A DNA stretch of 64,000 nucleotides. It comes from Vicinamibacterales bacterium (GTDB taxonomy: Bacteria > Acidobacteriota > Vicinamibacteria > Vicinamibacterales > 2-12-FULL-66-21). Where the stretch lies: positions 1 to 64,000 of the forward strand of contig DASSPH010000107.1 in NCBI GenBank assembly GCA_035699745.1, in the 5' to 3' direction. Under the pieces are notes generated by a model. The model was not told the origin of the DNA and did not search any database. It saw only the letters and a list, made by a program, of their open reading frames with translations. The position numbers and the translations under genes were made by a program. Positions 1-64,000 of this stretch are shown here, one piece after another (within the stretch, counting starts at the first letter, position 1; each line of letters starts with the position of its first letter).

Positions 1-612
1 GACGGCGACGTGGGGCGTTCCAGCGCTCTCTGAATCCGACCACACGCGGCCTCGAATGAGCGGGATCTTCATCGTCGAAAAGTAGCCGGCGCTGATCCGT
101 TGGAGAAGCGGTGCTCCGCCGCGTGTGATGTCCTGTCCGGGAACTTCGACCACCGACTGTTGACCCGACTCGGGTGGCATCCCGCTGTTCGAGGCGAGCG
201 CGATCGATTCGACTTGCGTACGAGCGGACGCACCTCCTCCGGAAACCGTCGCGGCGCTTCCTTGGCGAACTGGTCGAAGAGCGGCTGAAGGCGCTGTTCG
301 GCCATGCGTGGAGTGACACCCCGTTTGAGACGGGCCTGGACCGGCCAAGCCCGGGCGCCGACAGATGCAAGGGTCGGATCGAACGTCAGATCAAGAGGTA
401 CGAGAATCTCCGGACCAGTGGCAAAGGATTGACGTGGCAGCACCCCAATCACGGTGTAAGACTCGCGGTTCAAGTAGAGCGTCTGCCCCAGTGCCTGAGG
501 CCGCGCGCCGAAGTGTCGCTGCCAGAACCGAAAGGTGAGCACGACGACCCTCCGGGCCTGCTCGCCCGCCGGCCCGTCCGCCTCGCTGAAGACTCGTCCG
601 AGCAGGGGTCTT
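1..612 (-). pseudogene. Decayed ADOP-type ABC permease, internally deleted, cut by window edge
   Basis: This is a reverse-strand remnant of a duplicated MacB/FtsX permease. From about 608 down to about 210 one frame reads like the first periplasmic domain (PLLGRVFSEADG, then VVVLTFRFWQRHFG and LFDQFAKEAPRRFPEE). From about 215 to the edge a different frame reads like the second periplasmic domain (VESIALASNSGMPPE, VVEVPGQD, then ISAGYFSTMKIPLIRGR). The transmembrane and FtsX segments that normally separate the two domains are absent, so a large internal deletion with a frame change has joined the two halves. The 5' end (membrane segment and start) is not recognisable before 612, and the left end continues outside the window. 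It is presumably non-functional. An assembly error is possible but would not explain loss of about 250 residues. Confidence 0.75.
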
Positions 613-712
613 CGATCAGCGCGGTGTTGTCGAGCGCTGGCGCGCCTGCCGGCGTGCTTCGTCCGGTGGTCCGTCAGGCCATCGCGCGCGTCCGGCCGCG
701 GCCGGTCATCGA

Positions 713-1879
713 TCAACGAAGCAACGTTGCTACTCGTCCTCCGATTCCCTCCGTTCCCTCCGTTCCTCCGTGTGAGATCCGTTCCCTCCGTCCCCCTCCG
801 TTAACTCCGCTGGCGCCAGCCTGGCGCTTCCACTCCTTCTCCAGGTCAGCCGCGGTGACGTTGAACACCAGCAGCGCCTGATCGAACGGCGTGCCGTTGC
901 TGACGTACTGCAGGAAGACCGGGAAGTTGGCGCCGAGGCGCTGCGACAGGATCCTGGCGCCCACGTAGCTCTGCGCGTACGCGAGCGCCGCTTCGTCGCC
1001 GTCGGAGGTCCTGAACGCGGCGTCGAGGCTGGCGAGCGGAATCAACTCCCCTGCCGCGCGCAGCCGCGCCGTCAGCCACGTCCGGTCGCCGCCCTCCAGC
1101 AGCGTCGCCAGGCCTTCGTTCAGCCAGCCCGGCACCCGCGGAAACATCTGCTGCACCAGCGCGTGCACGTACTCGTGCGTGACGATGCGATCGAGCTCGG
1201 CGGGGTTCTTCAACGCGCCCAGCACCGGGATCCGGATCCGGCCATCGTAGGCGGCGGCCGCCCACGACGGCGACTTGGTGATGTCGCGGAACTGCTGCCG
1301 CGTGTAGAGGATCGCGGTCACCGTATCGGACGGGTACGTGTTCAGCGTGCGGCCGATGCGCGCATAGGCGGCCTCGAGCGTGTTCGAGACCCGCGTCGCG
1401 ATCGCCTGCTGCTCGGGCCCCTCGAACATGACTGTGAAGCGCGCGGTCGGCCTGGCGGCGAAGGTGTCGTGCAGCGCCGCTTCCTTCTTCCACTCCTCGA
1501 GCTGCTGGTAGATCGCCCGGCTGCCGGGCGCGAGCTTGACGACTTTCTCGTACGACTTGATCGCGAGGTCGAGATCGCCCTGGCTGTAGGCGATCTGTCC
1601 CAGCATGTAGTGGGCCTGCACGTACTCCGGCTCGATCTGCACGGCCTTCTTCAGGTAGTTGATCGCCTGGTCGGGGCGTCCCGTCAGATGCGCCGCCATG
1701 CCGGCGCCGGTGAGCGCGCGCACGTCGTTGGGATCCGCGGCGAGAACGGCGCGGAAGGCGGATGCCGCCTTCTCGCCGTCTCCGCGCTGGATCGCTTCCC
1801 ATCCCGCCCGGGCGGGATCCGTCTGTGTCACCTGCGGCGCGCCGGCCAGCAGCGCCAGGAGAAGCAAGGATGTCGGCAT
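713..1879 (-). CDS. Secreted TPR protein with gluzincin (HExxH) peptidase-like domain
   Basis: The chosen start gives MPTSLLLLALLAGAP, a signal peptide; an in-frame ATG at 1990 would add 37 basic residues before it and is less likely. After the signal come three or so TPR repeats (RGDGEKAASAFRAVL, TGRPDQAINYLKKAV, QGDLDLAIKSYEKVV) and then a peptidase-MA-like domain. The motif HEYVHALVQQ, with E further on in WLNEGLATLLEGG, supplies the expected zinc ligands of a gluzincin. Substrate is unknown; it probably acts in the periplasm. The last about 25 residues (HGGTEGTEG) are encoded by an ACGGAGG-type microrepeat at 740-810 and look like a late extension of the reading frame. A short inverted repeat (CCCGCGG/CCGCGGG, 1905-1923) lies just upstream. 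Confidence 0.75.
   Translation of the reverse strand: MPTSLLLLALLAGAPQVTQTDPARAGWEAIQRGDGEKAASAFRAVLAADPNDVRALTGAGMAAHLTGRPDQAINYLKKAVQIEPEYVQAHYMLGQIAYSQGDLDLAIKSYEKVVKLAPGSRAIYQQLEEWKKEAALHDTFAARPTARFTVMFEGPEQQAIATRVSNTLEAAYARIGRTLNTYPSDTVTAILYTRQQFRDITKSPSWAAAAYDGRIRIPVLGALKNPAELDRIVTHEYVHALVQQMFPRVPGWLNEGLATLLEGGDRTWLTARLRAAGELIPLASLDAAFRTSDGDEAALAYAQSYVGARILSQRLGANFPVFLQYVSNGTPFDQALLVFNVTAADLEKEWKRQAGASGVNGGGRRERISHGGTEGTEGIGGRVATLLR
740..810. repeat. TCCCTCCGT-type microrepeat
   Basis: The stretch repeats CTCCGTTCCCTCCGTTCC with small variations and ends in CCTCCGTGTGAG. It encodes the last residues of the reverse-strand TPR/peptidase gene. It belongs with the other ACACGG/ACGGAGG-like microrepeats of this window (FtsK linker at 32705-32765, the aroDE-trpE gap at 54687-54733). 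Confidence 0.6.
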
Positions 1880-1999
1880 GCGCGCGAGCCGGGCAAGCGG
1901 CGTGCCCGCGGAACGACCGCGGGATGGCTGACGGACGCCGCCGCCGCCGTTACGGAATCGTCGCCGCGGCCCCGGTCTCGTAATCGGCATGGCGGCGCG

Positions 2000-2008
2000 T
2001 GTTATCGT
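2000..2008 (+). promoter_or_regulatory. Extended -10 promoter of the 2036 gene
   Basis: TG-T-TATCGT fits an extended -10 element. It is followed by a 5' leader of about 20 nt that carries the GGAGG Shine-Dalgarno at 2026-2030. No convincing -35 is visible. The rest of the 1880-2035 gap holds only the inverted repeat at 1905-1923. Confidence 0.45.
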
Positions 2009-2035
2009 GGGATCGCCTGCCCGCTGGAGGGTCCC

Positions 2036-2476
2036 ATGGTCGTGAAAGCCGCGCTCGCCTGTCTCGTCGCCGTCGCCCCGTTTCTACCGGCGCAGGAAGA
2101 GCGCCCGAAAGTGCCGAAGGACTCGGTGATGGTCGTGATCACCGGCTGCATCAAGGGCCGCGTGATCCGCGCCGCCGACGTCCGTCAGACCGACACCACC
2201 TCCGGCGTCAACATCCGCAGCACGACATTCAGGCTGGCCGGCAAGAAAGACGTGATGAACGTCGTCAAGGAGCAGGACGGGCAGCGCGCCGAGGTCACCG
2301 GCCTGATCAAGAAGTCGGCGCTGATCGAGCCGGGGATGAAGTTCAAGGGCGGACGCGTCGTGATCGGCGGCGGGACGAGCGCCGGCACGACATCCTCGCT
2401 GCCGAGCCCGGCCGAGAACGTTCTCGTGCTCGACGCACTCGCCGTGCAGGGCCTCGGCACCAGCTGCGCGTACTGA
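2036..2476 (+). CDS. Small secreted protein of unknown function
   Basis: A 146-residue protein. The ATG is preceded by GGAGG at 2026-2030 and begins a signal peptide (MVVKAALACLVAVAPFLPAQ). The mature part has the pattern VVITGCIKGRVI, then STTFRLAGKKDVM and GQRAEVTGLIKKS, which resembles the beta-rich small secreted proteins common in acidobacteria (a 'TGC..G..FRL....G..VEVTG' layout, perhaps an OB-like fold). No catalytic residues can be assigned. It precedes another secreted protein gene by 56 bp on the same strand, but each has its own promoter-like sequence. Confidence 0.7.
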   Translation: MVVKAALACLVAVAPFLPAQEERPKVPKDSVMVVITGCIKGRVIRAADVRQTDTTSGVNIRSTTFRLAGKKDVMNVVKEQDGQRAEVTGLIKKSALIEPGMKFKGGRVVIGGGTSAGTTSSLPSPAENVLVLDALAVQGLGTSCAY

Positions 2477-2503
2477 GCCCCTGGCCTCGCATTCCGGCAG
2501 CGG

Positions 2504-2512
2504 TGCTACACT
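2504..2512 (+). promoter_or_regulatory. Extended -10 promoter of the 2533 gene
   Basis: TG-C-TACACT lies 20 nt before the GTG start. The start is served by AGGAGG at 2523-2528, so this gene is translated with a conventional short leader. Confidence 0.4.
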
Positions 2513-2532
2513 GCCGCCGCTCAGGAGGGCCC

Positions 2533-4209
2533 GTGACGTCATGTCTTGCTGTCATGCTGCTGGTCGCGCAAGCCACGAGCTATCAGGCCGCGTCCCCGCC
2601 GCCGCGCGACGTCGTCACGCAGAAGGGCACCGCAACGGTCAAAGGGAAGGTCGTGACCGCCGACACCGGAAAGCCGCTCCGCCGCGTGCAGGTGTCGCTG
2701 TCCTCGCCTGACCTCACCGAATCCCGATCGATGAGCACGACCGCGCAGGGGCTGTTCGAATTCAAGGACCTGCCCGCGGGCCGGTACAACCTGACCGCGT
2801 CGCGCCCCGGTTTTCTTCAGGTGCAATACGGCCAGCGGCGGGTCGGCGAAGCGGGACGGCCGCTGCAGATTGCCGACGGGCAGCAGATCACCGATCTCAG
2901 TCTCGCCCTGCCGCGGACCGGATCGATCGCCGGCCGGATCACGGACGAGGTCGGCGAGCCGCTGGCGAACGTGAGCGTGTTTCCAGCCCACTGGCGCTAC
3001 TTCCGCGGCCGCAAGCGGCTGGTCCGCGCCCCGGGAGGCGCCAGCTTCAATCGCACCGACGAAACCGGCCAGTACCGGATCACCGGACTCGAACCCGGTG
3101 ACTACTTCGTGATGGCCACGACGCGGGACACGTGGACGGTCGACGAGAACCCGAAGGAGCGCATCGGGTTCAATACGACCTACGCCGCCGGTACGGCGAA
3201 CCCCGCCGATGCGCAGCCGGTCAAGGTCGTCTCCGGTCAGGAAGCGATCGCGCCCGACTTCGCGATGGTGCCCGGGCGCGTCGCCTCGATCTCCGGCACG
3301 GCCAGCGCGTCATCGGGGGCGCCGCTCGCGGGCGAGTCGGTCGAGGTCTCGCAGGAGTTCATGAGCCCTTCGGGCGGCTCGACGTTCGGCATGCCCGGCA
3401 CCAAGATCGGCGCGGATGGCAGCTTCACCATCAAGTCGCTGGCGCCCGGCGAGTATCGCCTCACCGTGCGCAGGCCGGGCGACAAGGAACGAGGCCTGGA
3501 AGGGGCCACCACGATCGTCGCGCTCAGCGGGGAGGACGTGTCCGGCGTGCTGCTCGTCACCGGAGCCGGCGGCACGATCTCGGGTCGAGTGGTCGCCGAC
3601 AGCGGGGCGCCGCTGCCCGCTCCGGATCAGCGGATGCGCGTCAATACGCGGCCGGTCGACGCCGCCACCACGTTCACCGCGTTCAATGCGGACAACGGGC
3701 GCGTCAAGGACGACTGGACGTTTGAAGTCAAGGACGTCATCGGCCGGCATTCGCTGTCGGTCACGTCGCTGCCGGCCGGGTGGGCCGTGCGATCGATCGA
3801 CTATTTCGGCAAGGACCTGGCGGACACCTCGATCGACGTGGCGAGCGGGCAGCACATCGAAGGTGTGACCATCGTGCTCTCGAAGACGCTGCCGACGATC
3901 GCCGGGACGCTGCTCGACCAGGCGAATCGCCCGGCCGACGGATCGGTGCTGATGTTTCCCGAGGACGCGGACAAGTGGGAGGAGAATTCGCGGTTGATCC
4001 GGACGGCACGTCCCGACGCGGCCGGCGTGTTCGAATTCCGCCACGTGGTCCCCGGGGAATATCTCGCGGTGCCGCTCGAGTACGTCCGGCCGGGCGACTG
4101 GTCGGATCCGGATTTTCTCCGCGGGCTGAAGGAACAGGCGACGCGGGTCCGCGTGGATGCGGCCGGCGTCACCGGATTGTCCCTGGTGCTGAAGCGCCCG
4201 CAGCACTGA
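2533..4209 (+). CDS. Secreted carboxypeptidase-regulatory-like repeat protein
   Basis: A 558-residue protein starting at GTG 2533, with AGGAGG at 2523-2528 and a signal-peptide-like N-terminus (MTSCLAVMLLVAQ). It contains several beta-sandwich modules of the carboxypeptidase regulatory-like type, each with the features GKV..D.G.P...V.V, F.F.DLPAGRY.L and G.ISGRV. Clear examples are at residues about 37-90 (KGKVVTADTGKPLRRVQVSL), 130-200, 255-320 and 340-400. Such proteins are abundant in acidobacteria and are usually surface or periplasmic; a structural or carbohydrate-binding role is inference. The downstream interval 4210-4397 contains the repeat element at the end of rho. Confidence 0.75.
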   Translation: MTSCLAVMLLVAQATSYQAASPPPRDVVTQKGTATVKGKVVTADTGKPLRRVQVSLSSPDLTESRSMSTTAQGLFEFKDLPAGRYNLTASRPGFLQVQYGQRRVGEAGRPLQIADGQQITDLSLALPRTGSIAGRITDEVGEPLANVSVFPAHWRYFRGRKRLVRAPGGASFNRTDETGQYRITGLEPGDYFVMATTRDTWTVDENPKERIGFNTTYAAGTANPADAQPVKVVSGQEAIAPDFAMVPGRVASISGTASASSGAPLAGESVEVSQEFMSPSGGSTFGMPGTKIGADGSFTIKSLAPGEYRLTVRRPGDKERGLEGATTIVALSGEDVSGVLLVTGAGGTISGRVVADSGAPLPAPDQRMRVNTRPVDAATTFTAFNADNGRVKDDWTFEVKDVIGRHSLSVTSLPAGWAVRSIDYFGKDLADTSIDVASGQHIEGVTIVLSKTLPTIAGTLLDQANRPADGSVLMFPEDADKWEENSRLIRTARPDAAGVFEFRHVVPGEYLAVPLEYVRPGDWSDPDFLRGLKEQATRVRVDAAGVTGLSLVLKRPQH

Positions 4210-4249
4210 CGTACCACCCGATCGGCCGATCGCCCGATCACCTTCAGCC

Positions 4250-4427
4250 GCGCTGCATCGAGTTGAGGAAATCTTTTCTCTCCGAGGGGCTTCGCCCCTC
4301 GGACTCCCCTGCACGCTCGTTCGCTCGCGGCACCCACTGACGCGTGAGGGCGCCGCTCGGCTCACTCGCGTGGCTCGCGTCGCTGCGCTCCGCTCGCCTA
4401 AGCGCGCTGCATCGAGTTGAGGAAATC
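4250..4427. repeat. 130-bp repeat element flanked by 24-bp direct repeats at the 3' end of rho
   Basis: A perfect 24-bp sequence occurs at 4250-4273 and again at 4404-4427, where it encodes rho codons for DFLNSMQR. Between the copies lie 130 bp that include a 9-bp stem hairpin (CCGAGGGGC-TTC-GCCCCTCGG, 4282-4302) and GC-rich sequence of the kind dispersed in such genomes. Read on the reverse strand, the distal copy continues GGC TGA, i.e. ...MQRG stop at 4244, whereas the present gene ends ...MQRA with TAG at 4398. The simplest reading is that rho once ended at 4244 and that an insertion duplicated 24 bp of target while preserving the C-terminus. Confidence 0.7.
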
Positions 4428-5918
4428 GGCGTTCGACTTCGCCTTCCCCATCTTGTCGAGCAGCAGTTCCATGCCCTCGGTCGCCGACAGCGGCGACAGC
4501 ACCTTTCGCAGCACCCAGACGCGATTGAGATCCTCGCGCGGCATCAGCAATTCTTCCTTGCGGGTGCCGCTCTTCTGCAGATCGATCGCCGGGAACACGC
4601 GCTTGTCGGACAGCTTGCGATCCAGATGGATCTCCATGTTGCCCGTGCCCTTGAACTCCTCGAAGATCACGTCGTCCATGCGCGAGCCGGTGTCGATCAG
4701 CGCGGTGGCGATGATGGTGAGCGAGCCCCCCTCCTCCACCTTGCGCGCCGCGCCGAAGAACCGCTTCGGTTTCTGCAGCGCGTTCGAGTCGAGGCCGCCC
4801 GACAGGACCTTGCCCGACGAGGGGATGACGGCGTTGTAGGCGCGCGCGAGCCGGGTGATCGAGTCGAGCAGGATGAGGACGTCCTTCTTGTGCTCGACGA
4901 GCCGCTTGGCCTTTTCGATCACCATCTCCGCCACCTGCACGTGGCGCTGTGCCGGCTCGTCGAACGTCGAGGCGATGACCTCGCCGTTCACCGAGCGCTG
5001 CATGTCGGTGACTTCTTCCGGCCGCTCGTCGATCAGCAGGACGATGAGGTACACCTCGGGGTGGTTCTTCGCGACCGACTGCGCGATGTTCTGCAGCAGC
5101 ATCGTCTTGCCGGTGCGCGGCGGCGCGACGATCAGCCCGCGCTGGCCGCGGCCGATCGGCGTCATCAGGTCCATGACGCGGCCCGAGAGGTTGTCGGACG
5201 CCGTCTCGAGGGTGAACTTCTCCTGCGGATAGAGCGGCGTCAGGTTCTCGAAGAACAGCTTGTCGCGGACGTGCTCGGGGGCCTCGAAGTTGACCGCCTC
5301 GACCTTGATCAGCGCGAAATAGCGCTCACCCTCCTTCGGCGATCGGATCTGCCCCGAGACGGTGTCCCCGGTCTGCAGGTCGAACTTGCGGATCTGCGAC
5401 GGCGAGACGTAGATGTCGTCGGGACCGGGCAGGTAGTTGTAGTCGGGCGCGCGGAGGAAGCCGAAGCCGTCGGGCAGGACCTCGAGCACGCCTTCCGAGA
5501 AGATGAAGCCGCTCTTCTCGGTCTGCGCTTTGAGGATCTGGAAGATCAGATCCTGCTTGCGCATGCCGGTGGCTCCCTGGACGTTGAGGTCCTTGGCGAT
5601 CTGCGTCAGCTCCTGGATGCTCTTGTCCTTCAGATCCGCGAGATTCAGGCGCTCCTGCCGCGGCGGCGCGGGTGGCGGCGAGGCGGCGGCGGGCGCCGTC
5701 TGGGCCCTGGGAGCGGCCGGCGGCGGCGCGGCCGCCGGTGCGGGCGCCGGCGGCGGATCGGCGGCTACCGGATCGGCGGCTCCGGGATCGGCGGCGGGCG
5801 GATCGGCCACGGCCGGCGCCTCCGGCGGCGCCGCGGCGGCGGAGGCTTCCGGCGCGGGTCGCGGCCGGGCGCGCCGCGGAGCATCGGCGGCGGAGTCCTT
5901 GCGTTTCTGATTCGGCAT
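4398..5918 (-). CDS. rho: Transcription termination factor Rho
   Basis: Rho is the hexameric RNA helicase that terminates transcription. The 506-residue protein has an N-terminal Ala/Pro-rich extension (residues about 15-100), the Rho N domain ([20 protein letters not shown]), the RNA-binding cold-shock-like domain ([22 protein letters not shown]) and the ATPase core with Walker A ([12 protein letters not shown]) and Walker B ([15 protein letters not shown]). The ATG 5918 start gives MPNQKRKDS. The low-complexity insert is typical of high-GC phyla, where it can promote RNA binding or phase separation (inference). The last codon and stop come from the repeat element described at 4250-4427. A sigma70-type promoter lies at 5964-5992. 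Confidence 0.96.
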
Positions 5919-5963
5919 TGGGTATCGCGTGGAATTGAACGGAACGGTTGGTGGGCGGGACGC

Positions 5964-5992
5964 AGTATAGACAGTCCCTAGAACATCCGCAA
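5964..5992 (-). promoter_or_regulatory. sigma70-type promoter of rho
   Basis: Reverse strand: TTGCGG (5992-5987), 17-bp spacer, TATACT (5969-5964). It overlaps the 3' end of the upstream amrS-like gene and would give a 5' leader of about 40 nt, so rho can be transcribed independently. Confidence 0.6.
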
Positions 5993-7099
5993 CCGCCTTG
6001 TGCCCGGGAGGAACGGCGCCGACGCGATCTGGCCGTCGAATGCCGCCCCCCAGCGCCCCGGGATCGCCGTGCCGCACTGCGGACAGCGCCCCTCGGGCGT
6101 CAGGTGGTATGCGCGAATCAGATAGCCGTACCGCTCGACCAGCAGCGCGGCGCAGTGGTGGCAGCGGGTGTTCTCCAGGTCGCCGACGCGGCCCGGGATG
6201 TTGCCGGCATAGACGTAGCGCAGCCCCGCCTCGCGGGCGATCGCCGCCGCGTTCATCAGCATCTCCGGCGTGGTGTTCTCCGGGTCGCTCATCCGGTAGT
6301 CCTTGTGGAACGCGGTGACGTGCCACGGGATGTCGGGGGAAACGGAGGCGATGAACGCCGTCAGCCGGCGCAGTTCGTCGGGATCGTCGTTGAAGCCGGG
6401 AATCAGCAGCGTGACAATCTCGAGCCAGATCCCGAGCGCGTGCAGGCGGCGGATCGTGAACAGGATCGGATCGATCCGTCCGCCCAGCTGGCGGTAATGG
6501 CGATCGTCGAAGCTCTTGAGATCCACTTTGTAGAGATCGATCCACGGCCGCAGGTAGTTGAGCACCCGCTCCGTGCCGTTGCCGTTCGACACGAAGGCGG
6601 TCATCAGCCCGGCGGCGCGCGCCTGCTTGAAGATCGCCACCGCCCACTCGCTGGTGATGAGCGGCTCGTTGTAGGTCGAGACGACCACGCGCGCGCCGAG
6701 CCGCTGCGCATCGGCGACGAGCGCCTCGGGCGCCGCGTCGACGGGCGGCGACACCGCACTGGGATCGCGCAGCGCCTGCGACGTGACCCAGTTCTGGCAG
6801 TACGAGCAGTGCAGATCGCAGCCGAGCATCCCGAAGCTGTAGGCGAGCGCCCCGGGATGCGCGTGGAAGAACGGCTTCTTCTCGATCGGATCGCACTGCA
6901 CGCCGCCGACGTACCCCCATGGCACGTGCAGCCGCCCGTCCCGGACGAAGCGCACCTTGCACACCCCGACCGCCCCCTCGGGGATCGGGCACTCGTGCCC
7001 GCACGAGTAGCAGCGGATCCGCCCCTTGGTGAGCGGCTCGATCAGCTCGGGGGCCGCTTCCGTAGTGCGCGCCTCGAGAACGTCGGCGAGAGTCGCCAT
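5978..7099 (-). CDS. amrS: AmmeMemoRadiSam-type radical SAM enzyme
   Basis: A 373-residue radical SAM protein of the AmrS type. The cluster motif C94-x3-C98-x2-C101 lies in [14 protein letters not shown], preceded by the family's N-terminal cysteines ([15 protein letters not shown]30/C33/C37/C47). Downstream blocks [30 protein letters not shown] and YVYAGNIPG match the family. A second cysteine set near the C-terminus ([18 protein letters not shown]) suggests a further metal site. The family is named for co-occurrence with AMMECR1 and Memo proteins; neither is encoded in this window, so the partners are elsewhere or absent. The substrate is not known from the sequence. Confidence 0.85.
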
Positions 7100-7111
7100 A
7101 AAGTATTTCTC

Positions 7112-7160
7112 TACCGGCTACCGGCTACCGGCTACCGGCTGCCGGTTACCGGCTGCCGGC
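7112..7160. repeat. TACCGGC heptamer tandem repeat
   Basis: Four near-perfect TACCGGC units followed by degenerate copies (TGCCGGT, TACCGGC, TGCCGGC). The array spans the 3' end of the MBL-fold gene, whose last residues (NRQPVAGSR) are encoded by it, and reaches the gap before amrS. It looks like replication-slippage DNA that has been absorbed into a C-terminus. Confidence 0.7.
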
Positions 7161-8065
7161 CGTTTCGACGCCATCCAGACCAGCGCACCCGCCGCCGCCA
7201 TGGCTCCGGCGCCGGCGAGCACGGCGGGCAGCGGATCGGGCGGCAGCATCACCACGCCGGTCTCGTCGGCGACCGCCGCCTGCCTGGCATAGCGGCCGAA
7301 CGCCGGCCGCTCCAGCCGATCGAAATTGTCGGCGAGGACCGTCAATTCGTCGCGCAGGTCGCGGCCGCTCGACGGCTGGCCGTGGCCCGACACGATGAGG
7401 TCCGGCGCCAGGCGGACCAGCGCGCGGAACGACTCGCGCGCGCGATCCCAGTCCTGAGTGTAATAGGCCGGCGGCCCGTGCAGCTCGCGGCGCTGCGTCA
7501 GGACCGCCGCCATCGACTCTTGTTTGGTCGTCGTGAGCGCGTCCGCGGCGAGGAGCGTCCTGTCGAGATCGCGGAAGAGCGAGACGTGGCCCGGCGTGTG
7601 GCCGGGGGTGTGAACCCAGCGCCATCCCGGCGCGTCGGGGACGCTGCCGTCGGACGGCAGCTCGTGTACCCGGCCGCCGAGATCGATCGGGCCGCGCGGA
7701 TACAGCCGCGACAGGAGCGCCATCGCACCGCGGCCGACGAGGGGATCCGGCGGTGGATACGGCGACCGTCCCGTGAGGTACGGCAGTTCCAGCGCATGCG
7801 CGAATATCGGTACGTCCCAGTCCGCCAACAGCTCGGCTTCATTCAAGGCGCCAACGTGATCGAAGTGCCCGTGCGTGAGGACGATGGCGGATGGGCGTGT
7901 GCCGGGGCCGAACCGCGCCTCGGCGGCCGCGCGGATGGCAGCGCCGTATCCTTGCAGCCCCGCGTCGACCAGGATCCAGCGCGAGCGATCGCCGAGCGCG
8001 GCGATGTTGACGAACGCGCAGCGCATGAACGCCACGCCAGGTGCGACCTCGGTGAATCGAGCCAT
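7118..8065 (-). CDS. MBL-fold metallo-hydrolase with C-terminal membrane segment
   Basis: A 315-residue metallo-beta-lactamase-fold protein. The zinc motif H65-G-H67-F-D69-H70 lies in [11 protein letters not shown], with further ligands in HTPGHTPGH and [10 protein letters not shown]. Glyoxalase II-like or related hydrolase activity is possible; the substrate cannot be read from the sequence. A hydrophobic C-terminal segment ([19 protein letters not shown]) suggests a membrane anchor. It precedes amrS on the same strand by 18 bp. The C-terminal tail is encoded by the heptamer repeat. Confidence 0.8.
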
Positions 8066-8083
8066 CCTGCGCCTCCTTGGAGC

Positions 8084-8112
8084 CTGACCGTGTCGGCCCT
8101 GACGTGCGAGAA
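8084..8112 (+). promoter_or_regulatory. Promoter of the CoA-binding protein gene, nearly leaderless
   Basis: CTGACC (8084-8089), 17-bp spacer, GAGAAT (8107-8112) preceded by TGC. The ATG at 8120 begins 7 nt after the -10, so the transcript probably has no leader; no Shine-Dalgarno is present. Confidence 0.45.
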
Positions 8113-8119
8113 TCGATCC

Positions 8120-8488
8120 ATGAAGACCGTCGCCGTGATCGGCGCCTCATCCAATCGCGACAAGTTCGGCAACAAGGCGCTGCGCGCCTTCGCGCAGCGC
8201 GGCTATATCGTGATTCCGATCAATCCCGTGGAAACCGAAGTCGAAGGCTACCGCGCGTTTCCCTCCGTGCTCGACGTTCCGGGCGACATCGATCTCGCGA
8301 CGGTGTACGTGCCGCCGCCGGTCGGCGTTCGCGTCATGGATGACCTGGCGAAGAAGGGGATCGCGGAGGTCTGGCTCAACCCGGGAGCGGACGGGCGCGC
8401 GGTGATCGAGAGAGCGCAGTCCCTCGGCTTGAAGACGGTGCGCCAGTGTTCGATCATCGCCATCGGCGAGAGCCCCGCCCACTACTGA
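8120..8488 (+). CDS. CoA-binding protein
   Basis: A 122-residue protein that is one Rossmann-like CoA-binding domain (CoA_binding_2 type). The glycine-rich start VAVIGASSNRDKFGNKALRAF, the central PINP and the blocks IDLATVYVPPPV and IAEVWLNPGADG are characteristic. It is the stand-alone form of the domain also found in succinyl-CoA synthetases. Its physiological role is unknown. It is divergent from the MBL gene. Confidence 0.85.
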   Translation: MKTVAVIGASSNRDKFGNKALRAFAQRGYIVIPINPVETEVEGYRAFPSVLDVPGDIDLATVYVPPPVGVRVMDDLAKKGIAEVWLNPGADGRAVIERAQSLGLKTVRQCSIIAIGESPAHY

Positions 8489-8518
8489 CCCAGCGCTGCC
8501 GAATGCCGGCTCAAACGA

Positions 8519-10900
8519 TCATTCGGCGCGGAGCGCGGCGATCGGATCTACCCTGCCGGCTCGTCGGGCCGGGGCCCATGCGGCGACCATGCCGGCCAGC
8601 AGCACGATTGCGCTCGCCGCGGCGAACGACGGCGGATCGAGCGGCACGACGCCGAACAACAGGCTGCCCAGAACGCGGCCGCCCCAGATGGCGAGCGCGA
8701 TACCGGCGGCGAGGCCGGAGGCGAGCGGCACCGCGGCCTGCCTGAGGACGTGCCGGTTGACGCGCTCACGGGTGGCACCCAGCGCGAGCCTGATGCCGTA
8801 TTCCCGCGTGCGCTCGGTCACCACCGCGGTCATCACGCCGAAGACGCCGACGATCGACAGCGCGAGCGTGAGCAGCCCGAACGCGCCGACGACAATCGCG
8901 TTGAACCGGTACGGCGCCAGCTCGCGATCGAAGTCCTCGTCCAGCGACCCGAGCACGAGGCGTGCGTCCGGCGGCGCGGACAGCGCGCGCCGCAGCGCGC
9001 CGCGGGTCGCCGGCGACTCGTCCGCATCAATGACCAGCGAGGCAACCGAGAAGCGCGCGGGGTCGAACGGCACGTACATCGCGGGAATCGCCGCGCGGCG
9101 CGCCGATCGCCGTGCGTCACCGACGACTCCGATCACCGTCCGCGCCGGTTGCCGCGGCGCGTGCACCACCCGGCCGAGGCACGCGGTCGCATTGCCGCAC
9201 ATCGTCCGTGCCGCCGTCTCGTTGAGCACGCCAACGGGCGACCCCGTCGCGCTCTCTTCATCGGTGAAGTCGCGGCCGGCGAGCAACGGGATGCCGATTG
9301 CCGCGAAATAGCCGGAGGACACGCTGTAGACACCGCCGCCGTCTTCCACTCGCCGATCGGACAGCGGCGCGTCGGGTGCGACGCCGGAGAACGGCGCCGC
9401 GAGCGCCGCGCCGGCCGCGCGGACCCCTGGTATCGCCCGGATCTCATTCAGCCGGGCGCGATAGAACGCGGCGCGCGCCGCCGTGTCCGCGCGAAGGGCG
9501 CCGCCGCGACGGACGACGTGCGCCGGCAGATCGAAGCTCACGACCATCCGGCGCGTGTCGAAGCCGAGATCCTGCGTCAACAGTGCGAGGAGGCTGCGCG
9601 CCACCAGGCCGGCGCCGACGAGCAGCGCCACGCAGATCGCGGCCTGGATCGCGACCAGCAGTCCCCTGCCGCGGCGCGGCGGGTCCCGCTGCAGCCGCGC
9701 GAGGCGAAGCCCGTCCCCGCGATCCGCACGCGAGAGGCGGAGCGCCGGCAGCACGCTGAACGCCGCGGCGGCCAGCATGGCGGTGACGATTGCGAAGCCC
9801 AGCGCCCGCACGTCGAACGCCGGATCGGCGACGCGCGCCAGCGCTGGTGGAAGTCGATCGGCCAGCACGCGGAAGCCCAGGTAGGCGCCGGCCAGGCCGG
9901 CCGCGGTCCCAAGCGCGGCAATGCAGAGTGCTTCGACGAGCAGCAGCCGGATCAACCGCCCGCGAGTGCCGCCGAGCGCGGCGCGGACCGCGAGTTCCCG
10001 GCCGCGCGCGGTTCCGCGCGCCAGCATCAGGTTCGCGAGATTGACGCACGCGACGATCAGCACGATCGCGGCCGACGACAGCAGCAGCCACAGCACCGCA
10101 TCCTGCCGGGCCGCCATCTCCTCGCGCACGGGCACGAGACGCAACGCCGTCTTGCCGGGGACCAGTTCTTCCCCATGGACGCCGCTCAGCTGCGCCTCGG
10201 CGGCGGCCGCAGTGACGCCCGTGCGCAGGCGGACCAGCGGTGTAAACGGCGCCATCGTCCCCCCCGCCGGCGCGTCTGGCATCAGCGTCACGCCGTCGGG
10301 CGCGTTCACCAGCGGCAGGCGAAGACGCGGCGGCAGCACCCCGACGACGTGAAAGCTCTGATCCGGAAGCGCACTCGCATCCATCGTCCTGACCGCGGCA
10401 GGCAGGACGCGACCGACGACCGACGGATCGCCGCCGAAGTGACGCATCCAGGCGCGATGCGACAGCAGCACCGCGCGCGTCCCTGAGTCTTCGGCAGCGA
10501 ACGAACGCCCGAGCAGCGGCCGGACGGGGGCCAGGCCGAGATAGTCGCGCGAGACCGGCGTCAGCGACAGGAGGTCGAGTCCGCTGCTCCCGCGGATGTA
10601 GATGCGGGTGTCGCGCGGCTCGGCGGGCCCGATGCGATCGAAAAGTCCGCTGGCGCGCGCCGCGTCGACGGCCGACACCGGCAGGAATCCGAATGTCTGC
10701 CTGGTCTGGATGTCGGCGATGCGCAGGACGAACAAACGATCGGCGTCGGCAAACGGCAGCGGCCGGAAGAGCACCGAGTCGGCGATGCTGAACACCGCGG
10801 TGTTGGCGCCGACGCCGAGGGCAACGGTGAGCACGGCCACCGCCGCGTAGCTGCGATGGCGGTTCAGGAGTCGCAGCGCGAAGCGCAGGTCCTGGAGCAT
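8519..10900 (-). CDS. ADOP-family duplicated FtsX/MacB permease
   Basis: A 793-residue inner-membrane protein. It begins MLQDLRFALRLLNRHRSYAAVAVLTVALGVGANTAVFS, the standard ADOP N-terminal membrane segment, then a MacB-type periplasmic domain, a three-helix FtsX domain (residues about 270-400, with NLANLMLARGTARGRELAVRAALG), a second periplasmic domain (YFAAIGIPLLAGRDF) and a second FtsX domain ending RRAGRVDPIAALRAE. These proteins resemble lipoprotein/efflux permeases but lack a linked ATPase; the function of the family is unproven. It follows a lipoprotein gene by 10 bp, in a cluster with a second ADOP and an S9 peptidase. Confidence 0.88.
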   Translation of the reverse strand: MLQDLRFALRLLNRHRSYAAVAVLTVALGVGANTAVFSIADSVLFRPLPFADADRLFVLRIADIQTRQTFGFLPVSAVDAARASGLFDRIGPAEPRDTRIYIRGSSGLDLLSLTPVSRDYLGLAPVRPLLGRSFAAEDSGTRAVLLSHRAWMRHFGGDPSVVGRVLPAAVRTMDASALPDQSFHVVGVLPPRLRLPLVNAPDGVTLMPDAPAGGTMAPFTPLVRLRTGVTAAAAEAQLSGVHGEELVPGKTALRLVPVREEMAARQDAVLWLLLSSAAIVLIVACVNLANLMLARGTARGRELAVRAALGGTRGRLIRLLLVEALCIAALGTAAGLAGAYLGFRVLADRLPPALARVADPAFDVRALGFAIVTAMLAAAAFSVLPALRLSRADRGDGLRLARLQRDPPRRGRGLLVAIQAAICVALLVGAGLVARSLLALLTQDLGFDTRRMVVSFDLPAHVVRRGGALRADTAARAAFYRARLNEIRAIPGVRAAGAALAAPFSGVAPDAPLSDRRVEDGGGVYSVSSGYFAAIGIPLLAGRDFTDEESATGSPVGVLNETAARTMCGNATACLGRVVHAPRQPARTVIGVVGDARRSARRAAIPAMYVPFDPARFSVASLVIDADESPATRGALRRALSAPPDARLVLGSLDEDFDRELAPYRFNAIVVGAFGLLTLALSIVGVFGVMTAVVTERTREYGIRLALGATRERVNRHVLRQAAVPLASGLAAGIALAIWGGRVLGSLLFGVVPLDPPSFAAASAIVLLAGMVAAWAPARRAGRVDPIAALRAE

Positions 10901-10910
10901 GGCATCGGGC

Positions 10911-11576
10911 TCATTCGGGAAACTTCTTGATCTCCAGCCGGGTGACCTGGACGTTCAGTCCCGGCCCCAGTCGCACGCCGGCGATTCCGTCCGGGCCAAC
11001 CTTACCACGCGGCATCTGGTGCACTTCCTTGTCGCCGATCAGGAAATGCACGGCGTCCTGCATCGCGCGGATCTCCAGCGTGTTGGTCGGCTTCACGCCC
11101 TTCGGCTCCCGCATCGCGGTGGCGACCCGCCAGTCGACGACGACGGTGTCCTTGCCGCCGTTCCTCGAGACGATCTGATACATGCCATCCTGGCGGACGA
11201 GGAATGCGGTGTAGCGGCAGGTGTCCTTGTCCAGGTCGGTCCCGGACACGAAGAGGCCGTACGGCTGCGGCGCGGGCAGCGTCTTCTGCTGGGTGAACGC
11301 GGCGATCACCGTGTAGTCTTTTTCCGCCTTCACATCCGGTTTGTAGTAAATGCCGCCAGGTCCGCCGGCGAACACGATCGCGTCCTTCTCCATCTGGACC
11401 GTGCCGGTGTCCTTCGTGTTCGGGTCGTCCAGCCGTGCCTTCCAGCCGTCCGGGAGGCGGCTCACGGGGTTTGCGGCATCCTTCGGCGGAGCGACGGATT
11501 TCGGCGCCTGATCGGCCGACGGCGAGGAGCACGCCAGGGTGCCGGCGGCCACGAGCACTGCGAGGATCGATCTCAT
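10911..11576 (-). CDS. Lipoprotein with LamG/DUF1080-like beta-sandwich
   Basis: A 221-residue protein with a lipobox signal peptide (RSILAVLVAAGTLACSSPS). The ATG 11576 is preceded by AGGAG; an in-frame upstream start at 11627 would mask the signal. The mature part (GGIYYKPDVKAEKDYTVIAAF, YGLFVSGTDLDKDTCRYTAFLVRQDG, NTLEIRAMQDAVHFLIGDKEVHQ) has the layout of a concanavalin-like laminin-G/3-keto-disaccharide-hydrolase fold. It sits between two ADOP permease genes, so it may be a lipoprotein partner or cargo (inference). Confidence 0.72.
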   Translation of the reverse strand: MRSILAVLVAAGTLACSSPSADQAPKSVAPPKDAANPVSRLPDGWKARLDDPNTKDTGTVQMEKDAIVFAGGPGGIYYKPDVKAEKDYTVIAAFTQQKTLPAPQPYGLFVSGTDLDKDTCRYTAFLVRQDGMYQIVSRNGGKDTVVVDWRVATAMREPKGVKPTNTLEIRAMQDAVHFLIGDKEVHQMPRGKVGPDGIAGVRLGPGLNVQVTRLEIKKFPE

Positions 11577-11636
11577 GTGTCTCTCCTGGCTGTGCTCCAT
11601 TGCAACGAGCCGTCCAGCTCTCCGCAACCAGCCCGG

Positions 11637-14078
11637 CTATTCGGCGCGCAGCGCCAGCATGGGATCCACGCGCGCGGCTCGCCGCGCCGGGATGAGCACG
11701 GCAGCTGCGGCGGCGACCACCAGAATCGCCACCGATCCTGCGATCGTCGACGGATCGTCGGGAGCCAGCTCGAAGACGAGGGAGCGCAACACGCCGCGGA
11801 GCGCCAGGAGACCACCGAGGCCGGCAAGCGTCGCTGCGGCGAGCACCGCGGCTGTGCGGCCGCCGATGGACGCCAGCAGCCGCCGGCCGTCCGCGCCGAG
11901 CGCCACGCGGATGCCCATCTCGCGCGTGCGCCGGCTCACCCCGTAGGCGACGACGCCGTACACGCCCACCGCGCTGAGCAGCAGCGCCGAAACAGAGAAC
12001 GCCGCGTACAAGAAGGCGTTGAACCGGCGCTCCGCCAGCGAACGCTGCACCAGGTCGTCGAGCGTGCGGATCTGGTCGACGACCGCGGCAGGCTCGAGGG
12101 CGTGAATCGCGCTGGTCACCGCGGGCGCGAGCGCCATCGGCTGATCGCCGCGGGCGAGCAGCGTGACGCCGCCATCCCCGCTGAAGGGGAGATAGAAGAT
12201 CGAGAGCGGCTCCGAATCGAGGCCGCGATCCCGTACGTCAGCGGCGACGCCGATGATGCGGTACCGCCGCGCCGGCGCGCTGCCCGCCGCGGGCCTGGCG
12301 AATGACACGACGTCGCGGCCGAGCGGATTGACGTCGGCGAATCGACCGACACGGGTGGAGGCGATCGCGATCGGCTCGTCGCCCGTCATCTCGCGCGGAA
12401 AGGCCGTCCCCGCCACCAGCGGAATACCCATGACCCGGAAGTAGTCCGCGGTGACGCGCACTTCCGTCACGTTGTTTCCGCGGGTGTACAGTCTCGTCGA
12501 CGCCACGCCTTCGACGCTGAGACTGGACTCGTAGTGCCCGCCGGACATCAACACGTTGTTGGTGAGCGCGGCGCCCTGTACGCCCGGCACGCCCTGCACG
12601 GCATCCAGTACGTTGCGGTAGAACACCGACCGCTCGGCGACGGCGGTTCGGGAGAGCCTCGCGGGGGGCGTGATCTGAAGCGTCAGCACACGCGGGGTGT
12701 CGAGGCCCGGATCGACGCGCAGCACGTTGGCGAAGGAGCGCAGCACCAGTGCACCCGCACCGACCAGCATCACGGCGAGCGTGACCTCGCCGAAGACCAG
12801 TGCGTCGTGGGTCCAGCCCGGACGGCCGGTCGCGCCCGCGCCGGCCTTTTTGATCGCGGCGGCGAATTCCGCGCGCGACTGCCTCAGCGCCGGCAGCAGG
12901 CCGAAGACCACGCCGACTGCGAGAGATAACAGGATCGCGAACACGGCGATGCGTCCATCCATCTCCGGGAGACGGACCGTGGCGAACCGCGGAGGCAGCC
13001 GCGCCAGCAGAAGGCCGAACGCCGCCCTGGCCAGCAGGAACCCGAGCGCACCGCCGACGAGCGAGATCGTCACCGCCTCGACGAGAACGAGCCGCGCCAG
13101 CCTGGCGCGGGTCGCTCCGATCGCGGTGCGGATGGCCAGTTCCCGCGCGCGCTCGGCGCCGCGGGCGAGCAGCATGTTGGCGACGTTCACGCAGCCGACC
13201 AGCAGCACGGCGATCGCCGCCACGAGCAGCAGCGCCGCCGCACTGCGCGTGCCCTTGCCGACCATGGCCGACGCCAGGGGCAGCATTCGTACGCCGTCGA
13301 AGGCCCCGGGCCTCGCGTTCGTCGGCCGGTAGCGCGGACGCACGGCCTGCTGGGCGGCGTCCAGTCGCGCCTGTGCATCCGCCGGCGACACGCCTCGCGC
13401 CAGCCTTCCGATGGCGCGATACCCGCGGATGTTGTGATCCACCCGCTGGGCCGCCGGGACGATCAAGGGACGCAGGATGTCGACCCGCTGCGCGTTGGAC
13501 GAGACCGTCGACACGGGAAAGAGGAAGTCCGCGGGCAGGACGCCGACGATCTCGGCCGGGCTGCCGTCCACATCGACGTGTCTGCCGATGACAGCCGGAT
13601 CGGCGCCGAAATCGGTGCGCCACATCCCTGATGAGATCAAGACGACTGCCCGGGCTCCCTCGCGGCAGTCATCGGCAGCGAAGGCTCGACCCAGCGCCGG
13701 CTGAACCGCGAGCGTCGGAAGGAAGTGCTCGTCGACCGGCGCTGCCAGGAGGCGGCGCGGTTCGGCCCCTCCGCTCAGGACGACGAGCGTGGTGTGGCGA
13801 GCGGCGCCCAGGCTGGCGAACACACCGGTGTCGCGCCACGCCAGGTAGTCGCCCACCGCTCCGGACACGCGGCTCGCGGTATCCCCCTTGTTGGCGCCGA
13901 CGATCTCGTACAACTCGTCCGGCTGGGCGTACGGCAGCGGCCGGTACAACAGGTTATCGGCCACGCTGAACATCGTCGTCGTCAGCGCGACTCCGAGCGC
14001 GACGGTCAGGATGGCGACTGCGGCGAACGCGCGCTGCCGCGCGAAGGAACGAAGCACGAAGCGTACGTCCTGCAGCAT
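11637..14078 (-). CDS. ADOP-family duplicated FtsX/MacB permease
   Basis: An 813-residue paralogue of the 8519-10900 protein. It begins MLQDVRFVLRSFARQRAFAAVAILTVALGVAL and carries two MacB periplasmic domains (FGADPAVIGRHVDVDGSPAEIVGVLPADF; DYFRVMGIPLVAGTAF) and two FtsX domains (NMLLARGAERARELAIRTAIGATRARL; final RRAARVDPMLALRAE). AGGAGG stands before the ATG. The two permeases are clearly diverged, not a recent duplication. No ABC ATPase gene is nearby. It lies 41 bp downstream of the S9 peptidase gene. Confidence 0.88.
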   Translation of the reverse strand: MLQDVRFVLRSFARQRAFAAVAILTVALGVALTTTMFSVADNLLYRPLPYAQPDELYEIVGANKGDTASRVSGAVGDYLAWRDTGVFASLGAARHTTLVVLSGGAEPRRLLAAPVDEHFLPTLAVQPALGRAFAADDCREGARAVVLISSGMWRTDFGADPAVIGRHVDVDGSPAEIVGVLPADFLFPVSTVSSNAQRVDILRPLIVPAAQRVDHNIRGYRAIGRLARGVSPADAQARLDAAQQAVRPRYRPTNARPGAFDGVRMLPLASAMVGKGTRSAAALLLVAAIAVLLVGCVNVANMLLARGAERARELAIRTAIGATRARLARLVLVEAVTISLVGGALGFLLARAAFGLLLARLPPRFATVRLPEMDGRIAVFAILLSLAVGVVFGLLPALRQSRAEFAAAIKKAGAGATGRPGWTHDALVFGEVTLAVMLVGAGALVLRSFANVLRVDPGLDTPRVLTLQITPPARLSRTAVAERSVFYRNVLDAVQGVPGVQGAALTNNVLMSGGHYESSLSVEGVASTRLYTRGNNVTEVRVTADYFRVMGIPLVAGTAFPREMTGDEPIAIASTRVGRFADVNPLGRDVVSFARPAAGSAPARRYRIIGVAADVRDRGLDSEPLSIFYLPFSGDGGVTLLARGDQPMALAPAVTSAIHALEPAAVVDQIRTLDDLVQRSLAERRFNAFLYAAFSVSALLLSAVGVYGVVAYGVSRRTREMGIRVALGADGRRLLASIGGRTAAVLAAATLAGLGGLLALRGVLRSLVFELAPDDPSTIAGSVAILVVAAAAAVLIPARRAARVDPMLALRAE

Positions 14079-14119
14079 CGGACCTCCTGCACTTCAGACG
14101 CCCGTCAGGCGATCTCGGC

Positions 14120-16246
14120 TTACTGCTCGTAGGTCGTCGTGGTCTTCCCCTGCAGCCACTTGTCCATCCAGCCGACGATGTGCTGGAGGCGCTCGATGCG
14201 GTGCCATGGCTCGCCCGAGCGTGAGAGCTCGTGCGTTTCGCGCGGAAACCGGACCATCACCGTCGGGATGCGGCGGTACTTCAGGGCGCGGAACATCTGC
14301 TCGCCGCCCTCGCCCGGCGGCGTGCGATAGTCCAGATCTCCGAGGATCAGCATCAGCGGCGTCGTGACCTTTCCGACGTGCGTAATTGGCGAGCGCGCGT
14401 GGAAGTCGTCGGGATCCTCCCATGGCGCCTTGCGGAACCAGGTGGGCTGGAACAGCGTGAAGTCGGCGGTGAACCAGAAGCCGTACCAGTCCGCGATGTC
14501 GCGCTGCGACACGGCCGCCCTGAACCGTGGAGTCTGCGTGATGGTCCAGTTGGTCAGCAGCCCGCCGCCGCTGCCGCCGGTGACCCCGAGGCGATTGGCG
14601 TCGACGTAGCCGCGCTTCAGCACTTCGTCGACGCCGGCCATCAGATCCTTGTAGTCGTCCCCCGGATAGCGGTGCTGGATCAGGTTGCCGAACTCCTGGC
14701 CGTAGGTGGTGCTGCCCCGCGGGTTCGTGAACAGCACGACGTAGCCTTTCGCCGCCATCCACTGGAACTCGTGGGTGTAGACGTTGCCGTAGGCGCTGTG
14801 CGGGCCGCCGTGGATCTGCAGGATCAACGGGTACTTGCGCGACGGATCGAAGTCCGGCGGCTTGAGGATCCAGCCCTGGATCCTGCGCCCGTCGAAGCTG
14901 GAATACCAGATCTCCTCCGGCTCGCTCTGGGCGATCGACGAGAACAGCGTCTCGTTCACGTGCGTGATCAGTGCGGGCTGCTGCGGCGCCGCCCCGTTCT
15001 TGACGATCGCGAGATCGCCGATATTCGTCTGCGTCGAGATCGTCGCGGCGATCGACGCGCCGTCGCGCGAGGCGGTGTAGGCGACGACGTCGTGGGCTCC
15101 GGCCGTCACTGGCTCGATCCTGCCGGTGGCGACGGTCACGCGCTGCAGGTTCGAGCTGCCGTGCTCCCCTGCCGTCACGATCACCGTTCCGCCGTCCCGG
15201 CTCCAGACGATCGGCTTCGGCTGCTCGCCGCGCGGCGCCGCCTGGTCTCCGCCGATGCCGCCGTTGACGTCGAAGTCGTACGCGGCAGTGAGATTCTTCG
15301 GCGCGCCGCTGCCGCCGACGTCGGCGATCCACAGGTCGGGTTGGCTGTACGACCGCACCGGTTCGCCGCGGAAGCTGCCGACGAATGCCACCCTCTTCCC
15401 GTCCGGCGAGAGCGCGAACGTGCCGATGCCGCCGTCGATGCTCGCGACCCGCGCGATGTCTCCGCCGGCGGCGGGGACGCGGTAGAGATCGGAATCGGGC
15501 AGGTTGTAATACGACTCGGCCACGCGGTCCGAGACGAAATAGATGTGCGCGCCGTCGGGCGACCACTGCGGGCCGCGCTCGTCGAACGCGCCCGTGGTGA
15601 TCTGCTTCGGCGACGGCTTCTCCCCCGCGGCGCTGAACGCGACCGTCCAGATGTGCGACCGCCGATCGGGATCGGTGTAGGCCGGATTGCCGTTCGCGCG
15701 ATACACCGCGCTGGACACCACCTTGACGTCGGACTTCCGCTCCGGCTTCGCCGCCGGATCCGGCTTCTTCAGATCGTCGGCGGTGGTGGTGCTCGAGAAG
15801 GCAATCGTGCGCCCGTCGGGCGACCACACCGGCGCGCTCGCGCCGCGCGGCAGCGCGGTGAGCGGCCGCGCCTCGCCGCCGTTCATCGGCAGCACGTGGA
15901 TCTGCGGCATGTCCTTCTCGTCCGGCCGGACGAACGCGAGCCATGTCCCATCCGGCGCCCACCGCGGCGAGGCGTCCCGGGTGCCGCTCGTCAGCCGCGC
16001 CGGCGGACTTCCGCCCGCCGCCGGAACGACGTAGATCGCCGACTCGTACTTGTTGTCCTTCTCGTTGACCACGACCTGCACGAAGGCCACGGTTCCGCCG
16101 TCGGGGGCGATCTGCGGGTCGGCGATCCAGGTGAACTTGAACAGGTCGTGCTCGGTGATGGGTCGCTTCTGCCGGGCGGGCGCCGTTGCCGAGCCAAGCG
16201 CCACGGCCAATGCGACGGCCAGCGCCGTCCGCGTACTGCTAATCAT
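14120..16246 (-). CDS. S9-family prolyl oligopeptidase-type serine peptidase, secreted
   Basis: A 708-residue protein with a signal peptide (ALAVALAVALGSATAPARQ), an N-terminal WD40/PD40-like propeller (repeats such as PRWAPDGTWLAFVR, VWSPDGRTIAFSS, QWSPDGAHIYFVSDR) and a C-terminal alpha/beta hydrolase domain. The catalytic triad is visible: Ser559 in GVTGGSGGGLLTNW, Asp639 in GDLDYRTPPGEGG, His672 in RFPRETHELSRSG. It resembles acylaminoacyl peptidases and would cleave short peptides in the periplasm. The start codon follows a -10 element by 6 nt (leaderless type). It heads the cluster with the ADOP permeases. Confidence 0.9.
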   Translation of the reverse strand: MISSTRTALAVALAVALGSATAPARQKRPITEHDLFKFTWIADPQIAPDGGTVAFVQVVVNEKDNKYESAIYVVPAAGGSPPARLTSGTRDASPRWAPDGTWLAFVRPDEKDMPQIHVLPMNGGEARPLTALPRGASAPVWSPDGRTIAFSSTTTADDLKKPDPAAKPERKSDVKVVSSAVYRANGNPAYTDPDRRSHIWTVAFSAAGEKPSPKQITTGAFDERGPQWSPDGAHIYFVSDRVAESYYNLPDSDLYRVPAAGGDIARVASIDGGIGTFALSPDGKRVAFVGSFRGEPVRSYSQPDLWIADVGGSGAPKNLTAAYDFDVNGGIGGDQAAPRGEQPKPIVWSRDGGTVIVTAGEHGSSNLQRVTVATGRIEPVTAGAHDVVAYTASRDGASIAATISTQTNIGDLAIVKNGAAPQQPALITHVNETLFSSIAQSEPEEIWYSSFDGRRIQGWILKPPDFDPSRKYPLILQIHGGPHSAYGNVYTHEFQWMAAKGYVVLFTNPRGSTTYGQEFGNLIQHRYPGDDYKDLMAGVDEVLKRGYVDANRLGVTGGSGGGLLTNWTITQTPRFRAAVSQRDIADWYGFWFTADFTLFQPTWFRKAPWEDPDDFHARSPITHVGKVTTPLMLILGDLDYRTPPGEGGEQMFRALKYRRIPTVMVRFPRETHELSRSGEPWHRIERLQHIVGWMDKWLQGKTTTTYEQ

Positions 16247-16252
16247 GCCGGG

Positions 16253-16261
16253 ATACTAACA
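16253..16261 (-). promoter_or_regulatory. Leaderless-type extended -10 promoter of the S9 peptidase gene
   Basis: Reverse strand TG-T-TAGTAT (16261-16253) followed by CCCGGC and the ATG at 16246, so transcription should begin at or next to the start codon. No Shine-Dalgarno is available in between. Confidence 0.5.
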
Positions 16262-16281
16262 GCGGGGACGGCCAGCCGCAC

Positions 16282-16301
16282 GCCCGACCTGACGGTCGGG
16301 C
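16282..16301 (-). terminator. Hairpin after the glcD-like gene
   Basis: GCCCGACC/GGTCGGGC, an 8-bp perfect stem with a 4-nt loop, directly follows the TAA of the reverse-strand glcD-like gene. There is no U tract, so it may work as a 3'-end stabiliser or a Rho-dependent end. Confidence 0.4.
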
Positions 16302-17690
16302 TTACTGGGGGAAGATCTTTCCGGGATTCAGGATACCGTGCGGATCGAAGGCGCGCTTCACGGCCTTCATCGCCTCGATCGTCGCGGCGTCCAGCTCCAG
16401 GCTCAGGTACTTGGCCTTGGCGAAGCCGATGCCGTGCTCGCCGCTGATCGAGCCCTCCAGCGCCACCACGCCCTGGAAGAGCGCCCGCTCCGCCTCGTGC
16501 GCGCGGCGCATCTCGTCCGCATCGCCCGGCGTGACCATGATGTTGACGTGAATGTTGCCGTCCCCGGCGTGGCCGAAGCACGGGATGCGGAGGCGGTAAT
16601 CGCGCTTCAGCCGCTCGACCAGTTCGAACAGCTGCGGGATGCGCCCCTTGGGAACCACCACGTCGTGATTGAACTTGATCGGCGTGATCGTCTTCAGCGC
16701 CGGCGACAGCTCGCGGCGGACGCGCCAGATCTCCTGCCGCTCCGCTTCGTCGCGGGCACGGAGCACTTCGGTGGCCCCCGCGGCGCGGCAGGCCTGCTCG
16801 CACCGCGCCGCTTCCTCGACGACGGACTCCGCCAGTCCGTCGACTTCGAGCAGCAGCAGCGCGCCGGTGCCCGCGGGCGCCAGCGCGCGGACGCCCAGGT
16901 AGGCCGCCACCGCTTCGAGCGAATCGCCGTCGATCAGCTCCACCGCCGCGGGAACCACCCGCGCCCTGATGACGTGGTTCACCGCCTGCGTCGCCTCGCC
17001 GATCGTGGCGAACGTCGCCCGCAGCGTGGACTGCACCGGCGGCTTCGGCACCAGCCGCAGGACGATCCGGGTGATCACCGCGAGCGTGCCCTCCGATCCG
17101 ACCAGCAGGTGCGTGAGGTCGTAGCCCACCACGTTCTTCACCACCTTGCCGCCCGTCTCGATGATCGCGCCGCCGGGCAGCACCGCCTGCAGGCCGAGCA
17201 CGTAGTGCTTGGTCGTGCCGTACTTGAACGCGCGCGGCCCGCCGGCGCATTCGGCGACGTTGCCGCCGATCGCCGAGATGCGCAGCGACGCCGGGTCCGG
17301 CGGATAGAACAGGCCGACGCGCTCCACGGCGTCCTGGATCGTGCCGGTCACGGCGTTCGGCTCGACGACGGCGATCAGGTTCTCTTCGTCGATCTCGAGG
17401 ATGCGGTTCATCCGCTCGAGCGAGAGGACGACACCGCCGTGCAGCGGAACGGCGCCGCCGGTGTATCCGGTGCCGCCGCCGCGCGGGACGATCGGCAGCC
17501 GGTGCGCGGAACAGAGCGCGAGGATCGCGGACACGTGGTCGGCGCCGTCAGGAAGGACGACGACGTCGGCCGGGTGGCCGCGCTTCATTCCGTCGGCGCC
17601 GTAGGCTTCCAGCGCCGCCGCATCGGTTCGCACGTGCTCGGCGCCGACGATGGCGCGCAGCGCCTCGAGGATGTCAGACGGAAGTGGCAC
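16302..17690 (-). CDS. FAD-linked oxidase, GlcD/D-lactate dehydrogenase type
   Basis: A 462-residue flavoprotein of the VAO/PCMH family. The FAD-binding part contains PIVPRGGGTGYTGGAVPLHGGVVLSL (residues about 65-90) and DPASLRISAIGGNVAECAGGPRAFKYG; the C-terminal cap contains RIPCFGHAGDGNIHVNIM and GSISGEHGIGFAK with the family's conserved histidines. Members oxidise 2-hydroxy acids (glycolate, D-lactate); which one cannot be read here, and no glcE/glcF is adjacent. Its start overlaps the 3' end of the aminotransferase gene by 17 bp. Confidence 0.88.
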   Translation of the reverse strand: MPLPSDILEALRAIVGAEHVRTDAAALEAYGADGMKRGHPADVVVLPDGADHVSAILALCSAHRLPIVPRGGGTGYTGGAVPLHGGVVLSLERMNRILEIDEENLIAVVEPNAVTGTIQDAVERVGLFYPPDPASLRISAIGGNVAECAGGPRAFKYGTTKHYVLGLQAVLPGGAIIETGGKVVKNVVGYDLTHLLVGSEGTLAVITRIVLRLVPKPPVQSTLRATFATIGEATQAVNHVIRARVVPAAVELIDGDSLEAVAAYLGVRALAPAGTGALLLLEVDGLAESVVEEAARCEQACRAAGATEVLRARDEAERQEIWRVRRELSPALKTITPIKFNHDVVVPKGRIPQLFELVERLKRDYRLRIPCFGHAGDGNIHVNIMVTPGDADEMRRAHEAERALFQGVVALEGSISGEHGIGFAKAKYLSLELDAATIEAMKAVKRAFDPHGILNPGKIFPQ

Positions 17691-18876
17691 GAGCGCCTGC
17701 GCGCGCGGCGAGGAACTCCAGGATGCGCTCGGTTCCCCGCTCGAGCTCCTTCATCGACGTCGCGTAGGAAATGCGCAGGAATCCCGGCGCGTCGAATGCC
17801 TCGCCGGGCGTCAGCGCGACGCGCGCCTCGTTCAGCAGCGCGGTCGCCAGTTCGGCGGAGGTGCGGAGGCCGTCGGGCGAGAGAAATTCCGACACGTCCG
17901 GGAACAGGTAGAAGGCGCCGGACGGCTTGACCAGCCGGATGCGCGGCTCCACCGAGAGCCACTGGCACAACTGATCGCGCCGGCGGCGGTACTCGTCGAG
18001 CATCTGGGTGATGCAGTCCTGCGGTCCGCGCAGCGCGGCTTCCACCGCCTTCTGCGTGATCGAGCAGACGTTGGAGGTCGAATGACTCTGAATCGCGTTG
18101 CAGGCGTTGACCAGCGGCTGCGGCCCGACCGCCCAGCCGCAGCGCCAGCCGGTCATCGCGTACACCTTGGACGCCGAACCGCACAGCACCGATCGATCGC
18201 GGTTGTGGGCCGCCAGCACGCCGATCAGATTGTGCGGCACCGGTTCGTAGATCAGCTTGTCGTAGCAGAGATCGAGCAGGATCCAGATGCCGCGGGTGTT
18301 CGCTTCGCGCGCGATGGCGGTCAGCGACGCTTCGTCGATCAGCGCGCCGGTGGGGTTGGCCGGCGAGTTGATGATGATGCCGCGCGTCCGCGGCGTGATC
18401 GCCGCCAGGAACATGTCGGCGGTGAGCCGGAACCCGGTCTCGGGCTGCGACCGCACGATCACCGGCGTGGCCTCCGCCAGCTTGATCTGCTCCACCAGCG
18501 TCGGCCAGCCGGGCATGTGGGTGATCACTTCGTCGCCGGGGCCGAACAGCGCCAGCACGCTGTTGAAGAGCGCCTGCTTGCCGCCGGCCGAGCAGATCAC
18601 CTCGGCCGAGGTGTAGTCCACGCCGTTGTCGGCGCGGTAGCGCTCGACGATCGCGCGCTTCAGATCCTCGGTGCCGGCGTTGGCGGTGTACTTGGTGAAG
18701 TTGGCGTCGATGGCGCGGTGCGCCGCCGCCGCGATGTGGGCGGGCGTCGGAAAGTCCGGCTCGCCGGCGCCGAAGTCGATCACGTCGACGCCCTGCGCCT
18801 TCAGTTTGATGGCGTCCGCCGCCACCTTCATCGTCGGCGACACGGCGATCCGGCCGCTGCGTGCGGAGAGTTGCAT
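17674..18876 (-). CDS. PLP-dependent class I aminotransferase (aspartate aminotransferase type)
   Basis: A 400-residue fold-type I aminotransferase. The PLP-lysine lies in CGSASKVYAMTGWRCGWAVG (the K of SASK), the Asp in ILLDLCYDKLIYE, and the family NSPANPTGA motif is present near residue 170. FLRISYATS near the end holds the carboxylate-binding Arg. It resembles Ib-type aspartate aminotransferases (aspB/aatA). It lies 3 bp downstream of coaD on the same strand, in a tight housekeeping run. Confidence 0.9.
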   Translation of the reverse strand: MQLSARSGRIAVSPTMKVAADAIKLKAQGVDVIDFGAGEPDFPTPAHIAAAAHRAIDANFTKYTANAGTEDLKRAIVERYRADNGVDYTSAEVICSAGGKQALFNSVLALFGPGDEVITHMPGWPTLVEQIKLAEATPVIVRSQPETGFRLTADMFLAAITPRTRGIIINSPANPTGALIDEASLTAIAREANTRGIWILLDLCYDKLIYEPVPHNLIGVLAAHNRDRSVLCGSASKVYAMTGWRCGWAVGPQPLVNACNAIQSHSTSNVCSITQKAVEAALRGPQDCITQMLDEYRRRRDQLCQWLSVEPRIRLVKPSGAFYLFPDVSEFLSPDGLRTSAELATALLNEARVALTPGEAFDAPGFLRISYATSMKELERGTERILEFLAARAGARATSV

Positions 18877-18879
18877 TCG

Positions 18880-19386
18880 TCAGGCCCTCAGGGTTTCGCG
18901 GCCGCGCTTCTTCCGGCGCAGCCGATCTTCGACCAGCGTCGGCACCAGGCCGGTGACGGAGCCGCCCAGGGCGACGACTTCCTTGACCAGCCGCGAGCTC
19001 ACGTAGCTGTACTTTTCCGCCGGCATCATGAACACGGTCTCGACGTCGGGGTTGAGATGGCGGTTCATCAGCGCCATCTGCATCTCGTATTCGAAGTCCG
19101 AGATGGCGCGCAGGCCGCGCACGATCACGCCGGCCCGCTTGCGCCGAGCGTACTCCACCAGCAGCCCGTCGAACGTGTCCACTTCGACATTGGGATACCC
19201 GGCGAACACCTCGCGCGCGATCTCGACCCGCTCGGCCACGGTGAAGAGCGGCGCCTTCTCCACGTTCAGCAGGATGCCGACGACGATCCGATCGAAGATC
19301 CGCGAGCCGCGCTGGATGATGTCCACGTGGCCGTTGGTGAGCGGATCGAACGAGCCGGGATAGATGGCGAGCTGCTCAGCGTTCAT
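18880..19386 (-). CDS. coaD: Phosphopantetheine adenylyltransferase
   Basis: A 168-residue enzyme for the fourth step of coenzyme A synthesis (ATP + 4'-phosphopantetheine to dephospho-CoA). The nucleotidyltransferase motif lies in AIYPGSFDPLTNGHVDII (HxGH-like GH), and EYEMQMALMNRHLNP and SSRLVKEVVALGGSVTGLVP are family signatures. Length is normal. Its start overlaps the end of rsmD by 11 bp, the common rsmD-coaD pairing. Confidence 0.96.
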   Translation of the reverse strand: MNAEQLAIYPGSFDPLTNGHVDIIQRGSRIFDRIVVGILLNVEKAPLFTVAERVEIAREVFAGYPNVEVDTFDGLLVEYARRKRAGVIVRGLRAISDFEYEMQMALMNRHLNPDVETVFMMPAEKYSYVSSRLVKEVVALGGSVTGLVPTLVEDRLRRKKRGRETLRA

Positions 19387-19918
19387 AGAAGGACAACGCG
19401 CTGTCGCCGGCGGTCACGGTTCTCGTCCGGCGCAGCCCGGCGTGCGCGTCGGGTGGCGCGTGGCGCGCCGCGTGCTCGACCACGACCCGCGTGTGCGCGG
19501 CGGCGAGCGCGGCGGCGCCGTCGAGCGCCTCCCGGGCGGCGCCATGCGCGTACGGCGGATCGAGGATGATCAAATCGAATACCTGGCCGTCGAGTCGCGT
19601 CACCGCGTCCGCCAAGCCTGCGCGGATGATAACAGGTTTCCCCGCCGCGCCGATGCCCAACGCCTCGAGATTCGCCGCGATCAACTTCACCGCCCGCGGG
19701 TCGCGCTCGACGAACGTGACGCTCGCGGCGCCGCGGCTGAGCGCTTCGATCCCGATCGCGCCGGTGCCGGCGTAGCCGTCCAGCACGCGCGCCCCCGGCA
19801 GTGACGGCCCGAGAATATTGAAGAGCGTCTCGCGCAGCCGGTCCGACGTCGGCCGCAGCCCGTCCCAGGCGGGGGACTTGAGCAGGCGTCCGCGATACCG
19901 GCCGGCGACAACTCGCAC
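19376..19918 (-). CDS. rsmD: 16S rRNA (guanine(966)-N2)-methyltransferase RsmD
   Basis: A 180-residue SAM-dependent methyltransferase. It starts at GTG with MRVVAGRYRGRLLKSPAWDGLRPTSDRLRETLFNIL, the RsmD N-terminus, followed by the SAM motif VLDGYAGTGAIGIEALSRG and the catalytic DPPYAHG. The start is preceded by a CAGAAT -10 with exactly 6 nt between, without a Shine-Dalgarno. It is first in the rsmD-coaD-aminotransferase-glcD run. Confidence 0.95.
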   Translation of the reverse strand: MRVVAGRYRGRLLKSPAWDGLRPTSDRLRETLFNILGPSLPGARVLDGYAGTGAIGIEALSRGAASVTFVERDPRAVKLIAANLEALGIGAAGKPVIIRAGLADAVTRLDGQVFDLIILDPPYAHGAAREALDGAAALAAAHTRVVVEHAARHAPPDAHAGLRRTRTVTAGDSALSFYER

Positions 19919-19924
19919 CGGCCA

Positions 19925-19933
19925 ATTCTGCCA
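19925..19933 (-). promoter_or_regulatory. Leaderless-type extended -10 promoter of rsmD
   Basis: Reverse strand TG-G-CAGAAT (19933-19925), then TGGCCG, then the GTG at 19918. The rest of the gap to recG (to 19991) holds GC-rich inverted repeats (GGCGGCGCCGCC and CCCG/CGGG) that may end recG transcription. Confidence 0.4.
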
Positions 19934-19991
19934 CGCGCCTGACCCGGTCTCGTCTGCCCGCTGAGACGGGCGGCGCCGCCGCTGAACGGAG

Positions 19992-22112
19992 TCAGCCGAT
20001 CCCCACCAGGCCGAATCGCTGCTCCCAACTGGTGTTCACCAGGGCCGTCAGCGCGTCCGCCTGCTCGACGTCGTCCAGCGCGGCGACCGCTTCGCGGCGG
20101 GCTTCCTCCATGAGCGCGTGGTCGCGCAGCAGATCGCCGACGCGCAGCGTCGGCAGGCCGGACTGGCGGGTGCCGAAGAAATCACCCGGCCCGCGCAGCT
20201 GGAGATCGCGCTCGGCGATCTCGAAGCCGTCGGTGGTCTCCGTCAGCGCCTTGAGGCGCTCGCGCCCCTGGTCGGTGAGGCCGAACTGGTGCAGCAGGAT
20301 GCAGTACGACTTGTGCGCGCCGCGGCCGACGCGGCCGCGCAGCTGGTGCAGCTGCGAGAGCCCGAACCGTTCGGCGTGCTCGATCACCATCACCGTGGCG
20401 TTGGGCACGTCGACGCCGACTTCGACGACCGTCGTCGACACCAGGATGTCGAACTCGCCGCGCACGAACGCGCCCATGACGCGGTCCTTCCCGTCCTGCT
20501 TCAGCCGGCCGTGCAGCAGCGCCAGGCGGAAGTCGGGGAACACGTCCTGCTGCAGGTGATCCGCCATCTCGGTCGCCGCCTTCAGATCCACCTTGGCGGA
20601 CTCTTCCACCAGCGGATAGATGATGTAGGCTTGGCGCCCCTGCTCGATCTGCTGCCGCACGAACGCGTACACGTCGTCGCGCCGCGATTCCGGACGCGCC
20701 GTGGTGAGGATCGGCTGCCGCCCCGGCGGCATCTCGCGCATGACCGAGACGTCGAGGTCGCCGTAGGTGGTGAGCGCCAGGGTTCGCGGGATCGGCGTCG
20801 CCGTCATGACGAGCACGTCGGGGTGCAGCCCTTTCGCGCGCAGCGTCGCGCGCTGCAGGACGCCGAAGCGGTGCTGCTCGTCGATGATCGCGAGACCCAG
20901 CTCGCGGAAGGCGACGTCTTCCTGGACCAGGGCGTGCGTGCCGATCGCCATGTGCATCGATCCGCCGGCCAGCTCGGCGAGCATCTCGCGGCGCCGCCGG
21001 GCGGGAGTGGCGCCGGTCAGCAGCGCGAGGCGGAACCGCGACGATTCGAGCAGACGGCGAATGTTGAAGAAATGCTGCTCGGCGAGAATCTCGGTGGGCG
21101 CCATGAAGGCGACCTGGAGCGCGTTCTCCATCGCGACGAGCGAGGCCATCAGCGCGACGATGGTCTTGCCCGACCCGACGTCTCCCTGGAGCAGGCGATT
21201 CATCGGCTGCGGCCGCTGCATGTCGGCGACGATCTCGCGGATGGCGGTCTTCTGATCGCCGGTCAGCCTGAACGGCAGCACCTGGCGCACGGCGTCGCGC
21301 ACCTTGTCGGTCACGATCACCGGGCGCGCCTTGCGCTCGCTGTCGGCGCGGCGGCGGCGCAGCACGATCCCGAGCTGGAACAGGAAGAACTCCTCGAAGA
21401 TCAACCGGCGGTGCGCGGGCGAGCGGAAGGCATTGAGCTCCTGCACCGAGGCGTCGGCCGGCGGAAAGTGCACCTGCTCGAGGGCGTCGCGGCGATCGAT
21501 GAGCTGCTGACGGCGGCGCACGACCGCGGGCAGCGGATCGGGCAGCGCCGGGGGCAGGGACTGCAGCGCCTGATGCACCAGCGCCCGCTGCATCTTCGCG
21601 GTGAGCTGACCGGTCTTCTCATAGATGGGCACGATCCGCCCGGTATGGACGGTCGTCGCCTCGCCGGCGGCGTCCTCCTCCTCGCCGGCGCCGCCGAGGA
21701 CCTCGTACTGCGGACTCTGCATCTGCAGGCCGTGCGGCGTCAGCTCGAGCTTGCCGAAGAGGATCACGCGCTGATGGGGATGGAAGACGTCCTTGAGGAA
21801 GGGCTGATTGAACCAGATCGCGCGAAGGCTGCCGGTGGCATCGCGCACCAGCATCTCGAAGATCCTGAAGCGAGGGCGCCGCGTGGGACGGATGCCGGAA
21901 CTGAGCACCTCGCCGGACACGGATGCCGCGACACCCGGACGGAGCGACGCGATCGTCTGGAAGTGGCCGCGGTCCTCGTAGCGCGTCGGGAACCGGTACA
22001 GCAGATCCTCGACGGTGGACAGGCCGACACGCTTGAGATCCGCGGCGCGGCGCGGACCGACACCTTTCAGAAATTGAAGGGGACCCTGCAGCGGATCCGC
22101 GGCATCCGTCAT
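19992..22112 (-). CDS. recG: ATP-dependent DNA helicase RecG
   Basis: A 706-residue superfamily 2 helicase that reverses stalled forks and Holliday junctions. The N-terminal wedge/OB domain (LRPGVAASVSGEVLSSG) is followed by helicase motifs: Walker A LLQGDVGSGKTIVALMA, IIDEQHRFGVLQR (DEQH), VMTATPIPRTLAL, and the C-terminal LLHGRLKQDGKDRVMGAF and QLRGRVGRGAHKSYCIL. Length is typical. Its start overlaps the stop of the upstream secreted-protein gene by 4 bp. Confidence 0.96.
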   Translation of the reverse strand: MTDAADPLQGPLQFLKGVGPRRAADLKRVGLSTVEDLLYRFPTRYEDRGHFQTIASLRPGVAASVSGEVLSSGIRPTRRPRFRIFEMLVRDATGSLRAIWFNQPFLKDVFHPHQRVILFGKLELTPHGLQMQSPQYEVLGGAGEEEDAAGEATTVHTGRIVPIYEKTGQLTAKMQRALVHQALQSLPPALPDPLPAVVRRRQQLIDRRDALEQVHFPPADASVQELNAFRSPAHRRLIFEEFFLFQLGIVLRRRRADSERKARPVIVTDKVRDAVRQVLPFRLTGDQKTAIREIVADMQRPQPMNRLLQGDVGSGKTIVALMASLVAMENALQVAFMAPTEILAEQHFFNIRRLLESSRFRLALLTGATPARRRREMLAELAGGSMHMAIGTHALVQEDVAFRELGLAIIDEQHRFGVLQRATLRAKGLHPDVLVMTATPIPRTLALTTYGDLDVSVMREMPPGRQPILTTARPESRRDDVYAFVRQQIEQGRQAYIIYPLVEESAKVDLKAATEMADHLQQDVFPDFRLALLHGRLKQDGKDRVMGAFVRGEFDILVSTTVVEVGVDVPNATVMVIEHAERFGLSQLHQLRGRVGRGAHKSYCILLHQFGLTDQGRERLKALTETTDGFEIAERDLQLRGPGDFFGTRQSGLPTLRVGDLLRDHALMEEARREAVAALDDVEQADALTALVNTSWEQRFGLVGIG

Positions 22113-22723
22113 TGAACGATGACCGCAGTCCCCTGACCGATCCGGATCTCCTTGATCCCGGAAGGCAGCGCGAACGGTTCGTCCATGTTGATCCCGTCGG
22201 GATCGTCGGGCGTTCGCGAGTAATAGCTGAGGAGCTCCTGCAGCAGCGACTTGGGCACGGTTACGCCGGAGATCTCGGCGGACTCGAGCTGAAAGCGCCC
22301 GACGCCGCGGTTCGTCGTCAACGTCCCCGCCGCGGTGATCGGCAGCCGGCCCGTCAGATATGCCAGCGGATCCATCCAGCCGCGCGCCTTCTGCGTGCGG
22401 ACCGCGTCGAGGTCGACCATGGCGCGGCCGGTGACGCGGCCGTTGCCCACGCCGCGAATGTCCGGTTCGGCGATGCCGACGGGAATCTGCGGGCCCGCGA
22501 GGTAGCGGAGATAGGCGTTGACCTCGACGTCGCTGACCTGGATGGAGCGCGCCGCGCCGGACCTGGGCGGCACCAGGGAGTTCTTCTCGATCTGCGCCAG
22601 CTTGGCGGCAAAGCGCGTCGCGTCCTGCCTGGAGAGCGGCTGCAGCGGCGGCGCCTCGGCCGCGCCGGCGGCGAGCGCGAGCGTGCAGACGACCGGGAGG
22701 AGACGCAACTGAAAGACCTGCAT
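22109..22723 (-). CDS. Secreted protein of unknown function
   Basis: A 204-residue protein; ATG 22723 follows GAGG and begins a signal peptide (MQVFQLRLLPVVCTLALAAGAAEA). A GTG two codons upstream is an alternative. The mature part reads SIQVSDVEVNAYLRYLAGPQIP, GRAMVDLDAV and GRFQLESAEISGVTVPKSLLQELL, which resembles membrane- or lipid-associated beta-rich proteins of the DUF2993/LmeA kind but is too weak for a name. It is translationally coupled to recG (4-bp overlap), which is probably an accident of gene packing. Confidence 0.6.
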   Translation of the reverse strand: MQVFQLRLLPVVCTLALAAGAAEAPPLQPLSRQDATRFAAKLAQIEKNSLVPPRSGAARSIQVSDVEVNAYLRYLAGPQIPVGIAEPDIRGVGNGRVTGRAMVDLDAVRTQKARGWMDPLAYLTGRLPITAAGTLTTNRGVGRFQLESAEISGVTVPKSLLQELLSYYSRTPDDPDGINMDEPFALPSGIKEIRIGQGTAVIVQ

Positions 22724-22748
22724 GGGCACCCTCGGGGCGCTGGCAGAT

Positions 22749-23327
22749 CTAGTGTAACTCCTTACCTTCCCGGGCGGCTCTGGCGGCGCGCGCGTTCTGG
22801 CGCGCGCGCGTCAGCAGTTCGAGCTTCTGCTGCTCCATCCGTTCCTCGAACACCCGGAACCGCGCCTGCTGGCGCACATCGAGCGTCTCGTCGACCGCGT
22901 CGTACGCGCGCTTCAGCTCGGCGGCGGAACGGTCGTCGGCGTCCTTCAGCGCTTTCACGAGCTCGGCGAGGCGGGCCTCGTCCTGGCTGCCCGTCTTTGG
23001 ATCGAGCAGGCGACGGATGTCGCCGAGCGTCCGGTTCTTCGCCTGCTGCTGGCGGCGCCGGGTTTCCTGCAGCGCCTTGAGCCGCGTCACGAACCGGCCG
23101 TACTGCGCCTCCGACAACTGCAGCGCTTCCTGCGCCTGCAGCACCATGAACGCCTCGAACCAGCGTTGAATCTGCGGCGCCGAGATCCGGGCGGGATCCG
23201 GCAGGCCGGGCATCGGAGCCGGCGCGGGCGGCTGCTGCGGCGGCGGCTGCTGAGCCGCGGCGCCCGTCGCGCCGAGCGCGATGGTGAGGACGAGCGTGAC
23301 GACGACAACGACGGTTTGCAAAGTCAT
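22749..23327 (-). CDS. Periplasmic Spy/CpxP-like helical protein
   Basis: A 192-residue protein with a signal peptide (VVVVVTLVLTIALGATGAAAQ), a Pro/Gln-rich spacer, and then long charged helices: LQLSEAQYGRFVTRLKALQETRRRQQ, followed by LAELVKALKDADDRSAAELKRAYD and QARFRVFEERMEQQKLELLTRARQ. The layout (LSxxQ-like turn, helical hairpin) resembles Spy/CpxP/ZraP periplasmic stress proteins. It starts 2 bp after the anti-sigma gene stop, so it forms a sigma/anti-sigma/effector operon. Confidence 0.6.
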   Translation of the reverse strand: MTLQTVVVVVTLVLTIALGATGAAAQQPPPQQPPAPAPMPGLPDPARISAPQIQRWFEAFMVLQAQEALQLSEAQYGRFVTRLKALQETRRRQQQAKNRTLGDIRRLLDPKTGSQDEARLAELVKALKDADDRSAAELKRAYDAVDETLDVRQQARFRVFEERMEQQKLELLTRARQNARAARAAREGKELH

Positions 23328-23329
23328 GA

Positions 23330-23923
23330 TCAATTGCCCGCGCGTTTCAACTCGGATTCCAACAGCCGCTGGAGCTCGGACAACTCGTCGCGCGTCAACT
23401 GCGTCACCGCGCGATCCACCGTTGCCGCCGGCACCGCGATCCCGGCGTCCTGCGCCTCGTCGAAGTGCAGATCCTCGGCGGCGGCGGTGAGGACGGCCCA
23501 CTCCGCGGCGTGGACCGGATCGGGCGCGTGATCGACCGCGTCGTCCGCCGGTCCGGACGGCGCTGCGGGCGCCGATGCGATCCGCGACGGCTGGCCGTTG
23601 CGGGGCGCGCGCGAGAGAAGCACGATCGAGAACACCAGCACGCCGATGGCGAGCGCCGCTGCAATCGGCTGAAACCCGAATCCCCACCCGGACCCGGGAG
23701 AAGGCCGCGTCCCGGCGACCGCCTCGCGAACGCGCGCCGACAGGTGATCCCAGAACAAGGGGGAGGGCTCGGGCACCGGCGCCGACCCGGCGAGCCGCAG
23801 CGCGTCGCGCACGGCCGCTGCCTGTGCGCGGCACGCCTCGCAGCCCTCCGCGTGCGCGGCGCGGTCGCGAGGCAGCGAGCCGTCTGCCAGGTCCACGAAC
23901 TCCGACGGGGACAGATGCCTCAT
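23330..23923 (-). CDS. Anti-sigma factor with zinc-binding motif
   Basis: A 197-residue protein. The N-terminus has a ZAS-type H-x3-C-x2-C motif in AAHAEGCEACRAQ, then one membrane helix (PIAAALAIGVLVFSIVLL, residues about 93-110) and a periplasmic tail ending in a charged helix (TRDELSELQRLLESELKRAG). It overlaps the sigma factor stop by ATGA, so the pair is translationally coupled. It would hold the ECF sigma factor at the membrane. Confidence 0.8.
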   Translation of the reverse strand: MRHLSPSEFVDLADGSLPRDRAAHAEGCEACRAQAAAVRDALRLAGSAPVPEPSPLFWDHLSARVREAVAGTRPSPGSGWGFGFQPIAAALAIGVLVFSIVLLSRAPRNGQPSRIASAPAAPSGPADDAVDHAPDPVHAAEWAVLTAAAEDLHFDEAQDAGIAVPAATVDRAVTQLTRDELSELQRLLESELKRAGN

Positions 23924-24522
23924 GACAGGAGCTTCTTCAAATTGTTCAGCGCGTGAAAGAAGTTCGCCTTCACCGCGCCGACCGAACTGCCCAGGATGCC
24001 GGCAATCTGCTCGTGCGGCAGGTCGTGGTAGACGCGCAGGATCAAGGTCGCGCGCTGTTTCTTCGGGAGCCTGGCGATCGCGGCGCGCACCTGGACGGCG
24101 CGCTCGCCGCGCAGGACGGCGTCGCTCGGACTCTCCTCGCGTGACACCGTCCGCGGATCGTCGCCGGTGACGAGCGCGTCGACGGGGATGACGCGAGGCG
24201 GACGCGCGCTCACCTTGTTGAGCGAGACGTTCACCGCGATGCGATAGAGCCACGTGCCGAGCGACGACTGCCCTTTGAAGGTCCGCAGGCTGCGGTAGGC
24301 ACGGACGAAGACATCCTGCGCCAGATCGCTCGCGTCCTCGTGATTGCCGGCGAAGCGATAGCACAACTGGTAGACCTGCCGGCGGTGGCGCTCCACGATG
24401 ACGTCGAACGCCTCGCGATCGCCGGCCAGCGACGCCTGGACCAGGTCGGCGTCGGTCGGGTTCGCCACCCTCACCCTGCAGCCGGGCTCCTCACCCGCAT
24501 CTCCCCAGGTCCGCGTCAGCAT
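23920..24522 (-). CDS. ECF RNA polymerase sigma factor
   Basis: A 200-residue sigma-70 family ECF factor. Region 2 is DVIVERHRRQVYQLCYRFAGNHEDASDLAQDVFVRAYRSLRTFKGQSSLGTWLYRIAVN and region 4 is AAIARLPKKQRATLILRVYHDLPHEQIAGILGSSVGAVKANFFHALNNLKKLL. The ATG 24522 is the longest start; GTG at 24474 or 24468 (VRVANPTDADLV) would remove an unconserved N-terminus and is plausible. A GTCTAA-type promoter element lies upstream. Confidence 0.9.
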   Translation of the reverse strand: MLTRTWGDAGEEPGCRVRVANPTDADLVQASLAGDREAFDVIVERHRRQVYQLCYRFAGNHEDASDLAQDVFVRAYRSLRTFKGQSSLGTWLYRIAVNVSLNKVSARPPRVIPVDALVTGDDPRTVSREESPSDAVLRGERAVQVRAAIARLPKKQRATLILRVYHDLPHEQIAGILGSSVGAVKANFFHALNNLKKLLS

Positions 24523-24536
24523 GGGCCGTCACTAGG

Positions 24537-24564
24537 TTAGACTGCCGCCGGTGACGAAAGTAAA
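24537..24564 (-). promoter_or_regulatory. Candidate ECF-type promoter of the 23920-24522 sigma gene
   Basis: Reverse strand: TTTACTT (24564-24558), 15-bp spacer, GTCTAA (24542-24537). The -10 matches the E. coli sigma-E consensus exactly and the -35 matches at 4 of 7 positions. It lies back-to-back with the lexA promoter. Confidence 0.35.
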
Positions 24565-24576
24565 AATGCCGAGCCG

Positions 24577-24605
24577 TTGACTTTCGCTTTTCCTTTGCAT
24601 ATAGT
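24577..24605 (+). promoter_or_regulatory. lexA promoter, leaderless type
   Basis: TTGACT (24577-24582), 17-bp spacer, TATAGT (24600-24605). The ATG is at 24612, 6 nt after the -10, so the transcript is expected to start at the initiation codon. An inverted repeat CGAAAGT/ACTTTCG (24555-24561 and 24580-24586) overlaps the -35 and could be an operator; the classic LexA boxes are not recognisable. Confidence 0.65.
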
Positions 24606-24611
24606 GCGCGC

Positions 24612-25217
24612 ATGCTGCCATTGACCAAGCGTCAGCGGGAAATCCTCGACTACCTCAACGATTTCATTCAGCAGCACGGTTACGCCCCCAGCCTCGAGGA
24701 AATCGGGCGCCGGTTCGGGCTCTCTTCGCTGGCCACCGTGCACAAGCACCTTACCAACCTTCAGGAAAAAGGCTTCATCAAGCGGGCCTGGAACCGCAGC
24801 CGATCGGTCGAGCTGGTCTCGTCCCGCCTCGGCGGCCGGGCGGTCGAGCTGCCCCTGCTCGGCTACGTCGCCGCCGGGCATCCGATCGAAGCGGTCGTCG
24901 GCAGCGAAACCATCGCCGTCCCCGAAGACCTCGTCGGCAAACGCGACACCTACGTGCTTCGCGTCAAGGGGGACTCGATGATCGACGAGCAGATTCGCGA
25001 CGGCGACTACGTCATCGTCGAGGATCGGCGCACCGCGGAGAACGGCGAGATGGTGATCGCGCTCGTCAATGGCGCCGACGTCACGCTCAAGAAGCTCTAT
25101 CGCGAGCAGGGGCACATCCGCCTGCAGCCCGCCAATCCGGCGATGCAGCCGATCATCCTGCAGCCCGATCAGGTGCAGGTGCAGGGCGTGGTGATTGGAG
25201 TGATGCGCCGTTACTAA
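24612..25217 (+). CDS. lexA: LexA repressor
   Basis: A 201-residue SOS repressor. The winged-helix domain (LTKRQREILDYLNDFIQQHGYAPSLEEIGRRFGLSSLATVHKHL) is followed by the self-cleavage site Ala88-Gly89 in GYVAAGHP and the catalytic dyad Ser122 (VKGDSMID) and Lys160 (DVTLKKLY). Length is normal. It heads a short run with a DUF3467 gene and a Y-family polymerase, fitting a DNA-damage locus, but each following gene has its own upstream signals. Confidence 0.96.
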   Translation: MLPLTKRQREILDYLNDFIQQHGYAPSLEEIGRRFGLSSLATVHKHLTNLQEKGFIKRAWNRSRSVELVSSRLGGRAVELPLLGYVAAGHPIEAVVGSETIAVPEDLVGKRDTYVLRVKGDSMIDEQIRDGDYVIVEDRRTAENGEMVIALVNGADVTLKKLYREQGHIRLQPANPAMQPIILQPDQVQVQGVVIGVMRRY

Positions 25218-25220
25218 TGT

Positions 25221-25229
25221 TGCTATTGT
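25221..25229 (+). promoter_or_regulatory. Leaderless-type extended -10 promoter of the DUF3467 gene
   Basis: TG-C-TATTGT, then GGGCGC and the ATG at 25236 (6-nt gap). It resembles the lexA start region: both read TTGC, then TAT, then GTGnGCGCATG. Confidence 0.5.
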
Positions 25230-25235
25230 GGGCGC

Positions 25236-25553
25236 ATGAGCGAACAACGCAAACAGATCAACTTCACCATCGTTCCCGACGACGGTGGTGACTCGCCGCG
25301 GACGTACGCGAACTTCTGCGCCATCTCGCACACGCCGTTCGACTTCACCCTGTCGTTCTGCGAGGTGCAGCCGCTGTCGGCGAAAGACATCGAAGCCGCC
25401 GAATCCGATCACCTGGTGAAGGCGCCGGTCCGCGCCAAGATCGTGCTCCCGCTGCAGGTCGTCCCCAACCTGATTGCCGCGCTGCAGGAGCACATGCGCG
25501 TCTTCTCCGAATCCACCGGCGCCACCTGGGAGGGGAAAGGCCCGATTCACTAG
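25236..25553 (+). CDS. DUF3467-type small protein
   Basis: A 105-residue protein with the DUF3467 pattern: INFTIVPDDGGDSPRTYANFCAISHTPFDFTLSFCEV, followed by APVRAKIVLPLQVVPNLIAALQEHM. The family is small, cytoplasmic and of unknown function, often near nucleic acid or proteolysis genes. It lies between lexA and a DNA polymerase gene, which might hint at a damage-related role (inference only). Confidence 0.75.
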   Translation: MSEQRKQINFTIVPDDGGDSPRTYANFCAISHTPFDFTLSFCEVQPLSAKDIEAAESDHLVKAPVRAKIVLPLQVVPNLIAALQEHMRVFSESTGATWEGKGPIH

Positions 25554-25569
25554 GGTCCTCCGCCCGCCA

Positions 25570-26634
25570 GTGTTCCTTCACCTGGATCTCGACTCGTTCT
25601 TCGTCGCGGTCGAACGCCGCCGGCAGCCGGACCTGGCCGGCCGGCCGGTCGTCATTGGCGGCCATCCGGGCAGCCGCGGGATGGTGGCGGCGGCCTCGCG
25701 CGAAGCGCGCAGGTGCGGGATTCGCGCCGGCATGCCGCTGGCCCAGGCGGCGATCCGCTGTCCGGACGGAATCTTCCTCGACGGCGCGTTCGACGCGTGC
25801 TTCTCCGCGTCGCTGCAGATCGACGAACTGCTGCGCCGCGAGACGCCGGAGGTCGAGTGGCTGTCGATCGACGAGGCGTTCATCGGGCTGCCGGCGTCGG
25901 CGCGGCCGCGGGCGGCCGTCGACGCCGCCGAGCGGCTGCATCGAGACATCGGCGCCCTCGGGTTCGACGCGTCCTGCGGGATTGCGCGATCGAAGCTCGT
26001 GGCGAAGATCGCATCGAGTCTGGCGCGGCCGAGCGGCGTCATCCACGTGCTCGACGGCTATGAAGCGCGATTCCTCTCGCCACTCAAGATCGACATGCTG
26101 CCGGGGATCACGCCGGCGCTGGTCATGCGCCTGCGCGGTGCGGGCATCCGCCGGCTCGGTCAACTGGCGAAACTGACCGACGCGCAAGTGTCGCTGATTG
26201 CCGGCCGCGCCGGCCGCACGCTGGCCCAGCAGGCGGCGGGCATCGACGGCAGCCGCATTCACCGGACCACGCTGCCGCCGCCGCGACTGAACGAGGAGCC
26301 TGTCGATCCGCCCACCGCGGATCGCAGCGTGCTCGACGCGGCGCTTCGGCGCGAGTGCGAGCGCGCCGGCCGGGAGCTTCGCTCTCGGGGGGTGTTCGCC
26401 GGAACGCTCGCGCTGCGCATCCGCTTCGCTGACGGCCGTCTCGCCTCGCGGACGGTCCGCCTGCCCGAGCCGGCGGCGGCAGACGACGCGCTGGCCGAGG
26501 CGGCGGGCGCACTGCTCGCCAGCATGACGTCCCGGGAGCGGCCGGTGCGAGCTGTCGCCGTATCCTGCGCCGGGCTGCTCAGCGCCGGCGCCTCCCCTGC
26601 CCTTTTTCCGCTGCGCCGCCAACAGAACCGCTAG
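25570..26634 (+). CDS. dinB: Y-family DNA polymerase (DinB/Pol IV type)
   Basis: A 354-residue translesion polymerase. The GTG start at 25570 gives MFLHLDLDSFFVAVERR, the expected N-terminus; any earlier start would enter the preceding gene. Catalytic acidic residues are present: D6/D8 in LDLDSFF and D101-E102 in LSIDEAFIG, so it should be active rather than an ImuB-like degenerate form. The finger/palm block MPLAQAAIRCPD and the little-finger region follow. It lies 16 bp after the DUF3467 gene in the lexA neighbourhood, so SOS control is likely. No beta-clamp motif can be firmly assigned at the C-terminus. Confidence 0.9.
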   Translation: MFLHLDLDSFFVAVERRRQPDLAGRPVVIGGHPGSRGMVAAASREARRCGIRAGMPLAQAAIRCPDGIFLDGAFDACFSASLQIDELLRRETPEVEWLSIDEAFIGLPASARPRAAVDAAERLHRDIGALGFDASCGIARSKLVAKIASSLARPSGVIHVLDGYEARFLSPLKIDMLPGITPALVMRLRGAGIRRLGQLAKLTDAQVSLIAGRAGRTLAQQAAGIDGSRIHRTTLPPPRLNEEPVDPPTADRSVLDAALRRECERAGRELRSRGVFAGTLALRIRFADGRLASRTVRLPEPAAADDALAEAAGALLASMTSRERPVRAVAVSCAGLLSAGASPALFPLRRQQNR

Positions 26635-26680
26635 ACTGCGCGTCTGGCTGGGTGTGGCGGACGGAGCGCAATCCAAACTC

Positions 26681-27220
26681 ATGTTCGGCGAGGCGATGCT
26701 GATGTCCTCGGCCGCGGAGACGCCGCGGCCCGATGGTGCCGAGCGTCTCGGCCGCCTCTTCGACGCCCACCACGATCGCCTCTATCGCCTGGCGCGCCGG
26801 ATGAGCGGCTCGGCGGATGCGGCGCGGGACGCGGTGCAGGACACGTTCCTCCGCGCCGCGCGCGCGCCGCACCTGGTCCCCGACGGCATGCCGCACGAGG
26901 AAGCGTGGCTGGTGCGGGTGCTCGTGAACGTCTGCCGCGACGAGTGGCGCAGGCGCGACGTCAGGCGCCGCGCCGCCTTTGAGCTGGCCCCCGCGTGCGA
27001 GCGCAGCGCCGAATCGGCGTTGATCGCGCGAACCGCGATCCAGCAGGCGCTGCAGGCGCTGCCGCCGCGGCGGCGCGCAATTCTCGTGATGTACGAGCTC
27101 GAGGGGGCGGCCATCCCGGCGATTGCGGCGCTGCTCGGCATCCGCGCCGTCACGGTGCGCTGGCACCTCTCTGTCGGCCGCAGTGAACTGGCGCGCCTGA
27201 TTGGGAGGAACCATGACTGA
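26681..27220 (+). CDS. ECF RNA polymerase sigma factor
   Basis: A sigma-70 ECF protein of about 180 residues. Region 2 reads LFDAHHDRLYRLARRMSGSADAARDAVQDTFLRAARAP and region 4 reads AIQQALQALPPRRRAILVMYELEGAAIPAIAALLGIRAVTVRWHLSVGRSEL. The start is uncertain: GTG 26654, ATG 26681 and ATG 26702 are all in frame, and a TAGACT -10-like hexamer lies at 26632-26637. The stop overlaps the next gene's ATG (8 bp). Confidence 0.85.
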   Translation: MFGEAMLMSSAAETPRPDGAERLGRLFDAHHDRLYRLARRMSGSADAARDAVQDTFLRAARAPHLVPDGMPHEEAWLVRVLVNVCRDEWRRRDVRRRAAFELAPACERSAESALIARTAIQQALQALPPRRRAILVMYELEGAAIPAIAALLGIRAVTVRWHLSVGRSELARLIGRNHD

Positions 27221-27569
27221 TATTCGCGATCGGCTGCGCGACGCCGATCCACTGCGGTCCGACCCCCCGCTGCCGGCCGAAGAGATCGCCGCGATGCGCC
27301 GGCGGGTGATCGACGCGGCGCGGGATGGGCGCGGCGCGCAGATCGAATGGCGGCGCACGCTGGCGCTCGCCGCGGCGGTGGCGTTGACGGCGGGCGCCGG
27401 AATCGATCTGGCCCGGCGCACGCCGCGTGCGGCGAGTCTGCCGGATCCGATCGCGGCCGTGCCTGCGCCGGCCGGCTCGGGGCGCACCCAGCTCCACTTC
27501 TCGACGCCGGGCGGAACGCGCATCATCTGGACGCTCGATCCGGCGTTCCACCTCACGGAGAAACGATGA
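27213..27569 (+). CDS. Small membrane protein, candidate anti-sigma factor
   Basis: A 118-residue protein; GGGAGG at 27203-27208 precedes the ATG. The N-terminal cytoplasmic part (RDRLRDADPLRSDPPLPAEEIAAMRRRVIDAAR) is followed by one membrane helix (LALAAAVALTAGAGIDLA, residues about 50-67) and a short periplasmic tail (TQLHFSTPGGTRIIWTLDPAF). It overlaps the sigma gene and is followed by an ATGA-coupled secreted protein, so an anti-sigma role is inferred from position; there is no ZAS motif. Confidence 0.65.
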   Translation: MTDIRDRLRDADPLRSDPPLPAEEIAAMRRRVIDAARDGRGAQIEWRRTLALAAAVALTAGAGIDLARRTPRAASLPDPIAAVPAPAGSGRTQLHFSTPGGTRIIWTLDPAFHLTEKR

Positions 27570-28231
27570 CGCTCAGCACTCGATCCATCTTCGCGTGCAC
27601 GCTGGCCGCGGTCACGGTGATGCCGGCCTCGACAGCGGCGCAGCAGTCGCGCGGCATCGCACGTGCGGGCGGCCCTGCCGCCCTCGGCATCCACGGATTC
27701 AGCGTGGTCCTGGTCGTGGGCTCGCTCACCGGAGCGCCCGCGTCGGCCGCGAATGACGGCGTGCCGGACGCGGCGCGAAAGGCGCTGAACGACATGAAGG
27801 AGTTCCTGCCCTTCAAGCGGTATCAACTGCTCGATGCCGCGTGGACCTTGTGCTGCGCCTCCCCGCGCGCCGGCGTGTCCGGGCTCGTCCGCGGTCCGGA
27901 CGAACGCGATTACCGCTACGAAGTGGATCCGCTCGGCGGCAGCGATAGCAGACTCGACGTGCGCTTCACGATCCGCGAGATGAGAACACTCTTGCAGGCG
28001 CGCCCGGCGGAGCGGCCGGGCTCGCTCAGCGCCGATCATCCGCGCAACATTGCCGCACGCCGGAACGCCGCGCAGGGCCAGGGCGCGCCAGGCGTGAACG
28101 TGATCGACAGCACGTTCTCGATCTCCCTCGGCGAGACCGTCGTCGTCGGCACGTCGCGCCTCCACGGCGATCGCGCGCTCATCGCCATCCTCACGGCCGC
28201 CGGGAAACCCGCCGCCCCGCGCGGGCGCTAG
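27566..28231 (+). CDS. Secreted protein of unknown function in an ECF operon
   Basis: A 221-residue protein with a signal peptide (FACTLAAVTVMPASTAAQQ). Recognisable blocks are FSVVLVVGSLTG, ARKALNDMKEFLPFKRYQLLDAAWTLCC and VIDSTFSISLGETVVVGTSRLHGDRALIAILTA. The 'MKEFLPFKRYQLLD' pattern and the C-terminal beta strands recall short secretin-like or beta-rich periplasmic proteins seen in acidobacteria, but no family can be named. Coupled by ATGA to the membrane protein gene, it is the third gene of a sigma/anti-sigma/effector set. Confidence 0.6.
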   Translation: MTLSTRSIFACTLAAVTVMPASTAAQQSRGIARAGGPAALGIHGFSVVLVVGSLTGAPASAANDGVPDAARKALNDMKEFLPFKRYQLLDAAWTLCCASPRAGVSGLVRGPDERDYRYEVDPLGGSDSRLDVRFTIREMRTLLQARPAERPGSLSADHPRNIAARRNAAQGQGAPGVNVIDSTFSISLGETVVVGTSRLHGDRALIAILTAAGKPAAPRGR

Positions 28232-28235
28232 GCGA

Positions 28236-28241
28236 TACAAT
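28236..28241 (+). promoter_or_regulatory. Leaderless-type -10 element of nth
   Basis: TACAAT (5 of 6 to consensus), then CGGCGG and the ATG at 28248 (6-nt gap). No -35 or extended TG is visible. Confidence 0.4.
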
Positions 28242-28247
28242 CGGCGG

Positions 28248-28994
28248 ATGCCGAAGGTGGCGGCGGCAAAGCCGCCGAAGAGCGCCGCCGAGACGCGCGC
28301 GATCCTGAAGAAGCTGGAAGGCCAGCATCCGGGCGCCGACACCGAGCTGCACTTCCGGAACGCGTACGAGCTGCTCGTCGCCACGATCCTCTCGGCGCAG
28401 TGCACCGACGAGCGCGTCAACCAGGTCACGCCGGCGCTGTTCAGGCGCTATCCGGACGCGGCGGCGCTGCACGAGGCGACGACCGCGGAGCTCGAACCGC
28501 AGATTCAGTCGACCGGGTTCTTCCGCGCCAAGTCCAAGTCGCTCGCCGGGATGGCGGCGGCGGTCTGCGAGCGGCACGCCGGCGAGATTCCCAAGACCAT
28601 GGAGGAGCTGACCGCCCTCCCCGGCGTCGGGCGCAAGACGGCGAACGTCGTGCTGGGCCATGCGCTCGGCGTCCCCGGGCTGCCGGTGGATCGCCACGTC
28701 CTGCGCGTCGCGAACCGCATCGGCATCGCCCGCGGCGACGATCCCGAGGTCGTCGAGCAGCAGCTCGGCGCCGCGATGCCGCGGGAGAAATGGACGCTGA
28801 CGTCCGACACGCTGATCCTCCACGGCCGGCGCATCTGCAAGCCGACGCCGCTCTGCGACCGGTGCGCGGTCCGCGACGAGTGCGACTATTACCGCAAGGT
28901 GATCCGCAAGACGCTGCGCGCGCCGGCGCCGAGCGCGAAAAAGAGGCCTGGAGCCGCGGGTGCGAAAGCGGCGGGCCCGGGCGTCAGAAAATGA
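28248..28994 (+). CDS. nth: Endonuclease III
   Basis: A 248-residue base-excision DNA glycosylase/AP lyase for oxidised pyrimidines. The helix-hairpin-helix lies in LPGVGRKTANVVLG with catalytic Lys130, and catalytic Asp148 is in PVDRHVLRVANR. The 4Fe-4S ligands are C197, C203, C206 and C212 (spacing C-x5-C-x2-C-x5-C, one residue shorter in the first gap than E. coli Nth). The C-terminus has a basic Ala/Pro/Lys-rich tail. It is ATGA-coupled to the following metallopeptidase gene. Confidence 0.95.
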   Translation: MPKVAAAKPPKSAAETRAILKKLEGQHPGADTELHFRNAYELLVATILSAQCTDERVNQVTPALFRRYPDAAALHEATTAELEPQIQSTGFFRAKSKSLAGMAAAVCERHAGEIPKTMEELTALPGVGRKTANVVLGHALGVPGLPVDRHVLRVANRIGIARGDDPEVVEQQLGAAMPREKWTLTSDTLILHGRRICKPTPLCDRCAVRDECDYYRKVIRKTLRAPAPSAKKRPGAAGAKAAGPGVRK

Positions 28995-29389
28995 CACGGG
29001 AGAGATTCACCAAACTGGTCGAGGAGGCGCTCGAAGAGATTCCCCGGCGCTTCCGCAGGGAAATGAAGAACGTCGCGGTCGTCGTCGAAGACGAGCCTTC
29101 TCCCGAGCTGCTGGAAGAAATGGGCATCGAGCCAGGCGACACGCTGTTCGGGCTGTACCAGGGAACCCCGCTGACCGAGCGGGGCTGGAGCTTCGGCAAC
29201 AATCTTCCCGATCGGATCTCGATCTACCAGAAACCGACCGAAGAGGCCTGCGAGACCGAAGACGACATCCGCGACTGCGTCGCGGAGACCGTCATCCACG
29301 AGTTCGGCCACTACTTCGGGATGAGCGAGGAGGAGATCGAGGAGATCGAGGACAAGTTCTGGCGCGGCGAATCGATCGAGAACGCGTGA
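28991..29389 (+). CDS. Small zincin-type metallopeptidase (metallopeptidase family, HExxH)
   Basis: A 132-residue protein of the short bacterial zincin family. The N-terminal helix (RERFTKLVEEALEEIPRRFRREMKNVAVVVED) leads to the active-site motif VIHEFGHYFGMSEEEIEE (H103, E104, H107; the downstream acidic residues may supply the third ligand). Substrates are unknown. It is coupled by overlapping start/stop codons on both sides, between nth and rsmA. Confidence 0.85.
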   Translation: MTRERFTKLVEEALEEIPRRFRREMKNVAVVVEDEPSPELLEEMGIEPGDTLFGLYQGTPLTERGWSFGNNLPDRISIYQKPTEEACETEDDIRDCVAETVIHEFGHYFGMSEEEIEEIEDKFWRGESIENA

Positions 29390-30183
29390 GCCGCCGGCGC
29401 TTCGGTCAGCATTTTCTCGCCCCCGCGTGGGCGGACAAGGTCGCCGCGGCGATCGCGCCGCAACCCGATCAGCGATTTCTCGAGATCGGTCCGGGCCCCG
29501 GCGTGCTCACGACGCGTCTCGCCGGCCGCGCCGCGCAGGTGACCGCCGTCGAAATCGATCGCCGGCTCGCGCAGGACCTGCGGCGGAACGCGCCGCCCAA
29601 CCTCGAGATCGTCGAGCAGGACTTTCTCGACTTCGACCTCGCGTCCTTCGCCGGCGGGGGGCCTTTCCGCGTCGCCGGCAACCTGCCCTACAACATCTCG
29701 TCCCCGATCCTGTTCAAGCTGCTCGACGCGGCTGCGGCATCGGCCAACCTGCTCGACGCCACCGTGATGCTCCAGCGCGAGGTGGCCGACCGGCTGGCCG
29801 CCAGGCCCGGGACGAAGGACTACGGGGTCCTCACGATCTTCATCGCCGCGCAGGCGGACGTGACCCGGCTGCTCACGCTGCCGCCGGGTGCGTTCCGGCC
29901 GCCGCCCAGGGTCGATTCCGCGGTCGTGCGGCTCGCGTTCAAGCCGTCGGTCGTGCCGCCGGCCCTCGCCGGCACCTTCGCGCGGATGGTGAGGACGATG
30001 TTCATGCAGCGCCGGAAGACGCTGGGAAACGCGCTGCGGCCGTTCGCGGACACGGCGGGCCGTACGCCGTCGTCGGCGCTGGCAGCCGTGGGCATCGATC
30101 CGATGCGGCGGCCGGAGACGCTGACGATGGCGGAACTCCTGGCGCTGGCGGGGGTGTTCGGGGGTCCGGGGAGCGATGCGTAA
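29386..30183 (+). CDS. rsmA: 16S rRNA dimethyladenosine transferase RsmA (KsgA)
   Basis: A 265-residue methyltransferase that dimethylates A1518/A1519 of 16S rRNA. The GTG 29386 start overlaps the preceding TGA and gives MSRRRFGQHFLAP, the family N-terminus. The SAM motif FLEIGPGPGVLTTRLA and the catalytic NLPYNISSPI are intact, and the C-terminal domain (FMQRRKTLGNALR) is present. Loss of this activity gives kasugamycin resistance in E. coli. Confidence 0.95.
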   Translation: MSRRRFGQHFLAPAWADKVAAAIAPQPDQRFLEIGPGPGVLTTRLAGRAAQVTAVEIDRRLAQDLRRNAPPNLEIVEQDFLDFDLASFAGGGPFRVAGNLPYNISSPILFKLLDAAAASANLLDATVMLQREVADRLAARPGTKDYGVLTIFIAAQADVTRLLTLPPGAFRPPPRVDSAVVRLAFKPSVVPPALAGTFARMVRTMFMQRRKTLGNALRPFADTAGRTPSSALAAVGIDPMRRPETLTMAELLALAGVFGGPGSDA

Positions 30184-30215
30184 AGTCAAAAGCCTAAAGC
30201 GTTTACAAACACCTG

Positions 30216-30224
30216 TGCTATAGT
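30216..30224 (+). promoter_or_regulatory. Extended -10 promoter upstream of the RNase J gene
   Basis: TG-C-TATAGT, the same -10 hexamer as lexA, about 180 nt upstream of the rnj start. TTTACA at 30202-30207 is too close to be its -35. Confidence 0.55.
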
Positions 30225-30402
30225 TTCCCCGCCTGCGCGAAGGGGACGGCGGGGATCCCGCCGGAGCCGTGGCGCAGGTGATTTACTGCCGCCCGTCCCA
30301 GCGGACGGCAGCCGGCCACGCTACCTGTTGCGGCGCCCGCCGCGGCGTGCCGAGTACGAACACGCATAACAACCGTCACCCTGAGGCTGGGACTTCATCG
30401 CT
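30225..30402 (+). promoter_or_regulatory. Structured 5' leader of the RNase J gene
   Basis: A GC-rich leader of about 170 nt with several inverted repeats. CCTGCGC pairs with GCGCAGG and encloses CGGCGGG-GAT-CCCGCCG; then CTGCCG pairs with CGGCAG, with an alternative CCGTCC/GGACGG inside. No coding sequence is seen. It resembles no riboswitch class I can recognise. As RNase E/J genes are often autoregulated through their leaders, this may be a cleavage or regulatory element (inference). Confidence 0.45.
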
Positions 30403-32052
30403 TTGTCCACTGTTCTGGAACTGATCCCGCTCGGCGGGCTCGGCGAGTTCGGCATGAACATGATGGTCGTCGCATGCGGCGACACGGCGATCCTCGTCGA
30501 CGCCGGCGTCATGTTTCCCGAGCCCGACCTGCTCGGGGTCGATTTGATCATCCCGGACCTGCGGCAGCTGTCGCGCTACCGCATCCAGGCGCTGGTGCTG
30601 ACGCACGGGCACGAGGATCACATCGGCGCGGTGCCGCACGTCGTGCAGCACTTCGACGGGCCCATCCTCGGCACGCGATTGACGCTGGCGCTGGTCGAGC
30701 CGAAGCTGGAGCAGCAGGGCGAGGCGGTCCGGGCGCGGCTCCGCGAGGTGAAGCCGCGCGACCGCGTGACCGTCGGCAGCTTCACGATCGAGTTCCTGCG
30801 CGTCACGCACAGCATGCCGGACTGCGTCGCGGTCGCGATTCACACCCCGGCCGGCGTCGTGCTCCACACCGGCGACTTCAAGATCGACCAGACGCCGCTC
30901 GACGCCGAGCACACCGATTTCCAGCGCTTCGCGCAGCTCGGCGCGGAAGGGGTGCTGGTGATGCTCGGCGACAGCACCAACGTCGAGCGCAAGGGGTTCA
31001 GCGGATCCGAACGGGACGTCACCGACGGCTTCGAAGAGATCTTCACGAGCGCGCGCGGCCGGATCGTCGTCGCGATGTTCGCGTCGAGCCTCTACCGCAT
31101 GCAGATCGTCGTCGATCTCGCCGACCAGTTCGACCGCAAAGTCGCGTTCATCGGCCGCGGCGTCGTCGAGAACTCGCAGATCGCGCAGCGGCTCGGTTAT
31201 CTGAGGGTCCCGCCCGGCGTGCAGATTCGCGACAGCGAGGTCCGCGAGCACCCGCAGCAGGACGTGGTGTGCATCTGCACCGGATCGCAGGGCGAGCCCC
31301 AGGCGGCGCTGCCGCGCATCGCCATCGACGACCACCGTCACGCCAAGCTCGACATGGACGACGTGGTGGTGTTCTCGGCGCGGTCGATTCCGGGGAACGA
31401 GAAGGCGATCGGCCGCGTCATGAACCACGTCGCCAAGCGGGGGGCCGACATCATCCACGACGGCATCCGGCACATCCACGTCTCCGGCCATGGCAGCGAG
31501 GAAGAGCTGAAAATGATGCTCTCCCTGGTCAGACCGAGGTTCTTCGTGCCGATACACGGGGAGTACCGCCAGCTGGCGCGGCACGCCCGGATCGCCAAGA
31601 TGGTCTCCCCCGGCACCAGGGTGGTGCTCGCCGAGAACGGCGACGTCATCCGTATCGACGACGACGGGGCCCGGGTGGCGGAGAAGGTCGCGGCGGGCCG
31701 GATTCTGATCGACGGCACGCGTAGCGGCGAAGTGGGCGACGAGGTCCTGCGCGACCGGCGGCACCTCGCCGGCGACGGCCTGGTGGTGCCGGTCGTGGCG
31801 ATCAGCCGGCAGTCGGGCACGCTCGAGGAGACGCCGGACGTCATTACCCGCGGATTCGTGCTGGATGCCCGGACCGAAGCGCTCCTCAAGGAAATCCCCG
31901 GTCTCGTGGGGTCGGCGATCGAAAGCGCGAGCGTCGAAGAGCGGACCGACCCGGGGTTGATCAAGGAGAAGATTCGCGTGGATCTGCAGCGGTTCTTCCG
32001 CAAGCGTTCGGGGCTCCGGCCGTTCGTGCTGCCGGTGGTGATGGAGATCTGA
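30403..32052 (+). CDS. rnj: Ribonuclease J
   Basis: A 549-residue metallo-beta-lactamase/beta-CASP ribonuclease with 5'-3' exo- and endonuclease roles in RNA decay. The TTG start gives MSTVLELIPLGGLGEFGMNMMVV; the metal-binding motif is H68-G-H70-E-D72-H73 (LTHGHEDHIGAV), followed by ILHTGDFKIDQTPL-like VVLHTGDFKIDQTPL, FSARSIPGNE and HIHVSGHGSEEELKMML. Length is normal. It is followed after 2 bp by ftsK. Confidence 0.94.
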   Translation: MSTVLELIPLGGLGEFGMNMMVVACGDTAILVDAGVMFPEPDLLGVDLIIPDLRQLSRYRIQALVLTHGHEDHIGAVPHVVQHFDGPILGTRLTLALVEPKLEQQGEAVRARLREVKPRDRVTVGSFTIEFLRVTHSMPDCVAVAIHTPAGVVLHTGDFKIDQTPLDAEHTDFQRFAQLGAEGVLVMLGDSTNVERKGFSGSERDVTDGFEEIFTSARGRIVVAMFASSLYRMQIVVDLADQFDRKVAFIGRGVVENSQIAQRLGYLRVPPGVQIRDSEVREHPQQDVVCICTGSQGEPQAALPRIAIDDHRHAKLDMDDVVVFSARSIPGNEKAIGRVMNHVAKRGADIIHDGIRHIHVSGHGSEEELKMMLSLVRPRFFVPIHGEYRQLARHARIAKMVSPGTRVVLAENGDVIRIDDDGARVAEKVAAGRILIDGTRSGEVGDEVLRDRRHLAGDGLVVPVVAISRQSGTLEETPDVITRGFVLDARTEALLKEIPGLVGSAIESASVEERTDPGLIKEKIRVDLQRFFRKRSGLRPFVLPVVMEI

Positions 32053-32054
32053 GC

Positions 32055-34493
32055 ATGGGGTCGAGCGCGGTTTCGCGCCGGATGAGCGAATTCCTCGGCG
32101 TGGCCCTCTTCGCCGCGTCGCTGCTCTGGCTGATCTCGCTGGCCAGCTACAGCGCGTCGGATCCGGTGTGGTTCTTCAACACCGGGTCATCATTGCCGCC
32201 GGAGAACTTCGCCGGCCGCGTCGGGGCGTTCGTCGCGGAGCTGTCGTACCAGCTGCTGGGCTACGCGGCGTTCCTCGGGCCGCTGGTGATGGTGGTGATC
32301 GGGTGGCACTACTTCTGGTGCCGCGCGGTGGACGCCGCCTACACCAAGCTGCTCGGCGCGGCGCTGCTGATCGGCTGCCTGTCGTCCTTCCTGTCGCTCG
32401 CCTTCGGCACGCTCGCGGTGTCGGGCAAGGAGTTCCGCGCCGGAGGCTTCGTCGGCGATCGGCTCGCGGCGGCGCTGGCCGAATATCTGAATCGCACCGG
32501 CTCGATCATCCTCATCCTGACGCTGCTCTTCGCCGCCATCATCCTGTCGACGCAGTTCTCCTTCGGCCGGCTGTTCTCGGTGCTGTCACAGATCGCGCGC
32601 GAGCGCTGGACCGCGTTCCGCGCCGCGGCGGAACGCCGCCGCGACGAGCAGGCGCGCGAGAAACAGCGCCAGGAGGTGCTGAAGAAGCACCTGGCCAAGG
32701 ACCCGAAGGCGGCGAAAGACACGAAAGAGCTGAAGGACACGAGGGACACGAAGGAGCTGCGCACGAAGATTGCGAGGGCGCCGATCACGTCGAGCGATCC
32801 CGCCGATGCGCCGGCGGCCGGCCCGGCTGCCCCGCCGGCGCGCTCGAAGACCGCGGCGGTACTCGGCGCGGCCGCGGCCGCATTCAAAGCGGCCTCCTCC
32901 AGACCGACGCCGCCGCCGATCAACAAGCCGGCGCCGCCGCCCGCTGCCGCCTCCGTGCGCGAGCGAGAGAAGGAACCGTCGCTGCCGCTGCCCGATCCCG
33001 ACAAGACGCCGATCGAGCGGAAGAAGGGGGGCTTCACGCTGCCGCCGAACGCGCTGCTCGACGCGCCGAAGACGGAGCGCAAGGTCGACGAGCGCGAGCT
33101 GATGGACGGCGCCCGGCTGCTCGAGGAGAAGTGCCGCGAGTTCTCGGTCGAAGGGGCCGTCGTCCAGATCCATCCCGGTCCGGTGGTGACGACCTACGAA
33201 TTCAAGCCGGACGCGGGGGTGAAGTACAGCAAGATCACCGGGCTCGCCGACGACCTGTGCCTGGCGATGCAGGCCGAATCGGTGATCATCGACCGCATCC
33301 CCGGCAAGTCGACGGTCGGCATCCAGATCCCGAACCCGAACCGCGAAGCGATTTCGCTGCGCGAGCTGCTCGAGTCCGATGCCTACAAGCGGTCGCATTC
33401 GAAGCTGACGCTCGCCATGGGCAAGACCATCCACGGCGAGCCGTTCGTCAGCGATCTCGCGACGATGCCGCACCTGCTGATCGCCGGCTCCACCGGCGCC
33501 GGCAAGTCGGTCAGCGTCAACGCCATGATCACCAGCATCCTGATGCGCGCGACGCCCGACGACGTGCGGTTCATCATGGTCGATCCCAAGCGCCTCGAGC
33601 TGGGGATGTACGAAGACATCCCTCACCTGCTCACGCCGGTCGTCATGGATCCCAAGCTGGCGGCCAACGCGCTGCGCTGGGCGGTGCGCGAGATGGAAGA
33701 GCGCTACAAGACGCTGGCGGCGTTCGGCGTGCGCAACATCGAGCAGTACAACCGCAACGTCCGGGCGATGCAGGAGGAGAAGCAGGGCGAGCCCCTGCTC
33801 GACGACAAAGGGAACGAGATCAAGCCGCTGCCCTTCATCGTCGTGCTGATCGACGAGCTGGCGGACCTGATGATGGTGGCGGGCAACGAGGTCGAGGAAT
33901 CGATCGCGCGACTGGCGCAGATGGCGCGCGCCATCGGCATTCATCTGGTGCTCGCGACCCAGCGTCCGTCGGTGGACGTCATCACCGGCCTCATCAAGGC
34001 CAACCTGCCCGCGCGCATCTCCTTCCGCGTCTCGTCGAAGATCGATTCGCGGACCATTCTCGACGGCAACGGCGCCGAGCAGCTCCTCGGCAAGGGAGAC
34101 ATGCTGTTCCTGCCGCCGGCGTCGTCGCGGTTCGTGCGCCTGCACGGCCCCTACATCTCCGAGCAGGAGAGCGCCCGGCTTGCCGCCTTCCTGCGGAAGC
34201 AGGGCCGCCCCACCTACGACACGACGGTCACCGCCGACGAGAAGGGGGCGCAGGAGCACCAGGATTTCGAGAAGGACGAGCTCTACGACGAGGCCGCGCG
34301 GATCGTGGTCTCGAGCGGTCAGGCCTCCATCTCGTACCTGCAGCGCCGGCTGCGGATCGGATTCAGCCGCGCCGCGCGGCTGGTCGACATGATGGAGATG
34401 GACGGGCTCGTCTCGGCGGCCGCGGGCGGCAAGCCGAGAGAGGTGCTCGTGAAGAAGGACTACTTCGACGAAGTGGATGCGCAGCTTCGATAG
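32055..34493 (+). CDS. ftsK: DNA translocase FtsK/SpoIIIE
   Basis: An 812-residue septal DNA pump. Four membrane helices occupy residues about 12-185, followed by a charged, repeat-rich linker (KDTKELKDTRDTKEL, then an Ala/Pro stretch) and the motor: Walker A IAGSTGAGKSVSVNAM, Walker B FIVVLIDELADLMM, plus ATQRPSVDVITGLIKAN. The C-terminal gamma winged-helix domain (YDEAARIVVSSGQASISYLQRRLRIGFSRAARLVDMMEMDGLV) recognises orienting DNA sequences. Part of the linker is encoded by an ACACGA-type microrepeat. Confidence 0.95.
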   Translation: MGSSAVSRRMSEFLGVALFAASLLWLISLASYSASDPVWFFNTGSSLPPENFAGRVGAFVAELSYQLLGYAAFLGPLVMVVIGWHYFWCRAVDAAYTKLLGAALLIGCLSSFLSLAFGTLAVSGKEFRAGGFVGDRLAAALAEYLNRTGSIILILTLLFAAIILSTQFSFGRLFSVLSQIARERWTAFRAAAERRRDEQAREKQRQEVLKKHLAKDPKAAKDTKELKDTRDTKELRTKIARAPITSSDPADAPAAGPAAPPARSKTAAVLGAAAAAFKAASSRPTPPPINKPAPPPAAASVREREKEPSLPLPDPDKTPIERKKGGFTLPPNALLDAPKTERKVDERELMDGARLLEEKCREFSVEGAVVQIHPGPVVTTYEFKPDAGVKYSKITGLADDLCLAMQAESVIIDRIPGKSTVGIQIPNPNREAISLRELLESDAYKRSHSKLTLAMGKTIHGEPFVSDLATMPHLLIAGSTGAGKSVSVNAMITSILMRATPDDVRFIMVDPKRLELGMYEDIPHLLTPVVMDPKLAANALRWAVREMEERYKTLAAFGVRNIEQYNRNVRAMQEEKQGEPLLDDKGNEIKPLPFIVVLIDELADLMMVAGNEVEESIARLAQMARAIGIHLVLATQRPSVDVITGLIKANLPARISFRVSSKIDSRTILDGNGAEQLLGKGDMLFLPPASSRFVRLHGPYISEQESARLAAFLRKQGRPTYDTTVTADEKGAQEHQDFEKDELYDEAARIVVSSGQASISYLQRRLRIGFSRAARLVDMMEMDGLVSAAAGGKPREVLVKKDYFDEVDAQLR
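32705..32765. repeat. ACACGA-type microrepeat inside ftsK
   Basis: AAGACACGAAAGAGCTGAAG, then GACACGAGGGACACGAAGGA: a purine-rich direct repeat that encodes KDTKELKDTRDTKEL in the FtsK linker. It is the in-frame counterpart of the intergenic microrepeats at 740-810 and 54687-54733. Confidence 0.5.
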
Positions 34494-34502
34494 GCGGTTC
34501 CT

Positions 34503-36272
34503 ATGAAACAACCTTTCCTCACCGCGCTCGTCACCGCCGCCTGCCTGCTGGCGGCGGCGCCCGGCGCCGAGGCGCAGACGGCGCGCGACATGTACAACCG
34601 TGCCCTGGCGCAGGAACGTAGCGTCCGCGACGAGGCCGCGAAGCCGACCCTCACTCAGATGCGCCGCGCCATCTCCGCCTACGAAGCGGTGGTCCGCCGG
34701 CATCCGTCGAGCGGCTACGCGGACAACGCGCTCTGGCAGGCGGCGAACCTTGCCTCGCTCGCCTTCGAGCGGTTCGGCAGCGAGGCCGACCGCAAGGCGT
34801 CCGCGCGTCTGCTCGATCAGCTCGCCCGAGGCTACCCGTCGAGCAGGCTCGCGGCGAGGCAGACGAGACCGGCGGAGGATACGAGGGACGCGGACGACAC
34901 GAGCCAGCCGAGCGAGGCGAAAGAATCGGCGGCGGCCGTTGCGGCGGCGGCGCAGACGCCGAAAGCCGAGGCCACGGCGGGTCGCGCGCAACTCGCCACC
35001 TTGCGCGACATCAAGCGCGAGGTGCTGCCCGACGGCGTCCGGGTCACCGTGGATCTGGACAGCGAGGTGCCCTACTACCAGGAGGAGATCGCCAATCCCC
35101 GCCGGCTGTTCTTCGACTTGAAAGGCGTGCGGACCGCGGCCAGCCTGCAGGACGCCTCCCTCAAGTTCGCCGACGACGTGGTGAAGGAAGTCAGGCTCGG
35201 ACGTCATCCGCGCAACGTCACGCGTCTGGTGGTCGATCTCGACGGCGTGTCGAGCTACAGCGTCTACCCGCTGTACGGACCCTACCGCCTGGTGATCGAT
35301 TTCCGGCGGGCGGTGAGCGCCGCTCCCGCGCCAGCCCCCGCGGCCGTGGCGGCGCCCGTCGTCGTGCCGCCGCCGGTGCCGGCGCCGAAGGCCGCGGCGC
35401 CGCTCGCGGTCCTGCCGGACGTGAAGCAGACGATTCCCGAGGCGCGGCACGCGCCCGAACCGGCGAAACTGCCCTCGTCAACGCCGGCGCCGAAGGCGCT
35501 GCCGCCCGCCGCGCCGGCGTCGAACTCGAACGGCAAGTTCTCCCTCTCGCGGCAGCTCGGTCTCAGCGTCGCCCGCATCGTGCTCGACGCCGGCCACGGC
35601 GGACACGATCCCGGGGCGCACGGCAACGGCATCACCGAGTCCGAGCTGACGCTCGACGTCGCGCAGCGGCTGCGCAAGCTGCTCGAGGCGCAGCCGGGGA
35701 TGGAAGTGGTGATGACGCGCGACACCGACGTCTTCATCCCGCTGGAGGAGCGCACCGCGATCGCCAACCGTGAAGGGGCGGACCTCTTCCTGTCGATTCA
35801 CGCCAACGCGAGCCGCAATTCGCAGGCGCGCGGCATCGAAACCTACTTCCTCAGCTTCGCGTTGAACCCGGAGGCCGAAGCGGTCGCGGCGCGCGAGAAC
35901 GCGACCTCGGCGCAGACGATGCACAACCTGCCCGACATCGTCAAGGCGATCGCACTGAACAACAAGCTGAAGGAGTCGCGCGATCTCGCCGAGACGGTGC
36001 AGAAGTCGATGACGAAGCGGCTGAGCGCCAGGAACCGGTCGCTGCGCGACCTCGGCGTCAAGCAGGCGCCGTTCGTGGTCCTGATCGGCGCGGTGATGCC
36101 GAGCGTGCTCGCCGAGATCTCGTTCGTCACCAACCGCCAGGAAGGCGCGCTGCTGAAGACGACCGCCTACCGCCAGCAGATCGCGCAGGCGCTGTTCGAC
36201 GCGATCCAGAACTACCAGCAGAGCCTCAAGCGGCTGAATTCGATCGCGGGGAAGAAGGCTACAGCACAGTAG
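34503..36272 (+). CDS. amiC: N-acetylmuramoyl-L-alanine amidase with AMIN domain
   Basis: A 589-residue periplasmic peptidoglycan hydrolase. It has a signal peptide (FLTALVTAACLLAAAPGAEAQ), a TPR-like helical segment (residues about 25-120), an AMIN targeting domain (TLRDIKREVLPDGVRVTVDLDSEVPYYQEEIANPRRLFFDLKGV), a Pro/Ala-rich linker and an amidase_3 catalytic domain with the zinc ligands in VLDAGHGGHDPGAHG, E in NGITESELTLD, SIHANAS and the catalytic E in SVLAEISFVTN. It follows ftsK by 9 bp, fitting a cell-division pair. The N-terminal TPR-like region is an unusual addition for AmiC. Confidence 0.9.
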   Translation: MKQPFLTALVTAACLLAAAPGAEAQTARDMYNRALAQERSVRDEAAKPTLTQMRRAISAYEAVVRRHPSSGYADNALWQAANLASLAFERFGSEADRKASARLLDQLARGYPSSRLAARQTRPAEDTRDADDTSQPSEAKESAAAVAAAAQTPKAEATAGRAQLATLRDIKREVLPDGVRVTVDLDSEVPYYQEEIANPRRLFFDLKGVRTAASLQDASLKFADDVVKEVRLGRHPRNVTRLVVDLDGVSSYSVYPLYGPYRLVIDFRRAVSAAPAPAPAAVAAPVVVPPPVPAPKAAAPLAVLPDVKQTIPEARHAPEPAKLPSSTPAPKALPPAAPASNSNGKFSLSRQLGLSVARIVLDAGHGGHDPGAHGNGITESELTLDVAQRLRKLLEAQPGMEVVMTRDTDVFIPLEERTAIANREGADLFLSIHANASRNSQARGIETYFLSFALNPEAEAVAARENATSAQTMHNLPDIVKAIALNNKLKESRDLAETVQKSMTKRLSARNRSLRDLGVKQAPFVVLIGAVMPSVLAEISFVTNRQEGALLKTTAYRQQIAQALFDAIQNYQQSLKRLNSIAGKKATAQ

Positions 36273-36274
36273 TG

Positions 36275-36370
36275 CGCAGTGCGCGGTGCGCAGTGCGCGG
36301 TGCTCTCAGTGCGCAGTGCTTCTGTACGCAGTGCTTCTGTACGCAGTGCTTCTGTACGCAGTGCTTCTGT
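36275..36370. repeat. GCGCAGTGCGC array and four 15-bp tandem repeats
   Basis: The first part alternates GTGCGCGGTGCGCAGTGCGC. It is followed by four copies of CGCAGTGCTTCTGTA (36312-36326, 36327-36341, 36342-36356, and 36357-36370 with a changed end). It lies between the stop of the amidase gene and the end of the small membrane-protein gene. There is no spacer/repeat structure as in CRISPR. Confidence 0.85.
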
Positions 36371-36381
36371 GTGGGCCGTGA

Positions 36382-36618
36382 TCAGGACGTCGGGGTGACT
36401 CGCAGCGTTTCGGCGTCTTTCTCGGCGTCGAGGCCATCCTTTGCCGTCCAGCGCTTGTAGAGAACGAGGCCGCCGCCGAGCAAGAGGCCAAGAAGCAGCG
36501 CGGAGACCAACAGGACCCCAACCAGCCCAAGCGAGCCGAGGATGACGTCCGAGATCGTCGTCTCATCGACAGGCTCCTCGATGACGCGCACGATGATCGG
36601 ATCTTGCTGCTGGAGCAT
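36382..36618 (-). CDS. Small single-pass membrane protein
   Basis: A 78-residue protein: a short N-terminal part (MLQQQDPIIVRVIEEPVDETT), one hydrophobic helix (VILGSLGLVGVLLVSALLLGLLLGGGLVL) and a charged cytoplasmic tail (YKRWTAKDGLDAEKDAETL). The function is unknown. A TAAGAT -10-like hexamer ends 8 nt before the ATG. The gene is bracketed by low-complexity GCGCAGTGC-type repeats on both sides in inverted orientation. Confidence 0.65.
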   Translation of the reverse strand: MLQQQDPIIVRVIEEPVDETTISDVILGSLGLVGVLLVSALLLGLLLGGGLVLYKRWTAKDGLDAEKDAETLRVTPTS

Positions 36619-36649
36619 TCCCTGCGATCTTACTTCGACACCGAAGCAC

Positions 36650-36719
36650 TACGCACTAAGCACTGCGCACTAAGCACTGAGCGCACTGCGCACCGCGCAC
36701 CGCGCACTGCGCACTGTGT
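36650..36719. repeat. GCACTGCGCAC array upstream of the small membrane-protein gene
   Basis: Units of CGCACTAAGCACTG and CGCACTGCGCACCGCGCACC, the reverse-complement counterpart of the array at 36275-36370. A shorter copy lies at 46738-46760 in the tyrA-aroF gap. Confidence 0.8.
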
Positions 36720-38240
36720 TCACCAGCGTTCGTGCGTGAACGGCAGCTCGGCCAGCGTGCGGACGGCGATCCCGATCGGCCCCTTCGGCTGGAACGGCTT
36801 GCCTTCGTCGGCCCAGGCGGTGCCGGCGATGTCCATGTGGGCCCACGGCAGCGTGCCGGCGAACTCCTTCAGGAACACCGCCGCGGTGCAGGCGCCGCCG
36901 GCGCGGCCGCCGGAATTCAGCATGTCGGCAATCTCACTGCGGATCTGATCGAAGTACTCGTCGTAGAGCGGCATCGGCCAGCACCGATCGCCGGCGCGCT
37001 GCGCCACGTCCCGCACCAGGTCGCGCCACGAATCGGGGCGCCCGAACAGGCCCGAGGCCGCCTTGCCGAGGCCGACGACGCAGGCGCCGGTCAGCGTGGC
37101 CACGTCGACCAGGTGCGTGGCCCCCTGCTGCTGCGCGTACCACAAGCCGTCGCCCAGGATCAGCCGCCCCTCGGCATCGGTGTTGATCACTTCCACGCTC
37201 TTGCCGCTCGCCCCGTGCAGCACGTCCCCGGGCTTCATCGCGCGGCCCCCGGGCATGTTCTCCGTCGCCGGCACGACGCCGACGACGCGGATCGGCGCCT
37301 TGAGCAGCGCGATCGCGCGCATCGCGCAGACGACGGCGGCGCCGCCCGCCATGTCGTCCTTCATGCGCTCCATGCCTTCCGCCGGCTTGATCGAGATGCC
37401 GCCGGTGTCGAACGTGATCCCCTTGCCCACCAGCCCCAGCACCGGGGATTTCGGCGCGCCCGGGGGATCGTGCCGGAGGACGATGACCCGGGGCGGCTCC
37501 ACGCTGCCGCGCGCCACGCCGAGCAGCAGCCCCATGCCGAGCCGGTCGATCTCCTTTTCGTCGAGCACGTCCACGCCGAGGCCGACCTCGCGCGCGAGCG
37601 CCGCGGCGCGCTCGGCGAAGATCCGCGGCGTCAGCACGTTCGAGGGCTCGTTCGCGAAGGCCCGTGCGAGATTGCTGCACTCGCCGAGAATCCGTCCGCG
37701 CTCGATCGCGCGCTCGAGCGCGCGCGCCGTCGTCGCGTCCGGCTGCGGCGCCAGCACGGTCAGCTCGGCCGCGGGCGGACCGAACCGCTCGCCCGTCTTG
37801 TATTGATCGACGCTGAATCCCGCGAGGATCAACCCTTCGACGACCGGCTGCACGCCGTCGAGCGGGCCGATCGGTCCGCGGAGCAGGAACGCGACCCGCG
37901 GGATCCGCCGTCCGCGCGCGAGCAGCGCCGACGCGGTCGCCAGCTTGCGCAGCCGCTCGGTGTCGAAGTCTCCCGCCTTGCCGGCCCCCGCGATGGCCAC
38001 CCGCGCGGCTTTTGCCGCCCCGTTGACGATGGGGGTGACGAAGAACTCGTAGAGGCGCCCGCGGATCTCACCCGAAGCGGTGGCGCGCTTCACTTCCCCG
38101 CCGGTGCCTTGATCGAGCCAGGTCAGAGCCTCCGCCGGCGACTCACCTTCGAACACCGGGATGACGAGCAGGTCGGTATCGCAGTCGGCCGGCGGACCGG
38201 CAATGAGTCGGATCACGGGAGCAACCTGGGTCGACGCCAT
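36720..38240 (-). CDS. pepA: Leucyl aminopeptidase
   Basis: A 506-residue M17 metallo-aminopeptidase that removes N-terminal residues in the cytoplasm. The two-metal site lies in GKGITFDTGGISIKPAEGMERMKDDMAGGAAV and NTDAEGRLILGD, with the catalytic R in DAEGR. Length and C-terminal GKPFQPKGPIGIAVRTLAE are typical. A TATAAT on the reverse strand ends 9 nt before the ATG, in a -10 shared with the divergent gene. Confidence 0.95.
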   Translation of the reverse strand: MASTQVAPVIRLIAGPPADCDTDLLVIPVFEGESPAEALTWLDQGTGGEVKRATASGEIRGRLYEFFVTPIVNGAAKAARVAIAGAGKAGDFDTERLRKLATASALLARGRRIPRVAFLLRGPIGPLDGVQPVVEGLILAGFSVDQYKTGERFGPPAAELTVLAPQPDATTARALERAIERGRILGECSNLARAFANEPSNVLTPRIFAERAAALAREVGLGVDVLDEKEIDRLGMGLLLGVARGSVEPPRVIVLRHDPPGAPKSPVLGLVGKGITFDTGGISIKPAEGMERMKDDMAGGAAVVCAMRAIALLKAPIRVVGVVPATENMPGGRAMKPGDVLHGASGKSVEVINTDAEGRLILGDGLWYAQQQGATHLVDVATLTGACVVGLGKAASGLFGRPDSWRDLVRDVAQRAGDRCWPMPLYDEYFDQIRSEIADMLNSGGRAGGACTAAVFLKEFAGTLPWAHMDIAGTAWADEGKPFQPKGPIGIAVRTLAELPFTHERW

Positions 38241-38249
38241 AAGAGGAGG

Positions 38250-38257
38250 ATTATAAT
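38250..38257. promoter_or_regulatory. Palindromic ATTATAAT shared by divergent promoters
   Basis: ATTATAAT is its own reverse complement and presents TATAAT on both strands. On the + strand TATAAT (38252-38257) ends 6 nt before the ATG of the 38264 gene; on the - strand TATAAT (38255-38250) ends 9 nt before the ATG of pepA at 38240. Both transcripts would be (nearly) leaderless. -35 elements are weak (TCGACG at 38231-38236 for the + direction). Confidence 0.55.
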
Positions 38258-38263
38258 GGCTCT

Positions 38264-38680
38264 ATGAAGTTTCTGGCGCTTCCCCTAATGATCGTGTTCA
38301 CGATGCCGCTCGCCGACAAATCGCAGCGCCCGAAGCTGTCGGTCAAGGCGAGTCCGTCGATGAGCATGTCGCCGGCGCGGATCGTCGCTTCGGCGGACGT
38401 CAACGGCGGCGCGGACGACTTCGAGGAGTTCTACTGCGCGTCGGTCGAATGGGACTGGGGGGACGACACGAAATCCAACAACACCGTCGACTGCGACCCC
38501 TACGAGCCCGGGAAGAGCACGATCAAGCGCCGCTTCACCGCGGATCACGTGTACCGCACCGCCGGCGAGTACCGGATTCAGTTCCGGTTGAAGAAGAAGA
38601 ACAAGTCGGTCGCCTCGGCCAGCACGTCGGTCCGGATTCGCCCCGGGCTCGGGGACATCGGCGGCGACCCGTGGCGCTGA
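38264..38680 (+). CDS. Small secreted protein, PKD-like
   Basis: A 138-residue protein with a short hydrophobic N-terminus (MKFLALPLMIVFTMPLA). The mature part (VEWDWGDDTKS, then FTADHVYRTAGEYRIQFRLKKKNKS and ASTSVRI) has the WDWGDG..H.Y...G.Y.V pattern of a PKD/Ig-like domain. A surface or periplasmic structural role is inferred. It converges on the 38683 gene with a 2-bp gap. Confidence 0.65.
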   Translation: MKFLALPLMIVFTMPLADKSQRPKLSVKASPSMSMSPARIVASADVNGGADDFEEFYCASVEWDWGDDTKSNNTVDCDPYEPGKSTIKRRFTADHVYRTAGEYRIQFRLKKKNKSVASASTSVRIRPGLGDIGGDPWR

Positions 38681-38682
38681 CG

Positions 38683-39324
38683 CTACTGTAGCTTCACGCC
38701 GGCCTTCAGTTCGCGTCCCGTCAACTCGCGCGTGCGGGTGTCGGTCGAGACGCTCTGCAGGTACTCGTTCACCGTCAGCACCGCCCGAAACAGCATCTTC
38801 CCCATTGCGGCGATGCTGACCGAGCTGTCGTCGTCGCCGAAGACGACGTTGCTCGCCGCGGCGCTCTCCTTTTCGGCGATCGTGCCGAGCGTCGCGAGCG
38901 CCCGAATGTAGTACCGCGTCCCGTCCGACAGGGCGTCGGGCCGGCCGAGATCGATCCGCAGCGACAGCGGCTCCTGCCACGCCGGCTGGCGGCTGACCTC
39001 TCCATACTGATCGGCCACCTTCACCGCGCGCGTCTGCCGGTCGAGCACCATGCGGAAGACCGACACGGCGGCCGGGTTCGCGAGCTTGTCCCACACCGGA
39101 CGGTCCTCCCAGAGTTCGAGCTGGAGGCGGAGGTGAATCGCGGCGCCGTCCTCGAGAATCGCCTGGAACTTGGCGGGGAACAGGTCGCGCAGCTCGAGCG
39201 CGGCGAACAGGCTGCCGCCCGCCACGCGAATCTCGATGACCTTCGTGTCGAGCGCGAAGGCGGATGCGGCGTGCGCGAGCGTCAGCGCGAGTGCCAGGAT
39301 GACGGGAAGGCCCCGGCGTCGCAT
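38683..39324 (-). CDS. Secreted protein of DUF4390-like type
   Basis: A 213-residue protein with a signal peptide (RGLPVILALALTLAHAASAFA). The mature part reads VAGGSLFAALELRDLFPAKFQAILEDGAAIHLRLQLELWEDRPVWDKL, then FRMVLDRQTRAVKV, which is the layout of DUF4390 proteins of Gram-negative envelopes. It is the last gene of the operon with the Omp85-like protein (1-nt TGATG overlap), so the two probably act together. Confidence 0.6.
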   Translation of the reverse strand: MRRRGLPVILALALTLAHAASAFALDTKVIEIRVAGGSLFAALELRDLFPAKFQAILEDGAAIHLRLQLELWEDRPVWDKLANPAAVSVFRMVLDRQTRAVKVADQYGEVSRQPAWQEPLSLRIDLGRPDALSDGTRYYIRALATLGTIAEKESAAASNVVFGDDDSSVSIAAMGKMLFRAVLTVNEYLQSVSTDTRTRELTGRELKAGVKLQ

Positions 39325-41003
39325 CAGAACGTCGGCGAGAAGCGCAGCAGAATCTGCCGCGACCTGGGAATGGCCGCGGCGCGGAAGCCGATTTCCAGAC
39401 GAACGCCGCCGGCGCCGATCCCGGCGCCGACGCCGCGCAGCCATCGCGTGGGCGCCGCGTCGCCGGTGACGCGCCCCGCGTCGTAGAAGACGAAGACGCT
39501 GGCGCGGTCGCCGGCGTCTTCCCGCACGCCCGGCGAGAGGTCGACGCGGTACTCGGCGTTGATCAGCGCCATTCCCGTCCCGCGCGCCTCCTTGAACCGG
39601 TAGCCGTGCACGCTGCCGATGCCGCCGACGGCGAACAGCCGCTCCGCCGGCAGCGTCCCGTTCGAGAAGCCGAACAAGCCGCGCAGAGACAGCGTCGTCC
39701 ACCGCGACAGCGGCAGATGGCCGCGCGCGTGGAGGATGTGGCGGTCGAAGTCGGCATCGCCGTTCAGGGCGCGTCCGGCGATCTCCGACGTCCAGTCCAG
39801 CCGCAGGCCGGGATTCTGCCGGGTGCGCGATCCGTAGAGACTGTCCTTGAGATGGCGCACGTAGGTGGCGCGATTGCCTGCGCCGGTGAGCGCCCGGGTA
39901 TCGAACGTGTACCCGAGCACCAGCGCGTTGACGCGGCGATCCTCGACGGCGAGCGCGGGACGGAACATCGCGTCGTCGCGGAAGAACGAGTACGACGTCG
40001 CGTTGGCGAGCGGCTCGTGCCGATCCCAGCGCACCATCGCGCTGAGCTCGTTGTGCGGCCCGGCGTGGAGCACGCCGAACACCTGGGCGCCGCGGCGGCG
40101 GTAGTAATCGCGGAAGCTGTTCTTGAACGCGAGCGACACCAGCGTCTGCTCGAAGGTGCTGATCCGCCACCAGTCGTCCGAGGCGGTGACGTCGTGGATC
40201 TCGCCGCCGAGGAACAGCCGCGCCGGTCCGCGCAACACCGGACGCTCGATCCCGGCGGAGTATCCCGGATCGTCGCGGCCGAACTTGTACGACACGTAGC
40301 CGTCGACGAACGTGTGATTGAAGTTCCGGTGATCGAACAGCGACGTCGAGAAGCCCACCGCCGGCGAGAAGCCGTCGGCGGGCGAATAGAGATCCTCGCG
40401 GCCGCTGCCGAGCGTGCCGTCGGTGTTGGACCGGTTCCAGCGCAGCGGAATCACCAGCACGCTGCGGCCGGCGCGCCGTTCGAGCACGACCTCTGAGACC
40501 GTGGATGTGCCCTGCTGCGGCTGGCTGCGGCGCGGCGCGCCGATCGACAGCGCCCCGCGGCTCCCGGCGACGAGCGCCGCGGTGGCGCGGCCGACCACGC
40601 GCCGGTTGTAGATGTCACCGGGGCGGATCTCGAGATCGCGGCGGTAGCGTTCCGCGTCGTCTTCGCGGATGCCGCGCAGCTCGACTTCGTCGATGCGCCC
40701 TTCGTCGACGGCCAGCGTCAGCCGTCCGGCCTCGAACTCGCCCGTGACGCGGGCCTCGCTGTAGCCGTCCCGCTCGTAGCGCTCCTGCAGGGATTTCGCC
40801 ACCGTCTGCGCGTCGCCCGGCAGCGGCGCACCCTCGCGCAGCCTCAGCAGCCAGAGCACGTCGTCCCGCTGGTAGACGGTGGCCCCCTCGAGGCGAAGTT
40901 CGGTGAGGATGGGGGCGGGCTGGATGGCCGATTGCGCCTGGGGGGCGGCCTGTCCTGCGGCGGAACTCGCGGCAAGGGACAGGACGGCCAGCACCCAGGT
41001 CAT
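39324..41003 (-). CDS. Omp85/BamA-TamA-like outer-membrane protein
   Basis: A 559-residue protein with a signal peptide (WVLAVLSLAASSAAGQA), one or two POTRA-like domains (ELRLEGATVYQRDDVLWLLRLREGAPLPGDAQTVAKSLQERYERDGYSEARV; VDEGRIDEVELRGIREDDAERY) and a beta-barrel of the D15/surface-antigen kind, with FAVGGIGSVHGYRFKEARGTGMALINAEYRV (residues about 470-500) and a C-terminal strand ending F. It resembles the short 'BamA/TamA family' members of unknown substrate. It is coupled to the JAB gene by ATGA. Confidence 0.82.
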   Translation of the reverse strand: MTWVLAVLSLAASSAAGQAAPQAQSAIQPAPILTELRLEGATVYQRDDVLWLLRLREGAPLPGDAQTVAKSLQERYERDGYSEARVTGEFEAGRLTLAVDEGRIDEVELRGIREDDAERYRRDLEIRPGDIYNRRVVGRATAALVAGSRGALSIGAPRRSQPQQGTSTVSEVVLERRAGRSVLVIPLRWNRSNTDGTLGSGREDLYSPADGFSPAVGFSTSLFDHRNFNHTFVDGYVSYKFGRDDPGYSAGIERPVLRGPARLFLGGEIHDVTASDDWWRISTFEQTLVSLAFKNSFRDYYRRRGAQVFGVLHAGPHNELSAMVRWDRHEPLANATSYSFFRDDAMFRPALAVEDRRVNALVLGYTFDTRALTGAGNRATYVRHLKDSLYGSRTRQNPGLRLDWTSEIAGRALNGDADFDRHILHARGHLPLSRWTTLSLRGLFGFSNGTLPAERLFAVGGIGSVHGYRFKEARGTGMALINAEYRVDLSPGVREDAGDRASVFVFYDAGRVTGDAAPTRWLRGVGAGIGAGGVRLEIGFRAAAIPRSRQILLRFSPTF

Positions 41004-41398
41004 CACGGCACAGGGACGAGTTCGAGCGGAGTGAAGTTCCCGTCGGCGAACCGGAAGGCGCGCACCGTGCGCGTGCCGTGCGCCAGCGAGATGATGACGT
41101 GGAACATCGCCGGATCGGTGAGGCGCGCGCGGTCGGTCTCGGACGGTCCCGACGGACCGTTGGGGTGCGAGTGATAGGCGCCGATGACGTCGAGCCCCGC
41201 GGCGCGGGCGCGGCGGATGGCGGCGAAATGATCCGCAGGCTCGACCTGGAATCGCGTGCGGCTCCGCCGCACGTTCCGCGCCGGGGCCGCGTCCTCCACC
41301 ACCTGCGCGTTGCCGATCAGCAGGCCGCAGCACTCGTTCGGAAGATCGCCGACGGCGTGCGCCACGATGCGGTCGAGCACCTGCTGCCGGATCTTCAC
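41003..41398 (-). CDS. JAB/MPN+ metalloprotease-like protein
   Basis: A 131-residue JAMM-domain protein. The GTG 41398 start overlaps the thiolase TGA. The zinc site is complete: Glu22 (NECCGLLIG) and H76-x-H78-x7-S86-x2-D89 in [16 protein letters not shown]. Prokaryotic relatives act as isopeptidases on ubiquitin-like/sulfur-carrier proteins or as cysteine-liberating enzymes. No E1-like, E2-like or sulfur-carrier gene is nearby, so the substrate is unknown; the coupling to an Omp85-like gene is unexpected. Confidence 0.85.
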
Positions 41399-42576
41399 GC
41401 CGCCTCGACGATCATTGCCGTGCCCATGCCTCCGCCGATGCAGAGAGAGGCGGCGCCGCGGCCGCCGCCCCGCCTGCGCAGCGTGTGCACCAGCGTGGTG
41501 AGCACGCGCGCGCCGCTCGCGCCGATGGGATGGCCCAGCGCGATCGCGCCGCCGTGCACGTTCACCTTCGCGGCGTTCAACCCGAGCTCGCGGCTCACGG
41601 CCAGCGACTGCGCGGCGAAGGCTTCGTTCAATTCGATCGCGTCGAGAGCGTCGAGCGTCAGCCCGGCGCGATCCACCGCCTTGCGCATCGCCTCCACCGG
41701 GCCCATGCCCATGATCAACGGATCGACGCCCGTGGTGCAGTACGCGAGGATGCGCGCCAGCGGCCTGCGGTCGTGCTCCTTCGCCCAGCGCTCGGTCGCG
41801 ATCACGAGCGCCGCGGCGCCGTCGTTGATGCCGGAGGCATTGCCGGCGGTGACGCTGCCGTCCTTCGTGAATGCCGCCTTCAACGCCGCGAGCTTCTCTG
41901 CCGTCGTGCCAGCGCGCGGGTATTCGTCCCGCGCGACGACGACCGGCTCCCCCTTCCTCTGCGGCACCGGAACGGCGACGATTTCGTCGGCGAACACGCC
42001 CGACGCGATCGCCCGTTCGGCGCGCGCCTGGCTCTCCGCCGCGAATGCGTCCTGGTCGGCGCGCGAGACCCCGTAGCGCTTCGCCACCTCTTCGGCGGTG
42101 ATGCCCATGTGGCAGCCGTTGATCGCGCAGGTGAGCCCTTCGTGCAGCATGGAGTCGACGATCTCGGCGTTCCCCATGCGGTAGCCCCAGCGCGCGCCCT
42201 TCATCAGGTAGGGCGCGCTGCTCATCGATTCGGTGCCGCCGGCGAGCATCAGATCGATGAAGCCGGCCTTGACCGCCTCGACGGCGTGCACCACCGCCTG
42301 CAGGCCGGAGCCGCAGACGCGGTTGACCGTCTCGGCCGGGACCTGCACGGGCACGCCGGCCTTGAGCGCCGCCTGCCGCGCCACGTTCATGCCGGCGCCC
42401 GCCTGAAGCACGCATCCCATGATGACGTCGCCGAGACCGGCGGCGTCGATGCGGGCGCGGGCGATCGCTTCGCGAATGACAATGGCCCCCAGCTCGGAGG
42501 CGGAGAGATCCTTGAACGCGCCGCCGAACGATCCGATCGGTGTCCGGCAGGCGGAGAGAATGACGGCGTTATCCAT
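41395..42576 (-). CDS. Acetyl-CoA acetyltransferase (thiolase)
   Basis: A 393-residue thiolase of the AtoB/PhaA type. Active-site residues are present: Cys88 in [11 protein letters not shown], His349 in [11 protein letters not shown] and Cys379 in SLCIGGGMG. It interconverts two acetyl-CoA and acetoacetyl-CoA. It overlaps acetoacetyl-CoA synthetase by 8 bp, so the two would convert acetoacetate to acetyl-CoA, i.e. ketone-body or PHB-derived carbon use. Confidence 0.93.
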
Positions 42577-44455
42577 TGAGTTCCGGGCGGTTGCGAAAAT
42601 GTTCGAGCGCGCCGGGGTTCGCCAGCGCCTCCTGGTTCTTGACCGGCCGGCCGTGCACCACGTCGCGCACCGCCAGCTCCACTATCTTTCCACTTTTCGT
42701 GCGCGGAATCTCGTCCACCTGGACGATGCGCGCGGGAACGTGGCGCGGCGTCGTGTTCCGGCGCACCTGCCGGCGGATGCGCTCGACGAGCGATTCGTCC
42801 AGCGCCGCCCCGTCGCGCAGGCGGACGAACAGCACGATCCGCTCGTCTCCCTGCCACTGCTGGCCGATGACCAGGCTCTCGACGATCTCCGGCAGCTGCT
42901 CCACCTGGCGATAGATCTCGGCGGTGCCGATCCGCACGCCGCCCGGGTTCAGGACCGCGTCGGACCGGCCGTGGATGATCACGCCGTCGTGCTCGGTCAG
43001 CTCGACGTAGTCCCCGTGGGTCCAGACGCCGGGGAACCGATCGAAATAGGCGGCTCGATACCGGCGGCCGTCCGGATCGTTCCAGAAGCCGATCGGCATC
43101 GACGGAAACGGCATGGTACAGACCAGCTCCCCCTTCTCGCCGCGCGGCAGCGCCCGCCCGCGATCGTCGAACACCTCCACCTTCATCCCCAGCGCGCGGC
43201 ACTGAATCTCCCCTCGCCACACCGGCGCCGTCGGATTGCCGCCGACGAAGCAGCTCACGATGTCGGTTCCGCCGGATATCGACGCCAGATGAAGGTCGCG
43301 CTTCACGTGCTCGTAGACGAAATCGAAGCTCTCCGCCGCGAGCGGCGAACCAGTCGAGGTCATCGTCCGCACGGTTGCCAGCGCGTGGGTCCCGCGCGGC
43401 CGCAGTCCTGCCTTGGCGACCGCGTCGATGTACTTCGCGGATGTCCCGAACAGCGTCATCCCGGCCTCGTCGGCGAACGTGAACAGCGTCCGGCCGTCGG
43501 GGTGGAACGGCGACCCGTCGTAGAGCAGAATCGTCGCGCGCGACGCCAGTACGGTGACCAGCCAGTTCCACATCATCCAGCCGAGCGTCGTGAAATAGAA
43601 GACGCGGTCTCCCGGCCGGATATCGCAGTGGAGTTGATGTTCCTTGAGATGCTGAATCAGCGTGCCGCCGGCGCCGTGGACGATGCATTTGGGAACGCCC
43701 GTGGTGCCGGAGGAATACAGGATGTAGAGCGGATGATTGAACGGCAGCGGATCGCACACCAGCGCCGCGCCGCGATGCGGCGCCAGGAAGTCGTCCCAGC
43801 CCCGCTGTCCGACGACGGCGCGCTCCACTGACGGCAGCTTGCCGAGGATCTCGTCGATCTTCCCGGTTTGATCGAACGTCTTCCCGCCGTACTGATAACC
43901 ATCGGCGGCGAGCAGCACCCGCGGTTCGATCTGTCCGAAGCGGTCGAGCACGCCCTGCACCCCGAAATCCGGCGAACAGGACGACCACACGGCGCCGACG
44001 CACGCCGCGCCGAGCACCGCCACGATCGCTTCAGGAACGTTCGGCAGATAGGCCGCGACGCGATCGCCGGGGCGGATGCCGGCGTGCCGCAGCGCCGCGG
44101 CGGCCGCGGCCACCTCCGCGCGCAGCGTCCGCCAGGACATCGTGCGCATGTCGCCGTCCTCGGAGCGGAACACGATGGCATCGCCGTCGCCGTCTTCGCG
44201 CAGCACGTTTTCGGTGAAGTTGATCCGCGCGTCGGGGAAGAACGTCGCTCCGGGCATGCGATCGAGGTCGATCGCGATCCGCTCGCCGCGGACGCCGATC
44301 ACACCGGCGTAATTCCATATGCGCTCCCAGAATTCGCCCGGCCTGGTTATGCTCCATTCGTACAGCTCGGGATACGCGGTGCCCCCGCCGAAGCGCGTCA
44401 GGTGGGCGGACTGGATGCGGTCGCGCGAGGGCATCCAGAGCGGAGCGGCGGCCAT
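42569..44455 (-). CDS. aacS: Acetoacetyl-CoA synthetase
   Basis: A 628-residue adenylate-forming enzyme (acetoacetate + ATP + CoA). ANL motifs are visible: [22 protein letters not shown] (P-loop), [36 protein letters not shown] and the C-terminal [20 protein letters not shown] with the catalytic Lys. The N-terminus ([16 protein letters not shown]) and [15 protein letters not shown] match AacS. It is the first gene of the operon aacS-thiolase-JAB-Omp85-DUF4390-like. Confidence 0.93.
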
Positions 44456-44482
44456 GGAACAGGTCTATCACAGGAAACGGTC

Positions 44483-45214
44483 ATGAAGACGTCCGGGCCG
44501 GGGATCGCTGCCCTCGCGCTGACCGTCATGATCGCCGCCGGCTGCACCGGGAAGGACTCACCGGCGCCGTCCGCGCCGACGCCCGCAGCGCCAGTCGCTC
44601 CCGCCAGCCCGCAGTCGTGCTCGTACGCGGTGTCGCCCGTCGAGATGGTGATCCCGCGGGAGCCGTGGACGGCGGAGATCTCCATCGAGACCGCGTCCGG
44701 GTGCGCGTGGACGGCAACGTCCACGGCGCCGTGGCTCCGCCTGCGCCAGGCGAGCGGCACCGGAGCGGCAACGCTGGCCTATGACGCCGATTTCAACCCG
44801 CAGGCGCAGTATGCGGCGAGCCGCCTCGGCGTGATCGAGATCCGCTGGTCGGCTCCCACGGCCGGACAGAACGTGCGGATCACTCAATGGGGCGACTGCC
44901 AGATCACCGCGAGTCCGGCGAAGGATGGCCTGCCGCCGGGCGCAACGTATTCGGGCACGTCCAGCGCCGGTGCGCTGACCGTGAGCGACGCCGGCGGCCG
45001 GGTGCACTTATGGGTGCTCAGCGATCCGTTCATGGGCTGCGCCTGGAGCGCCGAGTCCGGCGACACCTGGATCGCCTGGCAGTCGCCGCGGATGCACCAG
45101 ATCATGCGCGGAGACGGCGATCTGGTGTTCAACGTGCCGGCGAAGAGCGGCGGCGGAACGCGGCAGGCTGTGGTGACGCTGGGCGGCCGCTTCCGGCTGA
45201 CGGTCGTTCAGTAA
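44483..45214 (+). CDS. Lipoprotein with BACON-like domains
   Basis: A 243-residue protein with a lipobox (ALTVMIAAGCTGKD) and a Pro/Ala-rich spacer. Two BACON-like beta-sandwich modules follow: SCSYAVSPVEMVIPREPWTAEISIETASGCAWTATSTAPWLRL, and CAWSAESGDTWIAWQSPRMHQIMRGDGDLVFNV. BACON modules typically bind mucin or carbohydrate or act as spacers. The stop overlaps the convergent acetyltransferase gene by 7 bp. Confidence 0.7.
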   Translation: MKTSGPGIAALALTVMIAAGCTGKDSPAPSAPTPAAPVAPASPQSCSYAVSPVEMVIPREPWTAEISIETASGCAWTATSTAPWLRLRQASGTGAATLAYDADFNPQAQYAASRLGVIEIRWSAPTAGQNVRITQWGDCQITASPAKDGLPPGATYSGTSSAGALTVSDAGGRVHLWVLSDPFMGCAWSAESGDTWIAWQSPRMHQIMRGDGDLVFNVPAKSGGGTRQAVVTLGGRFRLTVVQ

Positions 45215-45714
45215 CTGTAGGTTTCCTGCTTCCAGATCGAGAAGCCGCGCGCGAGGTAGTTGGGCAGCGCGACGGAGTGGTCGAGCGATGACGTGTGCAG
45301 CCACACGCGCGTGGCGCCGAGGTCCCAGGCACGTTCGACCGCGCGGGTGAGCAGGAACTTGCCCAGACCGCGCCCCACCGCGTGCGGCAGGAGGCCGAAG
45401 TACGCCACTTCGACGGCATCGTCCTCATGCCGCCGCAGCTCGAAGTAGCCGGCGGGCTCCTGGCGTTCGCGCAGCACCCACAGCTCCAGCCGCGGGTCCG
45501 CGAGATGCGCGGCGATCTCGTCGTCCGTCCAGCCGAGACGATCGATCCAGTGATACTCGCGGCCGACGTCGGCGTAGAGGCGGCGGTAGAGGTCCGGCGG
45601 ACACGCGGCCTGGCGTTCGACCGCCACGTCCCCGGCAGGCGGCTCCGCGGCGTTCAGTTGGGACCGATCGCGCATCTCGAGGTACGTCCTGACCGCCCGT
45701 CGCGTCACGTGCAC
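45208..45714 (-). CDS. GNAT-family N-acetyltransferase
   Basis: A 168-residue protein. The GTG 45714 start gives MHVTRRAVRTYLEMRD and is preceded by a GGGGAC sequence; a longer upstream reading through the REP palindrome is not supported. The acetyl-CoA binding motif is in YFGLLPHAVGRGLGKFLLTRAVERAW (R/Q-x-x-G-x-G), followed by WLHTSSLDHSVALPNYLARGF. The substrate is unknown. Confidence 0.82.
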   Translation of the reverse strand: MHVTRRAVRTYLEMRDRSQLNAAEPPAGDVAVERQAACPPDLYRRLYADVGREYHWIDRLGWTDDEIAAHLADPRLELWVLRERQEPAGYFELRRHEDDAVEVAYFGLLPHAVGRGLGKFLLTRAVERAWDLGATRVWLHTSSLDHSVALPNYLARGFSIWKQETYSY

Positions 45715-45786
45715 CGTCCCCTGCAGTTTCCCCACCAGCCCTGGCGTTCCGCGTTTGCCGCGGATCCCGTCAACTCCCGGCTCCAC

Positions 45787-45808
45787 AAAACGGTGACTGT
45801 CACCTTTT
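45787..45808. repeat. REP-like palindrome GGTGACnGTCACC
   Basis: AAAACGGTGACTGTCACCTTTT: a perfect GGTGAC-T-GTCACC palindrome flanked by A and T tracts. It is one of two related units 115 bp apart, each preceded by CCGTCAAC. This type occurs as REP elements in genomes that carry REP-associated tyrosine transposases; no such gene is in the window. Confidence 0.7.
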
Positions 45809-45911
45809 CCTGCGTGCCCCGGGCCGAACGAGGACCGTCTCATTCACGCCGGGCGTCGCGTTGTCACCGCCGCTCCCGCGCCCGCCTGATTCCGTCAACG
45901 CTGGTACCCGG

Positions 45912-45934
45912 AAAAACGGGGACTGTCCCCTTTT
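45912..45934 (-). terminator. REP-like palindrome acting as terminator after tyrA
   Basis: GGGGAC-n-GTCCCC flanked by an A tract and a T tract, directly after the tyrA stop. On the reverse strand it reads AAAAGGGGACAGTCCCCGTTTT, a hairpin followed by a U run, so it can serve as the intrinsic terminator of the aromatic operon. It is also the second copy of the REP-like family at 45787-45808. Confidence 0.6.
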
Positions 45935-45935
45935 C

Positions 45936-46736
45936 TCAGTGGCCGCGGTCCAGGGTATCGCGCCAGCGGCAGGCGGACGTGAACACCTCTTCGACGGCGG
46001 TGCCGGTATCGAGCGTATCGCGCATCTCCGTCAGCGTGCCGATCAGCACGTCGAGCGCGGCGCGCAGCACGTCCGGGTTGGTCATCGTGATGTCCCTCCA
46101 CAGCGCCGGCGAGCTGCCGGCGAGCCGCGTGGTGTCGTGGAGCCCGCGGCCGGCGATCTCGAGGCCCGCGTCCCCCGCCAGCTTGCCGACGACGTGCATC
46201 AGGGCGCTCGCGGTCAGCTGCGGCAGGTGGCTGACGGCGCCGACGAAGCGGTCGTGCAGCTCGGGGGTCATGATGTGGGGGACGCCGCCGAGGCCGCCGA
46301 CGAAGGCCTCGAGCCGCTGCAGCTCCGCCGTGTGGTTCGGGCCGGGCGTGAGAATCCACGGACGGCCTTCGAACAGATCAGCGCGGGCGTGGGCGGCGCC
46401 GCTGCGGACGTCGCCGGCCATGGGATGGCCGCCGATGAAGGTCAACGACGGGAACGCATCCGCCGCCGCGGCGATCAGCCGCTTGGTGCTGCAGACGTCC
46501 GTGACCACGGCGCCCGGGGACAGATGCGGCGGCAGCGCGGTCAGCGCCTCGATGCTCGCCAGCACCGGCGCGGCCAGGACGACGAGATCGGCGCCGGTGA
46601 TCCGCGACAGCGAATCCCCTTTGTCGAGCGCGACGATCGCGATCCGCGGCCATCGCTTCGCCGCCGCGCGGGCCACGGACGCGCCAACCAGCCCGAACCC
46701 GACGACGGCGACGCGCCCGAACGGACCGTCAATCAC
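45936..46736 (-). CDS. tyrA: Prephenate dehydrogenase
   Basis: A 266-residue enzyme for the Tyr branch (prephenate to 4-hydroxyphenylpyruvate). The N-terminal NAD-binding motif VAVVGFGLVGASVARAA is followed by VTDVCSTKRLIAAAA, FIGGHPMAGDVRSGAAHARADLFEGRPW and HDRFVGAVSHLPQLTASAL, the family blocks with the catalytic His in SHLPQ. It is a monofunctional form without an ACT domain. It is the last gene of the aromatic supraoperon. Confidence 0.9.
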   Translation of the reverse strand: MIDGPFGRVAVVGFGLVGASVARAAAKRWPRIAIVALDKGDSLSRITGADLVVLAAPVLASIEALTALPPHLSPGAVVTDVCSTKRLIAAAADAFPSLTFIGGHPMAGDVRSGAAHARADLFEGRPWILTPGPNHTAELQRLEAFVGGLGGVPHIMTPELHDRFVGAVSHLPQLTASALMHVVGKLAGDAGLEIAGRGLHDTTRLAGSSPALWRDITMTNPDVLRAALDVLIGTLTEMRDTLDTGTAVEEVFTSACRWRDTLDRGH

Positions 46737-46737
46737 T

Positions 46738-46760
46738 CAGCACCGCGCACTGCGCACTCA
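46738..46760. repeat. Short GCACCGCGCACTGCGCAC repeat in the tyrA-aroF gap
   Basis: CAGCACCGCGCACTGCGCAC is a copy of the array around 36650-36719. It fills the 21-bp spacer between aroF and tyrA. Confidence 0.6.
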
Positions 46761-47807
46761 CACCCCCCATCCGCGCCGCGCCACCGGCTCGAGGCAGATG
46801 CTGCGGCCGATCGCCGGCGCGATGATGCGCAGCTCCGCCATCAGGCGATCGAACTGGGCCGGGAACATCGACTGCGCGCCGTCGCTCAGCGCGTGATCGG
46901 GGTCGCAGTGGACCTCGATGATCAGCCCGTCGGCGCCGGCCGCGACCGCCGCCCGCGCCATCGGCGCCACCTTGTCGCGCTTGCCAGTCCCGTGGCTCGG
47001 GTCCACGATGATCGGCAGGTGGCTCAGCTTCTGCACCACCGGGATCGCCGAGATGTCCAGCGTGTTGCGGGTGTAGCTCTCGAACGTGCGGATGCCGCGC
47101 TCGCAGAGCATCACGTTCATGTTGCCGCCGGCGAGGATGTATTCCGCCGAGAGCAGCCACTCCTCGATCGTCGCCGAGATGCCGCGCTTCAGCATCACCG
47201 GCTTCTTCGAATGCCCCAGCTCGCGCAGCAGCGTGAAATTCTGCATGTTGCGCGCGCCGACCTGGAGGATGTCGGCATACCGCTCGATCAGTTCGAGCTG
47301 GCTGATGTCCATGACCTCGGTGATCAGCTTGAGGTTGTGACGATCGGCGGCCGACTTGAGCAGCCGCAGCCCTTCCTCCCCGAGCCCCTGGAAGCTGTAG
47401 GGACTGCTCCGCGGCTTGAACGCGCCCCCGCGAAGCACCTTCGCCCCCGCCCGCTTCACCGCCGCGGCGCTCGCCTCGACCTGCTCTTCGCTCTCGGCGG
47501 AGCACGGCCCCGCCATGACGACCACTTCGTCCCCGCCGATCCGCAGATCGTCGATGACGATCACGGTGTTGTCGGGCTTGAAGGCGCGGCTCGCGAGCTT
47601 GTACGGCTCGGTGATGCGATGCACCTCCTGCACGCCTTCCAGCACCTCGAGCAGCGCGGTGTCGAACTGACGCGACCCGCCCACCGCGCCGAGCACGGTG
47701 CGCAGCGCTCCCGTCGAGCGGTGCACGTCGAACCCCATCTCTATCAGCTTGGCGATCACACCCTGCACCTGGGCATCGGTCGCCCGCTCCCGCATGACTA
47801 CCACCAT
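46758..47807 (-). CDS. aroF: DAHP synthase (3-deoxy-7-phosphoheptulonate synthase), I-beta type
   Basis: A 349-residue first enzyme of the shikimate pathway. An N-terminal ferredoxin/ACT-like domain ([28 protein letters not shown]) precedes the TIM barrel with [59 protein letters not shown] and [15 protein letters not shown]. The N-terminal domain gives Tyr/Phe feedback control in Thermotoga-type enzymes, so enzyme-level inhibition probably complements attenuation. Confidence 0.93.
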
Positions 47808-47811
47808 ATGC

Positions 47812-48105
47812 CTAGCCTTTTTCCTTGGATTGTATTTCGTCCGCGATCCGTTCCAGGTGCCGCGCCTCGTCGATGATCCGTTCGAACAGCCGCTTGATCG
47901 CTTCCTGATCCAGCGGCCCGTGATTGACCGCCTGGACGTTGCGCAGCACCTCGCTCTCCCGCTCCGGCTGGTAGATCGGCACCCCCATCTCGCGTTTCAC
48001 CCGTCCGATCTCCAGCGCGCACGCCGCCCGTGCGTTCAGCAGCCGGACGAGCGACTCGTCCAGCAGGTCGATCCGCTTGCGCAGATCGTCAATCTCCGGC
48101 TTCAT
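47812..48105 (-). CDS. aroQ: Chorismate mutase (AroQ class)
   Basis: A 97-residue all-helical chorismate mutase. [38 protein letters not shown] holds the expected Arg/Arg/Lys active-site pattern, and [13 protein letters not shown] the Glu/Arg pair. It is a stand-alone enzyme, not fused to DAHP synthase or PheA. The ATG overlaps the trpA stop by 4 bp. Confidence 0.9.
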
Positions 48106-48893
48106 GCCTGCCCTTTCAGCCAGCGCACGTACTCTCCGGCCTTTGCCGCCACCGACGCGGACGCGCCGTGCCGCGCGATGACGTCGACCAGCGCGCTCCC
48201 GACGACCGCGGCATCCGCCCACTGCCCGACCTGCGCGACCTGCTCCGGGGTCGAGATGCCGAAGCCGAGCGCCAGCGGCAGCGGCGAGTGCGCGCGGATG
48301 CGGCGCACCAGCGGCTCGGCGTCCGCCGCGAGCCGATCGCGCACGCCCGTCACGCCCAGCCGCGAAATGACATAGAGGAAGCCGGCCCCCATCGCCGCCG
48401 ACGCCTTGATCCGCGCCTCGGCGGTCGTCGGGCTCAGCAGGAAGATCGGATCGATCCCGGCGCCGACCAGGCGATCGCGGAACGGGCCCGCCTCTTCGAC
48501 CGGCAGATCCAGCATCAGCACGCCGTCGACCCCCGCGGTCCCGGCGGCGTCGACGAACGCCTCCTCGCCCATCCGCAGGACCGGATTCGCGTAGGTGAAG
48601 AGGACGATCGGCGCCTCGATGCGCCGCCGATGCTGGCCAATCATCAGCAGCGTGCGCTTCAGCGTGGTGCCGCTCGCCAGCGCGCGCTCCGACGCCCGCT
48701 GGATCACCGGGCCGTCGGCCAGCGGATCCGAGAACGGGACGCCGACTTCGAGCACGTTCGCGCCGTTGTCGGCGATCGCGACGAGAATCTCGGCGGTTCG
48801 CGCCAGGTCCGGATCTCCGGCGGTGACATAGGCCACCAGACCAGGGCCGCCGTTGTCGCGGAGGCGCTCGAACGCTGCCGCAATGGTGGACAT
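48102..48893 (-). CDS. trpA: Tryptophan synthase alpha subunit
   Basis: A 263-residue TIM-barrel lyase that releases indole from indole-glycerol phosphate. The catalytic Glu lies in ANVLEVGVPFSDPLADGPVIQ and Asp in VDGVLMLDLPVEE; GFLYVISRLGVTG and LGFGISTPEQV are the phosphate-binding loops. It overlaps trpB by 1 nt and aroQ by 4 nt. Confidence 0.95.
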   Translation of the reverse strand: MSTIAAAFERLRDNGGPGLVAYVTAGDPDLARTAEILVAIADNGANVLEVGVPFSDPLADGPVIQRASERALASGTTLKRTLLMIGQHRRRIEAPIVLFTYANPVLRMGEEAFVDAAGTAGVDGVLMLDLPVEEAGPFRDRLVGAGIDPIFLLSPTTAEARIKASAAMGAGFLYVISRLGVTGVRDRLAADAEPLVRRIRAHSPLPLALGFGISTPEQVAQVGQWADAAVVGSALVDVIARHGASASVAAKAGEYVRWLKGQA

Positions 48894-50128
48894 CAGCGCC
48901 CGCCCTCCAGCACCTTCTGCACGCTGAGCACGTCCTTGTCGCCGCGGCCGGAGAGGTTCACCAGCAGCACGGCGTCGCGCGGCAGTTCGGGCGCGAGCCG
49001 GCAGGCGTGCGCGATCGCGTGCGACGATTCCAGCGCCGGCAGGATCCCCTCTTCCCGTCCGAGCCGCTGGAACGCCGCGAGCGCATCGGCATCGTCCACC
49101 CAGGTGTATTCGGCGCGCCCCTGGTCGCGCAGCCACGCGTGCTCCGGGCCGACGGACGCATAGTCCAGCCCCGCCGAAATCGAATGCGTCAGCTCGACGT
49201 TGCCGTCGGCGTCCTGGAGCACGAAGCTGCGCGTGCCCTGCAGCACCCCGGCGGCGCCGCCGGCGAACCGTGCGGCATGCTGGCCGGGCGCGATCCCGCG
49301 GCCGCCGGCCTCGACGCCGACGAGCCGGACGCCCGGGTCGGGAATGAACGCGTCGAAGATGCCCATCGCGTTGCTGCCGCCGCCCACGCAGGCGACGATC
49401 GCGTCGGGAAGCCGGCCGAGCTGATCGAGGCACTGCGCGCGCGCCTCGCGCCCGATGATCGATTGGAACTCGCGCACCATCAGCGGATAGGGATGGGGAC
49501 CGAGCACCGAGCCCAGCAGGTAATAGGTGCCGGTCACGTTGGTGACCCAGTCGCGCATCGCCTCGTTGATCGCGTCCTTCAGCGTCCGCGATCCCGCGTT
49601 CACCTCGATCACCTCGGCCCCCAGCAGCCGCATCCGGAACACGTTGAGCGACTGCCGCGCCATGTCCTCCGATCCCATGTAGACGTGGCACTCGAGGCCC
49701 AGCAGGGCGCAGACCGTCGCCGTCGCGACGCCGTGCTGCCCCGCACCGGTTTCGGCGACGATGCGGCGCTTGCCCATGCGCTGCGCGAGCAGCGCCTGTC
49801 CGAGGGCGTTGTTGATCTTGTGCGCGCCGGTGTGCGCCAGATCCTCGCGCTTGAGGACGATGCGCGCGCCGCCGGCGGACTCGGTGAGCCGCCGGGCTTC
49901 GTAGAGCGGGGTCGGGCGGCCGACGTAGTCGCGCAGCAGCCGTCCCAGCTCGTCGCGGAACGCGCCGTCCTCGCGCACCTTGAAATACGCCTCGGTCAGC
50001 TCTTCGATCGGCGCGACCAGCGTCTCCGGCACGAACCGTCCCCCGTACGGCCCGTAATAGCCGCGCGCATCGGGATCGCGGCGGCCGAAGATCGGGCCGC
50101 CGTGCTGTCCGAGAAGCCCCTGCGTCAC
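48893..50128 (-). CDS. trpB: Tryptophan synthase beta subunit
   Basis: A 411-residue PLP enzyme (indole + serine to tryptophan). The GTG 50128 overlaps the trpF TGA and gives [37 protein letters not shown]. The PLP lysine lies in [22 protein letters not shown] and the phosphate loop in [13 protein letters not shown]. It is a standard TrpB1 form and the partner of trpA. Confidence 0.95.
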
Positions 50129-50754
50129 CGTTTCAGCTCCGGCCGCTGGCTCATCGTGGCGAAGAGCATCAGCATCTTCTGAATATCCTTCCTGCCCGGC
50201 GCCTCCTCGACGCCGGACGAGACGTCGATCGCCCACGGCCGCACCATCGCGAGCGCGTCGTTCACGTTCTCCGGCGTCAGTCCGCCGGACAGGATCGTGA
50301 GCCGGCGGCGCGCGATTTCCCGCGCGATGCTCCAGTCGATCGCGGCGCCGGTTCCGCCGCGCTTGATCGGATCGTGCGCGTCCAGCAGCACGGTCACCGA
50401 CTCGGGCAGCGCCAGCGCGGCATCGATGGCGGACGCATCCTTCACCGGGACCGCCTTGATCACGCGCACGCCGGCGCGGACGCAGTCGTCGGGGGATTCG
50501 TCGCCGTGAAACTGCACCGCCGAGAGCTGCAGCTCCGCGGCGAGCCGCTTCGCCTCGGCCACCTGATTCACGAACACGCCGATGACGCTGACCAGCGCCG
50601 GGACGACGGCGAGAATCTCCCGCGCCCGCGCCGCATCGACGGCACGCGGACTCGACGGCCAGAACACCAGGCCGAGGGCCGACGCGCCGCAGGACACGGC
50701 CGCGAGCGCATCCTGCGGAGTGGTGATGCCGCAGATCTTGACCGGCGGGATCAC
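50125..50754 (-). CDS. trpF: Phosphoribosylanthranilate isomerase
   Basis: A 209-residue TIM barrel. [33 protein letters not shown] carries the catalytic Cys and [15 protein letters not shown] the catalytic Asp; [14 protein letters not shown] and [16 protein letters not shown] are the phosphate loops. The GTG 50754 overlaps the trpC stop by 4 bp (GTGA). Confidence 0.94.
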
Positions 50755-51560
50755 GGCTTCCCCCGAAGGGCGCGCAGCGCCGCGCCCGGATCCGGTTCCG
50801 CGATCAGGCGCTCGCCGACAAGGAACGCGTGGTATCCGGCGCGTGTCAGGCGTGTGATATCCGCCGCATCGCGCAACCCGCTCTCTGCCACCGCCGTCAC
50901 GTGCGCGGGCAGGCGGAAGGCGAGCGCCTCGTGCAGTTCCGGCTGGACCGCCAGCGTGCGCAGGTTGCGGCTGTTCACGCCGATCACCTCCGCGCCCGCC
51001 TCGCTCGCCATCTCGAGCTCGGCCCGATCGTGGATCTCGACGAGCGCCGCCAGCCCCCATTCAGCCGCGTCGGCGAGCCGCTCGCGCAGCGCCGCCGGCG
51101 AAAGCGCCCCGGCGATCAGCAGGATCGCGTCCGCGCCGTACGCCGCCGCCTCGGTCACTTGATACCGCTCGACGATGAAGTCCTTGCGCAGCAACGGAGC
51201 GCTCACCACCTGCCGGATCGCGGCGAGGTGGTCGAGCGAACCGTCGAAGAACGTCGGCTCGGTCAGCACCGAGATTGCCGCGGCGCCGCCGCCGACGTAG
51301 GCGACGGCATGCTCCTCCGGACGGTAGTCCGCGCGCAGGATCCCGCGCGACGGTGAGCGCCGCTTGCACTCGGCGATCACACGGGGCGCGTGGCTGTCGC
51401 GCAGCGCTCGCACGAACCTGGCCCCGTTGGGACGGCGTCGCGACGCGTATGCGGCGAGCGTCGCCTCGGGCGTCGCCGCCCGCCGCACCTCGGTCATCCG
51501 CCGTGCGGCGGCGACGATGGTGGCGAGCAGATCCGGCGCGGCGGTCGCGGTCTGCGTCAC
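50751..51560 (-). CDS. trpC: Indole-3-glycerol phosphate synthase
   Basis: A 269-residue TIM barrel, monofunctional (not fused to TrpF). [15 protein letters not shown] holds the catalytic Glu/Lys, followed by [42 protein letters not shown] and VAESGLRD. The GTG 51560 overlaps the trpD stop. Confidence 0.95.
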
Positions 51561-52588
51561 GCCCCGCCTCCCTGCGGCTCGTTCGACACCGCGATCAGCC
51601 GTTCGAGCGCCGCGGCGGCGCGGCCGCTGTCGATCGCCTCCGCCGCGACCGCCAGTCCCTCGGGAATGGTCGCCGCCCTGCCGGCAATGAGCAGCGAGGC
51701 GGCGGCGTTCAGCAACACGATGTCGCGCGGCGCACCGCGCCGGCCGGACAGCACCGCACGCGCGATCGCGGCGTTGTCCCGCGCATCGCCGCCGCGCAGC
51801 TCCGCCGCCGGCGACTTCGAGAGGCCCACGTCCGCCGGATGCAGATAGAACGTGTTGACCGCGCCGTCGCGGCATTCCGACACCTTCGTGTACCCCGTCG
51901 TCGAGATCTCGTCCAGCCCGTCGGCGCCGTGCACGACCCACGCCCGTTCGGCGCCGAGCAGCGCCAGCGAGCGCGCCACCAGCTCGGTCAGCTCCGGCCG
52001 CGGCACCCCGACCAGCTGCCGCGACGCGCCGGCAGGATTGGTCAGCGGGCCAAGGAGGTTGAACGCCGTCCGCACGCCCAGTTCCTTGCGGGTCGGCGCC
52101 GCGTGCCGCATCGACGGATGGAACACCTGCGCGAAGAAGAAGGCAATGCCCGCCTCCTCCAGGCAGCGCTCGACGACGGGTGCGGGGGCGGCGACGTTGA
52201 CGCCGAGCTCTTCGAACAGGTCGGCGCTGCCGCAGCGGCTCGAGGCGCTGCGGTTGCCGTGCTTGGCGATGCGCACGCCGCAGGCCGCGAGCACCAGCGC
52301 CGCGACGGTCGAAACGTTGAACGTGTGCGCGCCGTCGCCGCCGGTGCCGCAGGTGTCGAACACCGGCGCGTAGGTGCGGCTCAGTTTCGTGGCGCGCGCC
52401 CTCATCGTCCGCGCCAGGCCCACGATTTCGTCCGGCCGCTCCCCTTTCATCGCCAGGCCGACCAGGAACCCGGCGATCTGCGACGGCTGCGCCCGCCCGT
52501 CCATGATCGTTTCCATGGCGGCGGCCGCCTCGTCCGCCGACAGGTCGACGCGGCGCTGCAGCTTGTCGATGAGCGCGGGGAACGTCAT
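51557..52588 (-). CDS. trpD: Anthranilate phosphoribosyltransferase
   Basis: A 343-residue enzyme that joins anthranilate and PRPP. The signature is FDTCGTGGDGAHTFNVSTVAALVLAACGVRIAKHGNRSASSRCGSADLFEELG. It overlaps trpG by 4 bp. Confidence 0.95.
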   Translation of the reverse strand: MTFPALIDKLQRRVDLSADEAAAAMETIMDGRAQPSQIAGFLVGLAMKGERPDEIVGLARTMRARATKLSRTYAPVFDTCGTGGDGAHTFNVSTVAALVLAACGVRIAKHGNRSASSRCGSADLFEELGVNVAAPAPVVERCLEEAGIAFFFAQVFHPSMRHAAPTRKELGVRTAFNLLGPLTNPAGASRQLVGVPRPELTELVARSLALLGAERAWVVHGADGLDEISTTGYTKVSECRDGAVNTFYLHPADVGLSKSPAAELRGGDARDNAAIARAVLSGRRGAPRDIVLLNAAASLLIAGRAATIPEGLAVAAEAIDSGRAAAALERLIAVSNEPQGGGA

Positions 52589-53154
52589 CCCCGCGTCTCC
52601 AGGAAGTTGCGGAGGATCTTCCGTCCTTCGCCGGTGAGCACCGATTCAGGGTGGAACTGCACGCCGTGCACCGGCCACTCGCGGTGGCGCAGCCCCATGA
52701 TGATCCCGTCGTCCGTCCGTGCCGAAATCTGCAGGACCGGCGGCGGCGGATCGGCGACGATGAGCGAATGGTAGCGCCCGGCGACGAACGGCTGCGAGAC
52801 GCCGGCGAAGACGCCGGTGCCGTCGTGCTGCACCGACGAGACCTTGCCGTGCATGAGCACCGGCGCGCGGATCACCTCGCCGCCGAAGGCATAGCCGATT
52901 CCCTGATGCCCCAGGCAGACGCCGAGCACCGGCACGCGGCTGCCGAGCACGCGGATGACCTCGACGCTGATGCCGGCGTCCTCGGGACGGCCGGGACCGG
53001 GCGAGATGACGATGCGGTCCGGCTGCATCGCTTCGACCTCGCCGAGCGAGATCTGGTTGTTGCGGCGCACGTCCGGCGCATGCCCGAACTCGCCGAGGTA
53101 CTGGGCGAGGTTATAGGTGAACGAATCGTAATTATCCAGGAGCAGGACCTTCAC
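52585..53154 (-). CDS. trpG: Anthranilate synthase glutamine amidotransferase subunit
   Basis: A 189-residue class I amidotransferase. VLLLDNYDSFTYNLAQYLGE leads to IVISPGPGRPEDAG and the nucleophile Cys in VPVLGVCLGHQGIGYAFGG, with His/Glu in GVQFHPESVLTGEG. It may also serve folate synthesis as PabA. It overlaps trpE by 4 bp. Confidence 0.95.
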   Translation of the reverse strand: MKVLLLDNYDSFTYNLAQYLGEFGHAPDVRRNNQISLGEVEAMQPDRIVISPGPGRPEDAGISVEVIRVLGSRVPVLGVCLGHQGIGYAFGGEVIRAPVLMHGKVSSVQHDGTGVFAGVSQPFVAGRYHSLIVADPPPPVLQISARTDDGIIMGLRHREWPVHGVQFHPESVLTGEGRKILRNFLETRG

Positions 53155-54662
53155 AGCTCGGTCTCCGCCATCTCGATGGCCTGCAGCAGCGCGCGCGCCT
53201 TGTCGCACGTCTCTTCGTATTCCGCCGCAGGGTTCGAGTCGGCGACGATGCCGGCGCCGGCCTGCACGCGGGCGACGCCGTCGCGCAGGCTGATCGTGCG
53301 GATGGCGATGCAGAAGTCCAGGTTGCCGGCGAAGTCGATGTAGCCGACCGCTCCCGCGTAGAGATCGCGGCGGGTCGGCTCGAGCTCCGAGAGGATCTCC
53401 ATCGCGCGGATTTTCGGCGCGCCCGACACCGTTCCCGCCGGGAAGCACGACACGAGGGCGTCGAGGTGGTCGCGGTCGTCCGAGAGCCGCCCTTCGACCG
53501 TCGACACCAGGTGCATGACGTGCGAGTAGCGCTCGAGCCCCATGTACTGCGGCACCTTGACGGTGCCGAACTCGCAGACGCGGCCGAGATCGTTGCGGCC
53601 GAGATCGACGAGCATCACGTGCTCGGCGCGCTCCTTCTCGTTGCGCTTCAGTTCGTCGGCGAGCCGGAGGTCTTCTTCTTCGTTGCGGCCGCGCGGACGG
53701 GTTCCGGCGATCGGATGCGTTTCGACATGCTGCCCTTCCACCCGCACCAGCATCTCCGGCGAGGATCCGACGATGGCGGACTTGCCCATGCGGATGAAAT
53801 ACATGTAAGGGGACGGGTTGACGTGGCGGAGCGCGCGGTAGACCGTCAGCGGTTCGGCTTCGACTCTGGCTTCGAAGCGGTGCGACAGCACCGCCTGGTA
53901 GATGTCTCCCGCGGCGATGCGTTCCTTGATGGCGCGCACGCCCGCCTCATAGGTTTCGCGCGTCTGGTTCGACGCCACTGCCGGCGCCTTGCGGCGCCCC
54001 GGCTCGGAATGCGAGAGACCTCGCTCGAGCTCCCGCTCGAGGAACTGGATCTTGGCGCAGGCGAACTGATACAGCGCGGCGAGATCCTCGTCGGCGGTGA
54101 CGCGGGCGTTGGCAATGATCAGGATGCGGTGCTTGACGTGATCGAAGGCCAGCACCGTATCGAACAGCATGAACCCGGCATCGTCGGCCTGATCGTTCCC
54201 GTCGCGTGGAGCGGCGGAGCTCGTGCGCCAGGCCGCGCGATCCCATGCCGAGGCGAGCGCCGGCTCGAACGTCACCGACGCGTCGTAGCCGATGAAGCCG
54301 ACGGCGCCGCCGGTGAACCGCGGCAGCCCTTGCACGAAGGGCGCGCGGAACTCGGCCATCAGGCGGCGCAGCACCGGCACGAACGGCTCGTCCGATTCGG
54401 TCGTCACGCCGGAGCGATCGACGATCGTCCGTCCGCCGCGCGCGCGCAGCACGAGGAACGGGTCCTTGCCGAGGAACGAGTAGCGCGCGACCTGCTCCCC
54501 GCCTTCCACGCTCTCGAACAGGAACGCGTAGTCGGAGTGCTCGGCAATCTTCAGGAAGGCGGACACCGGCGTCAGCAGATCCGCCATGATCTCCTTGACC
54601 ACCGGCACGAACGTGCCGCGCCGCGCCAGCTCTTTGAACTCGTCGAACGTCGTCTGTTTCAT
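53151..54662 (-). CDS. trpE: Anthranilate synthase component I
   Basis: A 503-residue chorismate-utilising enzyme. An N-terminal regulatory region (FVPVVKEIMADLLTPVSAFLKIAEHSDYAFLFESVEGGEQVARYSFLG, with the Trp-feedback LLTPVSAF-type motif) precedes the catalytic domain with IKERIAAGDIYQAVLSHRF, RNPSPYMYFIRMG-like VNPSPYMYFIRMG, HPIAGTRPRG and CFPAGTVSGAPKIRAMEI. The ATG 54662 is used; the upstream 67-bp gap to aroDE is filled by microrepeat. Confidence 0.95.
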   Translation of the reverse strand: MKQTTFDEFKELARRGTFVPVVKEIMADLLTPVSAFLKIAEHSDYAFLFESVEGGEQVARYSFLGKDPFLVLRARGGRTIVDRSGVTTESDEPFVPVLRRLMAEFRAPFVQGLPRFTGGAVGFIGYDASVTFEPALASAWDRAAWRTSSAAPRDGNDQADDAGFMLFDTVLAFDHVKHRILIIANARVTADEDLAALYQFACAKIQFLERELERGLSHSEPGRRKAPAVASNQTRETYEAGVRAIKERIAAGDIYQAVLSHRFEARVEAEPLTVYRALRHVNPSPYMYFIRMGKSAIVGSSPEMLVRVEGQHVETHPIAGTRPRGRNEEEDLRLADELKRNEKERAEHVMLVDLGRNDLGRVCEFGTVKVPQYMGLERYSHVMHLVSTVEGRLSDDRDHLDALVSCFPAGTVSGAPKIRAMEILSELEPTRRDLYAGAVGYIDFAGNLDFCIAIRTISLRDGVARVQAGAGIVADSNPAAEYEETCDKARALLQAIEMAETEL

Positions 54663-54686
54663 GCCGCTGATCTCTCGCCACCGACG

Positions 54687-54733
54687 CCACGGATTACACG
54701 GATTACACGGACCACACCGAGCACACGGATCAT
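54687..54733. repeat. CACGGATTA microrepeat in the aroDE-trpE gap
   Basis: CACGGATTACACGGATTACA continues as CGGACCACACCGAGCACACGGAT, a degenerate ACACGG repeat filling the only sizeable gap within the trp part of the operon. It makes no obvious hairpin or terminator. Confidence 0.7.
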
Positions 54734-56178
54734 GTCGAGCGCGCCTTGATTGCGCTCGCCACGGCATCCTCGAACAGGCCCGCGGGCGGGCGCTGGCCGG
54801 TCCAGATTTCGAACTGCCGTTCGGCCTGCGCGACGAGCATGGCGAGGCCGCCGATCACGGTGCAGCCGCCCGCGGCCGCGGCGGCCATCAACTCCGTCGG
54901 ATCGGGGTCGTACACGAGGTCGTAGACCAGCGTGCCGTCGAACGGACCGGTGTACGGCGTACCGGGGACGCCGCGGCTGCCGACCGGCGTCGCGTTGACG
55001 AGCACGTCCCACGAGCCGGACGGCGGGGGCCAATCCAAGGACGCGGCGCCGATCGCACCGGCCACCGTGGCGGCGGCCTCGGGACGCCGTGCGGCGATCG
55101 CGACGGAGGCGCCTTCCCGACGGAGCGCGAGGCCGACGCCGCGCGCCGCGCCGCCGGCGCCGAGGATCACCGTCCGCAGTCCGCGCAGCGTCGGGACGCG
55201 CGCGCGCAGCGGCTCCAGGAAGCCGTCGGCGTCGGTGTTGCTCCCGACCCACTTCGCCTGGCCGGGCCGCGCCGCACCGCCGTCGCGCACGGCGATCGTG
55301 TTCACTGCCCCGGCGGCGGCCGCGGCGGGCGCGACGTCGTCGAGCAGCGGCATCACGTCCCGTTTGTAGGGAATGGTCACGCTCGCGCCGCGCAGCCCGA
55401 TCGCACCGCCGAATTCGCGGAGCCCCTCGAGATCGCGGGTGTCGAGCGGCACGTACGCGGCGTTGAGACCCAGCGCGGCGAATCCGGCGTTGTGCATCGC
55501 CGGCGACAGCGATCCCGTCACCGGGCGGCCGATGACCATGTAGACCGCGGCGTCGCGCCGGATCCGGCGGAAGCGGAACTCGTGCTGCAGCCGGGCGGCG
55601 GTAATCTGCCCCGGCGCGATCGCCGGACCGGCGTAGGTCCAGCGCGAGCCGAAACGGTCGGCGAGCACACGCGTCGCCAGTCCCGCCGCGCCCATCCCGA
55701 TCACGATCGACGAGCCGTCGCCGTTGGCCGCGTCCAGCAGGGCGTGAAGCTCTGACGGCCGTTCGGTGGTGACGGCAAGCTTCGCGATCTCGCCGCCTTT
55801 GCCGCGCAGTCGCGCCAGGATTCCGCGGACGTCGTGCGGCGTGCCGGAGAAGTCGTGGCGCGACACGATCACGCCGCGGCCGCCGCGCGCCCGAATCAGG
55901 GGATCGACGTCGGCATCCCACTCGACGTCGATGAACTCGGCGCCAAGCTCGTGCGCCCGGTGCAGGATTCCGAGCCGCTCGTCCTCGCTGCCGTCGAACA
56001 TGCCGCCCTCGCGCAGCGGACGGCAGGTCACGATCGCCGGCTTGATCCGTCCCGCGAGGGCGGCGTCCGGATCCGGCCGGAGCATCGCGTCGAGGCGCAG
56101 CTCCACCAGATCGGCGTCCGGCTCGGCAGCCTGACGCGCCGCCCGGATGGCGGCGGCATCCCTTCCCACGACGGTCAC
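54730..56178 (-). CDS. aroDE: Bifunctional 3-dehydroquinate dehydratase / shikimate dehydrogenase
   Basis: About 482 residues, a fusion of type I DHQ dehydratase (residues about 1-210: DLVELRLDAM, PAIVTCRPLREGGMF, FIDVEWDADVDPLI, VIVSRHDFSGTP with the catalytic His and EIAKLAVTTERPSE with the Schiff-base Lys) and shikimate dehydrogenase (residues about 215-480: VIGRPVTGSLSPAMHNAGFAALG, SVTIPYKRDVMPLLDD with catalytic Lys, NTDADGFLEPL, and VILGAGGAARGVGLAL). It covers two successive shikimate steps. The start is uncertain: AGGAGG lies at 56198-56203 but no ATG follows; GTG 56178, ATT 56184 or TTG 56220 (inside the U tract of the attenuator) are candidates. It is the first structural gene after the attenuator. 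Confidence 0.92.
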   Translation of the reverse strand: MTVVGRDAAAIRAARQAAEPDADLVELRLDAMLRPDPDAALAGRIKPAIVTCRPLREGGMFDGSEDERLGILHRAHELGAEFIDVEWDADVDPLIRARGGRGVIVSRHDFSGTPHDVRGILARLRGKGGEIAKLAVTTERPSELHALLDAANGDGSSIVIGMGAAGLATRVLADRFGSRWTYAGPAIAPGQITAARLQHEFRFRRIRRDAAVYMVIGRPVTGSLSPAMHNAGFAALGLNAAYVPLDTRDLEGLREFGGAIGLRGASVTIPYKRDVMPLLDDVAPAAAAAGAVNTIAVRDGGAARPGQAKWVGSNTDADGFLEPLRARVPTLRGLRTVILGAGGAARGVGLALRREGASVAIAARRPEAAATVAGAIGAASLDWPPPSGSWDVLVNATPVGSRGVPGTPYTGPFDGTLVYDLVYDPDPTELMAAAAAGGCTVIGGLAMLVAQAERQFEIWTGQRPPAGLFEDAVASAIKARST

Positions 56179-56218
56179 GCAAATCTGAGCCGTAGATCCT
56201 CCTGAACCCGCAGACCCC

Positions 56219-56259
56219 AAAAAGAAAAGCCCCCTCAATCGCGATGACTGAGGGGGCTT
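56219..56259 (-). terminator. Attenuator terminator of the aromatic supraoperon
   Basis: On the reverse strand an 11-bp perfect stem AAGCCCCCTCA/TGAGGGGGCTT (arms 56259-56249 and 56237-56227, 11-nt loop) is followed by TTTTCTTTTT. This is a textbook intrinsic terminator placed between the leader peptide ORF and aroDE. Confidence 0.9.
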
Positions 56260-56306
56260 CCGGAACTCGGTGCGTTTCGAACGCGCGCTAGCGCTTCCCC
56301 CTCGTC
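56246..56306 (-). promoter_or_regulatory. Candidate antiterminator pairing
   Basis: GAGGGGG within the leader ORF (56303-56297) is complementary to CCCCCTC in the 5' arm of the terminator (56256-56250). The pairing extends by GAC (56306-56304) with GTC (56248-56246) across one bulged A. It competes with the terminator stem. The G-rich segment begins 14 nt after the last Trp codon, so a ribosome stalled at the Trp codons would leave it free while one at the leader stop codon would mask it. Confidence 0.75.
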
Positions 56307-56380
56307 GCGTGGGCGTACCACCACCAATACGACGTAAACGTCGTCCGGCCGGCGGCGAGGAGCGCGTTATTGGTCAGCAC
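56288..56380 (-). CDS. trpL: Leader peptide of the aromatic/trp operon (attenuation)
   Basis: A 30-codon ORF, GTG 56380 to TAG 56288. An in-frame TAG at 56393-56395 prevents an earlier start. Its C-terminal half reads TFTSYWWWYAHATRGKR: Phe at codon 15, Tyr at 18, three consecutive TGG Trp codons at 19-21, Tyr at 22. Tandem Trp codons followed by an antiterminator and terminator are diagnostic of ribosome-mediated attenuation, known for trp in enterobacteria, rhizobia and Streptomyces. The flanking Phe and Tyr codons may let it sense the other aromatic products of this operon. A short hairpin (ACGACG/CGTCGT) precedes the Trp codons. Translation may be leaderless or use a weak site. Confidence 0.88.
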   Translation of the reverse strand: MLTNNALLAAGRTTFTSYWWWYAHATRGKR

Positions 56381-56389
56381 GCTGCGGAG

Positions 56390-56398
56390 AGCCTAACA
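56390..56398 (-). promoter_or_regulatory. Weak extended -10 candidate for the trpL-aroDE operon
   Basis: Reverse strand TG-T-TAGGCT (56398-56390) ends 9 nt before the trpL GTG. No good -35 is present. It is proposed because the region between the divergent genes is only about 80 bp long and this is the best -10 on that strand. Confidence 0.3.
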
Positions 56399-56438
56399 CA
56401 GAAGGCAGAGCCAAGTCCGTCCGGGCGGCGTCTAATCG

Positions 56439-56447
56439 TGCTATAAA
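56439..56447 (+). promoter_or_regulatory. Extended -10 promoter of the S55 peptidase gene
   Basis: TG-C-TATAAA lies 12 nt before the ATG 56460, leaving a leader of only about 6 nt. It is divergent from the trpL promoter region. Confidence 0.5.
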
Positions 56448-56459
56448 GGTTTGCATACC

Positions 56460-58307
56460 ATGAAGATCCGGGTTTTTGTACTGTCCGTCGCGCTGGCCGC
56501 GTTCGGGTGGGCGCGAGTGCCGGCAACCACATCCCTCATGCCGATCGAGGAGGTGAAGCCCGGAATGGTGGGCGTCGGCCGCACGATCTTCGAGGGATCC
56601 GAGATGCAGGACTTCAAGGTCCACATCCTCGGCGTGCTGAAGAACGTGCAGGCGCCGCAGCGCAACCTGATCCTCGCCCGCCTCGAAGGGGGACCGCTCG
56701 CGCAGACCGGCGTCATCGCCGGCATGAGCGGCAGCCCCGTCTACGTCGACGGCCGCCTCGTCGGCGCCGTCTCGTACTCGATCGGCGCGTTTCCGAAAGA
56801 ACCGATCGCCGGCATCACGCCGATCGGCGAGATGATCGAGGCAACCGCCGACCCGTCGCCGCGCCGCACCGTTCCGGCGCAGGGGCGCATCGAACTGCCG
56901 GTCAGTCCCGAGCGGCTCGCGGCGTCGATTCGCGCCGCCTATGCCAACGTCGCCAGCTTCGCCGATCGCCCGGCCGACGTGCAGGTGTTCGGACTGCCGG
57001 CCCCGGCGGGCGCGCAGATGGGGGCGCTCCTCCGGCCGATCGCCACGCCGCTGGTGATGAGCGGCATGAACGGCGCGACGTCGGATCTCGTCACGTCCAT
57101 GTTCCGCGACGCCGGCTTCGCGCCGGTGCTGTCGGGCGGATTCTCGGGCGGGTCCGCGCCTGCGGCCGCCGCCGAACCGCTCCGTCCCGGCGATCCCGTC
57201 GGCGTCTCCCTGCTCCGCGGCGACGGCGAGATGGGCGCGACCGGCACCGTCACGCACGTCGACGGCACGCGCGTCTATGCGTTCGGCCATCCGTTCTTCA
57301 ACTTCGGTCCGACGGCGTTCCCGATGACGCGCGCCACCGTCTACACCTCTCTCCCCAGCCTGATGTCGTCGTTCAAGATCGCGACCCTGGGCGAGGTGAT
57401 CGGCACGGTGCAGCAGGATCGCGCCACGGCGATCGCCGGCGCGCTCGGCAGCGGCCCGGCGACGGTCCCGCTCACCGTCACGCTCGAATCCAGCCGCGGC
57501 ACCACGCGCACGTTCAAGTACGAGGCGGCCGTCGACCAGCTCTTCACGCCGCTCCTCACCTACGTCGCGCTGTTCAACACGCTCGGCAGCTACGAGCGGC
57601 AGTTCGGCGCCGCCACCGTCATGGTCAAGGGCAAGGCGTCGTTCGACAAGCACGCCGACCTCGCGTACGAGGACATCTTCACCGGCGACCAGCCGATTTC
57701 CGCCGCGTCCGCCTACGTCGCGGGTCCGATCACGATGCTGCTTGCGAACGATCTCGAGCCGCTGACGCTGAAGGGCGTGGAGCTGACGATCACCACTGCC
57801 GAGGAATCGCGCTCCGCGACGATCGAGCGCGTGTGGCTCGACGACGTGCGGCCGCGCGCCGGCCGGACGGTGCCCCTGAAAGTGCTCACCCGGAACTATC
57901 GCGGCGGCGAGCGGATCTCCACGATTCCGATCGAGATCCCGGCGAACGCCTCGGGGCAGCTGACGGTGATGGTCACCGACGGCAAGCAGCTCAATCAGAT
58001 CGAGCAGCGCGAGCTGCGGCGCAGCCTGCAGCCCCAGAGCGTGGCGCAGATGATCAAGGTCCTCAACTCGACGCACCGCAACAACCGTCTTTACGTGCGG
58101 CTGCTCACCGGCACGCCCGGCGCGGTGGTCAACGGCGAAGCGCTGCCCTCGCTCCCCCCGTCCGTGCTCGCCGTTCTCGAAGGGGATCGCAGCGGCGGCA
58201 ATTTCGCGCCGATCCGCAGCGCCGCGCTCGGCGAATGGGAACTGCCGATGGACTCCGCCATCGTCGGCACGCGCGTGCTGACGATCGATCTCGACAGCCG
58301 CAGATAG
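56460..58307 (+). CDS. Secreted SpoIVB-like (S55) serine peptidase domain protein
   Basis: A 615-residue protein with a signal peptide (MKIRVFVLSVALAAFGWARVPA). The S55 domain occupies about residues 30-330: EVKPGMVGVGRTIFEGSEMQDFKVHILGVLKN, GMSGSPVYVDGRLVGAVSYSIG (GMSGSP at 88-93, the serine nucleophile region) and TVTHVDGTRVYAFGHPFFNFGP with a candidate His. The C-terminal half is beta-rich. SpoIVB itself is a sporulation signalling protease; in this Gram-negative context the role is unknown. It is followed after 17 bp by a propeller protein on the same strand. Confidence 0.82.
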   Translation: MKIRVFVLSVALAAFGWARVPATTSLMPIEEVKPGMVGVGRTIFEGSEMQDFKVHILGVLKNVQAPQRNLILARLEGGPLAQTGVIAGMSGSPVYVDGRLVGAVSYSIGAFPKEPIAGITPIGEMIEATADPSPRRTVPAQGRIELPVSPERLAASIRAAYANVASFADRPADVQVFGLPAPAGAQMGALLRPIATPLVMSGMNGATSDLVTSMFRDAGFAPVLSGGFSGGSAPAAAAEPLRPGDPVGVSLLRGDGEMGATGTVTHVDGTRVYAFGHPFFNFGPTAFPMTRATVYTSLPSLMSSFKIATLGEVIGTVQQDRATAIAGALGSGPATVPLTVTLESSRGTTRTFKYEAAVDQLFTPLLTYVALFNTLGSYERQFGAATVMVKGKASFDKHADLAYEDIFTGDQPISAASAYVAGPITMLLANDLEPLTLKGVELTITTAEESRSATIERVWLDDVRPRAGRTVPLKVLTRNYRGGERISTIPIEIPANASGQLTVMVTDGKQLNQIEQRELRRSLQPQSVAQMIKVLNSTHRNNRLYVRLLTGTPGAVVNGEALPSLPPSVLAVLEGDRSGGNFAPIRSAALGEWELPMDSAIVGTRVLTIDLDSRR

Positions 58308-58324
58308 CCGCCACACAGCATCGC

Positions 58325-60598
58325 ATGCGCAAACCAATCGCAGCCTCGGCGGCCGGGCTCCTGGCCGCGTCCGTACTCCTGTCCGCTTCCGCGCCGACGT
58401 TCTGGACCGTCTCAACGCAGGGCGACTTCCTCAAAGGGGACGTCGAGAACCTCTCCATCGACAGCGAAGGGCGCGTCTTTCTCGGTCCCGCCACCACGCA
58501 GGTGGCGGAGACGTCCGCGCCGTTCCTCTGGACCCTGCTCACGGCGGCCGACGGCACCCTGTGGGCCGGCAGCGGCAACGAAGGCCAGGTGCTGCGCATC
58601 GGCCGCGACGGCCGCACGACGACCTTCTTCGACGCGCAGGAGATGGAAGTGCACGCGCTGGCGCCGGCGCCGAACGGCGGCCTCTACGTCGGAACGTCCC
58701 CCGACGGGAAGATCTATCAGGTCGCCGCCGACGGCACGTCCAAGACGTTCTTCGATCCCGACGACAAGTACATCTGGGCGCTCGCCGCGGCCGCGGACGG
58801 CTCGCTGTATGCGGCGACGGGTGAGAAGGGGAACATCTATCGCATCGGTCCGGATGGCAAGGGCACGCTGTTCTACAAGACGAATACGACCAACGTGGTC
58901 ACGCTCGCGATCGACAAGGCGGGCAACCTCCTCGCCGGCACCGAATCCCCGGGCCGGATCTTCCGCATCGATCGCGACGCCAGGGCGTTCGTGCTCGTCG
59001 ACTCCCCCTTCAAGGAGATCCACGCGGTTCGCGTCGCGGCCGACGGGACGATCTACGCCGCCGCCTTCAGCGGATCGCCGGGCGGCGAAGACCGCGCCGC
59101 GCCGTCCGTGACGACGACGCCGGAGCCGCCGCGCGCGCCGGTGCCGACGGTGTCGGCCGAGATCACCGCCATCAGCGTCGTCGACGCGGGGGCCAGCCTC
59201 TCGTCCGGCCCGGCGACCGCTTCCTCGCGCTCGCGGAGCGCCAAGGGGGCGATCTATCGCATCAGGACGGACGGATTGTGGGACACGGTGTGGGAGGCCA
59301 CCGACGACTGGCCGTTCGATCTGCTGGTCGAGACCGACGGTTCGATCCTCGTCGGCACCGGCAAGGAGGGAAAGATCTTCCGCCTCTCTGGCGATCCCGC
59401 CCGCGCCACGCTGCTCGCCCGCGCATCGGCGCGCCAGGTCACCGCGCTGGTGCGCGATCAGGGCGGCCGCGTGATCGCGGCGACGAGCAACCCCGGCAAA
59501 GTGTTCGCCCTGGCTTCGACCCGCGCCGCGAGCGGCACCTACGAGTCCGACGTCCGGGACGCCGGCACGGTGGCGACCTGGGGCGCGATCCGCTGGCGCG
59601 CGACGTCGCGGCCCGGCGAGGTGGAGATCTTCACGCGGTCGGGAAACACCGCTACGCCCGACGAGACCTGGAGTCCGTGGTCGAAGGCCTACACCGTGGC
59701 GAACGGAGAGAAGATCACCAGCCCGAACGCGCGGTATCTGCAGTGGAAGGCCACCCTGAAGAGCGGACTCGCCGCGGCCAAGCCGTCTGCCGACGGTGCA
59801 CGGGCGGAGACCGGCCCTGTGCTCACGTCCGTGACCACCGCTTACCTGCCGAGAAATCTCCGGCCGGCGGTGACGAGCATCACGGTGCATCCCCCCGGCA
59901 CGGTGTTCCAGCGGCCGTTCTCGACCGGCGAGCTGGAGATCGCCGGGTTCGAAGACAACACGTCGGACGGCCGGAATCCGTCCCAGCCGAACCAGTCCTC
60001 GAGCTCGCCCGGCACGACTCCGATGACGCCGGCCCTCGGCCGCCGCGTGTATCAGAAGGGGCTGCAGACCTTCGTGTGGAAGGCGGAAGACGACAACGAC
60101 GATCGGTTGCAGTACGACGTCTTCTACCGCCGCGAGGGGGATACCACGTGGAAGCCGTTGAAGCGCGGACTGTGGGATCCGCTCACGGTGTGGGATACGA
60201 CGTCGGTGCCCGACGGCACGTATTACGTGAAGGTCGCCGCCACCGATTCGCCGTCGAACTCGCCCGCCACGGCGCTGGTCGGCGAGTTCGAGAGCGTCAG
60301 CTTCGACATCGACAACACGCCGCCGGTGATCGAGATTCAGTCGGCGACGCGCACCAGCGCGGCCCGGGCGACGGTTCGCTTCCTGGTGCGCGACGATCAG
60401 TCCGCGGTTCAGCGGGTCGAGTACTCACTCGACGCCAGCCGGTGGCGCGTGGCGTATCCGGTCGACGGGATTCCCGACTCGCGGCGCGAGGAGTTCGAGG
60501 TGGGCGTGGACGACGCGGACACGGCGCGCAACATCATCATCCGGGTGACCGACGGGATGAACAACGTGGCTACCGCTGTGGCTGAGATCCGTCGGTAG
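58325..60598 (+). CDS. Secreted beta-propeller protein with C-terminal Ig-like region
   Basis: A 757-residue protein with a signal peptide (AASAAGLLAASVLLSASA). Residues about 35-420 contain NHL/PQQ-like propeller repeats: DGTLWAGSGNEGQVLRIGRDG, NGGLYVGTSPDGKIYQVAADG, DGSLYAATGEKGNIYRIGPDG and DGSILVGTGKEGKIFRLSGD. The C-terminal part (FVWKAEDDNDDRLQYDVFYRREGDTTWKPL, TYYVKVAATDSPSN) resembles fibronectin/Ig-like modules. It is co-transcribed with the S55 protein and is its probable partner (inference). Confidence 0.75.
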   Translation: MRKPIAASAAGLLAASVLLSASAPTFWTVSTQGDFLKGDVENLSIDSEGRVFLGPATTQVAETSAPFLWTLLTAADGTLWAGSGNEGQVLRIGRDGRTTTFFDAQEMEVHALAPAPNGGLYVGTSPDGKIYQVAADGTSKTFFDPDDKYIWALAAAADGSLYAATGEKGNIYRIGPDGKGTLFYKTNTTNVVTLAIDKAGNLLAGTESPGRIFRIDRDARAFVLVDSPFKEIHAVRVAADGTIYAAAFSGSPGGEDRAAPSVTTTPEPPRAPVPTVSAEITAISVVDAGASLSSGPATASSRSRSAKGAIYRIRTDGLWDTVWEATDDWPFDLLVETDGSILVGTGKEGKIFRLSGDPARATLLARASARQVTALVRDQGGRVIAATSNPGKVFALASTRAASGTYESDVRDAGTVATWGAIRWRATSRPGEVEIFTRSGNTATPDETWSPWSKAYTVANGEKITSPNARYLQWKATLKSGLAAAKPSADGARAETGPVLTSVTTAYLPRNLRPAVTSITVHPPGTVFQRPFSTGELEIAGFEDNTSDGRNPSQPNQSSSSPGTTPMTPALGRRVYQKGLQTFVWKAEDDNDDRLQYDVFYRREGDTTWKPLKRGLWDPLTVWDTTSVPDGTYYVKVAATDSPSNSPATALVGEFESVSFDIDNTPPVIEIQSATRTSAARATVRFLVRDDQSAVQRVEYSLDASRWRVAYPVDGIPDSRREEFEVGVDDADTARNIIIRVTDGMNNVATAVAEIRR

Positions 60599-60600
60599 TC

Positions 60601-60629
60601 CGCGGAGCCTCGCCGGTCAAGGCTCCGCG
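60601..60629. terminator. Hairpin between convergent genes
   Basis: CGCGGAGCC/GGCTCCGCG, a 9-bp perfect stem with an 11-nt loop, in the 37-bp gap between convergent genes. It lacks a U tract but could end transcription from both sides. Confidence 0.5.
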
Positions 60630-60635
60630 CCGCCG

Positions 60636-61403
60636 CTAGCTGCCGAGGCTGCGCGAACCGGCCGGCGGCTTGACGGTCATGTGTTCGACCAGCCAGACCA
60701 GGTTCACGGCGATCGGATCGGTGCCGTAGCGCGCCGGCTCGAGGCGCCCCTGCGAGATGTCGGCGATCAGCTTCTTCACCTGCCGGCGGCCGCGATCGGC
60801 GCCGAGCGCTTCCATCCCCGAGATCTTTCCTTCGCGGGTGATCACCGCGGCGAAGGCCAGCATCAGCTCCCCTTCCGTCCCCGACCGCTCGAGCGAGGCC
60901 TTGACGATCCCGTCTTCCAGCGGCACGGAGGGAGCCTGGATCATCAGGCCGTCCATGCTGGCCGGGTTCAGGTTCGATCCGGGGATCGCCGAGATCGCCA
61001 CGATCATCGACCGCAGCGAGTCTTCGCGTTCGGGCGAGGCGAAGTGCAGGAGGCTGAGCACGACGGCGCCGCACAGGATGGTCGCCGCGGTCGACGCCAG
61101 CCCGATCCACACCAGGTGCATGTCGTCGAACAATCGGCCGACGCGCGCCGGCCACGCCTCGTTCGCCTCGGCGCGCATCCGGCTGATCACGCCGGGCTGC
61201 AGCCCGGTCCAGTCGTCGGCCGGCGCGGGAGCCGCCGCGAGCCGCAGCGCGGACGACACGCTGAAGTAGCCGCGCAGCTCCTCCACGCAGGGGTCGCACG
61301 CGTTCAGATGCGCCTGCACCGCAATCCGCGTCTGGATCGGCAGCTCGTCGTCGTGAAACTCGGCGAGGCGTTGCCGCACCGCCGGACAGGTCAGTGTGGT
61401 CAT
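60636..61403 (-). CDS. Zinc-finger anti-sigma factor
   Basis: A 255-residue protein with a ZAS-type motif in VQAHLNACDPCVEELRGYF (H-x3-C-x2-C), a membrane helix (LVWIGLASTAATILCGAVVLSLLHF, residues about 95-118) and a periplasmic domain. It overlaps the sigma gene by 4 bp (ATGA). It would release the sigma factor upon an envelope signal. Confidence 0.85.
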   Translation of the reverse strand: MTTLTCPAVRQRLAEFHDDELPIQTRIAVQAHLNACDPCVEELRGYFSVSSALRLAAAPAPADDWTGLQPGVISRMRAEANEAWPARVGRLFDDMHLVWIGLASTAATILCGAVVLSLLHFASPEREDSLRSMIVAISAIPGSNLNPASMDGLMIQAPSVPLEDGIVKASLERSGTEGELMLAFAAVITREGKISGMEALGADRGRRQVKKLIADISQGRLEPARYGTDPIAVNLVWLVEHMTVKPPAGSRSLGS

Positions 61404-62014
61404 ACGTCCCTCAATTGGGCGCGCAGCCCCTCGCGGGCGCGCGCGAGCCGCGACTTCACCGTGCCGACGGCAATGCCGAGCGAAAACCCGATCTCTTCGT
61501 AGCTCAACCCGTCGATTTCGCGGAGCACGATCGCGGTCTTCTGATCGAACGGCAGCTGGTCGAGCGCGACGCGGATCCGGTCCGCGAGCTGCTTCTGGCC
61601 GACCAGGCGATCGGGGCCGTGGTCGGTCGTTTCCGGCAGGTCGCCGTGATCCTGAATGTGCTGGTCGAGCGACACCTGCTGGGCGCGGTGCCGGCGGCGC
61701 CACCACCGCTGCCGGTTGCGCGCCTGATTGACGACGATGCGGTACATCCACGTCCGCAGGCTGGAATGGCCGCGGAACGTATGGATGGTGCGGAAGACGC
61801 GGAGGAAGACTTCCTGTGAGAGGTCGAGCGCCTCGTTGTGGTCGTTCAGGAGGTTCAGCGAGAGCTGGTAGACCATGCGCTGGTGCTCGCTGACGAGCTC
61901 GGCGCAGGCGTCCTCGTCGCGCGCGGCGCACCGCTGAATCAGGGAGGCTTCCCTGCCGCCGACGTCGGTCCAGGTTATTGCCCGAACGGGTTTCACGGAC
62001 AGCTCTCCGCCCAT
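61400..62014 (-). CDS. ECF RNA polymerase sigma factor (RpoE-like)
   Basis: A 204-residue ECF factor. Region 2 reads LVSEHQRMVYQLSLNLLNDHNEALDLSQEVFLRVFRTIHTFRGHSSLRTWMYRIVVNQARN, and region 4 reads ALDQLPFDQKTAIVLREIDGLSYEEIGFSLGIAVGTVKSRLARAREGLRAQL. The start follows AGGGGG. A sigma-E type promoter upstream suggests autoregulation. It is paired with the zinc-finger anti-sigma gene. Confidence 0.92.
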   Translation of the reverse strand: MGGELSVKPVRAITWTDVGGREASLIQRCAARDEDACAELVSEHQRMVYQLSLNLLNDHNEALDLSQEVFLRVFRTIHTFRGHSSLRTWMYRIVVNQARNRQRWWRRRHRAQQVSLDQHIQDHGDLPETTDHGPDRLVGQKQLADRIRVALDQLPFDQKTAIVLREIDGLSYEEIGFSLGIAVGTVKSRLARAREGLRAQLRDV

Positions 62015-62036
62015 AGTAGCACTGCCCCCTGCTCCC

Positions 62037-62064
62037 TTAGATACCGCTGCCGGGGGAATGTTCC
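62037..62064 (-). promoter_or_regulatory. sigma-E type (ECF) promoter, probable autoregulation
   Basis: Reverse strand: GGAACAT (62064-62058), 15-bp spacer, ATCTAA (62042-62037). The E. coli sigma-E consensus is GGAACTT-N15/16-GTCTAA; 11 of 13 positions agree with correct spacing. It lies 22 nt before the sigma factor ATG, with AGGGGG between. An overlapping TACTAT at 62018-62013 covers the start codon and is less likely to be used. Confidence 0.65.
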
Positions 62065-62079
62065 ATCCCGGGCCACCCT

Positions 62080-62088
62080 TGCTAACAT
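62080..62088 (+). promoter_or_regulatory. Leaderless-type extended -10 promoter of the TPR gene
   Basis: TG-C-TAACAT, then a 6-nt gap to the GTG at 62095. GGAGG at 62089-62093 is only 1 nt from the GTG, too close to work as its Shine-Dalgarno. Confidence 0.45.
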
Positions 62089-62094
62089 GGAGGC

Positions 62095-63528
62095 GTGAAA
62101 CGGGTTCTGGCCGGCCTGGTCCTGCTCGGACTGAGCGCCGCCGGGGGGTATGGCTACACCCTCAGCGAGCGCGAACGGAACTTCCGCCAGAAGATTACGG
62201 ACGGCGATTCGGCCGTGGCCCGCGACAACAGCGTCGCCGCCATCGAAGCGTACAGCGGCGCCATCGCGCTCAGGGAAGACGCGATGCTGGGGTATCTGAA
62301 GCGCGGGCAGACCTACCGGCGCCGCGGCGAGTTCGACGCCGCCATCCGCGACCTGCGCAAGGCGTCGGAGCTGGATCCGACGGCGACCCTGCCGCTCGAG
62401 GAACTCGGGGACGCCTACCTGGGCGACACCCCGCATCGCTACCGCTCGGCCGCGGAGCGGTTCGAGGCCTTCGTCCGCCTGGACAGCCGCGCGCCGCGCG
62501 TGCTCTACAAGCTGGCGTTCGCGCGGTACCACGAGCGTCATTTCACCGCCGCCATCGAGGCGCTCCAGCGCGCGCTGGCGATCGACGATCGCCTTCCCGA
62601 GGCGCACTACCTGCTGGGATTGTGCTACCGCGACGCGCAGCAGCCGGATGCGGCCCGCAAGGCGCTCGAGAAGGCGATCCAGCTGCAGCCGGCGCTGCTG
62701 CACGCCCGCGAGGAGCTTGCGGATCTGTATCGAACGCTTGGCCGCACCAACGATCACCTGACGCAGCTCGAGAGCCTCGCGGCGCTGGATCCGAACCCTT
62801 CGCGCGCCGTGGCGCTCGGACTCGCCTACGCGCGCGCCGGCCAGACGGAACGCGCGATCACGACGCTGGGCCAGACGGCGGAACGGCACCCTGAGGATCC
62901 CTACGCTTACGTGGCGCTGGGACGGGTCTGGCTCGAGGTGGCGCAGGGGCGCAACGACCGTGTCGCGCTCAGGAAGGCGTTCGGCGCGCTCGAGGGAGCG
63001 GTTGGAAACGACGACAGCAGCGAGGCGCTGACGTTGTTCGGCCGCGTGCTGCTCCTGACCGCGGACGAGGAGAAGGAAACGGCGGAGCGCGTGCTCCTCG
63101 CCGCGACGCAGCGGGCGCCGGTGGATCCGCTGGCCTTCTACTATCTCGCGGAAGCGGGCGAGCGTCTCGGTCACTTCACGCTGGCGCGGCAGGCCCTGCT
63201 CGACTACGAGACGCTGCGAGGGGACACGGATCCGCGGCGGCGCAGCATCCTTGCGGCGCGCCTCGGCGATCTCTCACTGAAAGTGAACGACCCGGCGGCC
63301 GCAGCGGTCTACTTCTTCCGCGCCGCCGAGAACGAGGATGCGGCGCTGCTCGCACGCGCCGCGGACGCGCAACTGCGCGCCGGCGACAGGGACGCCGCGC
63401 TGGCGACGGCAGCGAAAGTGCTGGAGAAGGATCCGGCCAACGCGCTGGCCCAGTCGATCCTGCGAAGACACCTCCCGGCGAAAGCCGGAAGCCGCCCGCA
63501 GTCGAAAACAGACACGGACAGCAGGTAG
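62095..63528 (+). CDS. TPR-repeat protein with N-terminal membrane/signal segment
   Basis: A 477-residue protein. The N-terminus (KRVLAGLVLLGLSAAGGYGYTL) is a signal anchor, followed by about ten TPR units, e.g. EAYSGAIALREDAMLGYLKRGQTYRRRGEFDAAIRDLRKASELDP, HFTAAIEALQRALAIDDRLPEAHYLLGLCYRDAQQPDAARKALEKAI and DDSSEALTLFGRVLLLT. It likely scaffolds a periplasmic or membrane complex. It is divergent from the ECF sigma gene, which may place it in the same stress response. Confidence 0.8.
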   Translation: MKRVLAGLVLLGLSAAGGYGYTLSERERNFRQKITDGDSAVARDNSVAAIEAYSGAIALREDAMLGYLKRGQTYRRRGEFDAAIRDLRKASELDPTATLPLEELGDAYLGDTPHRYRSAAERFEAFVRLDSRAPRVLYKLAFARYHERHFTAAIEALQRALAIDDRLPEAHYLLGLCYRDAQQPDAARKALEKAIQLQPALLHAREELADLYRTLGRTNDHLTQLESLAALDPNPSRAVALGLAYARAGQTERAITTLGQTAERHPEDPYAYVALGRVWLEVAQGRNDRVALRKAFGALEGAVGNDDSSEALTLFGRVLLLTADEEKETAERVLLAATQRAPVDPLAFYYLAEAGERLGHFTLARQALLDYETLRGDTDPRRRSILAARLGDLSLKVNDPAAAAVYFFRAAENEDAALLARAADAQLRAGDRDAALATAAKVLEKDPANALAQSILRRHLPAKAGSRPQSKTDTDSR

Positions 63529-63530
63529 CT

Positions 63531-63546
63531 TCCGCCGTCAGGCGGA
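63531..63546. terminator. Small hairpin between convergent genes
   Basis: TCCGCC-GTCA-GGCGGA, a 6-bp stem in the 35-bp gap between the TPR and permease genes. There is no U tract. Confidence 0.35.
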
Positions 63547-63563
63547 GGCGTCAGGAGGCGGAC

Positions 63564-64000
63564 TCACAGCCGGCTCTTCGGATCGATCCGATCGCGCAAG
63601 CCATCTCCCAGGAAATTGAAGCCCAGCACGAGCGTGGCGATCGCGACGCCGGGAAAGATCGTCAAGTGCGGCGCATCGAACAGATGCGACCGCCCCGCAT
63701 CCAGCATCGTCCCCCAGCTCGGCGTCGGCGGCTGCACCCCCAGGCCGAGAAAGCTGAGAGACGCCTCGGCGATGATCGCGCCGGCCATCCCGAGGGTCGC
63801 CTGCACGATGACGGATGGAAACGCGGTCGGCAGCACGTGGCGCACGACCACCCGCGCCGGGCTCGCGCCGAGGGCGCGCGCCGCCTGCACGTATTCCAGC
63901 TCGCGGGCGCGCAGCGCCTGGCCGCGCACCAGACGCGCGTAGCCCACCCACCCGATCACGCACAGCGCGAGGATCACGTTCGTGAGACTTGGTCCGAGCA
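63564..64000 (-). CDS. OppC/DppC-type ABC transporter permease (C-terminal part, cut by window edge)
   Basis: The last about 145 residues of a peptide/nickel-type ABC permease. The BPD-type EAA loop is EYVQAARALGASPARVVVRHVLPTAFPSVIVQATLGMAGAIIAEASLSFLGLGVQPPTPSWGTML, and the C-terminus FPGVAIATLVLGFNFLGDGLRDRIDP is diagnostic of DppC/OppC. The reading frame continues upstream of the last base (LGPSLTNVILALCV), so the GTG at 63977 is not the real start. Confidence 0.9.
   Translation of the reverse strand, partial: LGPSLTNVILALCVIGWVGYARLVRGQALRARELEYVQAARALGASPARVVVRHVLPTAFPSVIVQATLGMAGAIIAEASLSFLGLGVQPPTPSWGTMLDAGRSHLFDAPHLTIFPGVAIATLVLGFNFLGDGLRDRIDPKSRL

Follow-up and report, generated by a model that had tools for sequence, protein, structure and literature searches.

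Comparative evidence for a ribosome-mediated transcription attenuator upstream of the aromatic amino acid supraoperon in Vicinamibacterales

One leader can read several of the amino acids that an operon makes, as is the case for ilvGMEDA and thrABC of E. coli. Proteobacteria and Actinobacteria both have trp attenuators of the classical type (PMC1262725). The aroR leader of C. glutamicum, located upstream of aroF, responds to limitation of Phe and not of Tyr (PMC11802643, citing Neshat 2014). The uORFC-13-1 motif of Acholeplasma is found upstream of aroF as well (PMC8632094). Of the attenuators predicted in Acidobacteria, hardly any had a known function at the time of a 2010 survey (PMC2965389), and we found no reports of attenuation in Acidobacteriota or Vicinamibacteria in the open-licence literature.

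The element described here lies in a window of 64 kb (the whole stretch of DNA that was analysed) from a member of the Vicinamibacterales. We class it as a probable ribosome-mediated transcription attenuator outside the E. coli trpL family. With E. coli trpL and the attenuators of Corynebacterium and Streptomyces it shares a short ORF with tandem Trp codons, an intrinsic terminator before the first gene and an antiterminator that excludes this terminator (PMC1262725). It differs from the classical trp attenuators in belonging to another phylum, in heading aroDE and a supraoperon with aro genes, chorismate mutase (CM) and tyrA, and in having Tyr and often Phe codons in its cluster. Moreover, its antiterminator strand (segment 2) lies mostly inside the ORF, and no conserved 1:2 hairpin was found. 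A multivalent reading would make it similar to ilvGMEDA and thrABC, whose leaders use branched-chain or Thr/Ile codons instead of aromatic ones. While aroR likewise uses aromatic codons (Phe-Tyr-Phe) to control a DAHP synthase of the common pathway, it has no Trp codons and stands apart from the trp operon (PMC11802643). The uORFC-13-1 motif is comparable in its predicted Phe-codon uORF before a terminator and in its DAHP synthase target, whereas it comes from another phylum, lacks a Trp/Tyr cluster and has one target gene (PMC8632094).

In the window, the leader and terminator are located between aroDE and a divergent gene at 56451-58307 (SpoIVB/S55 peptidase family) (Table 1). A sequence-only reading of this DNA had described a 30-codon ORF with FTSYWWWY upstream of aroDE, and the ORF is exactly as described. 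The ORF of 30 amino acids runs on the minus strand from a GTG at 56380, a guess as to the start, to the stop codon TAG at 56290-56288. The residues F-T-S-Y-W-W-W-Y include Phe encoded by TTT (56338-56336), Tyr by TAT (56329-56327), three Trp by TGG (56326-56318) and a second Tyr by TAC (56317-56315). A strong intrinsic terminator (56261-56219, minus strand) separates the ORF from aroDE, with a stem of 16 pairs and a loop of 5 (56261-56225) followed by CTTTTTGGGG and a fold of -28.3 kcal/mol (z -5.4). The terminator and U run of the earlier reading are real; its 11-bp stem was too short, and its lower coordinate of 56227 left most of the U tract (56228-56219) outside. A generic promoter scan of the window found none. 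In nearly all other genera the leader is directly preceded by TTGACA-N17/18-TATCGT, of which the window has a weak copy.

The WWW run alone (TGGTGGTGG, one copy in the 64 kb window with both strands counted) is weak evidence because base composition already predicts about 0.7 copies per window. A chance run was rejected through conservation and not through rarity within the window: its place before a terminator and an aromatic operon, together with its conservation across relatives, is not chance.

Pfam and NCBIfam identified the downstream genes as aroDE, trpE, trpG, trpD, trpC, trpF, trpB, trpA, chorismate mutase, DAHP synthase and tyrA, which verified the earlier claim that the regulated unit combines trp genes with aroDE, chorismate mutase, DAHP synthase and tyrA. 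The order aroDE-trpEGDCFBA-CM-DAHPS-tyrA is kept in nearly all Vicinamibacterales loci long enough to judge, and a separate CM gene went undetected in a few. Only one DAHP synthase is encoded in the genome of the window, since the remaining PF00793 protein is a KDO8P synthase, and a search of this genome for a class II DAHP synthase found none. As the single shikimate dehydrogenase found in the genome is also encoded by the supraoperon, the synthesis of Tyr and Phe relies on this operon too. No ATG is present near the expected start of aroDE (window 56178-56220), and the nearest in-frame TTG, at 56220, falls within the U tract; TTG 56220, or ACG 56193 behind AGGAGG (56203-56198), are guesses at the start.

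Table 1 Features of the putative attenuator and the aromatic supraoperon in the window.
Feature	Position	Strand	Basis
Promoter-like site CGGACT-N18-TAGGCT, weak	56390..56419	minus	comparison with other genera
Leader ORF, 30 codons, MLTNNALLAAGRTTFTSYWWWYAHATRGKR*	56288..56380	minus	reading of sequence; leader type kept in the order
Sensor codons TAT TGG TGG TGG TAC (Y-W-W-W-Y)	56315..56329	minus	sequence; comparison with the order
Segment 2, antiterminator strand GACGAGGGGG, within leader ORF	56297..56306	minus	truncated-leader fold; covariation in relatives
Segment 3, terminator 5' arm GCCCCCTCAGTC	56246..56257	minus	sequence, fold, alignment
Segment 4, terminator 3' arm GATTGAGGGGGC	56229..56240	minus	sequence, fold, alignment
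U tract TTTTCTTTTT, expected end of attenuated transcript	56219..56228	minus	sequence
aroDE, type I 3-dehydroquinase fused to shikimate dehydrogenase	54730..56193	minus	Pfam/NCBIfam
trpE	53151..54668	minus	Pfam/NCBIfam
trpG	52585..53151	minus	Pfam/NCBIfam
trpD	51557..52588	minus	Pfam/NCBIfam
trpC	50751..51563	minus	Pfam/NCBIfam
trpF	50125..50760	minus	Pfam/NCBIfam
trpB	48893..50125	minus	Pfam/NCBIfam
trpA	48102..48896	minus	Pfam/NCBIfam
Chorismate mutase (type II)	47812..48105	minus	Pfam/NCBIfam
DAHP synthase, sole one found in genome	46758..47807	minus	Pfam/NCBIfam; genome search
tyrA, prephenate dehydrogenase	45936..46736	minus	Pfam/NCBIfam

We compared the regions upstream of aroDE from the order and class of the window; they come mostly from metagenome-assembled genomes, and all inference from them is sequence-based. 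A short leader rich in W, Y and F precedes aroDE in 121 of the 122 readable Vicinamibacterales loci, the exception being L050 (G045), and nearly all of these loci have a terminator after the leader, a U tract after the stem and a strand able to pair with the 5' arm of the terminator. Examples are SYWWWYRTATEGA, AWWYWGTSEEA, WFWFIYFSSLSEEA and WWWYYAFTSTGEA; in four loci the leader has one Trp plus nearby Tyr/Phe. A covariance model of the element detects it in almost every member of the order that was sampled, with one copy per genome and upstream of aroDE; its matches elsewhere in the phylum are only weak. No second copy of the switch was found in the genome of the window, where the other matches of the model are weak or come from this palindrome read on the opposite strand. 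Outside the class Vicinamibacteria, no leader was found upstream of aroDE (Terriglobia, Bryobacteraceae, Phycisphaerales and others).

The strand that pairs with the 5' arm of the terminator (consensus CTGAAGAGGC) follows the aromatic codons and precedes the terminator, and it is mostly contained in the ORF. It begins about 20 nt before the stop codon of the leader, which precedes the strand in 5 of 65 genera. Segment 2 was found by a best-complement search, its position being less certain in a few loci; its complementarity beats shuffles at p<0.05 in 84% of genera, and it pairs better with its own terminator arm than with the arms of other families (Wilcoxon 1.8e-7). In an alignment of 30 sequences, the two-sided compensatory changes in the terminator and antiterminator helices exceed 500 of 500 shuffles, and 97.1% and 94.3% of the cells, respectively, are paired. 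A fold of the truncated leader in the window pairs segment 2 with 56256-56246, which is among the weaker pairings of the compared loci. No conserved 1:2 hairpin of the E. coli trp kind, which pauses polymerase and in which a strand upstream of the Trp codons would hide segment 2, was found among the relatives, where the complementarity is no better than that of shuffles (median p 0.4); the single-sequence fold of the window does show a pairing of this type.

These comparisons confirm that the leader and a strong terminator precede the aromatic supraoperon and that this is not chance. The sequence-only reading had named the Trp codons and terminator of orthologous loci in the order as its test beforehand, and both are kept; the covariation it called for is seen in both alternative stems. 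Conserved codons, terminator and covariation together argue for the trp-type attenuator it had proposed. An ORF with Trp codons upstream of trp genes, a terminator before aroDE and an antiterminator that a passing ribosome could mask are all present, and we believe, with a probability of roughly 0.9, that the entire supraoperon is under the control of a ribosome-mediated transcription attenuator. Points that speak against it are the weak promoter and the weaker segment 2 pairing of the window, the failure to find a conserved 1:2 hairpin, the lack of Phe enrichment over all genera and the Tyr codon of aroR that gives no Tyr response.

In the proposed mechanism, RNA polymerase would start just upstream of the leader ORF with a ribosome trailing behind. 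When charged tRNA-Trp is scarce, the ribosome would stall in the W/Y/F cluster, and scarcity of tRNA-Tyr, or of tRNA-Phe in many relatives, might act in the same way. The G-rich segment 2 would then be free to pair with segment 3, the terminator would be blocked and aroDE-trp-CM-DAHPS-tyrA would be transcribed. As the footprint of a ribosome is taken, by a published rule of thumb, to extend about 12 nt past the codon that it is reading (PMC4833913), a stall at the last aromatic codon would leave most of the strand free. With the aromatic tRNAs charged, the ribosome would cover the strand and the terminator would form, and transcription would stop near 56219. The switch probably turns the operon on when ribosomes are short of aromatic amino acids.

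Which amino acids the leader reads was addressed by spacing and enrichment in one representative per genus (67 genera). The last Trp codon lies at a widely varying distance from the antiterminator strand (SD 5.1 nt, family means of 8 to 24 nt), while the distance from the last W, Y or F has a mean of 9.9 nt and an SD of 2.87. Among all 171 residue pairs added to Trp in this test, F+Y gave the smallest SD. Trp is the most enriched residue by far, with 27% of the sensor zone and at least two Trp in 97% of genera. In the ten codons preceding the strand, Tyr accounts for 12.3% versus 1.8% further upstream, an enrichment of about 7-fold, and because its codons there include both TAT and TAC, the residue is kept rather than the bases. 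Over all genera the sensor zone shows no enrichment of Phe, but in families f13 and f14 Phe is usually the last sensor residue; the Phe codon before WWW that had drawn attention in the window is present there without being a conserved position. Tyr/Phe codons of the sensor zone end in T in 65% of cases versus 29% for other NNY codons of the same zone (p 6e-10, only indicative because genera are not independent), and the T-ending share of Tyr/Phe codons in aroDE/trpE of these genomes is about 20-25%. TAT and TTT are preferred in the leaders, though in these GC-rich genomes aroDE/trpE use them as the minor codons. Of the 102 Phe codons in the operon of the window, 1 is TTT, and the Phe of the leader is TTT. 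Product codons that are enriched (Tyr) or positioned relative to the antiterminator (Phe, frequent in f13 and f14) are features of a multivalent leader, and the new part of the finding is that more than one amino acid appears to be read by the sensor.

Family f16, from another order of the class, has his genes between aroDE and the stretch from trpE to DAHP synthase. Recognised over three loci (L237, L238 and L239), partly by Pfam and partly by reading translations, they encode a histidyl-tRNA-synthetase-like protein, hisG, hisD, a hisC-like aminotransferase, hisH, hisA, hisF and hisIE. The leaders of this type (L124, L125, L126, L128, L130, L131, L248 and L249) end with His among Trp, Phe and Tyr: RRWRPVFRHHRYHP, RRWRPIFHRYHRT, RRWRATVHHHRYHA, VWRGSVHHHRHHS, RRWRTVFHYHWHP, RWRPTFHHHRHYD and WAWRPFFHFRYHP. 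After each comes a terminator, whose 5' arm is complementary to a strand located 34-37 nt past the stop codon and placed differently from the strand of the Vicinamibacterales; the complementarity is significant at p<0.01 in five of seven, the other two giving 0.05 and 0.09. The Vicinamibacterales have a separate his operon, which has a His leader of its own in most of the his loci checked (L253-L280). Upstream of hisG in the genome of the window (L269, G000:C27), the His leader AHHHRHHHTCFGGPVELRH stands before a hairpin whose tail is rich in T, as is also the case for the separate his operon of the order. We consider it reasonably probable that one attenuator reads Trp, Tyr and Phe for the whole pathway, that the sensor codons follow the genes of the operon, and that the f16 leader is a combined sensor of His and Trp/Phe/Tyr.

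A more conservative explanation is an attenuator that senses Trp only, in which the Tyr and Phe codons are there by accident or are retained for reasons that concern the RNA or the ribosome, and aro, CM and tyrA ride along. The dominance of Trp in the sensor zone fits this, as does the Tyr codon of C. glutamicum aroR, which has no measured effect (PMC11802643) and warns that the presence of a codon in a leader does not ensure a function. However, F+Y is the best of 171 pairs in spacing, Tyr is 7-fold enriched with both of its codons used, some leaders hold one Trp with Tyr/Phe, and leaders carry His codons where the operon has taken in his genes. A Trp-only sensor would be blind to a shortage of Tyr or Phe at the DAHP synthase or shikimate dehydrogenase step, because the sole such genes found lie in the supraoperon. 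We regard sensing of Trp only as possible but doubtful. The shared aromatic attenuator of the sequence-only reading, mostly responding to Trp and modulated by Tyr/Phe, is the best reading of the comparative data on spacing, Tyr enrichment and the His leaders of the sister order.

Control could instead be translational, the hairpin mainly hiding the ribosome binding site of aroDE and the leader freeing it. The 3' arm of the terminator contains GAGG, and the aligned start of aroDE lies at most 16 nt from this stem in 25 of 65 genera (about 40%; e.g. L003, L004 and L025), so the arm may double as a ribosome binding site there. In most genera, however, the start is further off (median 22 nt), and nearly every locus has a U tract behind the stem. 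We therefore judge translational control to be unlikely as the main mode; in those 25 genera the hairpin may also limit aroDE translation as a possible second layer of control. In Firmicutes, trp genes are controlled by T-boxes and TRAP, a precedent for reading the element as a T-box, TRAP site, riboswitch or constitutive terminator plus a chance short ORF, and the WWW run is not improbable at the composition of the window. Against this, the aromatic codons are kept across the order and the antiterminator covaries. No upstream gene needs a terminator, because the upstream neighbour is divergent. Rfam, including the Trp_leader and T-box models, gave no match at gathering score in the window or relatives and chance-level matches only at loose thresholds; a T-box, riboswitch or other Rfam family was ruled out by this absence. 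Such an origin is very improbable.

Other leaders were seen in the phylum. WWW leaders with terminators (RGWWWRTAHAEGGSPRS, ASWWWYRRVSGGRVAC and ANWWWCTHTTGGREAMP) stand before trpE (L302) or a TrpB-like PLP enzyme (L298 and L299). At L306, the leader MTRTTILLLLVLVLVLVTQGAN and a terminator lie upstream of a class IV aminotransferase (IlvE-like), which suggests a branched-chain attenuator. A search of relatives for a Phe leader before pheA (PF00800) gave nothing convincing; near the start of this gene (prephenate dehydratase), L310, L312, L316 and L324 have strong hairpins whose tails are rich in T, without a Phe leader.

One attenuator of the Acidobacteriota is now explained across an order, and His and Trp leaders are found elsewhere in the phylum. 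The apparent change of the amino acids read by the leader with the genes of the operon offers a natural experiment: as the leader residues track the operon genes, the logic of multi-input sensing would be testable by simple reporter fusions.

Follow-up and report, generated by a model that had tools for sequence, protein, structure and literature searches.

A probable trp-type attenuator with tryptophan and tyrosine codons before an aromatic amino acid operon of the Vicinamibacterales (Acidobacteriota)

The trp leader of E. coli, trpL, combines a short leader peptide containing tandem Trp codons with mutually exclusive 2:3 and 3:4 hairpins and a U-tract terminator, and each of these elements has a counterpart at the locus described here. 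Enterobacterial attenuators can be multivalent, as are thrL (Thr, Ile) and ilvL (Ile, Val, Leu). The trp attenuators of Corynebacterium and Streptomyces have two or three UGG codons, with a terminator and an antiterminator before the trp genes (PMC1262725). In Sinorhizobium meliloti trpL is leaderless, its transcript starting at the ATG, and encodes the 14-aa peptide peTrpL before trpE(G); trans roles have been demonstrated for both the RNA and the peptide (PMC7298713).

The present locus belongs to a Vicinamibacterales bacterium (GTDB Acidobacteriota; Vicinamibacteria; Vicinamibacterales; 2-12-FULL-66-21; assembly GCA_035699745.1). The window, i.e. the whole 64-kb stretch that was analysed, comprises positions 1-64,000 of the forward strand of DASSPH010000107.1, and the attenuator and its operon lie on the minus strand. 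In all likelihood a ribosome-mediated, trp-type transcription attenuator controls this aromatic operon, with Trp and probably also Tyr as the signal. The locus combines an ORF with control codons, an intrinsic terminator, an antiterminator predicted to exclude that terminator when the ribosome stalls, and a predicted block of the antiterminator on completion of the leader. Sequence evidence could hardly make the attenuator reading more secure; a stalling response to starvation, and read-through in vivo, are what we infer from it.

The leader ORF and the aromatic operon

The leader ORF (56288..56380; all features of the window below are on the minus strand) has 30 codons, running from a GTG start at 56380 to a TAG stop at 56290-56288 and ending in TFTSYWWWYAHATRGKR before the stop. 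The peptide, M L T N N A L L A A G R T T F T S Y W W W Y A H A T R G K R, is encoded in its first half by GTG CTG ACC AAT AAC GCG CTC CTC GCC GCC GGC CGG ACG ACG TTT and in its second half by ACG TCG TAT TGG TGG TGG TAC GCC CAC GCG ACG AGG GGG AAG CGC TAG. Its three Trp codons begin at 56326, 56323 and 56320, the third ending at 56318, and form the core of a putative control-codon block, TAT TGG TGG TGG TAC (Tyr-Trp-Trp-Trp-Tyr; 56315..56329), which is read from the sequence and agrees with the enrichment of both residues in 85 relatives. A putative -10 element, TAGGCT (56390..56395), agrees in position with the motif TGnTAnnnT of many relatives, where TTGAC(A) lies upstream of it; the -35 of the window leader is weak. 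Because the start codon follows only 9 nt after the putative -10, the leader mRNA is probably leaderless or nearly so, with its predicted 5' end at ~56384-56381. In many families the likely leader start lies ~9-13 nt after the -10; in family f9 the gap is often longer. The gene upstream of the leader is divergent.

The first operon gene is aroDE (54730..56187), a fused type I 3-dehydroquinate dehydratase and shikimate dehydrogenase recognised by Pfam (DHquinase_I, Shikimate_dh_N, SDH_C) and NCBIfam. Its start is uncertain: at 56205-56178 there is an AGGAGG, and no ATG, GTG or TTG where close relatives have ATG (AGGAGGATCTACGGCTCAGATTTGCGTG). The tryptophan genes follow, namely trpE for anthranilate synthase component I (53151..54662; NCBIfam TIGR00564), trpG for component II (52585..53148; TIGR00566) and trpD for anthranilate phosphoribosyltransferase (51557..52588; TIGR01245), all above cut-off; trpC for indole-3-glycerol phosphate synthase (50763..51524, the 3' end approximate); trpF for phosphoribosylanthranilate isomerase (50125..50766; NCBIfam NF002298 above cut-off); and the tryptophan synthase genes trpB for the beta chain (48893..50128; Pfam PALP and operon position) and trpA for the alpha chain (48102..48899; Pfam Trp_syntA). 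Next come a 97-aa AroQ-type chorismate mutase (47812..48105), named from its sequence and found by tblastn in the same place in most relatives, a DAHP synthase (46758..47807; Pfam DAHP_synth_1 plus a ferredoxin-like domain) and, as the last gene of the aromatic operon, tyrA for prephenate dehydrogenase (45936..46736; Pfam PDH_N, PDH_C). Whether the gap from trpA to the DAHP synthase gene holds a second leader was also considered; it is occupied by the chorismate mutase gene instead, and the idea was rejected.

Gene order, strand and spacing suggest that aroDE-trpEGDCFBA-chorismate mutase-DAHP synthase-tyrA are co-transcribed. Twenty operons from 10 families share the order aroDE-trpEGDCFBA, and tyrA follows in 19/19 of those that no contig end interrupts; operons of family f11 are without chorismate mutase and DAHP synthase, yet retain tyrA. 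The pheA gene is located elsewhere in the window's genome (G000:C13), and no Phe leader is seen in the 300 nt read before it.

Relatives were collected from aroDE matches in the family, order and class, and the stretches upstream of these genes were compared. In ~85 sampled genomes of the order, from at least 12 families, aroDE is preceded by leader, Trp run, antiterminator strand (segment 2), terminator and U tract, in the shared order promoter motif, short ORF, Trp-rich run, segment 2, stop, segment 3, segment 4 and T run. A covariance model of the leader finds one strong match per genome, at the aroDE locus, in 30/30 sampled genomes of the order, the window's own genome (E value 4e-15) among them. 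Three families (f16, f18, f19) have aroDE without trp neighbours in the stretches read, and no Trp leader before aroDE. Some records titled Bifidobacterium breve or Acidimicrobiia (L151, L162, L193, L194) carry acidobacterial aroDE and look mislabelled.

Tyrosine among the control codons

The earlier note had named the Trp codons as the control codons, which stands, and had overlooked the Tyr codons as well as their explanation, the operon. Trp is indeed the most frequent and most clustered residue in the relatives' leaders, and a few leaders from other parts of the phylum also have the motif WWWY; both points would suit a plain Trp-only attenuator, in which the Tyr codons serve the RNA or its translation, for instance by way of a leader hairpin or ribosome spacing. 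We regard this as possible but rather unlikely, since Tyr is present in 83/85 leaders, with both of its codons and in varied settings, is rare in the Trp leaders of another class, and is accompanied by no conserved leader hairpin.

The distribution of Tyr was assessed in the 85 leaders over a segment running from two codons before the first Trp to segment 2. Here Tyr accounts for 107/632 non-Trp codons, against 19/~1,630 in the rest of the leaders (Fisher p = 4e-43), and the 83 leaders have at least one Tyr codon among their Trp codons. TAT is used 68 times and TAC 39 times, with few or none in the other frames, and the settings include WWYW, WRWYW, WYWYW, WWWFFYF and WWYYxF. The exception is family f5, whose three leaders lie outside the 85 and have Tyr three codons before the Trp run or not at all. 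Phe is mildly enriched overall in the same segment (p = 0.01) and is dense in families f15 and f9. The f15 leaders (L205-L207) are very Phe-rich, with WWWFFYF and WFWFLYF; a pheA gene in the operon was considered as the explanation and rejected, pheA not being found in the operon stretch fetched.

Another acidobacterial class provides the contrast. Ten trpE-headed operons there carry Trp leaders of the same kind (L308-L316, L325), and Tyr is found in the corresponding segment of 2/10, against 83/85 (p = 2e-8), a comparison that may reflect few independent events, shared ancestry limiting both counts that link tyrA to Tyr codons. No tyrA was detected by tblastn, which a divergent TyrA could escape, in the seven of these operons that were read with long flanks, and DAHP synthase is present in six of the seven.

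The control codons thus appear to track the output of the operon. A dual Trp and Tyr signal fits the conserved control codons for both operon products, and with the tyrosine branch (tyrA) encoded in the operon as well, Tyr is likely to be a second signal.

The antiterminator, the terminator and the predicted switch

Segment 2, the candidate antiterminator strand GACGAGGGGG (56297..56306), lies inside the leader coding sequence and can pair with 56256-56246, a pairing marked by covariation in 85 sequences. Its partner, segment 3 (AAGCCCCCTCAGTC; 56246..56259), doubles as the 5' arm of the terminator, as covariation and folding indicate; segment 4 (GATTGAGGGGGCTT; 56227..56240) is the 3' arm and covaries with segment 3, the hairpin having a predicted energy of -27.9 kcal/mol. 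The terminator comprises a 14-15 bp stem, the 5-nt loop ATCGC and the U tract TTCTTTTT (56219..56226), read from the sequence and conserved as a T run in the alignment, and precedes the first structural gene.

The geometry proposed in the earlier note is exact on the minus strand. GAGGGGG (56303-56297) can pair with CCCCCTC (56256-56250) of the 5' arm of the terminator, and the helix extends by three pairs over one bulge, GAC (56306-56304) with GTC (56248-56246) around a bulged A at 56249; 14 nt (56317-56304) separate the third Trp codon from GAGGGGG, and 6 nt (56296-56291) lie between GAGGGGG and the leader stop. The further claim that this spacing is exactly one ribosome footprint agrees with the window and fails as a rule: the distance from Trp to segment 2 is 9-27 nt in nearly all relatives, and a fixed 14-nt spacing was accordingly rejected. 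Segment 2 of E. coli trpL likewise starts ~14-15 nt after the last Trp codon, as read from its sequence (L203). GAGGGGG arises in 0.4% of 20,000 dinucleotide shuffles of the leader plus spacer, the 10-mer GACGAGGGGG in 0.005%, and GAGGGGG is not over-represented across the 64-kb window (9 found vs 11 expected).

Stronger than these shuffle odds, in our view, is the comparative evidence for segment 2. The consensus of the relatives is CTGAAGAGGC for segment 2 and GCCTCTTCAG for segment 3; in the alignment 81% of the cells of helix 2:3 are paired, 9 of its pairs have changes on both sides, and its covariation score is 0.227, against at most 0.104 in slid controls. The terminator helix 3:4 is paired in 94.6% of cells and scores 0.304, against at most 0.136 when slid, and RNAalifold recovers it unaided. 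Covariation in homologues, whose absence would by the earlier note have counted against the switch, is hence found in both helices. Because the shuffle control keeps shared ancestry, the weight rests on the slid control and on the fact that two mutually exclusive helices agree. Moreover, segment 2 is read in different frames, as ...ATRGKR in the window and ...TEGAxR in most relatives, and its conservation across frames therefore points to selection on RNA pairing and not on the peptide sequence.

These data bear on two further explanations, both very improbable. According to one, the locus is only a constitutive intrinsic terminator, and both the short ORF and segment 2 are fortuitous. The strength and conservation of the terminator would fit this, but segment 2 covaries with segment 3, the Trp runs are in frame, a promoter motif lies upstream on the same strand, the arrangement stands directly before the Trp operon in ~85 genomes, and the upstream neighbour is divergent, so the terminator is not that gene's. 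According to the other, the leader is Trp-responsive in a different way, as a T-box, a riboswitch or a site for a TRAP-like protein. It would give the same output, a terminator before the trp operon, but an Rfam scan of the window gives no match at gathering score, Trp_leader (RF00513) and T-box included, a scan of the leader region at E up to 10 gives nothing relevant and again neither of these two, and the open frame with its Trp codons and its enclosed segment 2 suggests that the sensor is a ribosome.

Ribosome-mediated attenuation would proceed as follows. RNA polymerase makes the leader, and a ribosome would begin translation almost at the 5' end. When charged tRNA-Trp, and probably also charged tRNA-Tyr, is short, the ribosome would stall in the Tyr-Trp-Trp-Trp-Tyr block and leave segment 2 free; on emergence of segment 3 the two would pair, no terminator would form and the operon would be transcribed. 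When the amino acids are plentiful, the ribosome would reach the stop codon and cover segment 2, the 3:4 pairing would form, and transcription would end before aroDE.

Predicted folding agrees with both halves of this switch. If the ribosome is placed on any one of the three Trp codons before segment 4 has been transcribed, the minimum free energy structure of the stretch is the 2:3 pairing (-26.6 kcal/mol), in line with the earlier proposal that stalling at Trp exposes segment 2; if it is placed at the stop codon instead, it covers segment 2 and leaves 3:4 as the sole pairing, as had been proposed for completion of the leader. Among the 85 leaders the mean pair probability of 2:3 exceeds 0.5 in 84 with a stall at the first Trp and in all 85 with a stall at the last, and that of 3:4 exceeds 0.5 in 85/85 with the ribosome at the stop. 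As isolated helices, the 2:3 duplex has -19.6 kcal/mol against the -27.9 kcal/mol of 3:4, and the finished RNA favours the terminator. The comparison of the two pairings that the earlier note had called for thus favours 2:3 co-transcriptionally under a Trp stall and 3:4 at equilibrium, and switching must therefore happen during transcription, as in the classical model.

In the minimum free energy structure of the window's naked full-length leader, the terminator is accompanied by a large hairpin of the 1:2 type. As long as segment 4 is missing, segment 2 is predicted to pair with upstream leader RNA in 22/85 leaders, the window's not among them, and a universal 1:2 protector hairpin therefore finds no support; with segment 2 hidden in so few leaders, control without translation is less clear. 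Taken together, the leader, the covarying exclusive pairings, the predicted folding switch and the matching operon support the classic attenuation switch read in the earlier note.

Composite operons and comparison with known attenuators

A sister family of the same class (f17; L225-L228, L234-L248) has his genes between aroDE and trpE, in the order aroDE-hisZ-hisG-hisD-hisC-hisB-hisH-hisA (or F)-hisIE-trpEGDCFBA-chorismate mutase-DAHP synthase, in which the single-gene names of the his cassette rest on Pfam hits and order; tyrA lies ~2.5 kb beyond the operon in L256. The single leader before aroDE carries His, Trp, Phe and Tyr codons, examples of its ends before the stop being VRRWRPVFRHHRYHP, IERWRPTFHHHRHYD, VRRWRTVFHYHWHP and VFPWRGMFHSHYRHP, and its antiterminator is a different one, GGTTCCCTGG against CAGGGAAC. 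In the window's genome the his genes form an operon of their own, preceded by a His-leader attenuator that is built in the same way (L259, G000:C27:5700-11500, reverse strand ~3090-3240). Its leader ends in MFRLAHHHRHHHTCFGGPVELRH before the stop, the start codon lies 7 nt after a -10, and CCCGCCGA, part of the terminator AGCCCCGCCGATTCATGTCGGCGGGGCTTTTTG, has a potential pairing partner in TCGGCGGG.

The covariance model also has matches in other classes with aromatic-rich short ORFs (L291, L293, L294, L297, L298, L300). ASWWWYRR stands before trpB-like and DAHP-synthase-like genes, and CCWFWFWSL and GWWWYATTTGEA precede genes without assigned identity; several of the other-class matches (E 1e-4 to 1e-2) may be generic terminators.

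On balance, the leader peptides of Acidobacteriota seem to act as multi-amino-acid sensors whose codons follow the genes that composite operons contain: mostly Trp before the trp operons of one class, Trp and Tyr before the aro-trp-tyrA operons of Vicinamibacterales, and His, Trp, Phe and Tyr where his genes lie within the operon. This natural series, in which leader codons change with operon content, makes it testable how several amino-acid signals are integrated by one stalling leader, and how operon fusion shapes the evolution of leaders.

The mechanism itself is known, textbook trp-type attenuation; it is its setting in Acidobacteriota and the mixture of Trp and Tyr that we did not find described, our literature search, with most subscription journals outside its reach, having returned no acidobacterial trp leader and no Trp-plus-Tyr leader. 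Compared with the E. coli trp operon, the present one starts with aroDE and ends with tyrA, and its leader has Tyr codons. Unlike in trpL, segment 2 is part of the coding sequence of the leader and precedes its stop, the start codon is almost at the predicted 5' end, Rfam gives no match, and the segment 1 protector is not generally conserved. The attenuators of Corynebacterium and Streptomyces share the mechanism, likewise outside the Proteobacteria, and differ in belonging to another phylum, in their conserved complementary triple gGCC-rGCy-GGCC and in having been reported for trp genes alone (PMC1262725). Sinorhizobium meliloti trpL offers a likeness in its leaderless start, which here is suggested by the position of the promoter. 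With thrL and ilvL, finally, the locus shares the use of one leader carrying control codons for more than one amino acid, those leaders serving the threonine and branched-chain pathways.
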